Shown here one piece after another: positions 1 to 64,000 of a stretch of DNA of 64,000 nt; position 1 is the first letter of the stretch, and every line of letters begins with the position of its first letter. Position numbers and translations under genes: made by a program. Source of the stretch: Ustilaginoidea virens (lineage: Eukaryota > Ascomycota > Sordariomycetes > Hypocreales > Clavicipitaceae); NCBI RefSeq assembly GCF_000687475.1, contig NC_057319.1, positions 3,958,001 through 4,022,000 on the forward strand, read 5' to 3'. The notes under the pieces were generated by a model. That model had not been told where the DNA came from. It did not search any database and was given only the letters and a program-made list of their open reading frames with translations.

Positions 1-2966
1 ATGCCCTCGTCGAGTATCTCAACCAGCTGAATCTGCGAGGCGACATGGTCATGGACGAGCTGAAGAAGGTTTCGGCCGACAAGGCCGACTTGAAGAGGAA
101 GCATGCCGAGGCGGAAGAAAAATGGAAGGGAGCAAAGGAGGAGCTGGATGCGCTGAGAGCTGCCAGGCCTCCTGAATCGACAGCCATGGCAGAACCGGCC
201 AGCGGGCGGACGTCGATTGAGCCGGCGGTTCGCGCTAGCACCAGCACCGCACCGGAAAAGGCCAAGTCGCCCGTTGCAGCCGTCATTGGTATGTTCTCTC
301 CCAGGCTAAAGGCCCAAAACGAAGACATCAAGGGCCAGCCGGCCAGCGAGGACTTTTTTTCGTACGACCAAGAGGTGCCTCAGTTACAGGCCGAACTCTC
401 GCTCAAAGCGCAAGAGATACAGCAGCTCAAGAGCAGAATCGAGGACCTGCAGCAGGAGCTCTCCGTCGCGAAAGAAAACAGCGCTGGGTTGGCGGAAAAC
501 TTGGAAAGGACGTCGCGGGAGTTGAGCGAGTCTCGCGATGCCGCAGGCTCCCAGGACTCCCTGCAAGCGCAGCTCGACGAGCGAAACAACCGAATCAAGT
601 CGCTGACGGGGGAACTCAGTGCCGCGCAGTCGCAGCTTCAATCTATGCAAGACCGGATGGAAAGGGATGGGGAAAACCATGCATCACGCGTCGAGGAGAT
701 GGAGGCTTCCCTGGCCAAATCTGACAAGAAGGCGCTGGAATTAGACGCAGAGCTGGCCAAGGCCAACAATGCCAAGGCCGCGTCCAAAAAAATTGCCGAC
801 AACCTTGTTACACAAATAGCAGTGCTCGAAAAGGAAAAATCGGAAAGCTTGGCGAGAATCGGGGAGCTCGCCAACAAGATTGACTCGGCGCCTTCCGCAG
901 CGGCAGCTGCCGCCACCACCACCACGACGTCTGGCCTGGCCGCCGCAGCGACGACGGGATCCTCCAAGAAGAAGAATAACAAAAAGAAGAAGGGCAAGGG
1001 TGGCTCGACAGCGGCGGCCACTCCGGCGGCAGCTAAAGAGGAAGACGCAAGCAAAGAAGGCTCAGCCGAGGCCGAAACCGTCGCCAAGCTCAGGGCCGAG
1101 GTGGAAGCAAAGGACAGGGAAATCGAAAGGCTGTCCAAAAAGCGCAAGACGGAGGAGGACTTGAGGGAGGAAGTCGAAAACTTGCAAGAAAACCTGCTGA
1201 GCATTGGACAAGACCACGTCGAGGCCAAGGATAGGATCAAGGAGCTGGAGGCGAAAAAGACCCAACTCCAAGAGCGGATTGCCGAGCTGCAAGGCGAGAT
1301 TGGCGCCTCTGCGTCCAACGCGACGGAAAACACGAGGGCCAAGGACGAATTCGACGCTCTGCAAAGGGACCACGACGACTTGAGGGCCAAATTTGCCGCG
1401 CTGCAACATGACCTCGGTGCAGCTCAGCAGCTCGCGCACACGCGGTTCAAGGACCTAAGCGAACTACGCGAGTACTTGCAAAAAGTACAGCCGGAGCTTC
1501 AGAGGCTGCTGCAAGAGTCGGCGGAACTCGAGAAGACCAAGGAAGAGCTGGCGACCAAGGTCAAGGAGCTCAGGGGGGTAGAGAAGAGGGAGTCTGACTT
1601 GAGGCGCGACGTCGGCAAAGCTCAGCAACTGGCGTCGGAGCGGGAGAGGGAGATGAAGAAGCTGCAGGAAAAGCTCAAGTCGGAAGGCATCAGCAGGCAA
1701 AAGGCGGAAGAGGGAAGGCGCACGGCCGAGAGAGACTTGAGACGGGTCGAGGCAGACAAGATTGAGCTGAGCGCCAAGGCGGAAAAGGGGGAGCGCGAGC
1801 TGGCAAGGACGCAAGACGAGCTCCACAAACTACGGGGCCGGGTGCAAGAGCTGGAGGAGCAAGCGCACCGGCTCCGGAGGGAGAAGGCGGCGGCGGCGGA
1901 GGAGGCCGAGTTCAAGACGCAGCAGTACGCCACGGCGCAGGGCTTGCTGAGCAGCATGCGGGACCAGGCGACGGAGATGGCGGTCCAGCTCAAGGAGGCC
2001 CAGTCGCAGGCGGAGTCGCTGGAGGAGGAGCTGTCGGAGGTGCAGCAGCTGCTGCAGGAGCGGACGCGGGAGGGCGAGACGATGCGGCGCCTGCTGGCGG
2101 ACGTGGACGAGCGGGCGGACAGCAAGGTGCGGGAGATGCGGGGCCGGATGGAGGCGGCCGTGGAGGAGCGCGAGCGGGCGGAGGACGAGTCGAGCGCGCT
2201 GGCGAGGCGCAAGGCGCGCGAGTCGGAGGAGCTCAAGCGCCGGATCCGCGAGCTGGAGCGGGAGGCGCAGGCGCTGGGGCGCGACCGGGACGAGCTGGAG
2301 CAGGGGCAGCGCGAGTGGAAGCGGCGGCGGGAGGAGCTGGAGGCGGCGGAGGCCAAGGCGTGGGCGGAGACGGAGGAGCTGCGGACGGCGGTGTCGCAGC
2401 TGCGCGCGGCGCTGGACACGTCGGAGGCGCAGGTGCGGGACGGGGAGAAGCAGCGGGCGCACATGCGCGCCATGCTGGACGACGCGAGGGCGCGGCACGA
2501 CAAGCTGGCCGGGGAGCTGAAGAGCGCGCAGGAGCGGCTGGGGCGGGCGGGCAGCTCGAGCCGCAGCTCGGGCGAGTCGGCGAGGAGCGGCGGCGGCGGC
2601 GGCGGCGACACGGCGTATCTCAAGACGATACTGCTGCAGTTTCTGGAGCAGCGGGACGGGCGGTTGAGGGCGCAGCTGGTTCCGGTGCTGGGCAAGCTGC
2701 TCAAGTTTGACAAGTGAGTGTGTTGTTCATTTCCCTTTTTCCTTTTCTCCCCCCTTTCTCCTCTTTTCTTTTTATTTGTCTTGTTCCCTTTTCCGCCCTT
2801 TTCTTGTTGTTTTTCTTCTCTATTCCCCCCTTTCCCTTTCTTTCCTTCTCCCCCCCCCCCCGTCTGGTTCGCTCTCCCTGTCCGGCGATCACCGGCGACC
2901 ATCCGCGCTGACGCTTGGCTCAGGACCGACGAGCAAAAGTGGGCCCAGGCCGTGCAGCACATCTAG
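1..2966 (+). CDS. IMH1: Golgin with C-terminal GRIP domain (Imh1-like), 5' end outside window
   Basis: Peripheral Golgi coiled-coil tether recruited to trans-Golgi membranes by Arl1-GTP through its GRIP domain. The reading frame is already open at the left edge (first full codon at 3), so the true start is upstream. About 900 residues of charged heptad coiled coil are visible, interrupted by an Ala/Thr/Lys-rich low-complexity linker (about 290-330 residues into the visible part). The GRIP domain is at the end: YLKTILLQFLE with the tyrosine expected to contact Arl1, then PVLGKLLKF. The frame seems to stop at 2715, but a consensus donor GTGAGT at 2714, branch-like GCTGAC near 2907 and acceptor CAG at 2921-2923 splice in 43 bases, so the protein ends KFDKTDEQKWAQAVQHI, as fungal GRIP proteins do. 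Proposed coding parts: 3-2713 and 2924-2966. High confidence in family and splice. Confidence 0.93.
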
Positions 2967-3134
2967 GCCGGGCGAGTATGTCCCGTTCCCGAGTCCGGGA
3001 CACGTCTGGTGGGCCGCCGGCCGGCCGGCTCCGCGAGACCGCGGTCGGTTAGCCAGGGTGGCCCCCCCGGCCGCCGCCGCCCGCGGAAGCGCCAAGCGCC
3101 AAGCGCGCAGGACGGGGGGGTTACGTGGGCCGGG

Positions 3135-3159
3135 ATACGTGTACCGCTCTATTTTTGGA
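3135..3159 (+). promoter_or_regulatory. 25-nt element shared by both 14-Cys protein genes, copy 1
   Basis: ATACGTGT followed by ACCGCTCTATTTTTGGA. The same 25 nt recur at 4521-4545 with two mismatches, the last 17 nt being identical. It lies about 460 bp upstream of the first 14-Cys gene. CTATTTTTGG resembles a CArG/MADS-box site, which is inference only. Confidence 0.45.
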
Positions 3160-3251
3160 CCGGTAACGAAGGATTGCCCGTCGTCGAGCATTACTTTACA
3201 TGTTTGCTGCTGCGCGAGGGGGTCCCCGAGTAGCTAGGCCCAGTCGCGAAA

Positions 3252-3438
3252 CACGCCAGCATTACTTTACCTGCGCGTCCGAGTCAGGGCTGCCAAGTCG
3301 GGCAGTGGAAGCACGCCGGCATTAGTTTCTGCTCTGTGCGTCTGAACCAGCGCTTCCGAGCTGGCCCAGCTGAAGCACGCCTGCTATAGTCTCTACTCTG
3401 TGCATCTGGGTCAATGCTGCCAAGTCGGGCCCGTTGGA
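3252..3438 (+). repeat. Three degenerate ~62-bp tandem repeats upstream of a secreted-protein gene
   Basis: Three units begin with CACGCC at 3252, 3312 and 3376 and continue with GCATTA or GCTATAG, a CTGTGCGTCTG-like stretch and a GCTGCCAAGTCGGGC-like tail. A shorter related piece (GAGCATTACTTTAC) lies at about 3188. They fill the upstream region of the 14-Cys gene starting at 3615. Confidence 0.5.
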
Positions 3439-3528
3439 GAAGGCTGTCCTGGCCCCCGGTCCTCATGCCATTTCTCCCTCGCCTCATCAATCAAACACAC
3501 AAGTTTTCGCTGCGCCGCATCAGCTTTT

Positions 3529-3529
<1 letters not shown>

Positions 3530-3584
<55 letters not shown>
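3530..3584 (+). repeat. A55 homopolymer directly upstream of a start codon
   Basis: Fifty-five consecutive A, ending 30 bases before the ATG at 3615, so it probably sits in the core promoter or 5' leader of the first 14-Cys gene. The length may vary between assemblies. Confidence 0.85.
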
Positions 3585-3587
<3 letters not shown>

Positions 3588-3614
3588 CTGTCGAATTCTT
3601 CCCCCGCAGCCGCC

Positions 3615-3950
3615 ATGAAGTTCCTCCTCCCGCTCGCCCTGGTCGCCGGCGCCCTGGCCGCCTCCATCCCGGCCCCCGTGTGCCCCGCCACGGGCTGCTA
3701 CAGAGACGACGACAGCCCGACGTGCCGGAAGCCGGGCCAGGTGTGCGAGATGTACATCAAGCGCGCGACCTCGTGCCCTTACCGCTGCGACGGACCCGTG
3801 CCGCCGGGGTGCAAGTCCCGCTGCAAGCCGTGCCCCGAGGAGCAGAAGAAGACGACGGGCTGCCCGCTCATCTGCGAGTGCGAGATTCACTGCACGGGTG
3901 GGCCGTGCCTCGACGCGTACCGCAGCCAGCAGCCCCAGCAGCAGCAGTGA
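3615..3950 (+). CDS. Small secreted 14-cysteine protein, paralogue 1
   Basis: A 111-residue candidate secreted protein of unknown function. Residues about 1-19 form a signal peptide (MKFLLPLALVAGALAAS). The mature part holds 14 cysteines in the pattern CPAxGCYxD, C, C, CPxxC, PPGCxxRCKPC, CPLxCxCEIxC, GPC, then a Gln-rich tail. The next gene (starting at 5298) encodes a paralogue with every cysteine conserved, which is the strongest evidence that this frame is real. The ATG was chosen because it begins the signal peptide; the longer open frame upstream runs through the A55 tract as poly-Lys and is not credible. Single exon. The motif set is not one I recognise from a named family; such proteins are often effectors or antimicrobial peptides, but no function is claimed. 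Confidence 0.82.
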   Translation: MKFLLPLALVAGALAASIPAPVCPATGCYRDDDSPTCRKPGQVCEMYIKRATSCPYRCDGPVPPGCKSRCKPCPEEQKKTTGCPLICECEIHCTGGPCLDAYRSQQPQQQQ

Positions 3951-4520
3951 GGGGGGGGGTTTACCACGACGGCTACAAACGGGCCGGCGGTCGTGCGGGG
4001 GACGGAGGACTCGGAGGAACAAATAAGAAAGAAGAGAAAAACAGGAAATGGAGGAGAAATTGAAAAGAGGGGAGGAGAAGGCAAGGGTGGGGCCGGTCAG
4101 CCTTGGCATGCGTGCGCGAGGGAGCGGGGTCGCCCAATGACGTCGCGGGCTGTGGGGCCGGGCGATTCCAGCGGCGGGCGGGATTGCCCAATGATGGCGC
4201 GAGCTGTGGTGGAGCAGCCCTGAGGTCCCCTAAATGTTTACTTGGAGTTCCTCCGTACCGTAGTTACGTAACAGTCAGCCATAGCCATCCTGGATGGCTT
4301 CACAGAAACATCTGCAACGCAGTTTTTTTTTTGCCCCCGCGTGCGCAACCCATTTCCCTCGACGGCGCCACGCACGCCGGCCGGCCGACGCCAGACCAGT
4401 TTGCCCGACCTTCCCAGTCTAGCTACAGCAACTATCCAAGCAGCGACGACCCTGAACAGCCACCCCATCAAGGCCGGCGGGGGGGGTCATGACCTCATAC
4501 CCCCAAAACGCCAAGGAAGC

Positions 4521-4545
4521 ATACGTACACCGCTCTATTTTTGGA
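4521..4545 (+). promoter_or_regulatory. 25-nt element shared by both 14-Cys protein genes, copy 2
   Basis: ATACGTAC followed by ACCGCTCTATTTTTGGA, matching 3135-3159 at 23 of 25 positions. It lies about 750 bp upstream of the second 14-Cys gene. Either a conserved regulatory site or a remnant of the segmental duplication that made the pair. Confidence 0.45.
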
Positions 4546-4711
4546 AATGGAAAGAACCAAGTTCCCAATTTCTTATTGATTTCGCACCAGGGGCTCTCAG
4601 AACTCCCACACATCTCTCTTTGTTACGCTAGCTGGTTTGTTAGGAAACCGCTGCCTGGGCCGCCGGCATCTCGGGGCCTCTACACGAATTTACATAGGAA
4701 ACCCGCAGCCC

Positions 4712-4837
4712 GGGGGGGGGGGGGGGGCAAAAGAAACCCCCATGTTACAGAGTACACAGTCGTTGATCAGAACCAGCCATGCCATGCCATGCCCGTCTTC
4801 ACTAGGCGCCGTCGGGTCAAGTGGTGGTCCCTTGTCC

Positions 4838-4871
<34 letters not shown>

Positions 4872-4874
4872 GGG
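4712..4874 (+). repeat. G16 and C31G5 homopolymer tracts
   Basis: G16 at 4712-4727 and a run of 31 C at 4839-4869 followed directly by five G. The G and C runs could form G-quadruplex or i-motif structure. Lengths may be assembly-dependent. Confidence 0.8.
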
Positions 4875-5194
4875 CGGTGGCTGCTTGGAGCGCATGTAAG
4901 GCGGAATTCCAATAGTCAGCAGCTACCGCACGCCGACGCCAATAAAGTTGCCCGGCTACGCTGATCCCCCTTGCTGCGCCCAGGCGCGCGATGCCCTCCG
5001 CTGCGCGAGCCCTGCAGCCCTGCAGCCTCCCCTGGCCCTCGCCCGGCGCTGCAGATCACCACCTGCCTGCACGCGCACCAAGGCGGGAATGCGCAAAAGC
5101 AAAGCCCGCCGGGCAGACAGACGTCCCGCGGCGCCCAAGTACATAAAGCGTGCCCGCGTCCCCCCAAGTCGCCCATCCTTTGACACTGCCTCGC

Positions 5195-5225
<31 letters not shown>
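5195..5225 (+). repeat. CAAG microsatellite in 5' leader
   Basis: About seven perfect CAAG units, 70 bp before the ATG of the second 14-Cys gene and downstream of its TATA-like element, so likely in the transcribed leader. Confidence 0.8.
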
Positions 5226-5297
5226 AATCACACGCAAAATCATACTCCGTACACACATACACAGTACTCTTTACGCACAGCCCCGCCCCCTCGAGCC

Positions 5298-5615
5298 ATG
5301 AAGCTTGCCCTGGAGCTTGTCCTCCTGGCCTCGGCCGCCATGGCCGCCAGCCTCCCGCGCGCCCACTGCCCCGCCAAGGGCTGCTACTCCGACCCCATCC
5401 ACCCGAGCTGCCCGCCCGACCGCGCCTGTCCGCAGTACATCATTTCCGCGACGGCGTGCCCCTGGCCCTGCGGGAAGGCCAAGGACGCGCCGCCGGTGCC
5501 GCCGGGGTGCTCGCAGCGCTGCAAGCCGTGCAAGCAGGAGGTTTGCCCGCTGGTGTGCCAGTGCGAGATCATCTGCACGTCTGGGCCGTGCCATTCCAGT
5601 CAGGCGGTGCAGTAG
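5298..5615 (+). CDS. Small secreted 14-cysteine protein, paralogue 2
   Basis: A 105-residue protein, single exon, tandem paralogue of the gene starting at 3615. Signal peptide at about 1-18 (MKLALELVLLASAAMAAS). All 14 cysteines align with the neighbour, and conserved blocks are CPAKGCYSD, YI-x3-AT-x-CP, PPGC-x2-RCKPC and CPLVCQCEI-x-CTSGPC. Inter-cysteine loops differ in length (an extra KAKDAPP loop here) and the Gln tail is shortened, so the pair is diverged rather than a fresh duplicate. Probably extracellular with seven disulphides. The same upstream element is found before both genes, which fits shared regulation. Function unknown. Confidence 0.83.
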   Translation: MKLALELVLLASAAMAASLPRAHCPAKGCYSDPIHPSCPPDRACPQYIISATACPWPCGKAKDAPPVPPGCSQRCKPCKQEVCPLVCQCEIICTSGPCHSSQAVQ

Positions 5616-7481
5616 GACGGGCCTCGCTGAAGGCGGTGTAGGATGTGTTTAGGGGACGGGTTGACCAGGGGACACGTGGACAACTGGGACCAAGCAAGGA
5701 CACGGGGATATGACGAGAGGACGCTGGGTGAAAAGAAATGGCACGGATTCGGGAAAGCGTCTGTGTTCGCTGTGCGGGACGACGAGGGAAGCAAAAAAAG
5801 AAAAGAAAAAGAAAACGCAAACCACAAACCCAGAGAAAAGAGGGCCAGAAAGAAAAAAGAAAAAGAAAAAAAAAAGGACGAAAACTGCCTAGGCGTTGTA
5901 GTTAGCTGGGCCTGCTCGTAGGGCTGAAATTCAACGTTATTTATTTCCATCGACAGGCGTCACCTGCTGCCCTGCCCCGCTCAAGATCCGCTCAAGCCCC
6001 GTCGCTGCACCAACATGTGGGGACTGTCCCCACTCTTTGCAGCGGAAATGACTTGCCGCAGCCCCGCAGCCGGAAACGGATGCTACTAAGCTGCTTTTGG
6101 CACGGACGCTCAGCCGCACGCACCAAGGAAGAAAACTAGCAAGGCAAAAGAAGAAAGAGAAAAGGAAAAAAAGAACAAAAAAGAAAAAACAACCCCCACA
6201 CGACTGGTATTAGTTACACATTGATTGAAACCCGAGTCGAAACGAACAAGAGACGGCAACGCAAAAAGAAAATCAAAAAGAAGCGCAAAGTCGTCGCGGC
6301 ACCAGGCATAGCATCAAGCACCGGCATGGCGGCTCGGGCAAAAGGGAACATGTCGCTGCTGCTGCCGTCATCCCATGGTCGTTCCGTCATCATTGCTCGG
6401 TTGGCGTCAGAGGCAGAGGCAGAGGCAGAGAGGATGAGGATAAGGCTGAGGCTGAGGCTGAGGCTGACGGCTCACGGCTGACCATGTCGTCTCGCATTCA
6501 CGCCCGTCCGCTGCTTCACCTGCGGCTTACGTGCAAATCTCGTCGTGAAATATAGAATTAAAAGGACCATTGATTGACCCTGCTTACTGCCCCCCCACAA
6601 GAGTGGGAGTGGGAAAATAATGCATCTGCCACGTGGGTTGTGCCACTGGCCAGTCCTCCACCAGACTTCGTCATCTTGACCGAGACAAGAAAAGGCCTCC
6701 CTGCAAACAATCCCCTTCCACGACGAGACAGGAAGAGAGCTCGTCTCGCCCTTGCCATGCTCAATCGCGAAAAACGCCATACATGCAGTATCCTGAAACA
6801 CGCAGTGAAACCCGTCAGTGGATACGACCACGTCCATCCCAATCTACCAGCTTGTGACCGACCGAGCCCTGGCTCCCGTTCCGACCAGACAGACGTGAGC
6901 CACGTCTTGGATAGGCGCAACAAAAGGACACCAAACAAAGGAAAATGAATGAGCAAACAAACCAAAACAAACCAAAACAAACCAAAACAAACCAAAACAA
7001 ATCAAAACGTGGAGTGGAGTGACGCAATCGCAACGGGGTCAACTTGCATTCCACTCCGGGGGTATCGTCATGTTCCCTTGTATCCTCTTGCATATCAAGC
7101 CATCCATCCGGTGCCGTCTGTGACGTGGCGTGCCATATCCTATGAAATATACCGCCGCGTGTCGATCCGTAAATGAGACGAATGTTTAAAAAAAAAAAAA
7201 AAAAGAAAAAAAAAGGCCATACATGCGATAATCGCCTCGTCGGCCTCATCGAACCATTCGGCACAGCCAAATGCCAGAGACGGCGAGCAGAGAAGCCGAT
7301 TAAATCATCATATCAACAAAATCATCATCGCTATTCGTGAACCATGCAGGGCAATCGTAATCATCAATAGAGTCATGAGTAGAGTCATGAGTAGAGTCAT
7401 GAGCAAAGCTTGTCCAGCGTGCAGGCGTGTTGACGGGGGGAGAAGAGGGGGAAAAAGGAAAAAAAAATGTCGGTTGGTCGG
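5616..7481. other. Intergenic region, no gene recognised
   Basis: Purine-rich and A-rich low-complexity sequence, plus two short minisatellites: a 10-nt ACCAAAACAA unit repeated about five times at 6955-7008 and a 12-nt AGTCATGAGTAG unit repeated about three times at 7370-7404. The open frames here have no family resemblance. Confidence 0.6.
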
Positions 7482-8882
7482 TCAAAGAAACCCGCGGACC
7501 CAACGCGCGTCGAGCCATCCAACCTTCTCAAAGGCAGTCCACAGTTTGGAGGCTTTGTTCACGTCAATCTTGCAAGCTTGTTGAGCATCCGTCTTGCGGA
7601 ACTCCTTGCCGGTGCGCAGACATTGGAGCCGTCGGTCAAAAATTCGTCGCTTGCTTGTCAAATACGTAGCACAATCAAGACGCAAGTTTCCGGCCAGCAG
7701 CAGCTCGTCCGGGTGAAGAAGGTTGGCCTGAGGATCGCTGCTTAGATCAATCGGCTGGCCCTTCCAATCCACCTTGAGGCTGTTGGCTCGATGCGGCAAC
7801 GAATCCAACGGGGGACAGTAGTTTGGCAGCGAGTTGAAATCCTTGTCCTCGCGATTTGGGGCCACGATCCGACGAGACGGCTCCGGCGTCGCGCTAGCAC
7901 GCCCCGCCGCAGGTAACACTGCTGCGGATGCTCCGTTCATCGTGGCAGGGGTGGCGGCGGCGTGGGCGGCGTGGGCGGCGTGGGCGTTGGCGCGCATTGG
8001 CCGAGGGCCGCCGGCACCAGGTTTGGTCACTCGGTCGACGCGCTGCCGGGGGGGCTTTGCAGCAATGGGCTTGGCCGGCATAATCACTTGGTATCGTTGC
8101 ACACTTGCCCGCCGGTCCGCCTCAAGGAGAGCCCGCTCCTTCCGAAGCCAGCCCTTCCTGTTGGTGGTGAAGTGCTTCATGACTTGGGATCGAAAGGTAA
8201 GGGCCAGCTCGTAGTCCTCGCGTCTGGGCGGTGCCACTCGGCCAAAAATGGTGTGCGATCGTGCCAAGACGTGCTCGTCGACTATCCTTTGGTGATGCTC
8301 GAGCTCGGCCGGAGCGAACAGTGGCTGCTGCTGCTGCTGCTGCTGAAGGCTGGCTGGAGAATGCTCGTCAACGGGGTATAAGACAGGGTCTTTGAGTATG
8401 CGGCCAGGCGGTGTCGCAGGCTGCCCATTGGCCGTCGAGATTGGCTTGCTGCAAGGTGAGACGGGCGGCGACATGGGCAGCGGTTGCTGCGAAGACGACG
8501 GCTTGCCGTAGATACTGCCCGACCTCTTCATTATCGAATAATTGCCCTGAAAACTGTCGAGAACAACCTCGGGCGGCGACATGAGGCTGAGCAAGTTGAA
8601 CTTGTTGCACTCCATGGGTGGTGGTGGTGGTGGTGGTGGTGGAGCCATTGGCACAGAGAGTTTGCGGTGGTCGGATTCTGAACTTGGCCCCATGGAGGGA
8701 TTGGAAACTTGGCGACCAACAAGGGATCGAAACAGCAAAGAAGGGGAGGAGGAGGAGGAGGATAAAGGGCAAGTAAAAGTGGTCGGAGCAAGGCGACGAC
8801 TTTGCTCAGCTGCTGATTGTTTGTTCTGGTCGAAGGCAGTAGAAGTCCGCAGGTGACCGGGTGCTGAGGGTTTGTCAGCCAT
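7482..8882 (-). CDS. SWIRM-domain chromatin protein (Fun19/Laf-like)
   Basis: A 466-residue nuclear protein. The C-terminal SWIRM domain occupies about 375-466: DLSSDP, LLHPDELLLAGNLRLDCATYL, TSKRRIF, then KIDVNKASKLWTAFEKVGWL, the helix set that binds DNA or histone surfaces in chromatin complexes. Fungal stand-alone SWIRM proteins of this kind include budding-yeast Fun19 and the fission-yeast Laf proteins, which associate with histone deacetylase complexes. A second conserved block, VAPPRREDYELALTFRSQVMKHF to KERALLEADRRA (about 217-258), is typical of the filamentous-fungus members. Low-complexity runs: Pro9 at 81-89, a Gln run at about 180-186 and an Ala/His stretch near 300-310. No intron needed. 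The start codon is the first ATG of the frame. Confidence 0.9.
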   Translation of the reverse strand: MADKPSAPGHLRTSTAFDQNKQSAAEQSRRLAPTTFTCPLSSSSSSPSLLFRSLVGRQVSNPSMGPSSESDHRKLSVPMAPPPPPPPPPMECNKFNLLSLMSPPEVVLDSFQGNYSIMKRSGSIYGKPSSSQQPLPMSPPVSPCSKPISTANGQPATPPGRILKDPVLYPVDEHSPASLQQQQQQQPLFAPAELEHHQRIVDEHVLARSHTIFGRVAPPRREDYELALTFRSQVMKHFTTNRKGWLRKERALLEADRRASVQRYQVIMPAKPIAAKPPRQRVDRVTKPGAGGPRPMRANAHAAHAAHAAATPATMNGASAAVLPAAGRASATPEPSRRIVAPNREDKDFNSLPNYCPPLDSLPHRANSLKVDWKGQPIDLSSDPQANLLHPDELLLAGNLRLDCATYLTSKRRIFDRRLQCLRTGKEFRKTDAQQACKIDVNKASKLWTAFEKVGWLDARWVRGFL

Positions 8883-10257
8883 GGGCGGCTGCGGCGACTA
8901 TGACTGTGCTGTGACACACTGACGTGACGTGGTGGTGGTGGCGATGGTGGGCAGCAGCGGGCAGCGGGCAGCGGGCAGTGGGCAGTGGGCAGAGTGGCGA
9001 AGAAGCCGTAGCGCCGTTGGAAAGCCAGGACCGTGCGAAGTAGGCGGCTGCCACACTATCGGAGACGGAGTGTCCGAGTCCGGAGCAGCCTATCCCACAC
9101 TGTTCGACCTTTTTTGGGCGATTCGGAAAAGCTTGGATTGAATGAGAGCTGAATCGGATGGAGCGAGTAACTTGCGGCAACCAGTTGAGCTTTTGGGGCA
9201 AGCGACGAGATAAGCGACGAGAGAATCGACGAGAAAAGGGGGGGACCAGGACGCGTCGGCGGAAAGTGTTGACGAAAGTGTTGACGTCTTTTTAATGCGG
9301 AGATCGTGTTTGGGTGGAGGAGAAAGGCTCCTGTTGTGGCGGGTGGGGTGATTGACTCGTCGGCTCACTCGGCGTTTGCGTTGGAAGGGAGCCGTGGCCA
9401 AAAAGTTCAGGGTCAGCCCAGGTCACCCAACTCAATTGTGCAATGTCGACGAAAGCTGGCGGTGCTATGTTGAGGAGCAATAAACGACTTGACTCACGGG
9501 GCAGCCAAGGGTTTTGAACCTTTTTTTTTTTTTTTTCGCATGAAATCGTGCCAGAGTTCAATGCACGTATAAAAGGCAGGCGGCAGATAATGATGACTGG
9601 AGTGAGGGGGCAGCGTGGGGCTTGGCTTGGCTTGGCTTGACTTTTTGGGCTTCGCCTTGCGCAGTTGGACGCGGTACCGACGACCCCAACCCAAGGCAGG
9701 CGTGGGCGCGGGTACCGTGAGTTGGTACCCAAAGTGGAGGGACTGACTGCAGGTCGAAGCCAGAGGTACGTACCTTGGGTAGACGCAGGCACGGCGATCC
9801 AAAGTGCACACCCCCTCCACCCACTCTTCCCCCCCCCACCACCGGGTGGAAGGAGGCGTCGAGTGATTGGCTCGCAAGGCTCGACGGGCTGACGAGGAGC
9901 TGAAAGGGGATCCTCGCGATTTACCACAGGCTGTGACTGTGACTGACGCACGCCCAGGGTAAGGGCCAACAAAGGTTATCAGTTGGTGACGGCAAAGAAG
10001 CTTTCAAACCACAAAGGGAATGAAGAGCGGCGACGGGCTCTTTCTGGTCGAATCAAAAAAGGACTTGCTGCTGCTGTCAAAGATGGGTATGTGGCTGTTG
10101 CAAGGTTTGCAACTGAAGACTGGCGTGTGCGTATAACGAACGAATGACGAGCGGAAGCTAGGCCATTGAACTGTGATAAACCAAGACATCCATCAAACAA
10201 GGCTGAATTCAGGCAGCTAGTTGGCAAGAGGTACATCTGCGTCGAGCAAAAACACAA

Positions 10258-10258
<1 letters not shown>

Positions 10259-10298
<40 letters not shown>
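10259..10298 (+). repeat. A40 homopolymer
   Basis: Uninterrupted A run in the gene-free region; forms poly-Lys in translated frames, which is why those frames were not accepted as genes. Confidence 0.85.
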
Positions 10299-10299
<1 letters not shown>

Positions 10300-11855
10300 A
10301 AGCTGCTGGAAGCGCTTATGGAGGAGAAGGCGCGATTATTCGCAGCTCATGTCTTTGCCGAGCAAGGCGCAAGCAGCGTGTCGGAGAAGCCGGGCAGCAA
10401 AGGAAGAGGATTGGGATTTTGGATTTTGCACATGGCGAGTTTCCATCAAGGAGAGAGAGGGCCAGCCAGAGGCCTGTTGGAAGACGCAAGTGAATCCGAG
10501 ACGAAGCAGCAGGTCAAAGCAAGCATGTCAATGGCGTCGAGGAATCATCTTGTCCAGCCGAGGGAGGGAAGAGAGAGCCATGTGCGACGGGTTGCGCAAG
10601 TGACATGCAAAAGGAGGGGCAAGAGGGCGAGAGGGCAAGAGCCTCCGGAGGGAGTGGCTATAGCACTGGAGAAGGCTGGGGGCGACAGAGAGGGCGGGGC
10701 GGATCTGTACTGGGGTGCTGGGTGCTCCGTAGGATCAATCATGGGCGTAAAATACGATGCCCTCCAGCGCACACGTCGCCAAGTGCCATGTCTGAGCGAA
10801 TAATCTGCGAAAGCATTCCTCCCAGCAATGCGGACGTGGGATGACCAATTGCTCAAGTCCACATGTGAGGCAAGGCGGGCACGCCAAACCGTGGTCGGGG
10901 TAAAGGGCAAAGCTGGTTGGACAAGAAGGCCGCGAGTCCCGGCATGATGACTGACTGACTTACCTGGAGGTCAGCGAGCGAGTCGCGACGACTAACCAGA
11001 CCAGACCAGACCAGGCCAGACCAGACCTACCCCAACAATGTGACTGGAACAATGTGCGGGTGCGGACCTGCTTGGCAGTGGCAACTTCTGAACGCCAGGC
11101 CCTTCTGCACACGCACCTGAAGGGAAGAGCACGGGAGGAACCCACACAGTATCAAGACTGGGGGCACACACGCACAGTATGGGGGGACGAGATGAGATGG
11201 ACGGCGCCGGGTCGCTTGAGCCCCTCTGGAGGGGCAATCGGCAATTGGCAATGGGCAATTGGCAATTGGTGGCAATTTGGCGCATTAGCCATACCCGTGT
11301 CTACCAATCTCTATGCCATTTGCTCCGCTGCTTGCTTGCTCTGCAGAAAAGAAGTCGAGCTCATTCCCAAGGCCGCCAGAGCGAAAGAGGGGCGCGATGA
11401 TTCGACGCCTCGCGCGCGGAACGGCCACCAAAAGTCTCCAAACGTCTTCAAGCCGGTCCATTCCGAAGCGTGCCCAAGGTCTCCTCCTCCAACCAGCCAG
11501 CCAGCAGCAACCAGTTGAAACCAAGCCCCCCCCACCCCGCCACCAGCCTGGATAGCAGCCGCCGGCCACCCCCATCAACCAGTCAGTCAGGTGCCGTCCG
11601 TCGCCAACCAAAGGTCCAGTCATCAGGCACACCCCGCGATCAAGTTGCGCCGACGTCAGGAGCCAATTGCATTCCAAGCGCGCAGAGTAAAACATGGAAC
11701 ATGGAACATGGAACAAAGAACAAAGAACAGAGCATGCAGGACCATGTCTGTTGGCATCACGAGCCACACGGGCAAGGGGCATAGAACTCTGCAGAGGCCT
11801 CACGACACCAGCACAGTTGAGACTGGGTGTACCGAGTACAGAGCCGTGCGGGCGG

Positions 11856-11899
11856 GCCTGGCTGGAGGGGGCCTGGCCGGAGGGGGCCTGGCTGGAGGT
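11856..11899 (+). repeat. Short tandem repeat, GGCCTGGCTGGAGGG-like unit
   Basis: Three near-identical copies of a ~16-nt unit in the gene-free region. No function seen. Confidence 0.6.
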
Positions 11900-12453
11900 T
11901 GTGCAATTATATCTGGTACCTAGGTACCTAGGTAGGTACCTTTTGTAGTTTGTTCGCAAGCTTCATGTTGCAACCAGTGGCTCGGGGCGGTCCGGACTCT
12001 GGAGTCTAGACTTGTAGATGGAAGGTTCTCGGTAGAGCCTGGCGCGACACGCACCTTCCCGAACGCCAAGTTGGGCCTGGAGGGGTCGGTCCGGTGGCAG
12101 CTGCTTGTTCCCGCCAGGGTCTGGTCTGCATGGTGTCTGGGGTCCTGGCTGTTGGCTGTCGGCCTCGCGTGATGGCCAAGCCAGCTGCTTGCTTTTCAAT
12201 TCCTCCGCTGGCTGGCCGGATGTAGTGACAAAAAAAAAGAGAAAAAAAGAGAAAAAAAAGAGGAAAAAATGAGAAAAGAGAAAAGAGAAAAGAGAAAAGA
12301 GAAAAGAGAGAAAGAGAGAGAGACAGAGAGAGAGACACAGGGAGAGAAAAGAAAAACCCTGGGTACCTGACATGAACAAGTCCGTCGGCTGCAACCACCA
12401 GCAAACCCGTGCGGCCTGGCCTGCACACCCCCTCGCGATTGACTGCCTGCCCG

Positions 12454-12482
12454 CCTGCCTGCCTGCCTGCCTGCCTGCCTGC
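12454..12482 (+). repeat. CTGC microsatellite
   Basis: About seven CTGC units. Non-coding context. Confidence 0.8.
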
Positions 12483-13323
12483 TGCCCGCCCGCATGGAAG
12501 GACGGCAAAAGAAAGTGGCCGGTTCATCTAGGGGCGCTTTTGTTCTTTGGGTGCGCCCCGTAGGGGGGGCAGTCACTGCAGTGCCGTGTTTCGTCGTCAT
12601 CGTCATGCCTCTTGACGCAGCACAGCAACATGGGGGTCGCGTCGGGAAAGTCCGAATCCTGGAGGGCGCGCATTCGAAACGCAGATTGGGACTGTGCTGC
12701 GAGGCAGGAAGGAATGGAATCGATGAAATAAGAGCCTGAGGGGGAGATCCTTTCGGTGCCTAAAAACCTTCCATCCTCCCCACGTCCAATGGCAGCCGAG
12801 TCAATGAATGGCAGGCAAAATCGCGCGCGTCAACCAGCAACCAGCAATCAGCAATCCAACCGACATGTGAATGTGCCCCCTACCCGGCCAGAGAATTCCC
12901 ATCCTGCGAACCCCCCCAGCCGCGCCGTCGTGTTCGCGTCGTCTCGACTGACAATGTGATGGTCCTCTGGTGATGCAACGCCACCCGCTATGGGACGGGC
13001 TCTGGCCGCCCGTGGAACTGGCACTGGGTTTTGGGTTGGCAGGTGCTGTAAAGTCTATTCCTGCACGCGCGGGGCAGCACAGCAGGCTGTCAGCCCGGGA
13101 AAGTCAACCATGAGAGCCCGCTGTGCTGTTACGGAGCAGCACGGGGCAGCACGGCGTTAGACGGCGTAGAACGGAGTTGGGCAAGGTCAAGCTGGTGCAT
13201 GCAGCTATCAATTGTAATTGACATTACATAGCTAGCTGCATGTGCCGGGCACGCACACACCAGCCTTGGCATGGGAGTCCAGCACCGCCCACACGTCGCA
13301 AACTTCAAATGCAAATGCAAATG

Positions 13324-13359
13324 CAACTTGCAACTTGCAACTTGCAACTTGCAACTTGC
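13324..13359 (+). repeat. CAACTTG heptanucleotide repeat
   Basis: Five tandem CAACTTG units preceded by a short ATGCAA repeat. Non-coding context. Confidence 0.75.
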
Positions 13360-14836
13360 CGCTGAGCAAGCAAAGAAAGGCTGGCTCGTTGAACATGACG
13401 ACGGGCGCAACATGCGACGAGGTCAGCCGCCCCCCCTCTGCCCCCACTCCCCACTCCTGACAGCGATAATCCAGGATCAGTGAGTCACCGCGGGGTTGGG
13501 ATCGACACCCCCGAAACAACGAACGGACAACGGACAACGGACAAGAAACAACGAACAACGAACAACGAACAACAAACAACGATCCAAACGGACGCCACCC
13601 ACCCCGGCGCGCGATGGATCCATGGCGCGCAGAGAAAGCTCATTGAGCACACAGCCTTGCGCATTGCCTCGCCGGCTGCCCCCAGCGTCAGCCTCGGCAA
13701 GTACCGTCGCCGCGATGCCCACGTTGCTTCCAAGTCCTGGCGAAATTGGGTTTATATATAGTTGACATCAACTGTATGCAGCTGTGCCCCCCCCCCCCCC
13801 TCCTTTCCCCCACCAGGCAGAGGGTGCTAGCAGTTCGGCCAGGGATGACGGCGTGTCTGCCCAAGGCCTGTCTCTGTCTGTCCAAGGCCTCAGTGGCAAG
13901 GGTCAATCCGATTGACAGTAACAGCACTGTGCTGCCAACTGGTGCTGCTGTCTGGTATGCCCAGCCAGGGGCAGCCGCCAGCGGGTACTCCGTAGAGCCA
14001 GCGGGTTCCCGCCTTGACGGTGGCAGTGGCTTGACGCCAGGGGTGGTGGCGCGCGGCGGCCGCACAGTGCCAGCTCGCCCCGGGCACTGGTTTCGCAGCG
14101 GGCTGGGGCCTGAGGAAGACATCGAGGTCAACAGTCAACACATCACCGTATGAAAGACCCGGACACCACGGAGCGGAGCAGGAACATTGGCAGCCAGACC
14201 AGACTCCATGTCGAGATGCCCAGCCATGTGCCGGACGTACAGATCGCCCATCCCGACATGTCCGCACCACCTTGCAGGATCCATTGTTGTCCAACCCACC
14301 GCCACCGGGATGCGGCGACGACGTTCGTGACGAGGTCGGATGACGACGGCCCGCGCCAAGAGCCGTCACTTGACGCGCCCCTGGCACCTGTCTGCTGGCT
14401 TCTCCCGCTTCTCCCTTCAAACCCCCCCGCCCCCCCCCTCCCCGGCAGACCGGCGCCGGCGAATCGGCCCGGCTGCCTGCTCGTCAAGCCGTTCCTGAGC
14501 GTCGAATGCCCGTGCGCGCGCACTCTGTCGTTTTCAATCGAGCTTCGCTGCGCAGCAAAGCAAAGCAATCCTCCACGCCAGGCACGAGCGATTGGACCGT
14601 CTTGGTGCATTGCCGATTGGATTGCCCTGCTTTTCAACCCCGGCGCCGCGGTTGGCCGCCGCGTCTTGGCCCGCGCAAACGTCGATCAACCAGCAAGTGA
14701 GCTCCGGCGGAGCGGCCCGCCATGACGCTGACAGTAAAAGTAGCGGACGTGGACGAATCCCCGGGAAACCCGAAATACCATGCAACGAGACGCAGCAGAC
14801 GAGATGTTTGTTTGTATGTACGTATGCACCGGCCCC

Positions 14837-15324
14837 TCACGTAAAGTCGTAAACCAATAGACTTTCCCTCCCGTCGCAGGCTTCCTTGAGAACCACCACC
14901 GTCTCCTCGTCGAACCCGACCCGGTTCTTCCTCTTGTCCGGGTCGCCAGCCCGGAAGGGCGCTTCCGGCCCGCTCGCCCTTTCGCGCGCCCCCGCGTCGG
15001 GGCTCGGCTGCCTTGGCTGCCTTGGCCGCAGCTCCACGCTGCTGCCGCCCACGCGACCCTCCAGCTCCCACACCCTGATCTCGTCGCCCCGCGTGCTCAC
15101 GCTGACCGCTTTACCCCGGGGCGTGATTTCCGCGTCCGAGATGCCCGACGTGTGTCCCCAGAGCCGGATGCCTGGCGACATGGAGAGCGACGAGGCTGTC
15201 GAGGTGCACAGGTGGAGGAGGAGCGTGTTGTCCGGCAACGTGGCGAGCAGGTAGGGATGGCTGTAGCATAGTCTCGTGGGACCGTCTTCTCCTTCATCAT
15301 CATCATCGTCATCGTCATCATCAT

Positions 15325-15355
<31 letters not shown>

Positions 15356-16813
15356 GTCATCATCATCGCCGTCTGGTTCCGCCACCGGCCGTGCGAGGGA
15401 AGCGCGTGGCGGACAACGCAACGGGGGCGACGGTGCTGCCGACCTGCGGGTTTGCAGCGGCAGCGTGTACGCCACACGCGATGTGACGACGTCTGGCTCA
15501 GACGCCCCGGACGGCTTAATGTCCAGGTCCTGGATACCTATGCTCCAGCCCCCGACTGCGTCAAAGGTATACACGATGGACGCAATGACGGAAGCTGCCA
15601 CGCGCCGTATGGACAGCGCCAACGGCGGGCGCGTGCTGTGAGACTTGAGCGAGGTGAGCATCCTGGGCGGGGGGAGAGTAGCCGCCGCCACAGCCTTTCC
15701 GTGGTGTGTTTTGCTCGGGCTCGGGATTCGCGCATGCAGCCTTTCGTCTTCTGATGCTGCTGCCCGCGAGTCCTGCTGCGCGGCGGCGGCGGCGGCGGCT
15801 GGAGCATCGGTCTCGGCGTGGTCAAAGGAAAACAGTGAAATGAAGCCCAGCCGGGACGCTGTCAGAATGTAGGGGTTCGCGTAGGTGATGGCGACCAGTT
15901 GCCCGAGATGACTGGCAGAATGCTCATACACGAGGCTGATGGTGGCCGTCTTGATGTCGAGTCGCCAGATGCCAAATGTGCCGTCTTGGAACCCGACCGC
16001 CATGTCGAGCGTGCCCGTGCTGAGCAGCAGATCATCTACGGCGAGACAGCTTGGCTGGGCCGTCTTTCGGCCTGTCGTCAGGTCCGCCTGGGAGATGAGC
16101 TGTCTCGTCTTGAGATGCCACGCCCGCAGACCGGACACGTCGTCCGCCGTCACCGCCAGGCCATCCACCACCCTGACGAGCGTCTGCCACTCTGCGCCGG
16201 CGGCGTCTCGTTCCAGGTCGTTGACCCGGACCTCTTCCACGGCGCATCTCCCGCGCGACCAGTTGTGCCGCAGCTTGTACTGCTTCTTCCAGTCGACAAA
16301 GCCGTGCGCGTCGGCGTCTGCGCTCCTGCGGGATCCCGGGGCGCCGCGCCGTCGGCCGCACCCGGCACCTGCCGAAAGGAGGCGCCTTGCGGACGAGAGC
16401 CGCAGCTTGCCCAAGCTCAGGCTTCGAGCGGGGCCTGCGCCAAAGCCTGGTATTCCATGCGCGCGGGGCAAGATGAATCGGCGGTAGTAGTGTGGTCGCC
16501 ACAGCTGCGAGTCACACGTGATGCGGTTGAATCGGCGGGAGACGACGGAGATGCCAAGGAGCATTCTCTCATCCAGGAAGGAGAATATGCGTATGAGGAG
16601 CTCGTCGGACAGCTGGGAAAAGATGGCTGGCCCGGGAGCAGCGGCGTCTGTGGTTCGAGCTCGTTTGGCGACGGGCGGCGTCAAGGAATGGTGGTGGTGG
16701 TGGTGGTGAGGGTGGCAGCGTCTTGCGTCGTGGCTGTGGCTTCTGCTTTTGCCATGGTCGCAATCGCCATCGTCCTGGCACTGGACGGTTTTTCGTTTGG
16801 TAGAGGTAGCCAT
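14837..16813 (-). CDS. F-box protein with WD40-like C-terminal half
   Basis: A 658-residue protein, single exon. F-box at about 64-110 (FSQLSDELLIRIFSFLDERMLL), the Skp1-binding module of SCF ubiquitin ligases. The remainder has degenerate WD-type repeats, for example DVSGLRAWHLKTRQLI near 225, TLDMAVGFQDGTFGIWRLD near 275 and IRLWGHTSGISDAEI to DEIRVWELEG near 555-590, so it is probably a substrate adaptor. Similar F-box/WD proteins exist across Sordariomycetes, and fission-yeast Pof10 is a possible relative, but I am not certain. A His7 run sits at 36-42. An Asp-rich tract of about 30 residues at roughly 478-507 is encoded by a CAT/CGT trinucleotide array on the plus strand (15294-15368). 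It probably inserts into a blade loop and is likely to vary in length. Confidence 0.83.
15294..15368 (+). repeat. Coding trinucleotide array (Asp tract)
   Basis: Imperfect ATC/GTC repeat read as GAT/GAC on the minus strand within the F-box protein, giving an almost uninterrupted poly-Asp segment. Confidence 0.85.
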
Positions 16814-17613
16814 CGCAGCCGACGCGATTGTGTGAGCTCAACATGCAGGCTGCCAGGTCGCTGCCTTAGGAAGGGATGGAGTGTCAGGTAACGAGTGAGG
16901 AACGGTTGTCGAAATCTTGCCGGGTGCCGTCAAGCAGGGATATAATGATACTGGCCAAGGCGAAAGGAGACGAAAAGAGACCGAGACGACCGTAACGTAG
17001 GTGAAGACGAGACCAAGCGAAACATGTCCGAGTTGAGTATGATGGGAGGGGAGGATTTGCATGCCAACACGGTTCGTCGAGGAGGTGGGCTGGGGGGGGT
17101 GGGGGGGGGGGGGGGGGGGCCTGGCGGTGAGAGATGCTGGCTGGTGGCAGCATGCATTGTGGTGACGACAAGTCGCCGACACCAGATATACAGTGGGTGG
17201 TACAGGGAGGTCCCGGCGGGGTACGGCAGGGAGCCTCCTGGAAGAGGCGCCTGAGCAGGTGGCACGGTTGGTGGCGGCAGCGCTGGTACCGATGTACAGG
17301 ATGTCTGGTATTGACCTATGTGTTGACGACGTGGGGGCACTTGGCAGGGAGCGGCTATCACGAGGAGAGCCAGAGCCCATGGACGATTGATTCCTCTCGA
17401 GACAGTTGACCAGCCGACCGCTTGTTGCTTTGCGCTACTTGACCGTCCCTGATAGGTACCGTATGTACTAGGAGGTAGAAAAGCTTATATATATACTATC
17501 TGCCAGACTACAAAGACGTCTGGTGTCATCTGCCCGATGATTCTTACCAACCCGTCTCCCGTCTCCCGTCTCCCGTCTCCCCCATCAAAGGCGTCATACA
17601 CAAAGCACCGCCT
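16814..17613. other. F-box gene upstream region and convergent spacer
   Basis: No gene seen. Contains a G-rich run at about 17092-17119 and a CCCGTCT heptanucleotide repeat (four units, 17551-17582) next to the 3' end of the MCP1 gene. Confidence 0.55.
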
Positions 17614-18722
17614 TCACATTCCAACCCTCCCCAGCAGCTCGTCGTACACTTTCCTAACCCACCCATTCGCCAACCCGCCTCGCGCGACAACCCCCAGCCC
17701 GCCCGCCGCCCACAGCATCGCAACCCCCGCCGCGACCGCCTGCACGCCCAGCCACTTCCTCCGCCTCAGCCGCCTGGCCTTCCCATCCGCCGCCGCGCCG
17801 TCCTTTGCCCGCCAGCCCTCGGGGGTGCCGGGCGCCACGCCCGACCACTTGGCCATCCCCCAGACCATGTGCCCGCTCGCAGCGGCCAGCAGGCCCCCGT
17901 AGGCCACGCACGCCAGCACCGGACGGCGAGCGAAGCCGTGCGCGACGAACCCCAGCCCAATGTCGGAGCTGCCCCCTTCCACCAGCAGCGGCAGCACGCG
18001 GTTGACCAGCACGTGCGCCCCGTAGAACAGGGTGAGGGCGTACCCCGAGAGCGATACGTAGCTCATCCGGGGCCACAGCCGGACCGAGGCCGCCGGCGTC
18101 CCGGAGAGCGCGTCGCGCAGCCGGCCGAGGGCGTGCGCGCCGGGCGCGCCGCCGCCGTAGCGCCGCATGTTCTGCCAGCGCCGGAGGAGGCGGAGGGCCA
18201 CGCCTGACGCCACGTGGGCCGCGACGGGCAGCGCCACGAGGAGGCCTTCCGCGACGGGGGTGGTCTGGTAGATTTCGCGCGTCATGAGGAGGTACGTCTC
18301 CGACCCGGGGACGGAGCGCGTCACCAGGGGGATGAGCGATACGCTGGCCAGGTGGAGGGTGGTGAAGACGCCCATGGCGTACGACGAGTACCTCTGCAGC
18401 CGGCTTACTGTTTGTGGGTTTTTGCCACGGTTAGCGGGCGGCTGTGCTCGAGGCCATGGAAAGGTGGCATGGATGGTTTTGGGCAGGCGTTACGGTAAAA
18501 CACGGCGCGTCGCCCGCCGTGAAGTCCGGGCGCGCCGGCGGTGCCTGGAGCCCTGGGGCCGGCGTCGGTCCCCGAGTCGGCCTCGTCAGAGGCAAATACC
18601 ATGGTCTTCTCGTCGGCGGCCGAGGAGGGGGAGTCTATAGGCGAAGGGTCGAGCTGGAGGAGCAAAGACGGCGGTGGGTCCGAGTCTCTGCGGCATGGTC
18701 GGCGCATGCTTTGGGAGTCCAT
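17614..18722 (-). CDS. MCP1: Mcp1-like mitochondrial outer-membrane protein
   Basis: A 340-residue multi-pass protein of the yeast Mcp1 (Mdm10-complementing protein 1) family, linked to mitochondrial lipid homeostasis and membrane contact sites. Two exons: 18494-18722 and 17614-18407. The junction joins VFY to LSRLQRYSSYAM, the family's usual lead-in to the first membrane helix; donor GTAACG, CTAAC branch site, acceptor CAG, intron 86 nt, phase 1. Two repeated Mcp1-type membrane modules follow: LVALPVAAHVASGVALRLLRRWQN near 120-145 and SLSGYALTLFYGAHVLVNRVLPLL near 185-210, each with a helix histidine. The N-terminal 70 residues are polar and probably cytosolic. The ATG opening MDSQSMRR was preferred to an in-frame upstream ATG because family members begin this way. 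Confidence 0.88.
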
Positions 18723-19278
18723 GGCGGCGGGATGGGATGGACAACTTGAGGCAGGCTGCATGGACGGGGTGTGTTTGTGTTTGTTTTTGTTGAGACGTGA
18801 GATGGCTCCCCCCTCCCCCTGCCCCCCGGTGGTTTTGGCAGGTGACGTCGATTCGCGTCGATTCACGTCGATTCCGGCGTCGGGGGCGCCACGCGGCCAA
18901 CAGGCCGATCTTCAGCTGGCTTTCGGCCACCTAATTGAGACGCAGCAGTTATGCGGAGTCGCTTGGTGACCGTTCATCTGAGCTACGTAGCATCGACCAT
19001 CGCTTCTCCAACTGATCCGATCATCCTCCATCACCTCTTTCCCAGACGACAAGTGTTGCTCGGCGGTGTGTGGCCCGTTGAAACCATCGTCTTACGTAAG
19101 CCAGCACGCCCCTGCCTCCTTTTGACCAGCCTCGCATCGCAGCTGGCTTCGCCCCTTTCTCAAGTCCACCCATGCATGCCATGCCCATCGTCAAAATCAC
19201 CAGCTGCAGCAAATTCTCAGCTACCGTTACCGCGCGACCACTGCATCCCAGGACCTGCGTCGCGCCCCTCTTCACACC
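18723..19278. promoter_or_regulatory. Bidirectional promoter region between MCP1 and a C2H2 gene
   Basis: A 556-bp gap between divergent start codons, so it must serve both genes. CT-rich blocks but no convincing TATA box. Confidence 0.5.
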
Positions 19279-19823
19279 ATGCCGCCCGTATGTACACACG
19301 CCAGCAACCAAGACCAAACCAGCGCCCCCAACTCCAAAACTAACCCCCCCCCCCGTTTCAGCGCCACCAGACTCTGCCCCCCGCGCAAACGTCGTCCGCC
19401 CGCGAAGCCCAGAAATCCTTCTACTGCACGCTCTGCTCCAAAGGCTACTCCCGCATGAACGACTACGAAGCCCACCTCTCGTCCTACGACCACAGCCACA
19501 AGCAGCGCCTCAAGGACATGAAGGCCATGGTTAGAGATCCCAATGCCGGCGCCAGGGCTCGCAAGGCAGAGGCCAAGGCCGACGCGCTTGTCAGCATAAA
19601 GTTGCCGGGCCAGGAGGCCGCGCCCTCTACCGGGGCAGGCTTCAAGAAGGGCGGCTTCAAGAAGAGCGGGTTCAAGAGCGCGTTTGGACCGCCGGCTGCT
19701 GAAAAGGATGCTTCGCCGAAGCCGGCCCCTGGCAAACCGGCCTTGAAAGACGCCTTGTTGGTGGAAAGCGATACCGAGGATGAGCAATACGACGTGTACG
19801 ATCCCCTTTACCCGACTGATTAA
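19279..19823 (+). CDS. Small C2H2 zinc-finger protein
   Basis: A 156-residue protein. Exon 1 is only nine bases (ATG CCG CCC, 19279-19287); donor GTATGT, branch CTAAC in a C-rich stretch, acceptor CAG at 19359-19361, then exon 2 from 19362. The result starts MPPRHQTLPPAQTSS. One C2H2 finger follows: FYCTLCSKGYSRMNDYEAH, with the second zinc histidine in SYDHSHKQRL. This finger, with KQRLKDMKAM behind it, marks a conserved fungal family whose finger resembles the jaz/U1-like type in RNA-associated proteins. The C-terminal half carries GGFKKSGFKSAF and an acidic tail (DTEDEQYDVYDPLYP). Nuclear role likely; function not established. Without the micro-exon the model would start inside the finger. 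Confidence 0.85.
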
Positions 19824-20087
19824 AACGAGACCAATCCTACGCAAGCAGAAACGAGGGTGAAACAGAAGCTTGGCACAAAAGGGCCTCTCCAAAGAGGCAT
19901 TGAAACGAGCCGGATGCGACCTCCTGTTGGACAATACTACGCCAATCTCCTCGGGTGGTGATGCAGCCGTCGAGTCGCCTCGGTATCGCTTACGTGCCAT
20001 CATTCACAAAGGTGTCAAAACTTCTTGTCTTTTTCTTTCTTTCTTTTTTTTTTTAAATACCCAAAAGCTCAGCAAGCGCTCAACAGA

Positions 20088-22391
20088 CTACGTCATGGGT
20101 GTATGCTGTTGCTGCATCTGACATGGGCCGTTTTGCTGCGGCGGCTGCTGTTGGTGCTGCTGCATCCATCTATACGGATCTATTTGCGACAAATCTTCCT
20201 CCAACAATCCCATCATGTTGCGGTTTCCGGAGAACCAGTCCGCTAGTTGGGCTGCTTGTCCGGTGAGAGTGGGAGGACCGGTTGCGGCACTTGCGTTGGC
20301 CAAGCTCTGGTCCTCTGTGGGCATGAAGCCCAGCTGGCTGAGGTACATTTCGAACTCGTCTCCAATGGGGACCATGGCCTGGTCCTGTCGCTGCTGAGAC
20401 TTGGCTTCCACATAGAGACCGGCCACGTCGCACATGACTTGGCAGAGACGATAGAGCTTCTCGATTGTTTCCGACGCCACCCTTGCCTCGTCGAGCGAGT
20501 GAACAAACTCTTGGAGCAGCTGCAGGTCGTCTAGGGAAGCTGTCTCGATGACATAGCAGAAGAGCACGAAGAAGGGCGCAAACGGTGTCAGGAGCAGGTT
20601 CCTAGGCAAAATCAAATTAGCAAAAAAAAAAAAAAGGGGGGGGGAAAAAGACAAAGAAAGAGAGAGAAGAAATCAGGTAGATGCATCTGCCACAGGCATG
20701 ATGATGGCGAGTAACCGTACCAGTGAATATATATGGACCGAAAAAACCCCCCAATGGTGGAACGCTTGGTGCACTCCTGATGGACCTTCATCGCTTTCCT
20801 CGCCGTCTGCAAGCACTCATCGCAGAAACGAGTGACCGATCCCTCTGGCGCGGGAATCACGCGGTAGACCAGAGTCAACGTAACCTGGTACTGAACCTCG
20901 TCCCCGAGCAAGAACAAGTCTACCAGATCGGAGGAATTCACCGCCTTGAGATACTGATACGTCGAGGCGCGGCACTCGTCCGCCTCCACCTCGAACTCCC
21001 TACACGCGCTTGCCAGCGCTCGTGCCCGCTCGACAATCTCCGCCTGCGGACGTTTCAAGGCACTGGGGCTGTAGAGCTCCTCGTATATCCTGCTCTGCAA
21101 GTAGCTCATCTCGATCCAGAGCGTGGCCAGCGCCGAGGCCTCTGGGTGTCCCAGTCCGTCGAACTCGAATATCCGCGGGATGTCAATGTCGCACTCGTGA
21201 ATGACGGGAGCGCGGCCGAGGCGGAGCCCGAGGCTCTTGTCGAGGGTGTATACGTGCCAGAAGAGTATTCGTTTCAGCCGGGCTGTTTCGGGGGGGTCCG
21301 ATTCTGACGGTTCTGTGCGGTGGTAGCCGCCTGTTTGGCAGAGTTGGGCGGCCATGCAGGCCAGCTGCCAGGCTACTGACGGACGTGACACATCTACAGC
21401 GTACAGGGCCTAGAATAGGAGGATGCCTTTAATTACACGGGCTTAAAGGAAGAAGAAGAAGATGAAAGAGAGGAAACGGTTCTTGTACTCACGCCCAGCA
21501 GCAACGCCTGGACATTCTCCACCCTGGTCGCTAGGAACAGCTGCGTGTTGGCAAGGGCAGTTTCCAGATTGGCCTGGCTTTGTCGCATGTACGCGTGGTA
21601 TTCGTCCCGTGCTGAGGGGTCTGTAGCAAGAGAACCTTGCTCCATGAAGAGATTGTAGAGCATGGCGTTGACGATGATGAAGGTGGCATCGGAAAACTCC
21701 TCGGTTGCAAAGTAGACTCTACGACACAGCCCGGTGAAGTCGGGCAGGCCTACGAGGGAACACATGATGGTGAACAATGTTGGGGGGGCGGCTGCAAAAT
21801 TTTTTGGAAACCAAAAGGACAGAAAGAAAGAAGGACGGAAGGAAGAAAAAGCGGTTAACTTGGGAAGAACAACGTCTTTGGGTCTGGACTGGAAGAAAAT
21901 GGCGTGGTACTGGTACCTTTGGCGTGCTTCAACAGGGTGACGACGGCCTGCATGGGAGGCATGGGAAGCTTGGAGATGCCGCCGGCGGGGACGGGCTGTT
22001 GGAGAGGGAACCGCGGACCGTGGCTTATCGACCGCCGCTTTTGCATCTCGACCAGCTGGCGGAGGTTGGTCAGGCCAGCGGCCATCTTGGGATTTACGTC
22101 GCGCAGCGATGCGCGGCTGACAGCGCTCTCCAGGAACTCGCTGGCAAACGCGGTATGGGCCACCAGGCCGGTGTCGCCGCCGTACGCGGATTCATCTTCG
22201 CTACTGGCGTAGTCGCATGTTGAGCCGGCCGTGGGAACGCTGCTGCTGCCGCCGGTGGGAGGCGTGGCGCCCAAGGCTGCAGGGTCGAGATGGAGCTGGA
22301 CGGAAGCCGCCGGTGATGCTATGTTCTTGAGGAGCACCTCGATATTGCCAAGCCGGCTCTCGATCTGGTCAATCTTTCGCTCGCTAAGCAT
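20088..22391 (-). CDS. Fungal transcription factor domain protein, Zn2Cys6 cluster not visible
   Basis: A 658-residue regulator in four exons: 21917-22391, 21493-21791, 20721-21409 and 20088-20601 (introns 125, 83 and 119 nt, all phases compatible). The middle homology region of Zn2Cys6 regulators is clear: RLKRILFWHVYTLDKSLGLRLGR, then APVIHECDIDIPRIF, in exon 3. A coiled-coil-like linker (ERKIDQIESRLGNIEVLLKN) that normally follows the zinc cluster opens exon 1. The Gln-rich C-terminus (QQHQQQPPQQ) may activate. No six-cysteine cluster was found on this strand up to about 23.3 kb. The start used is the first in-frame ATG, immediately before the linker. An acceptor-like CTTAG at the same place, with CTGAC ahead of it, would instead join an upstream exon carrying the cluster. 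The N-terminus is therefore uncertain. Confidence 0.8.
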
Positions 22392-25300
22392 CAGGCAGGA
22401 GACGGGCTCCTTGTCAGTGGGGGTGGGGGTTTCACGATGCAGGGGCAAAGTCTTGCGGCTCTCTGGGGAATATGTATGTGTGTGGCGGTAGCTTCATATT
22501 CGCGGGGCCTTGGAACCGGAGTGATGCCTCGGGGAGGAATGTGAGGGGGGGTTCGGGGAATACATGGTGTCGGCGAGGGAAAGCGGGTGGTGCAGTTGTT
22601 GGTATCATGCGAAAGCAAGTGGGAAAAGGCGACAGGGGGGAATGCCCGTGCAAAGAAAAGCTTGACGCTTCCAACGGAGCAGGAGCAGGAGCAGTAGATT
22701 TGAGGGTTGCATGAGGCGTGGTTGGTCTAGAGGGAGGACTAACTATTGGGATGAGATGAGAACCCGTTGCCGAGGTTCTTTGGGCCGCTGCCCGGCGCCC
22801 GTGGATGTGCAAGTTCGTTTAGCCGTGCGACAGTTGGCACATGGCCAGTCTTTGTCACAGCGTATCTAGAGTATGCAAGGTTGAAGACGAGCCAAGCTGT
22901 CAGCCTCGTGGGATCGTGAATGGCGGAAAGGGGGGGAAGGGGGGTTGTTGATGAACGGAGCCGCAGCAAGTCCCCGCGCAACAGCGGGGGATTTATCAAC
23001 CACGCACGGGCGACGGCAAGGGGGGAGGAGGGAGAAGAAGAGAAAAAGAAGAAGGGTCGCACAGCCCAGGGCGATGGCAACATGGCTTGCGCCTTGGCTT
23101 GACGGCTGTCGATGGCGGCTGATGGCGGTTGATGGCTGTTGCTGTACACCGTACCATTCAAAACCAAACCCCCAATGATCGGCCCCCCCTGGGCATGGAC
23201 GTGGGAATATGACGCGCACCTTTCTTAATCGACATTGATCACACTTTATTTACAGTTTCAAGCACTACTAGTTAGCACAGTTCGACGCAAAAGTACGTTT
23301 GAGGCGAAGCAGGCTGGGGGCGGTTTACATGAACCAGCAACGACAAGGCACGCCTGGCCCAGGACGAGAAGGCATCATCATCACTGACGACGACGACGGC
23401 CGCGGCGCGTGGAGACGGCGCAAAAAGAAAGAAAGAAAGAAAAGAAAAAAAAAAAAAAAAAAGGCAGCGAGGGCAGGCAGGCAACGGAAGAGAGCGGCCT
23501 GGTGGTGGGTGACACAAAGATCATGCCGCCCTGCAGCAAGACAGCAGCAACCAGACGGGGAAGTTGTAAATCAACGTTGAAAGCAGCAGCAGCAAGCAAG
23601 CAGCAACTTACAGCTCTTCGGCCAGCGGCATCGTCGGCTGCCGCGGGCGCAACTCCCATGCTCAGGCCCTGGGCTCTGTTCTGCATGGCGCTGGCTCCCT
23701 TTGGAGATGGGACCTTGCTTGTGCGCAGGCTCAAACGACGGGCTGGAGCATGTACGGACGGTAATAACGGTCAAGTCGGGTGCAATATGGGCAAAGGTGG
23801 TAAAAGGTCCAGGTTCGGTGAAACGACCGGGCGAGGCGAGCCGGGGCAGAGGCAGACTTGGGGGCGGGACGGGGGGGCTGTCAATGAATGGTTCGACGGG
23901 CTGGTTCGACGGGCTGGTTCGACGGGCGACCGTAGACGCGGCTCTTTTTTGCCGAGCCCTGTCCTGCCTTGAGGGCCTATGCCCGACCGGTTTGCTGTTC
24001 AGCTTGGCTGAGGTTGCAGGTTGCATGCGAGTCGGAGGCAGAGCATGATACAGTACGGAGTAGCATCTGCAGGCCGTGAAGTGTGAATGGGGGTTTGAAC
24101 CAGACTTTTGCAACCCGGCATGCAAATGAGGAAGCCAAATCAGGAAGCCAATCAGAGGCGCTGCCATTTGGAGTCGCTATTCCGCTTTCGCTGGCTACTT
24201 GCATGGCACGTGGTACTTGGCACTCCGAACTTGGCACTTCGCAGCAAAGCGAACGAGGTATCCCGTACTCCGTACCGAGTACAACGCTCTGGACCTTGGC
24301 GGACGGGGGTGGGGGCGGGAGGGGTTCGAGGCCAGGGCCGCTGACAGACGGCGATTCAGGGAAGGACATGGATGGAGCCTAGTCGCCGCCGCTCTTGTGC
24401 GTGCCTCTCTTGTGCCGCTCTAGTGCCGCTCTGCTGTACTCTGTATCTGCTGTATGTACTGATCCCGATGTCTGGCTCGGCCACGGAGACGCGTGCTTGT
24501 CGCGCGCAGGAAAACGCAGGGAAAAACGCAACCATTGACGTGCGGGTTTGGGCTGGGTACGTACCTGGGGTGGACCAACGGGTCCCCGGTTACGGAGCTA
24601 GTCCCACCCCCCCACACACTCTCACACACCCCCACTGGCGCCAATACAGGTACCTCGATAATAAGTGCTGACATTCCGTGGCAAAGGCCACCTTCCTTTC
24701 CTTGGCGCCTTTCCTTGGCGACAAGATAGAGATGGCCGCGCGAGTTGACTCGACGAAAAGACTTTGCTGGGCGAATAGACACGACGGGGTTTTGACAAGT
24801 CCCAACTTCCAAGGACGCAAAGCAGCCACGAGACCCACTCTTCTCGCCGAGGCGGGGATACTCTGCCAGCTAGCTTCAAGAGGCGGATTCCATCGTTTGG
24901 CGTCGCGACGGACGCCCAGACGGATTCCCCGTGGCTGTACTCCGTGCTCGGTAGATCAACGTAGCTCGGTTTTTCTGCATCGGCAGCCCGCGGCGACCGC
25001 TTTCGAAGCCCGTCGGAAGCGGCCTGGCCTGGTACTTAGTCTAACCCAAGGTACTCCGTACCCACATACGCGCTACCTGGGCCAAGCCCCACCTCGCCAA
25101 CGGCCACCCCACCGATGGGGCGGGCTTGAGCACCGGATAATTGACATACGGTTTAGATGAATTCAATCTTCTTCACGCCTTGCACCAGCACGGCCTTCGC
25201 CTACACCTACGCCTACGCCTCCACCTCCACCTCCACCTCCACCTCCACTTCCATCTATACCTTTGAAGGTGGAGCACCTTCACCGGCGCACGCGACACCA

Positions 25301-26041
25301 TGGACACTACAATATCAATATCCACACACAATGGTACCTGCTACCCATTGTCCTGGCGTGTACAAGCTTTACTCGATCCAGACGCGAGGCCGCTCGGCGC
25401 TCACCTTCCTCGCTCGACGGTCCTCGCTCGACGGTCCGCGCCAATTCGCCATTCGCAGAGCCTGCGCCAAGGGCAATCGCAATCCCGCATGCCGTTGCCA
25501 CGCAGTCTTGGGCTCCACAATGTTAACACTGTCTACCCCTAGCCAAGCCGCCCATACCATGCCAAAACTTAATTGTCGGCTAGGCCCAGCCTCGCTCGTG
25601 CCAAGCGAGGTATCAATCATCAACATGACCCGGCGAGCCTGAAATCGACGCTAGGTTAATCTAAATGTCATCTCATCAAGCAAAAAACCCCCATCACCCA
25701 GACTACACGCAGTCGAGGCCAGAGTCGGAGCAGCAAGATTGAGGCACATCACTAGCGAGCGACCTCTCCTCCGTGACATCTCAGTCTTCACCAGACTCAA
25801 CCCTGACGTTGTTGGCGCTTGCTCGACTCGTTCTTGTGGCCACCGATTGTTTCTTAACCGGATAGTATAATCGGATATTGCTCGGTGACGGTCCTGAGAC
25901 GGTTTCAAGGCCAAAAGCATATAGCATCGGATGAGCTAATGACACAGATGCCTGGCGCCTTTCGAGCACCCTCCTCCACATCAGCTTCCAGTGAACTAGC
26001 TTCCTCAAACATAGCTCAAACATAGGCTCGCTGCAACTCTC
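22392..26041. other. 3.6-kb intergenic region
   Basis: No gene supported. Contains the upstream region of the regulator, an A-rich run near 23442-23462, repeated near-palindromic ACTCCGTA/TACGGAGT words, and a CTCCAC/CTACGC repeat at 25201-25255. The ABC transporter promoter lies at the right end. Confidence 0.5.
25201..25255 (+). repeat. CTCCAC hexanucleotide repeat
   Basis: Hexamer array beginning with CTACGC-type variants and passing into perfect CTCCAC units. Non-coding. Confidence 0.75.
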
Positions 26042-29000
26042 ATGGCCACTGATCAACACAGGGCATCCAGCACCGAGTCGTCGACTCTGGATGAGACCCA
26101 CTCGTCCATCGCCAGCTCCTACGACAGCCCAGGTCAGCATGGTGACAACGGCGACGACAAGGGCCCCAGAGGCTCCAGCTTTGGATCCCTCCTTCGCGTC
26201 TTCCAGTACAATGACATGGTGGGATGGGCGTTGAATATCATTGCCTGTATGGCCATGCTCGGCGCTGGCGTTGCGTTCCCCTTGATGAACGTTGTATTCG
26301 GAAACTTCATCGACACCTTCAATGATTTTACCAATGGGAGCCTGTCGCCCGATGGGTACATGGAGCAGGTCAACCACTTTGCCTTGTATTTTGTCTACCT
26401 CTTCATCGGCAAGCTCTGCCTGACCTACGTCTGGACCGTCCTCATAAATATTACCGCAATCCGGACGACTAGGAACCTGCGAGTCGACTTCCTTCGCCAA
26501 ACACTGCGTCAAGAAATCTCCTTTTTTGACAGCCCTTCGTCGTCCGTGTCCAGCCAAATCACCACCAACGTCAACCTGGTAAATAATGGCATATCCGAGA
26601 AGCTCGGCTTGATCATCCAGGCTCTATCCATGTTCGTCTCAGCCTTTATCGTGGCTTTCATCGTGCAGTGGAAGCTGACCCTCATTACCTTGGCCATCGT
26701 GCCCTTCAACGCTGTCATCACGCTTGGTTGCATCTACCTGGATGCAAAGTACGAGTACAAAATGTTCAACATTTACGCGGAATCGGGATCCCTGGCTGAA
26801 GAAGCCTTCTCCACCATTCGTACGGCGCATGCCTTCTCGGCCTTTGCGCAACTGACCATGCGCTTCGATGGGATTCTCGAGAGGGCTAGACGACTGGGCA
26901 AAAAGAAATCGCTAATCTATGCCATTCTCTTCCCAACCGAGTTCTTCAGCATCGTAGCAGGCTATGCGCTAGCCTTTTGGCAGGGTATGAGGATGTATTC
27001 GACTGGAGAAATTCAGAGTCCTGGTACTGTGGTGACGTCAGTCCCTCTGCTCATCTCATCGTGGACATTATTATCGAGGCGCCTGTACTAACAAGAGTTT
27101 TGCATTTGCAGTGTCATTTTCGCCGTGCTGGTGGCCTCACAAGCCCTTACCATGATTGCACCTCAAACCGTTGCCATATCCAAGGCCATGGCTGCTGCCC
27201 GCGATATGTTTTCCACCATCGACAGAAAGTCTGCCATCGACTCTCTCGCTGAAGAAGGCACTAAAATTACAGGTTTCAAAGGCGATATTAAACTGCGCGG
27301 TGTGCATTTCTCGTATCCCTCACGACCTAGTGTCCCAATTCTACATGGACTAGATCTCGATATCCCCTCAAACAGAACCACTGCGCTTGTCGGTGCCAGT
27401 GGTTCGGGGAAAAGCACGATATTCGGGCTCCTGGAGCGCTGGTACGCTTACTCTGGTGGCAGCATTACGCTGGACGGTCATAAAATCGAAAATGTCAACC
27501 TATCGTGGCTTAGGAGCAACCTCCGGCTGGTCCAGCAGGAGCCCACGCTTTTCAGCGGCACCATTTTCCAGAATGTCGTGGATGGCTTGACTGGTACCGA
27601 ACAAGATGGCTTGCCGGACGAGCAAAAGGCCTTCCTCGTCACCGAGGCCTGCAAGGCTGCGTTTGCGCACGACTTTATCCAGGAGCTTCAAAACGGATAC
27701 CAGACGAGGATTGGTGAGCGCGGAGCTTCACTATCAGGAGGCCAGAAGCAGCGCATTGTCATTGCCCGCAGCATCATCTCCAACCCCAAAGTGCTGCTAC
27801 TAGACGAGGCGACGAGTGCTTTGGACCCAAACGCCGAGAAGGTGGTGCAAGCTGCCTTGAACAATGTTGCCAAGGGCCGCACCATGGTGGTCATTGCCCA
27901 TAGGTTATCCACCATCAGAAATGCAGACAACATTGTGGTCATGGCCAAGGGAGAAACTGTAGAGACGGGTACACATTCGGAGCTGATCAGTATGGGAGGC
28001 GCTTACTCCAGGCTTGTCAAGGCTCAGGATTTGGGCAAGAAGTCTGGGGTGATCGAAGAGGATCCCGGCGAGGAGAAGGACGAGGTGTTTGCGGATTTGA
28101 ATAAGACACTGACTCACGCGTCAAATTCCGGAACTGCCGCCGAGGAATTCACCTCAGGGGGCGTCAAGAAATACGGACTCGTGCAGGGGCTGTGCTTGAT
28201 TATGAGAGAGCAACCAAGCCTGTGGTGGCCATCGTTTTCTGTATTCCTGACTTCTGTCTGCGGTGGTACGATGCCTTTGAGCCAAGCTCGCATCTACCTG
28301 GGATTACTGCTCATGCTAACCATGTTGTGTGCTCCGCAGGCATTACATATCCCATCTTGGCCATATTGTTTTCCAAGACCTTGGAGGCCTTTGAAACCAT
28401 CGACGTATCAAAAGCCAACTTCTTCGCGCTCATGTTCCTTGTGGTTGCTCTCGGCAATCTCGTCTCATATGCTGTTTGTGGCTGGCTTACGAATAGCATT
28501 GCGCAGGTACGTCTCTCTCTCTATCTCTCTCTCTCATATTATGATCACTGCCTGATGCAATTTTCAGGCCGTCATGAAGCACTACCGTGGCGAGATATTC
28601 GACAACACTCTTCGACAAGACATGTCCTTTTTCGACAAGCCCGAGAACGCAACTGGTGCCCTGGTTGCGCGGTTGGCTTCAGAGCCGACCAGCTTGCAGG
28701 AACTCTTGTCTATAAATATTGCGCTTATTGCAGTGGCCATTATCAACCTCGTCTGCAGCTGTATCCTGGCCATAGCCTACGGATGGAAGCTAGGGCTAGT
28801 CTTGACTCTTGGCGCCCTGCCGTTTGTTGTAGGATCAGGCTACATCCGGATCAGACTCGAATCCAGATTTGAAGAGGACACTGTCGAGCGGTTCGCAAAG
28901 AGCAGCGCAATGGCTGCCGAGGCTGTAATGGGCATCCGGACTGTGGCATCTCTCGCGCTCGAGAAGGCTGTTATCGATCGCTATAGCGAAAAACTCCGAG

Positions 29001-30130
29001 GCATTACGCGGCATTCTATCCGCAGCTTAGGTTTCAAGATGTTCTTCTACTCGATAAGCCAGTCAACGTCCCTGCTCGCAATGGGCCTTGGATTCTGGTA
29101 CGGCAGCAAGCTGGTTTCCACGGGGGAATACTCGTCTGGCCAGTTCTACATTGTCTTCCTAGCTGTCATATTCTCTGGCGAAGCAGCGGCCACGTTCTTC
29201 CAGTACTCGACTAGCATTACAAAAGCTGGCACGGCGATGAACTACATATTCCGGCTCCGACGCGATCGCATCTCCTTGGACGGCGAAGAGGACGACGGCG
29301 GAAATGACAATGCCAGGAACGCCGGCTTGGCTATTGTGTCTGATACGGAACCTCCGCAAGGCGAAAAGGCCAGCGGGAAAGGCTCGGAAATAGCCTTTGA
29401 CAAGGTCTGCTTCTCTTACCCGCTGCGCCCGAAGCAAACGATCCTGCGGGGCGTGGACATGGCCATACAGGCCAGCAAAATGGTGGCGTTTGTCGGCGCC
29501 TCTGGGTGCGGGAAATCCACTATGATTAGCCTCCTGGAGCGCTTTTACGACCCTACGAGCGGACAACTGCGTTCCAACGGCCGGGACGTCCGAACAATCG
29601 ACCGGCGCAAGTACCGGCGCGACATTGCCCTCGTCCAGCAAGAGCCGGTGCTATACCAGGGCTCTATCCGGGACAACGTCTCGCTGGGAATAGAAAGCGG
29701 CAACCCTAGCGAGGCGCAAATTATAGAAGCATGCCAGAGCGCCAACGTATGGGACTTTGTGTCGTCTCTGCCCGAGGGCCTCGACACGCCGTGCGGGAAT
29801 CAGGGCCTGTCCTTATCGGGTGGTCAGAGGCAGCGAATCGCGATAGCCAGGGCGCTTATCCGCAAGCCAAGGCTGCTGCTGCTTGACGAGGCAACAAGTG
29901 CGCTGGACACCGAGTCCGAGAAGGTCGTCAAGGAGGCGCTGGATCGCGCCGCGGCGGGGAGGACGACTATCGCCGTGGCTCATAGGCTGAGCACGATTCG
30001 GGATGCCGACACGATTGTCGTGTTTGCAAGGGGGACTATTGTGGAGGCGGGGACGCACGACGAGCTGTTGACTCGCAAGGGGTTGTATTACGAGATGGTG
30101 TTGGGGCAGTCCTTGGATAGGGAGGCGTGA
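26042..30130 (+). CDS. ABC-B full transporter (MDR/Pmd1-type exporter)
   Basis: A 1292-residue exporter arranged TMD1-NBD1-TMD2-NBD2. Exons: 26042-27036, 27112-28265, 28340-28506 and 28568-30130. Introns are 75, 74 and 61 nt; the first has a perfect TACTAAC branch site. NBD1: Walker A GASGSGKST near 425, signature LSGGQ near 538, Walker B VLLLDEATSALD near 558, H-loop IAHRLST. NBD2: Walker A GASGCGKST near 1081, LSGGQ near 1188, LLLLDEATSALD near 1207, VAHRLST. Both sites look catalytically complete. The first 60 residues are polar and cytosolic. The family pumps hydrophobic or cationic drugs, peptides and secondary metabolites across the plasma or vacuolar membrane. It faces the Pls-like synthetase tail to tail, 528 bp apart, so a role in product export or self-protection is plausible but inferred. 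Confidence 0.93.
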
Positions 30131-30658
30131 TGGGCGCTGCGTCTAAGGCTGGGTTCTCGAACGACGGGCGTTGGGCCAAGCACCTCTGCTGCGGCGGATG
30201 GCATGAGCTCTTGCTAAACGATGCGAGTCAGCACGCCGCGCAGAAAGCCGATCCGGGGCCCTGGATCTCGATGGCGGCGGTTCGTAATGACTCACAAACT
30301 AGTCATTGAAGGAACCAAGGAAAGTCAAGTACCACCTCGCGGCGAAGGAGACGACACGAAGCACGACGCTTGCTATAAGCGTACAATGAAGTTGTTGACT
30401 TGGGATAGAAGTTCTATTCTATTTTGAAGATGTGGTGTGCACAATTCCATCGTCATCCCCGACAGGGAATTGAAATGCGCGTGAAAAAGCAAATGCAAAT
30501 GACACCAACTGTACAATGTTCGCTAAATCCCGATCCAACTCCTCATAGTATACACGTCTTCCGAAAAAAAAAAACCGCCCAACTCTGCTTCCAGATGCAA
30601 TCGCTAAAATCCAAAATCCAGTTCTGTCTAAACGCCCAGGACCCAAAACAGAAGTCGT
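30131..30658. other. Convergent spacer between ABC transporter and Pls-like gene
   Basis: Both genes end here. A-rich stretches could serve as polyadenylation signals on each strand. No gene seen. Confidence 0.5.
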
Positions 30659-33600
30659 CTACCCCTCGGAACACTCGTACCGGGTTTCCAGCAAACCCAG
30701 GTCCTTCTCTTCATCCCACGGCCGGATGGGATTCCCGCTCCACCGAGTTCCCGCCGGGAGGTGCTCGCCACGCATGACCAACGACGTCGGGGCGACAGTG
30801 GTGCCTGACCCGATGCTGGTGCCCGGGAGCGCAATGGCGTAGGGCCCGAGACAGGCTCCCTTCTCCAGGCGCACTCGGTCCAGGCGCATGAGCCGGTCGT
30901 GGAACAGGTGCGTCTGCAGCACGCACCCCCGGTTGACAGTAGCCCCGTCGTCGAGCTGGACGAGCTCGGCCTCGGGCAGCAGGTGGCTCTCCAACCACAC
31001 GCCGCGGCCGATTTTGGCCCCCAGGGAGCGCATGAACAGGGCCAGCAGCGGCGTGCCGTAGCACATGCGGACGAGCCAGGGCATGGCGAGCGACTGCACA
31101 AAAGTGTCGGCGAGCTCGTTGCGCCAGACGAACGAGCTCCATAGCGGGTGCTGCTTGCCGGCTCGGACGACCGGCGTGAGCAGCCACTTGGCCGCGGTGG
31201 TGATTGCGCAGGCGGTCAGCCCTGCCGCCGAGAGCACCGCCACGCCGGACAGCAGCGTGTACACGGCTCCGTGGTGGATAAGGACGTACAGCATGGCGAC
31301 GCCGACGAGGGTCGTCAGCAGCGAGGAGATGAGCAGCGGGCATAGCCTGCACGACTCGATGAGCGCGCGAGCCAGCACCAGCCGGACGGGCGGCTTGAAG
31401 GTGAGGGCTTCGTCGGCGAGGGCCTCGGCCTCCACGCGCCGGGGCAGCCGCATCGGGGGCCGGCCGAGCCACGAAGATCCGGGCTCCATCTTGCGGTCCT
31501 CCGCGGTGCCCAGGACGCCGATGAGCGCGCCGTCGGGAACGCGCACGCCGGGGTGGACAATGGCCGAGTTGCCTACAAAGGTCTTGGCGCCGACGGCCGA
31601 GGCGCCCAGCCGGACGCGCCCGGCGGACAGCTCAAGGGGCGACAGGAGCACGTCGTCTGCCAGGAAGGCGCCGTCGTCGACGTCGAGGAGGGACGGGATG
31701 GGCACGACGGTGGACGACTCGACGCAGCCGCCCACCCGGGCTCCCAGCAGGCGCAGCCAGGTCGGGGTGAGCAGGCTGGCGTAGATGGGGAACAGGGCCG
31801 TCCGGGCGTCCATGACGAGAAAGTGCGTCAGCCAGGCTGCCCAGGCGGCGGTGCCGTGCCACGAGTACACGCCGGGACGGATGGCCAGGCCGGCCAGCCG
31901 GACCAAGGCGACGACGACGGCGGCGTAGATCAAGGTGCTCAGCACGGTGCCCGGGAGCGTCGTCTTGAGCAGGCCGACGCAAAATTTGCGGTAGGTGGTG
32001 CGGTAGTCGCCGCCCAGGACCAGCACGAGCCCCCAGCTGGGCGCGACGAGGAGGAAAGGCAAGAAGTCCAGCAGCAGCAGCGACGCGGTGTACCGAGCGG
32101 CGGTCCAGAACGTCGCGCTGGTGCTCACCGCGTCGAACTTTTCGTCCTCAAAGGCAAAGTGGTCGCCGTCGCCGTCGCGGTCGTGGTTGTCGGTCTTGCC
32201 CGCCGTGCCCTGGACGCTGACGCCCGGCCGCACCGTGGCAAACGGTTCCACCACGGCGCCGGGGAGGAGGATGGACCGGGCGCCGACCCGGGCGCCGGGC
32301 CCGACGGTGACGGATCCGACGTGGAGCTCGTCGCCGTCGAGCCACCAGCCGGCTACATCGGCCTCGGGCTCCACGGCGCAGCTGGTCCCGAAGCTGCCCA
32401 GCCCCGTCACCGGCGGCAGGGAGTGCAGCTGCGCGTCCCGGCCGACCTGGCACCCTAGCAGCCGGGCGTAGTACCCGCACCACTGGGTGCCGGCAATGGC
32501 CGCGATGCGGCTCTGGGCGACGAACCGCTCCGCCGCCCACAGGCGGAGATGCAGGGACCCGCCGCGCTGGTACCGGCCCGGCTTGACGCCCGCGGTGAGG
32601 ATCCGGGCGACGGCCGCGGCCACAACCAGCCGTCCGGGCGTGGTGTTCAGCGCCACCCAGCCGAGGACGACGAGCCACCACGGGAGAGGGTGCGCTCCGG
32701 CCCAGGCGACTCCGAACGAGCCCAGGGACGCCGAAGCGGCCGCCTTGTTCACCAACGCCAGGGCCGCGAGCCATCGGAGCGCCTCGTAGGCAAGCAGGGC
32801 GAGCAGGAAGGGCGCCTGGGCCAGCAGGATCCAGCGCGTGGTCGGGGCCACCGAGCGGGCGGTGACCTCCGTGCCGGAAAGCTGGTCGACGCGCGAGGCC
32901 ATGGCCGCGAGGGTCGGGCACTCGTAGACGTCGGCCACGGAGAGGGTCGGGCACCGCCGGCGCAGCTGCGAGACGAGCTGCGCCGCGGCGAGGCTGGTGC
33001 CGCCGAGGTGGAAGAAGTTGGAGTCTGGCGAGGCGGCGGGCATGCCCAGCAGGCAGCGCCACTGGTCGGCCAGCCAGGCGGTCGTGCCGTCGACGGGGGA
33101 GGAGGCGTCGGCCGGCGCGGGCGGCGAGGGCGGCGGCGGCGTCGGCGGCGGCCAGGGAAGCGCCTTCCGGTCCACCTTGCCGGATGTCCGGATAGGCAGG
33201 TCGGCGACCGTGACCAGCATGGGCACCAGCGTGGCGGGGAGCACCTGGCGGAGGAGCGCGCGGTCCGCCGCGTCGTCGGCGCCGCTGCTTCTGTCGCGAA
33301 CCACGTACCCAACGAGGAGCTGGGTCCCCATCTCGCTCCGTCGTATAGCGCTAGCCGCAGCGCTCACCCCGGGGAGGCTCATGAGCGCCGCGTCAATCTC
33401 GCCGAGCTCGACACGCCGCCCGCCTAGCTTAATCTGCTCGTCGTCGCGGCCGACAAAGACAAGCCCGTCCCTCTCTGCGCGGACCAGGTCGCCGCTTCTA
33501 TAGGCCCTCTGACCGCTAAATACCCCGGCCGGGGCAAACTTGGCCATATCCTTCTCCTGGTCGAGGTACCGCGCCATGCCGACCCCGCCGATGACCAGCT

Positions 33601-34660
33601 CGCCGACCCGGCCCCATGGCACGGCAGCGCCGTCCGGCCCAACAACGGCCAATCGCCAGCCAGCCAAGGGCAGTCCGATGCGCACCAGCTCGCCAGCCAA
33701 GAGCGGGGCGGCGCAAGACACCACGGTGGCCTCGGTAGGGCCGTAGGTATTCCAGACGGGCCCGTTGACGGCGCGGCTCAGACGGGCCGCCAGCTCGGGC
33801 GGGCACGCCTCGCCGCCAAGGATAAGAAGGTCGAGCGAGCGCAGCGCTTCCGCCGGCCACAGCGCGGCCAGGGTGGGCACCGTGGACACGACGGATATAC
33901 GCTGCCTGACGAGGAACTGGCCCAGGTCCGCGCCGGCTTTTACCAGGGATCGGGGCGTGGGCACCAGGCACGCGCCGTAGCGCCAGGCGAGCCACATTTC
34001 CTCGCACGAGGCATCAAACGCGACCGACAGCCCGGCTAGGACGCGGTCCCCAGGCCCTAGGGGTTTCCCGTTGAAGAACAGCTTGGCTTCGGCGTCGACA
34101 AAGGCCGCCGCGCTGCGGTGGCTCACGGCCACGCCCTTGGGCTTTCCCGTCGAGCCCGACGTGAAGATGATCCAGGCGTCGTCCTCGAGCGTCGGGGTAG
34201 TATCCTGCGTGATGGGTGCGGGCCGTGCTTGCCTTTGGCAAAGGGCGTAGTCGTCGGTGAGGACGGCGCAGACCCCGGCCTCGGTCCACACCAGATCGGC
34301 CCGCTCGTCCGGGTCGTCCACATCGACAGGGACGTAGGCAGCGCCGGCGGCCAGGACGGCGAGGATGCTGACGTAGAGCTCGAGCGAGCCCGACGTGACC
34401 CGGATGCCGATGCGGTCGCCCCGTCCGACGCCGTTGGCTCGCAGGTTACATGACAGGACGGCAATCTGCCGGGCCAGCTGGTCGTAGCTGAGGGACTGCG
34501 TGCCATTGTCAATGGCAGGCGCGGTAGGATGAGCCAGGGCTGACGCGTTAAAAATGTCGACGAGAGTGCGAGGCGCGGCGGGCGGCTCGAAGGCATATAT
34601 TGCCAGTTCGGGATGCGCACCCGCCGGCTGACCGGGGTGCGTCTGTTGAGGCACGCTCAT
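30659..34660 (-). CDS. Pls-type NRPS-like synthetase (epsilon-poly-lysine synthetase family)
   Basis: A 1333-residue, intronless, membrane-bound single-module synthetase. Adenylation domain about 25-505: FTSGSTGKPKG 166-176, FDAS 215-218, YGPTE 306-310, GRDDEQIKLGG 404-414, RTSGKVDRKAL 491-501. Carrier domain about 525-600 with FFHLGGTSLAAAQL; phosphopantetheine Ser556. No condensation or thioesterase domain follows. Instead six hydrophobic segments (about 611-638, 660-690, 858-884, 903-926, 1105-1128, 1131-1160) separate three tandem left-handed beta-helix-like domains (about 695-850, 930-1090, 1165-1320), with hexapeptide-type runs such as VTVGPGARVGARSILLPGAVV. This is the layout of Streptomyces Pls, which joins L-lysine through epsilon-amino bonds; a fungal homologue is known from Epichloe (recalled, not checked). 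By-eye pocket code D-A-E-S-I-G-T-V-V-K; the acidic E220 suits a basic substrate. The substrate is inferred. Confidence 0.88.
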   Translation of the reverse strand: MSVPQQTHPGQPAGAHPELAIYAFEPPAAPRTLVDIFNASALAHPTAPAIDNGTQSLSYDQLARQIAVLSCNLRANGVGRGDRIGIRVTSGSLELYVSILAVLAAGAAYVPVDVDDPDERADLVWTEAGVCAVLTDDYALCQRQARPAPITQDTTPTLEDDAWIIFTSGSTGKPKGVAVSHRSAAAFVDAEAKLFFNGKPLGPGDRVLAGLSVAFDASCEEMWLAWRYGACLVPTPRSLVKAGADLGQFLVRQRISVVSTVPTLAALWPAEALRSLDLLILGGEACPPELAARLSRAVNGPVWNTYGPTEATVVSCAAPLLAGELVRIGLPLAGWRLAVVGPDGAAVPWGRVGELVIGGVGMARYLDQEKDMAKFAPAGVFSGQRAYRSGDLVRAERDGLVFVGRDDEQIKLGGRRVELGEIDAALMSLPGVSAAASAIRRSEMGTQLLVGYVVRDRSSGADDAADRALLRQVLPATLVPMLVTVADLPIRTSGKVDRKALPWPPPTPPPPSPPAPADASSPVDGTTAWLADQWRCLLGMPAASPDSNFFHLGGTSLAAAQLVSQLRRRCPTLSVADVYECPTLAAMASRVDQLSGTEVTARSVAPTTRWILLAQAPFLLALLAYEALRWLAALALVNKAAASASLGSFGVAWAGAHPLPWWLVVLGWVALNTTPGRLVVAAAVARILTAGVKPGRYQRGGSLHLRLWAAERFVAQSRIAAIAGTQWCGYYARLLGCQVGRDAQLHSLPPVTGLGSFGTSCAVEPEADVAGWWLDGDELHVGSVTVGPGARVGARSILLPGAVVEPFATVRPGVSVQGTAGKTDNHDRDGDGDHFAFEDEKFDAVSTSATFWTAARYTASLLLLDFLPFLLVAPSWGLVLVLGGDYRTTYRKFCVGLLKTTLPGTVLSTLIYAAVVVALVRLAGLAIRPGVYSWHGTAAWAAWLTHFLVMDARTALFPIYASLLTPTWLRLLGARVGGCVESSTVVPIPSLLDVDDGAFLADDVLLSPLELSAGRVRLGASAVGAKTFVGNSAIVHPGVRVPDGALIGVLGTAEDRKMEPGSSWLGRPPMRLPRRVEAEALADEALTFKPPVRLVLARALIESCRLCPLLISSLLTTLVGVAMLYVLIHHGAVYTLLSGVAVLSAAGLTACAITTAAKWLLTPVVRAGKQHPLWSSFVWRNELADTFVQSLAMPWLVRMCYGTPLLALFMRSLGAKIGRGVWLESHLLPEAELVQLDDGATVNRGCVLQTHLFHDRLMRLDRVRLEKGACLGPYAIALPGTSIGSGTTVAPTSLVMRGEHLPAGTRWSGNPIRPWDEEKDLGLLETRYECSEG

Positions 34661-36909
34661 GGCTGGGCTGTGGGGAGGAAGGGGAGAGAGGGAGAGGGAG
34701 GGATTTTAGGCCCGTCTGGGAAACGCGGAGGAGCGTGTAGCACTCGGCCGGCGAGCGTACAGACAACGTCGGGCAGGTTTCATGAAACAGTCATGTGGGA
34801 TCTGAATCGGACTGGTGGTCTGCGGGGAACGAATGTCTGGGCTTTTGAGTATTTTCTTTTGCAACGGATCGTGGTGCCGGCTGCCTAAGAATTATTATAC
34901 TTTGACGGCTAAAGGGTAAAAGTCCTTTGCCTAGTTTTACTAATGCATTACCTCGGGAGGAAGAGGAGGTCCACCCCGAAACCATGTTCACCATGGCCTG
35001 GACGCTGGACTAGCCCAGCTATAGTACTAAGTAATGGGTAGCTCCTAGCCGTGAGGAAAGCTCCGGGCAAGCCTAGAATGGGAATAGGCCAGAATATACG
35101 TGCCACTTGGTCGGACAGCACGCCAGGCTCGGAAGCCCGAGCCGGCAGCCAGTGATGGACGCCACTGGACGGCGGCGCGCAGCCTCCGCTGGGTCTGGAT
35201 CTGCAGTCCGGGGCTGCTGGGCCACGCGCGCGCCATGTGGCGCTGCAGCATAGTCAGCTTTTCCCACGACGATGGGTGGTTAGTGCCGAGCTGAAACACA
35301 GATCGGGATGTTGCGCGATGCCCCCTGAGCGGAGTCACCGGGTGAGGTGTGTGCATGTCCACCCCTGTTGGGGGGGGGGGTTGGGGGTCCGATGGCGCTT
35401 CTTTTGCCTGATGCGTATGGCAATACGGAGTACGTGGTGCTTATTGCCGGCAATAGAGACTGGAGACATGGGGACCTAAGAGCGCAGATTTACCCCAGCT
35501 TTATGGGGCACGAGCAGGGGTCTGGCTAAAAGGAAAAGAAAAACAAAATAAACGAAGTAAAATAACGTCAGATAGTAAATAAAAAATACAAACATAAATA
35601 TAAACAAGAAGAAAAGAAGAGAGGAAGGATACACCGCAAGGACCTGGCATGCCAGCCGGATTTAGTGTCCTCGTTGCGTCTTGGAGAAGCAACTGCACAA
35701 TCCGATGCCCCGACATGCGACGACGACTCGTGTCCGTGTCCCGATCCCGCCGCGGCCTGGCACGGCCAACGTGGCTACTTGCTCCTGACTTGTTCAACGG
35801 ATACGGCGGCACTGGAGAAGCCCGTTTAGCTCGGCGGATCCTAACCCCGCCCTTTTTTTTCGCCAGCCGACCAGTCAGCTGCGCCGGATAGGTGGCGAGC
35901 AGTTCGGGACGCGCGGATTGGTCGCCCAGACCGGGGGCCCCGCTGTTCTAGGCCGCATAGGTGGGGCATTCCCGGCTCTCGGCACCGGCAAGGCCAGCCG
36001 AGCTAACGAGACACCGTGTCACAGAGGTCATCGAGTAAAGTCGCGGCTGTTGTAGCCCCGCCGCTTGTGCAGCTAGCTTGCTCGTGTACCCGTTGCACGA
36101 TAACGACGGATCGAGATGAGCTGAGCCCTGCCAAGCCTGCAAGCGCGGCAGTCTGCCACATGGGAGTTCGGGCATTCGAGAAACCCTCGTCGCCTGATCC
36201 TGATGGCGCGCCATGCATTTGGCCGCAAGCGGCGCGAAAAGCGTCGGAGCACGGGGCTAGCTCGACGGTGCGGGGTGGATAGAGTCTGGAAGAGGCCCCC
36301 AGGTGCTTGCAGCGGCATTAACAGCCGCCGCGAAATGCATGCCCCGAGCGGCATTAAACCACCGCGGCGCGAGTGTCCCGACACGGGCAGGCGAGGAGCC
36401 GCACCGCTTTGTATCCAATTATGCCTGCAATGTATGTGTGAAACGGAGCAGCTCAATGATACTAGGAAAGGAAGATGATGAATCATAGCTTTCTAGAAGA
36501 GAGGACAAATGACTATCTATACTTCAGGCGCTGTGCCTTCATAGGGTCGGCTAGCAAACAGCCCGGCTAGTCAGGCAGAGCACAACAAAGGGCCCAAAGG
36601 CTGCTCAAGCAGAGCATCAAACAGAGGTAGTCTATGAAGATAGCCCCCAACAGAATGACAAGCCGAGCATGGGAAGCAGCAAGCCGTCGGGCCTGGTGGG
36701 TTTACGAGTTGCGTCGTGTTTCAACACTTCTTGTCGCGAAAAGGGCTGCAGCCACCCAGCGTTTTATTTTCTACACATGGAAAACAGGCGCAGATGACAG
36801 AAAACTTGAACTTGGCATCCACAGTGTGCCTATCAAAACGAGAGGAGAGAGAAAAGAGCCATCGCGGCAGTGTTTACGCGGAAACCCCCCCCCCCCCCCC
36901 CCCCCCAGG
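34661..36909. other. Pls-like gene upstream region and intergenic DNA
   Basis: No gene seen. AT-rich patches at about 34880-34940 and 35520-35630 and a C22 run at 36885-36906 just outside the stop codon of the next gene. The promoter of the synthetase lies at the left edge. Confidence 0.5.
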
Positions 36910-38427
36910 TCAGCCCAGATGCTGCCGCTGGTACTGGTCGATAAAGTCCGCATCCAGGCCGGCAGGCTCCCACTGCCGGCCGCCGACGTGCCCGCCAAGC
37001 ACTGGGAACGACAGGACGGCCAGATCCATCAGGTGGCCCTCGATGTGCCAGTACAGCTGCTGCTGCAGGCGCTCCTCCGTCCAGCACGAGCGGTTATTGT
37101 CGACGATGCGCGGCACGTCCTCGCACAGAGGGCACGTGTAGGGATCGTACCGCTGCGAAGCGCCTCGCTGCCTCGCCAGCAGGACGGCCAGCTGATCCTC
37201 GCGCAGCGGCTCCCGGCGAGGGTGCAGCTCGGGGTCCTCGAGGTGCTCCCTGAAGCTCTCCTCGTCGTAAAAGTTGAGGATGCCGTGGTTCGTGTCGCAC
37301 CACCACGCGCGCATGTGGATCTCGCTCGGCCAGTACGCCGAGTGCGCCGACACCATGTGGTTCATCCAGGATATTGGGTCGGGGAAGCTGCACGTCGGGG
37401 GGCAATATTCCGACAGGCACACCCAGGGCTGGATGTGGCTCTCCACGTATCCGCTGTGGGCAATCGGTCAGCAGCTGCAGGTAAGGCAGAGGCAGAGGCT
37501 GAGGGAGAGGGTGACGGGGCCACAGCATCACGTACTGCCACAGGCCCTGGAAATCCTTCATTTCCAGCTTCCTCATCTTCTGCGCGCAAAACGGCCACGG
37601 CGCATTGTTGGGTTCCAGCGAAAGGCGCAGCCTGGAGAGCTTCTCACCAATCTCCGTCAGCGGCGGCATGGCGATTTCCCTCGCCGCTGGGGAGCTCTCC
37701 AAGGCGCGTTTCCGATTCAGCACGATGGACTCGGCGATTCTATGGCAGAGGGTGGACTGCGCACGGGGGAACGTGTTCATGATGACGCGCGCAATGTGCG
37801 GTTCGAGCAGAGCCTCGTAGTCTTCTTCACAGCGTATGTCGGCACAGGGATCGCGGTCAAACTTGAGGCAATCCCGGATGGGCACGTCAGCCATGGAGTG
37901 AAGGCCCTGAAGGGCCAGCTTGACGTCTCGCGTCGCTCGGGGCGGTTGACGGTCTTCCTGGAGGCACATGACTAGCAGGTGATGTGAGTGCGCGAGCCGG
38001 GCATGGCAGGGCAGGGCAGGGCAGGACAGGGCTGGGCTGGGCTGGGCAGGGTATGACAAGGCAGGACAAGGCGCAACTTACAGCGTTCAACACCTCGCAG
38101 GAACATCTGGAGGGCGGTGACCATGGCCCTCTCCTGGCCGGGGCTGCCGTCCAGGCGATCGGACATGGACAGCACGCCTGGCCGCGCCAGGGCGCCCGTG
38201 TACGCCGCCCAGATGTTGAAGCTTAGCATCAGATATTCCAGCTGCCCGTGGCCGTAGTCGCCGTCACCGCGGAAAGCCATCAGCCGGTGAGGCTCCAGGC
38301 GCAGCATGTCGGCAAGCAGCCGGTAGCAGTCGGAGGCTTCGTAAAGGACGGCCAGCCGCTGCTGCTGTCCATCTCGCCGGCGCCGGCCCACGCCGACGCT
38401 GCTGCCTTCATATTCGTACCCCTCCAT
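36910..38427 (-). CDS. C2H2-type protein of the fungal AcuF-like family
   Basis: A 441-residue protein in three exons: 38082-38427, 37536-37971 and 36910-37453. Donors GTAAGT and GTACGT, introns 110 and 82 nt, phases consistent. The N-terminal two thirds is helical (VLYEASDCYRLLADML; LSFNIWAAYTGAL), the pattern of a large Sordariomycete family. C-terminal zinc-binding segments follow: PWVCLSEYC with HMVSAHSAYW behind it, then YTCPLCEDVPRIVDNN with HIEGHL. These match the degenerate C2H2 array annotated in databases as 'oxidoreductase AcuF-like C2H2'; the name does not imply enzymatic activity. Such genes are lineage-expanded and often lie near NLR or heterokaryon-incompatibility loci, but their function is unknown. 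The ATG is the first in frame. The stop lies three bases from a C22 run, so the 3' end deserves care. Confidence 0.75.
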
Positions 38428-38898
38428 GTCTTGCTTGAGCGCCGGCCTCGACTTTGCTGCTGCTGCTGCTGCTGCTGCGGTTGTGTATCTGCGCGGGGAA
38501 TGCGTTTTTTGGCCCTCGCGTCCCGGGAGCTTGCCTGGACAGGAACGGCCCCGTGGTATTTATGTCGCGAGGGGAGCCGAGGACGAGATTCGATTCACGC
38601 ACATGCCGCCTGGTGCTGGAGGCTTTTCTGCTGTGACATGGCGCTCGGGGACCTGGACTCGCTTCTGCCGCGCAGGCCAACTCGCGGCCAGGCGCCGTTG
38701 TTCACAAAGCCAGTGATTTGCGCCCGCGTGAACCCTTGTCGAGGCTTTGATTCTCTCTGGCCTGGTCGCTCTGACCACGGACCACTACGGTCGTACGTTA
38801 GCTTTAGTAGTGCAGAAGGTCGGTCCATCGCAAAACTCGGAAAATCAAACAGCTGAAAATCTAAAAATCCCTCCACACTATATATCCAAAGGATGTTG
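38428..38898. promoter_or_regulatory. Upstream region of the AcuF-like gene
   Basis: A GCT-repeat (38455-38477) is the only structure seen; no TATA box is convincing. Confidence 0.4.
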
Positions 38899-39064
38899 TA
38901 TAAAAGATACTGGCTGCAATCAGAAGCTATGCAAGAATGTTGGCTGCAACAGATGCCTGCTATAATAGGTGTCTGCTATCATAGACGTTAGTCGCAATTG
39001 GTAGAGAATCTCTTGCAGCCAGTGTCATTTACGCGGCTCCTTGCTGTAGCTAGTATCTTTTATA
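38899..39064. mobile_element. MITE-like inverted-repeat element
   Basis: A TATAAAAGATACTGGCT arm at 38899-38915 is matched in inverse orientation by AGCTAGTATCTTTTATA at 39048-39064 (16 of 17). A second nested pair is CTGGCTGCAA at 38910-38919 and TTGCAGCCAG at 39013-39022. No coding capacity. The AT-rich interior and terminal inverted repeats suggest a miniature non-autonomous element, but no target-site duplication was confirmed. Confidence 0.4.
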
Positions 39065-41466
39065 TCAAGTACTCAAGACGTATAGTATTAGGGAAGTATT
39101 AGATCCTGTGTTCCTCGATTTGCCGGGCTAAATGTACGACTGTAGACCTGGCATGGATAGGTGGTGTGGGACAATGAGGGACGAAAAGCGACGGGGCCCT
39201 TTTGCGCTTTGGCCGTCGGCGTGCCTCGCTGGGATTCAGCGTATTGCGCGCGGGGAAAGAAAAGAAGAAGACAAAGCTGCGGGGGGGCATCGTGCCGTGA
39301 ATCCGGCCTGCTGCTTGGTCGGCGTGAACAAGCCGAGACCACCGAGTAGTAGGCCGCGTTTGTCGGTGCGGGCGGCGGGCTCGACCTGAACAGGCACAGG
39401 CATGACGCGGGCACGGTGAGGATGAGGCTGGCCAACGGGCCCAGGAGGTGAATCTGGCAGGAAACAGAGGCCGGCGACATACCGGCAGCGAGCCGGAGCG
39501 CGGCAGCCCGGGGCGGGCCTCGGGGCGGGGAAGTCCCGAATTCTTCGAGACAGGGCGTGCCGTGTAGGGGGGGCAAGTGACGAAGCAAATTTGCGACCGA
39601 CGCGGTCTTCCTGGCAGCGCGTGCGGCGGCCAGCTCTCCGGTCTAGGAGATGGTGCGGGCGGCGAGGATAATTGACAGGTATAGGAGATGCTGTGGAAGG
39701 AGGGCGTGATGCCGGCGCTTTCAAAACGGCGTGTTGCGTGACGCTGACGCTGGAGACGGCGACGGCACGGCGGACGTCGGTGTTCCACTGCACGCGATAA
39801 TCCGTCAATACGCATGGCCAAACAACAGCCCTGCTGCTGAGTTTGGCGGACTGGCGGCCGGGTCCTGCAAAGGCATCGCAGTCACCTGTGCATCTCGCAA
39901 CACTTGGGCAGCTCGTCCGTCCCCCATGGCCACCAGGCCACAGAGACATGCCAGCTGTGGCCGCCAAGCTGGGGCAGTCTCGTGGCTGAAGTCAATCGAT
40001 AGTCTGGCTAGCTGCATCAGGCCTAGGCAGTGGAATGACGACGATGGCGGCATGCTGCCTCTGCAGCGACCAAATCAAGAGCGGCTTCCCCCTCACAACA
40101 CGGCCACATCCGGCGGCACCAGAATCCCAGGTGCGAACGGTCCGGGACGGGTCAGGCCAGGCCGTTCACGGCGGAACAAGGCAGCTGATGCTAGCTGGAG
40201 CCTTGCTAGTTCTACGGCAGACCAATGGACAAATCTCCAGCGGCGTAGATGCTCTGACGCCGGTTCTATCTGAAGCTGGAGAAGGGATGCATGCATAATG
40301 AGCCACCAAAGTACACGGCTCGGCGAGCTGCGAAAGACGGCCGGAAATCGAGCGTCTTGACTCGTCGCAGACCTCGGGGCAAATCTGTACGTGCGCATCG
40401 CCACCCGAGAGCTCGTAGGAAAAGGTGTTGAACAATGCTGACAAGGTATATCTAGCGCCTAGTACGACGGGGATTTGAGCACATTGGTCCGCAGCACCCT
40501 GGAGGAAGTATTCACATGCAGATCCTTGGCTTTTCTGTGTCTGTGAAAGATGGCCTGACCTGGCTAGCATGCCTCAGCTTAGCATGCTACAGCAGGGGCA
40601 GAAATGGCTCGTAGGATGCGCCCGCCGGGGGATGCTCAGATGCCGGCAGTTGCCGAGGCAATGTCGTCGATTTGCGTACATCTGTCGCTGCTGGCCCAGC
40701 CTTGTACTATGGTGGCTCATTTATTCCCATCGTCTTCTCAACTTTACGTGCAATTGGTTTTCGGAGATTATTCACCCCCCTGGGGAATCTTGGCACTTTG
40801 CCACGAATAGCAAGGTTCCAGATAGTAGTAGCTACTTGGGCCGCCATAACGAAGTGCATACGCAATTTGATGCCTGTTGGTGCTGCGTGCTTGTCTGGAG
40901 TTTGGCCACCACGGCATTTCCCCCGCCGACACTCGATAAAATAAGTGAACGTTATCCTGCCGCCCTCCCCCCCCCTAGTTGCCAGCTTTGCGCCCGCCGA
41001 GGCAGCATCTCGACCTGACGCGTCGACAATCACAGCAAGCAAGAGCAACGCCTCCTCCCCAGCCGGACGCGCCCGTGTCAAGAACCGCAGTCTAGAGGCA
41101 ATAGCTTGCCCGCAGCCCAGCCGGCCCAATGACGCAGAGCCACGCAACCCGTCCCCCTCATCCTCGCCGTCCCCATCGCCCTGCGTCTAAGCCGTCGAAT
41201 GGCGCCGCGCCAGAGACCCGTCTCGTATGTACCTCGGGGCGCATAGGAGCGTCGGGCCGGAATCAGAGCGCCTGACTGCCAGCCGCAGCCGCAACCGCGC
41301 ATGCCATGGCTCGCCCGCCAAGCGAGCCTGGCTGGGCTGTGCCTCCCTCCCTCCCTTACTCTGATATAAAGCGCACATTGTCCCCCCTGGGCTTCAGTCG
41401 CACGCAAGTTTCCCTCGCAGACAAGAAACAGACAAAAGAAGGAAAGAAGGAAAAGCCAACATCACC
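39065..41466. other. 2.4-kb intergenic region, no gene recognised
   Basis: Open frames of up to 243 codons on both strands show no motif or splice support. The right end holds the CVNH gene promoter. Confidence 0.5.
41364..41372 (+). promoter_or_regulatory. TATA box of the CVNH gene
   Basis: GATATAAAG about 100 bp upstream of the CVNH start, followed by a CA-rich then AAG-rich leader, a normal fungal core promoter layout. Confidence 0.6.
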
Positions 41467-41952
41467 ATGAGCTTCACCAATTCGTCATCCAACTTTTGGC
41501 TCGAGGACAACCACATCCTCCATGCGTCGTGCGTGGACAATGACGGCAACTCGCACGACTCGCAGCTCGACCTGGATCACTACATCGGCAACAGCGACGG
41601 CTGGTTCGCCTGGGATGGAGTCAGTACGTCGCCCTGCCGCAGGTTCTGCCTGGATCGGCGTCTGTTGCGTCCCCCCCCCTCCCCCGGCCGTCCCTCGTGG
41701 GCGTGCGTGCAAGAGCGGTTGCCCGCTGCTAATTGTCCCCGACAGACTTTTCCAAGACGGCATCCAATGTTCAGCTGCAAGGGAGCCAGTTGACAGCGGA
41801 GCTGGCTACCCTGAGCGGCGAGCCTCGCGAGCGACAGGTCATCAACTTGGATGAGCGGATCGGCAACAACAACGGGCAGCTGGCTGTGAGTCTTGGATCC
41901 CGTCTTGCGCCTTTTGTTTTGGCCTGGCTGCTGACTTGGCCAGTACTCCTAA
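41467..41952 (+). CDS. Cyanovirin-N homology (CVNH) lectin
   Basis: A 101-residue protein of exactly CVNH length: two tandem ~50-residue repeats forming one sugar-binding fold. Three exons: 41467-41623, 41746-41885 and 41944-41952; donors GTACGT and GTGAGT, with a GCTGCTGAC branch site before the tiny last exon (TAC TCC TAA). Repeat 1: FTNSSSNFWLEDNHILHASC, LDLDHYIGNSDGWFAWDG. Repeat 2: NFSKTASNVQLQGSQLTAEL, VINLDERIGNNNGQLAYS. The paired LD-x-x-IGN and NxDG/NNNG motifs are diagnostic. A cysteine at residue 22 lacks the usual partner set, so disulphides seem absent. There is no signal peptide, so it is predicted cytosolic. Fungal CVNH proteins bind mannose-containing glycans; the biological role here is unknown. 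Confidence 0.92.
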
Positions 41953-42483
41953 TGTCTACGAGAGGGGAGACCGGGATGAAGGCAGCTCCGACGTGCAGCT
42001 TACCTTGAATGGGAACGAGCTTCAAGCAGCTTGGCATGAACGGGGATTAGCTTTGCGGGCTTTTGTATTCGTTGGCAATCTGGCCAAAGGCTCCTGGTCG
42101 CCACTCGTTTCCATTCCTTGAGCAGATATGCCTAGCTTCGTATAATCACGACAGCAATTCCAGCAAAAACCTCGGTCACAGGCCCATATGGAAAGAAGAA
42201 TGCTGCATGGCATCCGAGAACATCTTGACGAGCCACCTTTCCTTGTATCCACGCAGCAAAAGCAAAACCCCGTCAGCCATTTGCAAACTATCGCGTGCCA
42301 AGCCATACGACGTCAATAGCGGCCTCCTCTTGGCCCCCCCACGCGGACTGAAATGCCAACCCTTGCCCCTCTTTCCCCCCCAACTATAAAAGGCCTCGTG
42401 TGCATCCGTCTGTCAGCCGCCGAGACAGTTCCAAGCGGGAATCTTCGCTTTTGTCCGTTGCAGAATCCGCGGTATACTCCAAA
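41953..42483. other. Spacer between CVNH gene and its broken paralogue
   Basis: No gene. Contains the 3' flank of the CVNH gene and, at 42384-42393, a CTATAAAAGG TATA box that serves the pseudogene. Confidence 0.5.
42384..42393 (+). promoter_or_regulatory. TATA box of the CVNH pseudogene
   Basis: CTATAAAAGG lies about 100 bp before the pseudogene ATG, the same spacing as at the intact CVNH gene. The promoter therefore looks intact although the coding region is broken. Confidence 0.55.
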
Positions 42484-42630
42484 ATGCCCTTTAGCTCCCC
42501 AGCACGCAACATCCGACTCGAAAAAGGCCACATCCTCAAAGTCATCTGCTAGGAGAATGGCCAGGATGTGCAATACCAGCTAGACCTTGACCAGCGAGCG
42601 CATCGGCGTTGAGAGCGGCTCGCTCAAGGG
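42484..42630 (+). pseudogene. Broken CVNH paralogue
   Basis: The first CVNH half is recognisable (PARNIRLEKGHILKVIC), then an in-frame TAG at 42550-42552 follows the cysteine codon. Reading continues as ENGQDVQYQLDLD, and a frame change at about 42590 is needed to recover ERIGVESGSLK. The second half and the last exon are missing. Two independent lesions plus truncation make this a pseudogene derived from tandem duplication of the neighbour about 1 kb upstream. A translated product would be about 22 residues. Confidence 0.82.
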
Positions 42631-44160
42631 GGGGCGGCAAGAGTGCGTCTTCCTGCCCAGTTTGACTCTGAATCACTCCCGTATGGTTCCTTTATTAGCC
42701 TCGGCCCTGGTCATCTTCCCTTGGCGTCTTGCTTTTGCTGCAGAACCATAAGCCCGCCAGCTGTGTAGGCTAATATCGTAGATTTTTCCATGACGGCGGA
42801 AAACATCAGCATCGCGGGCGGCAAGCTTTTGGCGACTCTGAGAAAGTCGTTTCTTAGCGGGTCTGATGAGACTTTTCTCATATTGGGGTGTAATGCTGTC
42901 GCTGAGCGTCCCTGCAGATTGGAGGGCTAGGTGGTCGAATTCAAACGCCAGGTTGGACAACACGCCGTAGTCAGGGTGGAAGAGAACGGAACGGCACCTT
43001 GTGGTTGCATCGTGGCGTGCAGAGTGTCATGCAAACATCTTGGCTACCACCTACAGTCTGACCAGACGTGTCCAGCCGGAACGCGATGGAGCCATGTATC
43101 CGCGTAAGCGAACCCTTGAACGACCTGCTTCACCAAGGTGTCCACGGACAAAAGGTGCTTCGGTCGGCTGCGAATGCGAGGGATATTCGTCGGGTGGTGC
43201 GTGGGCAAAGGACGAGGAATCCAGTCGATGCACAGGGGAAGCAGGCGTTGCCGAACGGCCCGACTGGATTCGGCATACAGTAGCAGTTGCTTTTCTTTTT
43301 TCCGTAGGTTCCTTTTTTCCAAGAGTCGGCGGACGGGCTCGTTATTTGCCACGGTGAGTTAAAAGGCTCATCATCCCAATGCTGGTAAGGTCGAGACGCA
43401 ACTCAACCCGACGCGACCCGACGCAACTCGACGCAACCCAAACAAACCCAAGGTGGAACCCGGTTAAGTGGAACCGGGTGAGGGTCTGGCCCAGGGCAGA
43501 TCCGCGGGGGGAAATCTCAGGCTAGCGGTAGACCGGAGCGGCTGGTTGATAACGTGACTAGCCTGATACGGCTAGTCTTGGAGGGGCTGCTGACCTTTCT
43601 GATTGGTGGGCACCGGGCACTCCGTAGTTGACAGCTGCGAGAAGAAACGCAACGCCCATACAAAGTACCTGCGCGTTTACGACTTGAATTAATTCCATCG
43701 GCACGAACAGACTAACGACGACATGGACTCTTGCTGCTCGCCTGAAGGCTACGACCACCCCAGACACCCACCTCGAATGAGAGCAGGAGAGAATCGCCAA
43801 TGCGTCCACTCAGCGCAAGGTTGCCCAGGCCTGCTCGACTGTCGAAAAAGGCACGCCTGCCACGGACAGCCAAAGTCCGCATCGGCCGACCAAGGCATCG
43901 CGCTGGACGACATGAACAACCCCATCCGGCGAGCTCACCATGCCTAGACAAAACAAATAACCAGACGCTCATTCCCACCCAATCATAGAACGCAACCACC
44001 CTGTCCGAGGCGTCGAGACACCTTCACCAGCTATTGTTCTTTTGCCCCCAGGCTCTTGCTCCCGACTTGTGCCACAGTCTACGCAAGCTCCCACTGCCTT
44101 GACCCACGCCACGATTCCGCCGGCCAGACTGTCGGACGGATTAGCACATGTTTCCCCGTC
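42631..44160. other. Intergenic region with unassigned minus-strand frames
   Basis: Two minus-strand open frames (42673-42963 and 43044-43352) have gene-like composition but no motif I recognise and no supported splice between them. A CGACGCAAC-type repeat lies at about 43393-43440. Confidence 0.4.
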
Positions 44161-45125
44161 CTAGCGCAACTTCCCTTGAGTGTCCGCGGCACGTACATAT
44201 AGCTCTCCGGTCGAGAGCTCGTCGCAGTTCACCGGCAGACAAACCCGGGTTACACCCCCGATATCCCCTAGCCTGCAGCCCGAGAATACCGACCAAAACT
44301 GCGCCCGGACTTGGACGGAGCCTTTCGAATCGCTACCATAAGCGGGCGGTTGCTCGGCCGTCTTCGGAACGCTATATCCTGGAGGGGAGCGGCCCGCCCT
44401 GACGAGCTCCGCGGGCACCGTGCTGAAATGGTCTTCTAGACACCTCATGCGGGTGCATAGTAGCGAGTCCGTTTGCAGCATATGGGCTGCAAAGTCTTTG
44501 GCCAGGATATATTCCGCCATGGCTTCTCTCCGGCGTCTGGGCGGATTAGCAGCCGGAACCAGTGGGGGATATAGCTGATCACGTACAGTCGCAGAGCGCT
44601 GGCCAGTCGGGCTATCTGGTCGTTCAGTATGCTGATTCTGTGCGTGCTTCTTTGCATGCACTGGGACGCCGGCGCCGCAGCTGCCTTGCTACTCTGCACG
44701 GATCGACACGCTTGTTCTACTTGGTCGTCCAGACTGGACAGGGTCAATATGCAAGCCGTCAACGAAACAATCAGTGTATCGAGGTCGAGCTGCGATGCCG
44801 TGGATATCTCCGACCCGGCTGCCAGCTCTAGATGGTCCCGCAGCGATGCTATTGATTTCTTGAATTGGTGGAGCCGGTCTCCCAGGAGGGCGGGTGACGC
44901 CCCAGTCCGCTGCAGCAGGGCCGAGTGGAGGGATATTTTTCGTTGCACATGCTGGACGGTCGCGATCAGGCCCGACGTTGCGTTGAGCAGGGTGACGGGC
45001 TCGGAGATGGTTGTCGTAGCTGAATCGAGTTGTGCTGCAGTCGTCCGACTCCCTTCTGCCAGTTGAGACACGGGAATCGGCTGACCGAAGCTTATAAAGC
45101 CGTGGCCAACGGTTTGGGAATTCAT
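44161..45125 (-). CDS. Stand-alone NLR-type fungal N-terminal domain protein
   Basis: A 304-residue protein in two exons, 44587-45125 and 44161-44536. The intron is 50 nt, with donor GTACGT, GCTAAT branch site and acceptor CCCAG; the phases join RLASALRL to RREAMAEYI. The N-terminal 170 residues are helical and Leu/Ser/Thr rich (SEPVTLLNATSGLIATVQHVQ; LDTLIVSLTACILTLSSLDDQVE), the pattern of the N-terminal domains fused to NACHT or ankyrin modules in fungal NLR-like proteins. The C-terminal tail, FWSVFSGCRLGDIGGVTRVC then LPVNCDELSTGELY, is a conserved ending of the stand-alone members. There is no nucleotide-binding or repeat domain. Such truncated forms may act as signalling partners in non-self recognition; this is inference. 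Confidence 0.72.
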
Positions 45126-46439
45126 ACGACCGTGCCCCTCCTATAAATCTCTGGAGAAGTGTCAGCTGTCCACTCGGCAGAATTCAACATGGTATTTATC
45201 TGCCTCGGTGATGTTGCGGCATGCACCACGCGCGGCTGCTCACCTGCAAGTACAGCGTTCAGTGTGACGGCTTTCCGGCATTGTCTGTACAACCGGCCCT
45301 TTTCCGGCGTCAGAATCTGCCTGAAAATGCGAACGGCGTCCTGGAGTGTGGAAACCTACACCTCGCGCGGAATCGGGGGACAATGGCTCCGGTAAGCCTC
45401 ATTCCACACGGCGGCATCAGCCAGGCGCGACCTAGAGCTTACGTTTCAAGTCAAGCAGGGGTTATCCCTGCACATCTTTCAAAACCTGGTGGGTATGGAG
45501 CAAGTGGTGGTTGTGTGCGTGTGATGGAGTATGCTTCATCCATCTGCCAGCCGCAGTTGGCAATGGTATGCAGATAGATGACAGTTCCAGCCGCTCAATG
45601 GCAAGCTCGTATCCTGCGGTTCAATAGCTTGAACTACCGCTCAAGAATGATGCTTCAAGAATGATGCTTCTAACGGAGCATGCAGAGAACAAACCCGGAG
45701 GCCAAGTTTGTCGTTTCCTATGCCGTCTCCAAGACTTGCGACAAACAGTCAAGGCCGGATGAGGGACTCGAGTCGCGGCTAAGGAGCATCAGCGCAGGTG
45801 AGCTATGGACAGCATCTTTGCACCAGCACGAGGTATGTATGGAGAGGCAGGGACATGGGGGCCAAGACGGCCCGCACCGGGGCTTCGGCAGTGATGCCAC
45901 CGCAACGCCCCAAGTTGCCAACCCCAGAAAAACGGGTGTCGAGGATCCAAGAAGCAGCTTTGCGTCTGACGTGTGCCCGGCCACTTCCCCATCCGGCTGC
46001 GTTGGCTTACGCACCGGCTTTGGCTTGGTGGGGTTCAGAGCCTCTTGGACAACATGGGCTTGGGTCGTTTGTTGCCGCAAGGCCGCTTCATTGCCTCTCC
46101 GCACAAGGCGAAGCGAGGAGAAACGAGGCGCAGCTTCCCAAGTGGCCCGGGTCGACAGGCTGCAGAACCGCTACGGCAAGACATCTGCAAAGGGTTCTGC
46201 CGGAACTGGCCTGCGTCAATCCTGTCGCCCACCTTGCCCCTCAAGGTCCTTTTTTTCCAGCACACCACAAAGTGAATCCTTGCCTTCCGAGTCAACGGTC
46301 CTTAAATCTCCCCGCCTTGCCCTGCTTCCGGACCCCTTGCTCCCGCCGTGTCCTCAGCAGAGGGCTACTACTCCCGGCCACGAGACTCGCCACGGGCTCG
46401 AAGGACCGCCTTGATGCCAGACCAACCGAAGCCGCCGGG
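45126..46439. other. Intergenic region, no gene recognised
   Basis: Upstream region of the NLR-type gene and non-coding DNA. Long plus-strand frames near 45680-46414 lack any motif; only their right end enters the transporter pseudogene. Confidence 0.5.
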
Positions 46440-47160
46440 CCGGCCGTGCAAGTCGGCAGCGCGGCGGAACAGTTCGACGAATTCCGCAAGCAGAATAAGC
46501 GGGATCCGTACCTCGACGCCGGCAAACTGTATGCGGTTGACGGCGCTCTCGAGTCCGGCAACGTCGAGAAGCAGGCGGCCTTTGGCAAGGTTGCTTATGC
46601 AGGAGAACTTGCCGTACGCAGAGGCCCGAGCTGCGGTACATAGACTTGCCAACCTGTTTCCACACTGCTGGGCCACGGATGAGGACTGATTTGCTGGGGG
46701 AGTTGCTGTTGTTGGCTGTTGGTTCTCCCCCGGTCCCTCTTACGGACGACGAGCACCTCCCGGTCGATGCTCTACGCGCGTGGGTGATTGGCGCGGTGCT
46801 GTGTACTGTCGTGGCTGGTGCCAACGTGCTCATGTCGTTGCGCACGTCGCCTATTTCCATCCAGTTGACTGTTGCGCAGTTGATCTTGTACACGTGCGTC
46901 TGGGGCTATATAGCGCCGCCGTCACTGTCGCCGTCTTGCTAACGCGCTCGTTCGTAGCATGGGCTGCTTTGCCGCCAGGCTCTTGCCCGCCAGGAGATTG
47001 GGGTACCTTGGACGGACCGTGTCGCTCAAACCCCGGCCCCTTCAACGTCAAGGAGCACGCAAACGTCACCATGATGACGGCGGCCGGGTCGACCGTCAAC
47101 TACGCCGTCGACATCCTGCTCGCCTAGGAGGTCTTTCCCGGATTGGTGGGGAAATACCAT
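46440..47160 (+). pseudogene. Decayed N-terminal fragment of an OPT oligopeptide transporter
   Basis: Successive pieces of an OPT-family proton-coupled oligopeptide transporter appear in order but in different frames. They are EQFDEFRKQNKRDPYLDAGK (about 46470), QENLPYAEARAAV (about 46600), DDEHLPVDALRAWVIGAVL with the first membrane helix (about 46745), a still recognisable intron (donor GTGCGT, TGCTAAC branch site, acceptor GTAG near 46957), MGCFAARLLPARRLG, then NPGPFNVKEHANVTMMTAAG after a one-base insertion in CTCAAACCCC. The frame ends LLA-TAG-EVF, where the family has LLAQEVF, so a CAG codon has become TAG. Nothing of the remaining ten or more helices follows. At least two frame changes, one nonsense mutation and a 3' truncation show it is dead. 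Confidence 0.82.
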
Positions 47161-48033
47161 CATGTCAGCTGACACCTACTGGGTATGTGTCAGAATTCAC
47201 AGGTAAAATGCGATGTAATTGATGATGATGGCGAGGTCAGCGGCGCTGAGCAACGCTATGCGAGACTGCAGGGAGAGCCATAAGGGGCTACTGTGACCGA
47301 GGTTACGGTGGCACATTCGAGCCGGAATTCGGCGATGGCCGGGTCGAATCCGACGAGGGCCACCCCTGCAGCAGTGTGATAAAGCGTTGATTGCCGTGAT
47401 GGGAGTAATCCGTATTTACTCTTGGTATCCATTCATCTCGGCCCTATTTTGCTGTTCCTCGGCAGGGGTGATGACCTATGGCCCCAGATACCCTGGGATA
47501 TCTAGCTTGGAACGCGCAATCGAGTGGGCCAGTCTCTACCTACCCTTGCCCTTGCGTTTAGTAATGCGTCCAGGATTGTAGGAGTGGTGGACCAACCTTT
47601 TATACTCGCGCCCGGTTCGACCCACCGGGCTTGAATAGCCGTTTGCCGCAAGGCTCAGGCTAGATTGTTTCCCACGCCAAGCAGCCAAGCAAAGCAGTCT
47701 GATGCCAGCCCTACACGGCAGCCCTACAAGGCTTAAGTGGTTCCCTGATCAGCGCGACGTTGCATGCACAGCAGGCCGGGTCATGGGAGCAAGGCACAGA
47801 ACACGGAATAGGAAAATCAAAATGAGGACGAAACGACAGCTCATGCTGATAAAGGACACTGGGGAAAAGACTGCGCTATTTAAAAGAGCCCGCTCACGTG
47901 CACACACCCAATCTGATGTATCTTATATACTATATACCATGTACCGTATCCTATTTACCACGTGCTATATACTATTTACTCCGTACAAGCGCTTGAAAAG
48001 CTCTCCAAACACTTCAACATCTCCAAGCCCCCA
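47161..48033. other. Intergenic region, no gene recognised
   Basis: 3' flank of the first cysteine-rich family gene. A TATATACTATATACC-type AT-rich stretch lies at about 47920-47990. No gene. Confidence 0.5.
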
Positions 48034-48553
48034 CTAAGTGCAATAGCCCTGGTTGTTGCAGCTGCCGTTGCACTCCGGAGGGCACTGATCCGACAGACAG
48101 TAGCCATCATTGGGGCCGTACGTGCCGCAATGATTGCACAGGTCGACCCACGAGTTGCCAGCTTGGCACGGATTCTAAGCGAGCACAAGTCAGCCAGCCG
48201 ACGCTGCCGCCATACACGGGGATTTTACTCACTATAGTCGAGCCAGGCTGGCCCGCCGGGATGGTCACGCACGTACGCCTCGACGAATCCCACATCTGGC
48301 CCCTGAAGCAGACAATGTTGGGGGTATTGGTGTCTTGGCAGTAGCCGCCCACGAAAATCTGGTAGAGTGAGCAGCTTGGCTGGGCGCACCCCGTCTTCCA
48401 GGTGCGGCAGTCATTGGCATCTGCCTGGCCTGATAGAATCCCCAGGCCCAGCTCGCCGAGGGCGCCAAGTCCGCTCCCGATGCCACCGAGCTTTGGGGCA
48501 GCGATCCCGAGGCTGCCGAGGGTCAAGACGGCGAGCGTGGACGCGGCCCTCAT
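48034..48553 (-). CDS. Secreted cysteine-rich family, long member 1
   Basis: A 153-residue predicted secreted protein. Exons 48233-48553 and 48034-48174; donor GTGAGT, acceptor TTAG, phase 0, cutting exactly after IPAGQPGSTI. Signal peptide about 1-18 (MRAASTLAVLTLGSLGIAA). Then a Gly/Leu-rich spacer; module 1, DCRTWKTGCAQPSC to GGYCQD to CFRGQMWD to CVTIPAG (six Cys); and exon 2, NPCQAGNSWVDLCNHCGTYG to GYCLSDQCPPECNGSC to GYCT (eight Cys). Each exon carries a C-x2-G-x2-W segment, so the two modules may be related by internal duplication. Two further long members lie within 4 kb in the same orientation, and short members are about 8-11 kb away on the other strand. Function unknown; candidate effector or cell-surface peptide. 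Confidence 0.85.
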
Positions 48554-50469
48554 GTTGGAAGCAGGTGGTGGGGAGTACGAGAGGCAATAAGAATACTGAT
48601 GGAGATAGGATGGCCTGGTGAATTCGTGGGGGTGTCTGGGCGGGAAAATGCAGAATGTGTCGTAGCGGGGTGATGATGCGGTGATGGTGATAATCTAAGA
48701 TTTCTGCTTTTCCCACAACGCCCAGCCGGTATTTATGTGCGGCTGCCTGCGGTGAGAAGCCGAGGAGTCCGCACAGGCTTGGCAGAGGAGCTGCAGAGAC
48801 GGCCGGCATTCAAGAACCAGCCCGGATCTCGGAGCCGGTAATAGCAAGCAACTACAGAACAGGTCTTACTGCGCTGGTTTAGTCATGCCAACCGCCGCCG
48901 TTGAGTACACGGTAAGCCGCGGAAAGTCCGCTGCGCCCCCCCAGGTTGCGGGCCATTAGGGGTGGACAACCTCGCGGCACGCCACTGACTGATGATTGCT
49001 TCCGCCGGGCGAGTTGTCCAGCTGCATAGTACGGAGAGCAGGGCCGTGGATAGCCAGCCAAGACGCAAGCGTGGGAGCATAAAGGTGCCGCCGAGGAAAA
49101 GAAAAGCCCAAGGGCTCCGAGAAGCAGCAAGGGAGAAGATGAGAGGGCAGGCTATCAAAGTGGAACGGCCATCTCCCAAGCATCCACGCCGTGAAATTCA
49201 AAGTGTGGCTCGGGCTGGCAGGAGCGCGGCACCCGCGTCGTAAATTCCCCATCCCCCATTTCCCATTTCCCATTTCCCACTTCCCATGCCCCATCCCGTG
49301 CCCAACAGACGCCAGGGTCCTGCAGAGACCCTGATTAATACCGCTGAAGTCTGGATATCCTGGCCCTGGGCCTAGCTGAACACGGCTAGTCCTGTGGGCG
49401 CGGCCTTACACATCGGAAGCGCGCGGAGGGGGCCCGACGTCAGCTGCGCTTGCGCTTGGCGCTCTTTATTAATCTGCACTTATTAAGCCGGCTCGATCGG
49501 CTTGTCTTGCGTTGATTCCGGCCGCTGCACTCGGCAGGCAGGCGGCGCACACGCAAGGGCCACCCATCGGTCGGGCCTCAGCCAAGTAGCCAATGCGAAA
49601 GGCTGCATTATCGACCGCCACCGCAATTCAAAGCATTTCTATTTTGTTTACTGCTAGCCGTAGGACGAGACAAAGTAATCAAGGAACGCGAAGCATTGCG
49701 AGAGAATGTGTGCACTAGAGACTTTCTCGTCCTCGATTCGCTACAGTCGGATCGTTGGGCTACGAGTCAGTCGAATCCTGAGGTATAGTGATGATGTTTG
49801 TACTGCTTAGCCGTGGTGCTCGGGAACCCCTTGACGGCGGGAAAAGAGCAGTGAGATGCTGCTGTGGCGTATCGCAGGCACTGGGTCCTTCAAGTGTACA
49901 TTTCTGAAGGGCCGCAGTCTATGGCAGGGCGGCGGGATTCTGCCGTAGGAGCCTGTGATAAGCTCTACCACGGCAGCCATCTGTCTCGAGAGGAATCTGC
50001 GACAGCGAGTAATTACAGCTGTAGTCGTTGGGGAATGAGCTTTTTACTGCAAGCACATTGACGGGAACGGACCGGCACTCGCCAGCCTGGCTGCCTTCGC
50101 TTCTTCTGTTCCAGGACGTCGGCAAATTCGGCGGCATCGGACCTGGTGCATACTAGCCAGTATACCATTTGCTGTACAGTCGAACACCAGCCTTTGACTT
50201 GGTCAAGAAAAGCCTGCCAGGGTCATTCCCGCCAGGCCTGCCGCCGTGCAAGGGTCAGCCGACGCCCAGAGCTCTAGGCAATGAAATGCGCAGTTTGATG
50301 TGTGATAAAACAACGCAAGCGAGTATTATGCAGCAGTAGGGGGAGAATGTAGGAGCAAGGAAAACATTTATCAGCGGCCCATCAAGCCAACTATCTAGCG
50401 TCATCAGCCATTAACAGACTACCCCAAGAAAAGATCCCCAAACGCGGCTTCGACGCTCTTCAAGTCCCA
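48554..50469. other. Intergenic region between long members 1 and 2
   Basis: No gene seen. Contains a short CCCATTTCC-type repeat at about 49250-49290. Upstream region of long member 1 at the left and 3' flank of long member 2 at the right. Confidence 0.5.
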
Positions 50470-51165
50470 CTAAGTACAATAGCCCTGGTAGTTGCACCTG
50501 CCGTCGCATTCCGGGGGGCACTCATCCGACAGACAGTAGCCATCATTAGGGCCGTATGTACCGCAGCGGTTGCAGATGGAAATCCAGGTATAGCCAGCTT
50601 GGCAAGGATTCTAGGCCAGCAGGGTAAGCGTACTGATACTGCCACAGTGCCACTACGCAAGGAATGAAGGAGGGGGGGGGGGTTCGCTCACTATGGTCGT
50701 GCCAGGCTGGCCTGCCGGGATGATGACACATTCCCGTTTCAGCGAGTCCCACATCTGGCCTCGGAAGCAGGAAATTCTAGGACTGTTGGTATCTTGGCAA
50801 TAGCCGCCAATGAAGCTCTGGTTTAGGGGACAGTTTGGCTGGGCACACCCGTTCTTCCAGGTGCGGCAGTCATTGGCATCCGCCTGGCCCGACAGAATCC
50901 CGATGCCTACGGCGCCTATGGCACCTAGTCCGTGCCGGCTGTTGGGGTTCGGTGGTGTGGGGGGTCCGGGCTGGGGATCGCCGGGCTGGGGACCACTGGG
51001 CTGGGGACCACCGGGCGCTGGCGGACTCGGCGATGGGGCTGGCGGACTTGGCGATGCAGCTGGCCCGCCCCCGGGAGGACCGGGCTTTCCGCCGTCGTCT
51101 AGCTTTGGCGGCGCAGCTAGTCCGAAGCTGCTGAGGGTCAAGATGGCGAGTATGGTGGCCTTCAT
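50470..51165 (-). CDS. Secreted cysteine-rich family, long member 2 with Pro/Gly insert
   Basis: A 204-residue member of the same family. Exons 50692-51165 and 50470-50610; donor GTGAGC, acceptor CTAG, phase 0 at the same codon (IPAGQPGTTI before NPCQ). Signal peptide about 1-19 (MKATILAILTLSSFGLAA). Unlike its neighbours it carries a ~50-residue Pro/Gly/Ser-rich spacer of PSPPAP, GGPQPSG and PGDPQPG type between signal peptide and cysteine module, resembling a cell-wall or hinge linker. The downstream modules are intact: DCRTWKNGCAQPNC, GGYCQD, CFRGQMWDS and, in exon 2, GYTWISICNRCGTYGPNDG. All 14 module cysteines align with long member 1. The ATG that begins MKAT was preferred over an upstream TTG. 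Confidence 0.85.
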
Positions 51166-52009
51166 GTTCAATGCAGGTGATGGATGTATAAAGACAAGAG
51201 CCCTGATGAATCGAAGACGGGATGAATGCAGTATGAGCGGTGGCTAATTATGAGAGTTTTCGTTCTGTCCTGGACCAGGGCGTCAAGCTAATATATATGC
51301 TGCCGTGATGCAAACAAGACCACATAGGCAATGCAAAGGATGGAGACGCCCTTCATGTGAGAAGCTGCCAGTTTCAACCGGGAGATACTGTGGACAGTCG
51401 TCAGTTAGCGGGTACCTGTTCGGCAAGATACAGCTATGCAGGGATTCGCGTGGCCGACGGATAGTCAGAGGGTTGGTGCAAGGGCTGGTGCCCAAGGGCG
51501 CCTGAAAGGGGTCAAGGCTACATCCAGGCAAAATCAGGGACGCCCTTGGGAGACTATCTGAACTCGCCCTGATTGCAATGTATGCTTGCTTTTGCTTGTC
51601 AGGCTCGGCCTTTGATCGCATTCCAACGATAGAAATCGCTAGTTAATGCATAGTACTGTGTAGCACGTACCATCCGCTCCTTGCATGGCCATACCTTGCC
51701 GGTCGCGAAGGAGCTAGTGGAATAACTCGAGACGGGGCCACGGACATCAAAAGAACAGAAGGCAAGATTGGGTGCGAAATCAACTACGAAGAGGAACCGG
51801 CATAGGCAGGTAATCAAAGGACGCTCTCATTAAAAAAAGAAAAGAAAAGAAAGAAAGAGGGGAAGGGAAAGAACAGGTCTGGGCTGTCAAACAGCTCTCG
51901 TTGCACCCCTTCCTGCCCCGAACACACTGCGCACTATGTACTCTACACGACATACTATATACTACGTTTTATATCCCACATGGTGAACACATTCCTCTTT
52001 CAGAGGACG
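51166..52009. other. Intergenic region between long members 2 and 3
   Basis: No gene seen. An AAGAAA-rich purine stretch lies at about 51832-51860. Confidence 0.5.
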
Positions 52010-52537
52010 TCAACCCCACCACCAGGCGCACATGCCCCGTTCGTCGCACTCGCCGTTGCAGTATGAAGGGCACTCGTCAGACAGGCAATAGCCGTCATCC
52101 GGGCCGTACGTGCCGCAACCCTTGCATGTTCTGATCCACGTGAAGCCATCTTGGCACGGATCCTAAGCCGGCAGAATGAGCATGATGGGCTTGCCGCCGC
52201 TGCGCAACGTGGGCGTACTTACTATGGTCGAGCCCGGCCGGCCCGCGGGGATGGGCACGCATTTGCGGTTCACCGTATCGTACATCTGGCCTATGACGCA
52301 GCTGATCTGGGGAGCGCTGCTATCCACACAATAGCCGCGGACGTAGACCTGGTGTTGTGGGCAGGTTGGCTCGGCGCACCCGTTCGTCCAGGTGCGGCAG
52401 TCGGAGCCCGACTGGCCCGATAATCCTGCGCCAATTGCACCGATTGCGCCAATTCCTCCTCCGATACGCCTGCGGGATAGAACGGCAGCTAGTCCGAGGC
52501 TGCTGAGGGGCAGGATGGCCAGGATGGCGGCCTTCAT
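52010..52537 (-). CDS. Secreted cysteine-rich family, long member 3
   Basis: A 155-residue member. Exons 52223-52537 and 52010-52162; donor GTAAGT, acceptor TTAG, phase 0 at the shared codon (IPAGRPGSTI before DPCQ). Signal peptide about 1-18 (MKAAILAILPLSSLGLAA), then a short RRRIGGGIGAIGAIGAG spacer. Module 1 reads DCRTWTNGCAEPTC, RGYCVD, CVIGQMYD, CVPIPAG; exon 2 reads GFTWIRTCKGCGTYGPDDG, YCLSDECPSYCNGEC and ends MCAWWWG. It is the most diverged of the three long members: the module 1 tryptophan is replaced by tyrosine (GQMYD) and the tail is longer. An RRR motif after the signal peptide may be a processing site; this is inference. Confidence 0.84.
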
Positions 52538-52688
52538 GTTTGGGATGCAGGTTGTGGATGACGTTTACGAGTCTAACAGTAGGATGGCCTGGTGAATAGA
52601 AGGGGAGAAAAGTGCCGAAGTTGTAGCAGCTGATGATGGTGGGATGGAGGTGCTTTGATAGTCACAGGTAGAGTGTCAAGCCTGTACA

Positions 52689-52728
52689 CACATACACACA
52701 CACAAATATATATATATATATATATATT

Positions 52729-52759
<31 letters not shown>

Positions 52760-52763
52760 ATGC
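52689..52763. repeat. Palindromic CA/TA/TG microsatellite
   Basis: A CACACA arm, AAATATAT...ATATATTT centre and TGTGTG arm form a near-perfect inverted repeat, then run into (TATG)n. It could extrude as a cruciform. It lies about 150 bp upstream of long member 3. Confidence 0.8.
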
Positions 52764-54088
52764 GTGGATGCATTTCTGTGGTGCGGCAGGCAAGGTCCGG
52801 CAGGCAATGCAATAATCTTCCCAAACCCCGAAGCTAATACCATCAAGCACAGTACATATCTTACTACGATAGTCATTGCAACCGCCTTGGCCAAGTACGC
52901 CACAGGAGTTTGCCGCCCGCAATAGACTTCAACTCCAGGACGAGTCATACCCATACAGACGGGGGTCTTAAGGGCCATGGATAACGAATTGCAGTGCCGG
53001 TGCGGAAGAGTGCTTAGAGAAGTTTCTATGAAACGGCTAGGAAAGCTAAACGATCAAGCGGGCATCCCATTAGTTTACACTCTGAAGTTTTAGCAAGGCG
53101 GGTTGGGGGCGGATCGTCTGCTCAATGCACTCGAGGTGAAAGGGCAATGCCGCGGGGAGAAAGGGCCCGGCCGGCAGGAGTGATGCGGCGACTCGTCGCT
53201 CTCGGCATCGTCGACACGGCTTGATACGGCCACTTCACATCCCATGCCCCCTCACGTAATTCTTCAGCTGGTGAACCCGTACTTCTCGTCGGATGGCGCC
53301 GGGTCGTGCCGCCCACTGAAAGGGTTGCAGAGTTGCTGGACAAAGCGTTGCGCCGCCAAAGAAAACCCAGGCGCGCTCGAGTACGCCTCGCGAGAGAAAT
53401 GACTCGTGGGATAAGTGGGGGAACTAGTTTGTACTTGTCAGTAAATACCCTTGTCACCAGCGCTTGTAGAAACCCTGTGAGCGATACGCCTGCTAGCTAC
53501 CTAAGCCAAGGGAAGAAGCGAGAACAACCGCTACAGTAGCTGTTATAGCTACGCATCACGGCTATTGCAGCTATTGCTGCCGTAGAAATCTTGCTGTATT
53601 GTACGCCCGATTTCAAAAGACTGTGCCAAAAATGAATTTCGGCAACTTATTCCTTTCACAAGCAAGCAGGGAAGCGGCCGCTGCTAGCGCGATACATCGT
53701 GAACAGGGCTTACGGCGTTGTGGGACCTTGTCAAAATTGTGTAGCGAATCTTTATGAGTTACGTAGGGCGTACGGCAAGGCGCCATCAATTATGCCAAGT
53801 TGCCCATCTGCGCGGCAGGCGCTCTTGCTTGGATTACGGCCCAAGTGCCTGATGTCTGGTTGAATGCAATGCCGACGGTGGTAGTCTAGGAGCTGGATTC
53901 GGAGACCGCTCCATTCTATTCAAGCGCCTTGATGGACAAGAATGAAGGATTACAATGCCGTGGCCGAAGCTTTCCATGGGAGCGGAAAGCATCTACGGAG
54001 TACAAGATGGAGGAGCAATTTATCGCAGGATTAAAGTGCCGATGCCAGTGCCGGTGCGGAAACTGGGTGGAGCAAAAAGCTAACGGAA
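52764..54088. other. Intergenic region upstream of the tRNA
   Basis: No gene seen apart from the pol III T-run of the tRNA at the right end. Confidence 0.5.
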
Positions 54089-54160
54089 ACCCCCGGCGGG
54101 ACTCGAACCCGCAATCTTGAGATTAGAAGTCTCACGCCTTAGCCATTAGGCCACGGGGGC
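54089..54160 (-). tRNA. tRNA-Arg (anticodon TCT)
   Basis: A full cloverleaf reads on the minus strand: acceptor GCCCCCG paired with CGGGGGT, D arm GCCTAATGGCTAAGGC, anticodon stem TGAGA/TCTCA with loop CTTCTAA (anticodon TCT), variable AGATT, T arm GCGGGTTCGAGTCCCGC. 72 nt, no intron. A TTTTT pol III terminator follows about ten bases downstream. The B-box GGTTCGAGTCC is consensus. Confidence 0.96.
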
Positions 54161-55843
54161 TTGGTAAGTGCTGGATGAAGTCCTCGCTTCTTATTATTTT
54201 TTATGATGCTAAAACCGATGAGTACCGTTTGTAACCACTTGGGCTTTTCTCTTTTTCATCTCCTTTTTCAATTTGCCAACCTCTCCGTAGATGGGTGCGA
54301 GAGGAAAAGCCGCTGCTGCGGTGGTGGTACGGATCCTGTGGCGCAAAACAGCTGACACCTCGAAATGGACAAAAGGACCAAAAAAAAGGAAAAATAAAAT
54401 AAAATAAAATAAAATAACCCCTAGTCACCCAACGCGGAGTTAAAGCTCCTCGTACTCCGTAGTCGCTTTAAACTATCGCGAAGCTATCCGCATGATTGGC
54501 AGTATATTGATGCCATGCGATTGCTAGAGCTGGGGTAGCGCCCGCTTCAAGCCATGCGCCGACGCCCATGTCAACCCGCTCGGGGCTATAAACCTACCCA
54601 TGTACCTGCATGCTCGACAGAGTCGACAGAGTGAGCTGAGTTTATGCAGAGCTCTGGTCGCCCGGCTCGTGCTTTGCGTTGATTGGCCTGTCGACAACAC
54701 TAACCAACATGGCACGGTGTGGATTGCTTTTTTTCTTTTTTTTGCGGAGAAGACACGTATGGGGCGATGGAACAGACCGGGGCATGCAGGCGAGGAGCGG
54801 CTGAAAGTCCGTGTCTATCCGGCATCTGCATCCCTTGCAGCATGGCCGACGAAGAACGGTATCTACTGGGCACTAGAGCCAACTAGAGGGGACGCCGGAG
54901 GGTTGCTGACATGACACTCACTAAAAACATGACGCCACACCAAGTACGGCTCTACTAGGCTCCTTATAGATAATTGAGTTCCATGTCCTTTTTACGCTGC
55001 GCCCCGAGGTCGACGTCTTATAGCGCATGGCAATGGCTTCGGCTGCTTGCCACCTCGGCGCGGTGGAACATAAGCCAAGCACCTCGGGTAAAAGGGGAAA
55101 TCGTATAATTAAAGAAGAAAAAAACCCATTATGAGATTTACTTGGAATTTAAAAAGTATGCCCTATTGCCGCTTAGTGGGGCATATCCTTTACATTAGCT
55201 AATTGGATTAGTAAATTCGAGAGAAGGGGGGGGGTAAAGAATTTCTGACTTACTGATTTCCGGTTTGTTTTCCAGACTTCCTTTCTTCTGATTTGATTTT
55301 CGGATTTGGGGACTTTGACAATGTGTCCACGTTTTGCACTACTTATCTAATGTACGACCGCCCAGCGGGCAGGGCTGAAACGTGCAACGATTCCGTTTAC
55401 TGACTTGTGCGTGCTGCGGATCGAGTTCAGCACAATTACTAATAGTTTCAACAATCGACTCCTTACTGGTGTTTGCTCAGCGGAAGAAGAGACTAAAAAC
55501 GAGTCGGAGCACGAAGTCGCCGTTCTAACAGGCTTTCCTGTAGTTTCATGTTCCTTTTTTACAAGTCAGCCCAAGCGCGTCAGGACCATGGCATACGAGC
55601 TGGCCGAGACTTATGCAACCACCAACGGAAGATGCAAGGAGGAAAGCAGCTGCACGTAAGCAAGCCGGCCTGCCTTTACCATGGCAAGGAATTGCCTACA
55701 TAATGAGTCTAGTCCAATGCCCTTTGCCGGGCCTGGCGCCGCACTGCACCATCCACACTATCCACTGATAGTGCCCTTGACACCCCCCCTCTGTTCACCA
55801 GGGCTATCACTTATTTAGTATCGAGTTCAGCGTCACGTCCAAT
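54161..55843. other. AT-rich intergenic region leading into the short-member array
   Basis: Holds an AAAAT pentamer array at 54390-54416, an AT-rich patch at about 55100-55230, and the 5' flank of the first array unit. That flank includes a conserved CATGGCATACGAGCTGGCC stretch near 55590 and a degraded TATA (TACATAAT, 55697-55704). Confidence 0.55.
54390..54416 (+). repeat. AAAAT pentanucleotide repeat
   Basis: Five to six units. Non-coding, 230 bp upstream of the tRNA start. Confidence 0.8.
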
Positions 55844-56040
55844 ATGAAGGCCGCGTCCGCGCTCGCCATCTTGAACCTTGGCAGCCTCGGACTAGCTGTA
55901 AGTAGCAGTCGCAGCTCCGATCCTTCCTGCCCTAAAGGCCAGAAGTGGGATGCGACGAAAAACTCATGCCTCGTTCGTTGTCCGGGCAGGTCAGCCTGGC
56001 TCGACCATTGGGAGTTGTCATGGGGTCATTTTCGAGAGAA
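55844..56040 (+). pseudogene. Dead short member of the cysteine-rich family (unit 1)
   Basis: Starts MKAASALAILNLGSLGLAV with a good signal peptide and CPKGQKWDATKNSC, then an extra G in CCGGGCAGG shifts the frame, so IPAGQPGSTI is read as CPGRSAWLDH. The splice donor is gone (ACCATTGGGAG instead of ACCATAGTGAG). Exon 2 is deleted: the sequence jumps directly to TTTTCGAGAGAAGATTCGCTGG, which in the next unit is 3' flank. The promoter TATA has become TACATAAT where intact units have TATATAA. Four lesions in promoter, frame, splice site and exon 2 make this the dead copy of the array. Confidence 0.82.
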
Positions 56041-56287
56041 GATTCGCTGGCGATTGATTATACTAGATAGGATTGGCTTGATAGGTCGTGCTACTCCTGC
56101 ATTTACTTTCCTCTTGTGGCATGCCTTCTGTCGTATGCTCGTACCAGTACAGATGTAAGCGCGCCAGCGCCATGGCATACGAGCTGGCCAAGACTTGCGC
56201 CACCAGCAAAGCATAATACAAGCGAGAAAGCAGGTGTACGTAAGCAAGCCGTCCTGCCTTCACCACAATAATAACTTGCCTTTTGCC

Positions 56288-56295
56288 TATATAAG
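56288..56295 (+). promoter_or_regulatory. TATA box of short member 2
   Basis: TATATAAG, 165 bp before the ATG; the next unit has a TATA at the same distance. Confidence 0.6.
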
Positions 56296-56452
56296 AGTAC
56301 GTCTTATGCCTTTAAAAGCCAGGCGCTGGACTACACCTATCCACATTATCCACTGATACTCCCTACGACACTCTTCTGTTCACCAGGGCTATCCTACTCT
56401 TGTATACATCTACCACTTGCGCTCAAGACCAAAGTTCAGCCTCACATCCAAC

Positions 56453-56803
56453 ATGAAGGTTGCGCCCATGCTCGCCATCTTGACCCTTGGCAGCCTCGGA
56501 CTAGCTGCAAGTAATAGTCGCAGATCAGATCCTATTTCTTGCCCTAAAGGCATGAAGTGGAATGCGAAGATGATCATGTGCGTCGTTATCCCGGCAGGCC
56601 AGCCTGGCTCGACCATAGTGAGTACGACCCCGTACGTGGTTGGCAGCACCGGCATGCTAATCCTGCTGGCGTAGAATCCGTGCCAGAGCGGCTATACATG
56701 GGTTGACGAGTGCGGCGGCTGCGGCACGTACGGCCCGGGCGATGGGCACTGTCAGGCCGATCGACCGTGCCCTCCGTTTTGCTGCGCACCGGGCTTATGC
56801 TGA
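56453..56803 (+). CDS. Secreted cysteine-rich family, short member (unit 2)
   Basis: A 97-residue protein. Exons 56453-56617 and 56675-56803; donor GTGAGT, TGCTAAT branch site, acceptor GTAG, 57-nt intron, phase 0 after IPAGQPGSTI as in the long members. Signal peptide about 1-19 (MKVAPMLAILTLGSLGLAA). Exon 1 keeps only the last part of module 1 (SCPKGMKWN to CVVIPAG, two Cys). Exon 2 encodes NPCQSGYTWVDECGGCGTYG, GDGHC and RPCPPFCCAPGLC (eight Cys). It is the complete reference copy of the short type. About 830 bp including promoter and 3' flank are repeated in the following unit. Because the intron is a multiple of three, retention would read through to a TAG at its end. Confidence 0.84.
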
Positions 56804-56825
56804 GACTTGGAAGTGTCAAGGGGCG

Positions 56826-56870
56826 TTTTTTTTTTTTTTTTTTTTTTTTTTCTCGAGAGAGAGAGAGAGA
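56826..56870 (+). repeat. T26 run followed by GA dinucleotide repeat
   Basis: Lies in the 3' flank of the unit 2 gene. The corresponding place in unit 3 has only a short T run, so this tract has expanded here. Confidence 0.75.
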
Positions 56871-57119
56871 AGATTCGCTGGCGATTGACTATACAAGATA
56901 GGACCTAAGTTGGCTTGATAGGTCGTGCTACTCCTGCATTTACTTTCCTCTTGTGGCATGCCTTCTGTCGTATGCTCGTACTAGCACAAATGTAAGCGCG
57001 CCAGTGCCATGGCATACGAGCTGGCCTTGCGCCACCAGCAAAGCAAAACTCGAGGGAGAAAGCAGGTGTACGTAAGCAAGCCGTCCTGCCTTCACTATAA
57101 TAATAAGTTGCCTTTTGCC

Positions 57120-57127
57120 TATATAAT
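57120..57127 (+). promoter_or_regulatory. TATA box of short member 3
   Basis: TATATAAT, 165 bp before the ATG, the same spacing as in unit 2. Confidence 0.6.
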
Positions 57128-57284
57128 AGTAAGTCTTGTGCCTTTAAAATCCAGGCGCTGGACTACACCTATCCACATTATCCACTGATACTCCCCCCGA
57201 CACTCTTCTGTTCACCAGGGCTATCCTACCCTTGTATACATCTACCACTTGCGCTCAAGACCAAAGTTCAGCCTCATATCCAAC

Positions 57285-57521
57285 ATGAAGGTCGCATCGA
57301 TGCTCGCCATCTTGACCCTCAGCAGCCTCGGACTAGCTGACAGTGTCATATGCCCCCCCGGCCAGAGGCGGGAAAACAGTCAATGCGTGACCATCCCAGC
57401 GGGCGAGCCTGGCTCGACCATTGTGAGTACGACTCCGTGCGTGGTTGGCAGCACCGGCATGCTAATCCTGCTTCAGGCCCGTCGACAGTGCCCTCCGGAT
57501 TGCTGCATACCGCCCTGCTGA
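57285..57521 (+). CDS. Secreted cysteine-rich family, deleted and re-spliced short member (unit 3)
   Basis: Predicted 60 residues. Exon 1 (57285-57422) is a normal family exon: signal peptide MKVASMLAILTLSSLGLA, CPPGQRRENSQC, IPAGEPGSTI, donor GTGAGT. Compared with unit 2, a deletion removes the native acceptor and the first two thirds of exon 2. The remaining coding words CAG-GCC, which in unit 2 encode Gln-Ala, now follow the branch site directly and offer an acceptor (GCTTCAG). Splicing there keeps phase 0 and gives exon 2 57477-57521, ARRQCPPDCCIPPC. The 54-nt intron is also stop-free and a multiple of three, so retention would give a 78-residue product. Expressed form unknown; it lacks the GCGTYGP core. 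Confidence 0.68.
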   Translation: MKVASMLAILTLSSLGLADSVICPPGQRRENSQCVTIPAGEPGSTIVSTTPCVVGSTGMLILLQARRQCPPDCCIPPC

Positions 57522-58877
57522 GACTGGGAAGCGTCAAGGGGCCTTTTTTTTTTCCTTCTTCTTTTCTAGAGGAGACTCGCTGGCGATTGGATCACACTAG
57601 ATACATTGTGTACGCCAATTTGGCTTGATAGGTCGTGCAACTCCTGCATTTGGTTCCCTCTGTGCCATGCCTTCTGTGATCATTATGCTCGTTACTCGCG
57701 CAGACGTAAGCGCGCCGGGGGCCAGCGCATCCTTCATGATGATATTGGTGGCAGCAACCAAGGAACGCCTAGAGCAGGCGATGATGGGTGCGGACGTAAA
57801 AGCAAGTAAGAACAAAGTTGCTACTCACAGTGTCTGCAAAGGATGGGGGTCTAGAAGCGGGAGGAAATCGAGGCTGACGATGTGGGTCACGTGTGGGGTG
57901 GGCCCACATACGAGCTCGTCGGCCCAATCAGAGCAGCGACTTCCGGCGCCATCCGAGCCCAGATCCAAGGACTTGGGCCCCGGGCGCCCGAAGCGAGACG
58001 CTAGCGCGCCCGGCATTACTGATTGGCTCCACCTTGCCAGAAGGAGCAAGAATCTGCAACCAGCACCGAGACGAGAACCCCATCCGATGCAGGCAACCCA
58101 CCAGGCCACACCAGCAAGAAAACCCCCTATCGCCCGGGCGGTGCTGCAGTGCGTCTGGCGCAACGTGCTTGGGTCTGGGGCGGGCCTTGTTTCAGGAAAG
58201 CCGTTCACGACACGCTGGTGCATGCTGCACCGCGCTAGCAAAAGAGCCAGGCTGCCTCTACGCCCTGCGACGGGCGCCCCCTTTGCTGACACAAGGTGCG
58301 CTAGCTTGGTGTTTTCCTTCTGGGAAATGGCACGATGGCTGCATTGGCCCTTGTCCGGATTGGGCGGCTGGCACTTTGTTCGCGTTTCTCTCTGGGGCTT
58401 ACGCTGCGCAAAGGTGGCAATGTAGGGTCTTGTTGAGCCATGGCGCCGTGAACGTGATGTTGTATAGCTTCCTTTTCACGGCGTACGCAGCACGAGCGTC
58501 TGGGGAGATTTCCGTGTCTCGACCCGCGTTTCCGTCTGGATCGATGCTCGAGACCTTATGCCTCACGAACCAGCCGCAACAAGACACGCGATACGTAAGC
58601 AGCCCTGCCTCACAGCATTCTCACAGCACGGCCTGTTGCCTATATAGAACGCCGGGCGCCGCGATACCTTCCCAACCTATGGCATATCATATTCTGCTGC
58701 TACCAACAAGGCCTTTACTCTTGCACTCACCGGGGCTTTCCTAGCCTTGGGCATTATCCGCCACTCGCACTCAACATCAAGCTCAACATCAAGCTCAACA
58801 TTAAGCTTAATATCAAGTCAACATCAAGTCAACATCAAGCCAATATCAAGTTAACATCAAGTCAACATCAAGTCAAC
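57522..58877. other. Intergenic region between short members 3 and 4
   Basis: The left end repeats the array's conserved 3' flank (CTTGATAGGTCGTGC). The middle holds plus-strand frames without motifs. The right end has the unit 4 TATA (TATATAGA at 58641-58648) and a leader minisatellite. Confidence 0.5.
58641..58648 (+). promoter_or_regulatory. TATA box of short member 4
   Basis: TATATAGA in the same GCCTATATA context as units 2 and 3, but 237 bp from the ATG. The extra ~70 bp fits the repeat expansion in the leader. Confidence 0.55.
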
Positions 58878-58880
58878 ATG
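58769..58880 (+). repeat. 11-12-nt leader minisatellite ending in the start codon
   Basis: About ten copies of AACATCAAGTC or AACATCAAGCTC. The last copy is AACATGAAG, the start codon and its context, so the array appears to have grown from the translation start. Confidence 0.8.
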
Positions 58881-59221
58881 AAGGCCATTCTCGCCGTCTT
58901 GACCCTCGGCAGCCTCGGACTAGCTACGGTTGGCCGTCGCAGTCCCGTTCCTACCTGCCCTAAAGGCATGCAGTGGTCCACGCAGAAGAGAGATTGCATT
59001 GTCATCCCGGCCGGCCAGCCTGGCACGACCATAGTGAGTAGATAAAACCCCTCTGCCTCTATAGCTGCTATATCAATCAGTACGCTCATCTGCTGGCTTA
59101 GAATCCGTGCACCTCTGGCCAGAAGTGGCTTGACGAGTGCAATGGTTGCGGCACGTACGGCCCGAATGATGGCGTTTGCGTCCCTGACTGCTTCCCGACT
59201 TGCTGCATACCGCCCTGTTAA
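58878..59221 (+). CDS. Secreted cysteine-rich family, short member (unit 4)
   Basis: A 91-residue protein. Exons 58878-59033 and 59102-59221; donor GTGAGT, acceptor TTAG, 68-nt intron, phase 0 after IPAGQPGTTI. Signal peptide about 1-17 (MKAILAVLTLGSLGLAT). Exon 1 holds TCPKGMQWSTQKRDC; exon 2 holds NPCTSGQKWLDECNGCGTYG, NDGVC, DCFPTCCIPPC (eight Cys). Its tail CCIPPC is the same as that of remodelled unit 3, whereas unit 2 ends CCAPGLC, which hints at sequence exchange between units. The 5' leader carries a minisatellite of the start-codon context not present in the other units. Flanks are more diverged than those of units 1-3. Confidence 0.84.
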
Positions 59222-60894
59222 GACCAGGACGTGTCCAGAGGCATTTTTCAGGAGACACGTTGTGATTGGTTGCACCAGAGGGGTTCCTTGATACGGTCTG
59301 CGGCTGCTGTTTTCCTTCCTTCTGTAGTGTGCTCGTGCTCGTGCGGACGCTCTTCACGCCTAGCCAGCACCCTGTCGTCTTACTTTCTTCAATAAAAACA
59401 TCTCCTTCACAAAAAACTTGCTCCTTTTTTTTACCACCCGCAGCTCTGGGGGATTAGCCAGCCTCGGCAATGCGGCCGCAGGCCCTACGGGAAGAGCGTC
59501 CCATGGCTGGATTGGAATCGGCAGTCTTTCGTCAACCAAGCCAAAGACCCCTCGATTCTTAGCCATAGAGTAAGCAGCACACTGCATAGCATATAACTCC
59601 CGCCTGATGCTGCTACATCGATGCTGCTACCATCAAACCGACGTCCTCGGCACTCAGGAGTGAATAGCAGCCCCGTGTCCGATAGAAAAATCCCTAATAG
59701 AGAGAAAGCGCTCAAACTGATAAAACGTCTCCACAGAAAATGTGCCTGCGCCAAGCCGAGCACGCATACGTAGGTAGAGCTGTCACGCGTGGCGGCCAAG
59801 GGTCCCGTCTCCGACCTCCGATCGGGGCGTTTCAGCCTAGCGTCGGCGCCGAATCGTGTCGAGTTACAGCAACGGTAGTTGCCCCGCGCCAAGTTTCGTG
59901 CGTGGATCGGCAAGCTGGGCGTTTGCTTTCTGAGCAGTCATGCGCAGAGCTGCGCCAACCGCTTCGCTCGAGCCCATCCGGTTCGGATGTCGGCTCGGCT
60001 GCAAACAGCGTCAGATACCCGCGTTGCCATCATCAGATTACCCGCGCCGAATTGGCCATCATCAAATCACCCCGTTTTCGAATTGCCATCATCAGATTAC
60101 CCTACTTACCCGCTCAGAAACACCCGCCACCTCGCTAGCCCAGCCCCCTTGCCGCCGTTGCACTAAACCTAAACCCCCCGGCTGCAGTCAAAATCCCAAC
60201 CCATCTGCTCCATCCTCCACTACAGCCAGGACGGGTCCAACTGCTGCTCCACAGTCTTCGTGTCCCCTCCTGAACGGACAATTTTTTTTTTTTTTGTCAA
60301 GCTTGAAAGCTGTCCAGGCCGATAGCACAGGGCCACGCAACCACCTCGCATGAACACAGGACAGCCGGCCCAGTGCTACGGCCTATTCGTGCTGAACATC
60401 GGATTCATAGTAGTCCGACCCGTAAATGGTCACACTTCTCTCTCTCTCTCTCTCTCTCTTCTCGCCTGTATGTTGGTTCTTCATCTGTCGCAGTATCGCA
60501 GTACATGAAGCCCAATAAAGCCGCACATAGTGTGGCGTCACACTTTTGGTGCCAACATCATCCGTCATCATTATCAATATGTAGATATACCTCACGACAG
60601 TCCAACCGGATGTTTGAGCAGGCGCATTTCTCGCACTCTCCCGCGGTGCTATGTCGTGTCGATGCATGCCGGGAGCATCGCCCTGAGGGCCGGGAGCTTG
60701 GCAGGTGCGCGAGTAAACTCCAACATGTCCCGTCGCACTAGGCAGCTCTCTTGGGCTCCGAGTACTGCAACATGGCCCGGAATGCAAAGCACGGAGGTTG
60801 GCATTTATAAACGGCGGAAAGCGAGCGTCAATGTGCAAAAGGGAAACCCCGCAACGCAATGCTATTCGGCATTCTGCTCGTATCCCGTTCGCTG
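59222..60894. other. Intergenic region, no gene recognised
   Basis: Contains a ~30-nt degenerate tandem repeat at 60024-60102 and a CT dinucleotide run at about 60434-60459. Right end is the 3' flank of the membrane-protein gene. Confidence 0.5.
60024..60102 (+). repeat. Three ~30-nt degenerate tandem repeats
   Basis: Unit core TTGCCATCATCAGATTACCC, three copies, the middle one with AAATCACCC. Confidence 0.7.
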
Positions 60895-62754
60895 TCATGG
60901 CAGCAGCTTTTCACCCTCTGCTTCCAACCACCCCGTCATCCTGTACTCTTTCAACTGCACTGCTATGTTCCCCGTGTATCCCAAGTCGCCATTCACCTGT
61001 TCCAGTTTCCGCATCACTCTGCCCACAAGCTTGGCAAGCCTTTGGTCGGTCGATATGATGACCTTTTTGAACTTCTCCTTGACTTTCTGGTTGAGCGCCC
61101 CGGGTATTTCCTTCAACGTGGGTACATCACCGGCGGTCGCTTCTTCTATTTCCACCAGCTTGCTAGCCTTGACCAGCAGCGCGACAAAGTCGAGCAGTTC
61201 CTGGTCGAGGATTGCCGGTAGCTTGGCGTGAACAGAGGCCTTGACATGCGCGACGTCGGCTTCTTCTGCGTCCAGTCGGCCTTCCGAATCACGCTCTGTC
61301 GGAAGCAGGTGCTCGTGATGGGGCAGCAGGTAGCTTGGCAGGACAAAAGTCGCGTCGGCACCGCCCAGCCTCACCACCTGGACGAGGCTCACTTCATCAG
61401 GCAGAGCTCGGTAGGCTCGCACGTCGTCGACTGCCAGTTGACAGTTTATGCTGTACGAAGAGATGATGGGCACTTGAGCAACGCCCAGGACCGTGCCAAG
61501 CTCGACGGCAAAGTTGGCGTCGGCGACCCATGCGGACACGCGGTCCTTGAGGCGGCGTAGCTCCGAGTCGGACTCGTCGTACCCCTTGAAGATGCTCTGC
61601 ACCACCAATTCTTCGATCCAGCGCCCCGACGCGGTAGCCGTGATGGAAGATATGCTGACCGGGTGAAAGTAGGAGATTGGGTTAAGCACGAGGCGGAGGA
61701 GCATGGGCAGCCTGTGAAGGAAACCTCGGATGCGGGGAGGCAGCAGCTGCTGCAGCGTCGTCACTTTGATGGAACGGGTGGGAGGATGGGGCACCGACGG
61801 CTTGGAATGAAGCTCAGAGCAGATGGCCGCTCGCAGCGCAGACTCGTCATCCAGCGCAGCGTCGGCATTCTTGTCCAGTTGCTTGATGTACTCCCGAGCT
61901 TCATGGACGGTATTAGTATCATTGATGTGCTTGAGGATTCTTCTGTACTGCTCATTAGCGGCGTCATCCCGCAGAGTAAACTGCTTCATGTCCTTGGTCG
62001 CAGTCCTGTGGGAGGAATCAACTGGAGGGCTTCCATCCGTCAGGTCATACTTCATCTGGACGGACTCGGATGTGCTTCTCAAAGACGGGCCGCAGTCCGA
62101 CGCAGCGCCGTCGCCCTTTCCGACGTTGGCATTCTTCAGGTTTGCAAAACAGTCTCCCACTTGTATGCTGCGAAACAGCGACACGGAAACCGTCTCGGTC
62201 TGGACTGCCAGCTCCAGATCGTCGGGCAGCTTGATGCCGACTTCCACGCCGTGGATGACGAAACTCAGCGACGACAGGCAAAACGTGATTCCCCTAAAAA
62301 CCATCAACCCATCGACATCCGTGTCAATCTCCAACGCCGGAATGTCGAACAGGGAGATTTTGTCATCGATGAAATGCAACTGCCTGATGAGCGTTCGCAT
62401 CACCCTCCGCGTGACGTCGCCCACAATGTCGAACTGCGTGAGGCATGTTAGGTAGATGGTCGGGTAGCAGAGGACCGCGAAAGCCCAGTAGAGGAGCCAC
62501 GAGGTAGAGGCCACGGCATAAGCCAGGTTGACGGTGGCGAACAGCGTCCAGACGTGAGCAAACGGCGCGATTCGCTGGCCCCTGGCTTCACCGACCAGGA
62601 TGAGGAAGCTAAGGGCTGGCGCGCCCGAGATAAGCCATCGCCGCAGCCATTCGTAGTTGGCGGCTTGCAGGACGGCCGTGGCGGCGAACAAGGTTGGGAC
62701 CGTCATTGAAGGCGGCCACAGCCATGCTCGAGTATCCTTTGCCTTGGTGCCCAT
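60895..62754 (-). CDS. Conserved fungal membrane protein of unknown function
   Basis: A 619-residue single-exon protein with several hydrophobic segments in the first 110 residues (APALSFLILV; LFATVNLAYAVAS; LLYWAFAVLCYPTIYLTCL). A long soluble part follows with blocks I know from a widespread filamentous-fungus family: LRQLHFIDDKI-like, PALEIDTDVDGLMVFRGITF, SLSFVIHGVEVGIKL, HPPTRSIKVTTLQ, FLHRLPMLLRLVLNPISYFHPVSISS, LGGADATFVLPSYLLPHHEH and LDQELLDFVALLVKASKLVE. No catalytic motif is seen, and no characterised member comes to mind; the beta-rich middle could suggest a lipid-transfer or outer-membrane-contact role, but that is speculation. The ATG starting MGTKAKD was chosen: the longer frame upstream begins with GTG and contains Lys-rich sequence from a T-rich promoter tract. 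Confidence 0.82.
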   Translation of the reverse strand: MGTKAKDTRAWLWPPSMTVPTLFAATAVLQAANYEWLRRWLISGAPALSFLILVGEARGQRIAPFAHVWTLFATVNLAYAVASTSWLLYWAFAVLCYPTIYLTCLTQFDIVGDVTRRVMRTLIRQLHFIDDKISLFDIPALEIDTDVDGLMVFRGITFCLSSLSFVIHGVEVGIKLPDDLELAVQTETVSVSLFRSIQVGDCFANLKNANVGKGDGAASDCGPSLRSTSESVQMKYDLTDGSPPVDSSHRTATKDMKQFTLRDDAANEQYRRILKHINDTNTVHEAREYIKQLDKNADAALDDESALRAAICSELHSKPSVPHPPTRSIKVTTLQQLLPPRIRGFLHRLPMLLRLVLNPISYFHPVSISSITATASGRWIEELVVQSIFKGYDESDSELRRLKDRVSAWVADANFAVELGTVLGVAQVPIISSYSINCQLAVDDVRAYRALPDEVSLVQVVRLGGADATFVLPSYLLPHHEHLLPTERDSEGRLDAEEADVAHVKASVHAKLPAILDQELLDFVALLVKASKLVEIEEATAGDVPTLKEIPGALNQKVKEKFKKVIISTDQRLAKLVGRVMRKLEQVNGDLGYTGNIAVQLKEYRMTGWLEAEGEKLLP

Positions 62755-63639
62755 TTTGGGCTGGCTGAGGGCTGATGAGTCTGCACACCGAATAGAGATG
62801 GCCTGGCCTCTCAGACTCAGAATCAGTTTTGACAAGTGATCCAGAGTTTTCCTTTCTTTCCCCTGGTTTTTTTTTTTTATTTTTTTTTTCTCCCATCCAA
62901 ACTCAAAAGGCCACGAAGAATGGTCCATCTGGTCATCTGGGGCAGGCACGCCACGCCGCTGACGTCATGACTTTCTGAGACCTCGACCTGCGCCTCTGCC
63001 GGGTGAAACCGCTGGATTGAGCTTGGAATTCCTTCGTCATTTTTGTGTTGGCCCTGCGTGGAAATGGAGGCTTCCGTGTGGGTGGCAATGTGGATGATTT
63101 GCTAATCGAACCAGACCTAGGTCGGGTGCCTGGTTCCCGCTTCCGCGTGGTGTAGTGTACCAGCCTGGTTGGTGGGTTGCCTTTGATTGTGGCAGACTGG
63201 AGCATCGGGCTGACGCGGGCTGACGTGGAACAACACAGGCCAATGCAACCCAAAATCGTACAGCCGTGGCGGTCGAATGCGAAATAACGACATCTAGTCG
63301 ATCCTGGCAGGACTGGTGCGGAGAAGGGCACAGGCAACTGTAATGCCCGGGTCGCTGCCGATACACTTTCCTACTCGTCGCTTTCGAATCCTCTTCTCTC
63401 CAAGTGCTTTTCCATGGCCCCTTGCCATTCCTTCGCCTCGACGACACGAGAGGTGGTGGTTTTGAAAAGAAAAGGCATTTGGTATTTTTCAAACTCGTGG
63501 GCAGCACATTGTCTAGCCCCTTGCCGCATGGCCCCATTCCAAGGCGAACTCATGGCTGTAATGGTATAGTTCTATTTCCCATCATTCGTCCCGTCGTCAT
63601 CCACCCACCACCCCGTCACGGAAACAGCCTCATTCTGCC
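62755..63639. other. Upstream region of the membrane-protein gene
   Basis: T-rich tracts at 62867-62890 and otherwise non-coding sequence up to the 3' end of the ceramidase gene. Confidence 0.5.
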
Positions 63640-64000
63640 CTACTGCTTGACGTGCCCGGTTCCCGCTTCGTCAATGTACCTGCCCACAACCGAAACAGGC
63701 CACGCAAGCGAAGCAGTGGGATCCTCAGCGACTCGCCCCGACGTCAGCATGTCCACCAGGGCTACGGCAATATACCCCCCGATGCAAGTAAAGACGTGCC
63801 ACCTAGCTGCCCGTGAGCGACATGCCACCCGAACCAACGGCCCGAGCCCTAGCGCGAGGGGAGACATACCATCCGTGCAGCTCGAGCAGAAACGCCCAAG
63901 GCAGGCCAACCGCGTGTCGCATATCGGTCAGCAGCCAACACGTCCAGCTGTCAACCAGCCAAAAGAGGTAGCCCAAGCCAAAACTCGCTGCGCGGCAGTT
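63640..64000 (-). CDS. Alkaline (phyto)ceramidase, C-terminal part only
   Basis: ER/Golgi multi-pass hydrolase of the Ypc1/Ydc1/ACER family that releases sphingoid base from (phyto)ceramide. Visible exons 63870-64000 (open to the window edge) and 63640-63802; intron 67 nt, donor GTATGT, acceptor CTAG. Splicing yields GYLFWLVDSW, DMRHAVGLPWAFLLELHGWW, HVFTCIGGYIAVALVDMLTS. HGWWH (H-x3-H) matches the spacing of the two C-terminal zinc-binding histidines of ACER enzymes. The second His lies just beyond the splice junction, so unspliced reading would destroy the site. The tail LAWPVSVVGRYI is family-typical. The N-terminal two thirds, with the other zinc ligand, lie beyond the window. Confidence 0.92.

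Follow-up and report, generated by a model that had tools for sequence, protein, structure and literature searches.

The gene at positions 30659..34660 of the window, i.e., the whole 64-kb stretch of Ustilaginoidea virens DNA analyzed here, raises the question whether this fungus carries a synthetase of the type that makes epsilon-poly-L-lysine (epsilon-PL) in Streptomyces and, if so, which polymer it makes, how it may do so and where it came from. The original prediction placed the gene at these coordinates, and these indeed hold a complete frame, although on the minus strand. It runs from 34660 to 30659 over 1333 codons without an intron, within a stop-to-stop frame of 1348 codons whose first, second, and third positions have GC fractions of 0.71, 0.53, and 0.88; read in frame 1 on the plus strand, the same stretch is interrupted by stops. 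The gene and its parts are:

30659..34660 (-): Pls-type synthetase gene, 1333 aa, no intron, TIGR02353 over cut-off
33176..34546 (-): adenylation (A) domain, residues 39-495, Pfam PF00501 at 1e-59, pocket code DAESIGTVVK
32891..33076 (-): carrier (thiolation, T) domain, residues 529-590, PF00550 at 5.5e-13
32993-32995 (-): Ser556 of the carrier domain, within the motif LGGTSLAA
32618..32815 (-): membrane pair 1, residues 616-634 and 663-681, from family-averaged hydropathy
32081..32617 (-): tandem domain C1, about residues 682-860 (model), hhalign C1/C2 98.2% and C1/C3 98.2%
31901..32080 (-): membrane pair 2, residues 861-879 and 902-920, from family-averaged hydropathy
31346..31867 (-): tandem domain C2, about residues 932-1105 (model), hhalign C2/C3 98.0%
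31202..31345 (-): membrane pair 3, residues 1106-1124 and 1135-1153, from family-averaged hydropathy
30701..31201 (-): tandem domain C3, about residues 1154-1320, left-handed beta-helix acyltransferase-like
30893..30916 (-): QTHLFHDR motif in C3, residues 1249-1256, candidate catalytic loop

Domain architecture of the synthetase

The profile search that had been proposed as a check on the prediction was positive: the Pls/PosA terminal domain (TIGR02353, NCBIfam) matched residues 615-1312 with 556.9 bits against a cut-off of 423.1, over profile positions 3-695 of 695. Of 14 control genomes, 13 had loose matches to this profile that stayed below the cut-off, so that such matches are common, and only one had a match above it. 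Three Pfam families scored above their cut-offs, i.e., AMP-binding, PP-binding, and hexapeptide repeats (2.4e-11), and two below, AMP-binding_C (PF13193) and Androgen_recep, which is spurious. None of these five families, which were those listed at E-values up to 1, is a condensation, thioesterase, or reductase family. The adenylation domain, the carrier domain with Ser556 and the absence of condensation and thioesterase domains were thus all correctly predicted.

Six hydrophobic segments had also been predicted. Hydropathy averaged over an alignment of 150 rows gave ten overlapping windows of at least 1.3, which merge to six segments in three pairs (616-634/663-681, 861-879/902-931, and 1106-1136/1135-1165); for the window protein alone, at a threshold of 1.6, the second segment was missed and five of the six were clear. 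Between and behind these pairs lie three domains that were expected to resemble one another. Profile comparison with hhalign gave a probability of 98.0-98.2% for all three pairs of C stretches (residues 610-860, 856-1105, and 1102-1325, each including its own membrane pair), against 0.1-0.5% in six comparisons of C stretches with adenylation-domain controls. This bears out the claim of three similar domains.

Structure prediction of the 735-residue C-terminal part gave a confident model (pLDDT 90.4, pTM 0.92), which contains long helices and matches left-handed beta-helix acyltransferases, most strongly for C3. The Foldseek TM scores relative to the query are low (0.11-0.16 for the 50 matches listed), as expected because one domain is matched within 735 residues. 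Most of the listed VIA matches (38 out of 50) start at model residue 553 or beyond, in or just before C3, and 12 start earlier; C1 and C2 are tied to the beta-helix fold mainly by their homology to C3 and by strands in the model. C3 folded alone, with an alignment of 12 rows, gave a poor model (pLDDT 51.7). Because the VIA Z scores of the structure matches are below 8, a range called middling, the fold assignment rests jointly on the confident model, the hexapeptide Pfam and profile matches, and the published model of PosA, the C-terminal fold of which was modeled in 2023 (PMC10522769). No better fit to a reductase or an unrelated acyltransferase was found for the C-terminal region. As judged from the sequence, the layout is A-T-TM2-C1-TM2-C2-TM2-C3, i.e., the predicted one of an epsilon-poly-L-lysine synthetase.

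Predicted substrate and candidate catalytic center

The closest solved relative of the A domain is that of the Pls of S. albulus (7wew), with 617-619 bits; the next scores 376 bits. The ten pocket residues were placed by motif, and the code of 7wew was read off its alignment with the window protein. Both codes, DAESIGTVVK, are identical at all ten positions, and the same code is shared by 142 of the 150 aligned rows, including that of the window. In a comparison of such enzymes (PMC10522769) the second pocket position is tied to the length of the substrate, with Ala for lysine, Met for ornithine, and Phe for diaminopropionate or diaminobutyrate (Dap/Dab), and the pocket of the ornithine enzyme PosA is given as DMEHNGTVSK. 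The window enzyme has Ala at this position, like the lysine enzymes, and its pocket thus reads as lysine-type. By analogy with characterized relatives, the A domain would activate L-lysine with ATP and load it on Ser556 of the carrier domain, and the product is most likely epsilon-poly-L-lysine.

For the polymerization itself, which according to a 2022 review is still incompletely understood (PMC9205021), C3 offers a candidate. Seven of the eight positions of its QTHLFHDR motif are identical in 63 out of 63 rows and the remaining one, Leu1252, is so in 62. In the profile alignments His1251 is aligned with Trp772 of C1 and Leu1009 of C2, and His1254 with Asp775 and Ser1012, so that only C3 has histidines at these positions. 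Hexapeptide acetyltransferases use a loop histidine. The occurrence of QTHLFHDR in the third domain only suggests one catalytic center: the three C domains would act as one pseudo-trimeric beta-helix acyltransferase, in which the polymerization chemistry would sit at the C3 loop and C1 and C2 would be structural or acceptor-binding. This is put forward as a proposal, since C1 has other invariant histidines (704 and 746); the profile matches mostly span the last turns of the beta-helix, past QTHLFHDR, and among them no match of the loop to a known catalytic histidine was found. The invariant motif nevertheless provides a short list of residues for the polymerization step.

Two other readings of the enzyme need to be considered. 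It might be of the Pls type but produce a different homopolymer (poly-ornithine, poly-diaminobutyrate, or poly-beta-lysine) or a mixed polymer, as the family makes several and most fungal sequences in the tree of PMC10522769 are put in the ornithine branch. The pocket code disfavors such a placement for the window gene, however, because all ten positions are those of the S. albulus enzyme and the length-linked position is Ala rather than the Met of ornithine or the Phe of Dap/Dab enzymes (PMC10522769), and we regard another polymer as improbable. The second reading, an NRPS-like or alpha-aminoadipate reductase of the ordinary kind that carries a membrane tail, finds an echo in a weak overlap with TIGR03443, which in its best stretch, residues 383-601, reaches 121 bits (cut-off 1030). 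With residues 615-1312 matching TIGR02353 and no reductase domain in Pfam at E-values up to 1, its probability is close to nil. An epsilon-PL synthetase of the Pls type, of which this genome carries two copies that diverged long ago (see below), is a highly probable explanation, with the single-center mechanism as a further proposal.

Two copies, their neighborhood and their history

Five candidates were scored in the genome to which the window belongs, and two loci exceeded the TIGR02353 cut-off, the window locus and one on another contig:

contig C6, L002:1495-5397 (+): second Pls-type gene (UV8b_07622), which groups with Claviceps and Moelleriella

The protein of this second locus is identical to UV8b_07622 of U. 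virens. The two copies share 66% identity, which differs by part: 75% in the A and 76% in the T domain, 60, 67, and 70% in C1, C2, and C3, and 41, 51, and 51% at the membrane pairs. The window copy has a GC content of 0.706 (0.88 at third positions), the paralog 0.645 (0.76). The number of loci agrees with the two NAPAA clusters that were counted in 2026 in five of six U. virens strains, UV-GVT having none; PMC13233505 gives counts, and the clusters counted are presumably the two loci found here.

The lists of homologues covered 120 of 4399 and 120 of 7214, each from 8000 candidates, and the alignment of 150 rows left out three short proteins (P0008, P0052, and P0112). In a tree of the 150 rows, 54 form one clade, consisting of the window, 29 ascomycete-named rows, and 24 rows taken as fungal by position. 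The original prediction that the layout is rare in fungi is therefore too strong, the more so since a fungal enzyme is already in print (PMC7179176). The window gene also has many relatives in the Hypocreales. The fungal clade stays whole (support 1.0) after adding 79 actinobacterial loci, which are 79 of 80 bacterial ones; the locus search kept the best 80 of 501 confirmed loci. One extra tip is the paralog's own locus (L091). A frame of more than 900 aa was obtained for 80 of 82 loci (not for L028 and L092). In this enlarged tree, rooted on 33 rows of Mycobacterium, Nocardia, Rhodococcus, and kin, the sister of the fungal clade is a group of ten rows, of which the four with names are all Kutzneria or Pseudonocardiaceae. 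Support is 1.0 at the node joining the fungal clade and its sister and drops to 0.335 at the node beyond. A single transfer from a Kutzneria/Pseudonocardiaceae-like bacterium to fungi would fit this tree; its direction we infer, because the root was chosen within the Actinobacteria and distant phyla were not among the rows of the tree.

Within the fungal clade, a mixture-model tree of 30 rows, picked by hand from the 150 and also used for the AU test, placed the window copy with P0003 and P0009 (99) and the paralog with Claviceps and Moelleriella (100); the FastTree support for pairing the window copy with P0009 is only 0.45. Forcing the two U. virens copies together was rejected (p 3e-5), as was placing the window copy inside the Claviceps/Moelleriella group (p 0.0013), in a set in which Epls was not included and with groups that in both tests were named after the first tree was seen. 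By these trees the two copies are anciently separated and, because they group apart, the window copy would be an old duplicate or an arrival from another fungus.

The window copy looks intact, because it keeps 273 of the 275 near-invariant positions, defined as those where 97% or more of the 150 rows share a residue. The paralog likewise departs from two of them; of the 54 fungal-clade rows, 19 keep them all and a few deviate at 14 to 34. This bears on whether it has a product of its own. It could be an intact-looking yet silent copy beside UV8b_07622, a reading that is compatible with the preferred one on the type of enzyme: the genome has two copies, and in E. festucae strain Fl1 epsilon-PL is described as becoming detectable only on overexpression of epls or vibA (PMC7179176). 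Long silence would, however, erode a copy as old as this (66% identity), whereas nearly all near-invariant positions are kept, so that we consider silence unlikely. It is possible, although less likely than not, that both copies are functional epsilon-PL enzymes, descended from two old lineages of fungi and with different jobs, e.g., other chain lengths or life stages; their catalytic parts are alike (A and C3), while the membrane pairs differ. In Streptomyces Pls, chain length has been tied to the linkers to the membrane segments, as told in PMC7179176. If so, the pair would be a natural experiment on how the enzyme measures its product, with a single C3 center serving a pseudo-trimer. In any case, with two old, intact-looking copies in one genome, chain length and use can be compared directly.

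The gene next to the window copy is a transporter:

26042..30130 (+): ABCB-type transporter in three open pieces, with two PF00664 and two PF00005 matches over the three pieces

It is convergent with the synthetase and ends ~530 bases from the synthetase's end. Its third-position GC is ~0.69 in two pieces; for the last piece there is a 71% paralog on contig C1. Judged by position alone, a role in exporting the polymer or in protection from it is conceivable for the transporter; no ABC gene was found beside the second synthetase among ten ORFs tested (of 32 with at least 170 codons). Twenty other ORFs of the window were scanned with Pfam. These include a long frame, open at the window edge, whose end encodes a golgin-like GRIP domain (3-2714, (+)), a SWIRM-domain protein (7485-8897, (-)), an F-box protein with a pof12-type beta-propeller (14840-16837, (-)), part of a fungal-specific transcription factor with a Fungal_trans domain (20615-21409, (-)), and an open frame of 689 codons without a Pfam match at E-values up to 0.01 (60898-62964, (-)).

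Comparison with known synthetases

The nearest characterized system is Epls of Epichloe festucae, which was described in 2020 and linked by overexpression to epsilon-PL of 28-34 lysines (PMC7179176). It is fungal, has the same domain order and a lysine pocket conserved with the bacterial Pls, and its product was shown. The difference is that UV8b_07622 sits with Claviceps and Moelleriella and the window copy outside this group, Epls not being in the set by name. According to the same source, epsilon-PL is an antimicrobial found in the culture filtrate, antifungal in this grass endophyte (PMC7179176), and by analogy its role in U. virens would presumably be antimicrobial as well. A cluster of this kind is also reported for Cladobotryum, where possible transfer is discussed (PMC10989895).

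The Pls of S. albulus shares the layout, according to the cited papers, as well as the A-domain pocket code; it is bacterial and its sequence was compared for the A domain. The mechanism of Pls is told as iterative, with a free chain, in a review (PMC9205021). Compared to a bacterial row from Kitasatospora (P0054), the window protein is least alike at the membrane pairs (31-43%) and shares 62.5% in the A domain. PosA, the delta-poly-L-ornithine synthetase of Acinetobacter baumannii (8www), belongs to the same family, with three beta-helices over six helices, but is an ornithine enzyme with a different pocket (PMC10522769), and its A domain scores only 203-207 bits against that of the window.

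The type of enzyme in fungi, its C-terminal fold, and the two NAPAA clusters of U. virens were thus already known from the sources cited (PMC7179176, PMC10522769, and PMC13233505). To these our analysis adds the apparently ancient separation of the two copies, one fungal clade beside the Pseudonocardiaceae, and the restriction of QTHLFHDR to the third of the tandem domains.
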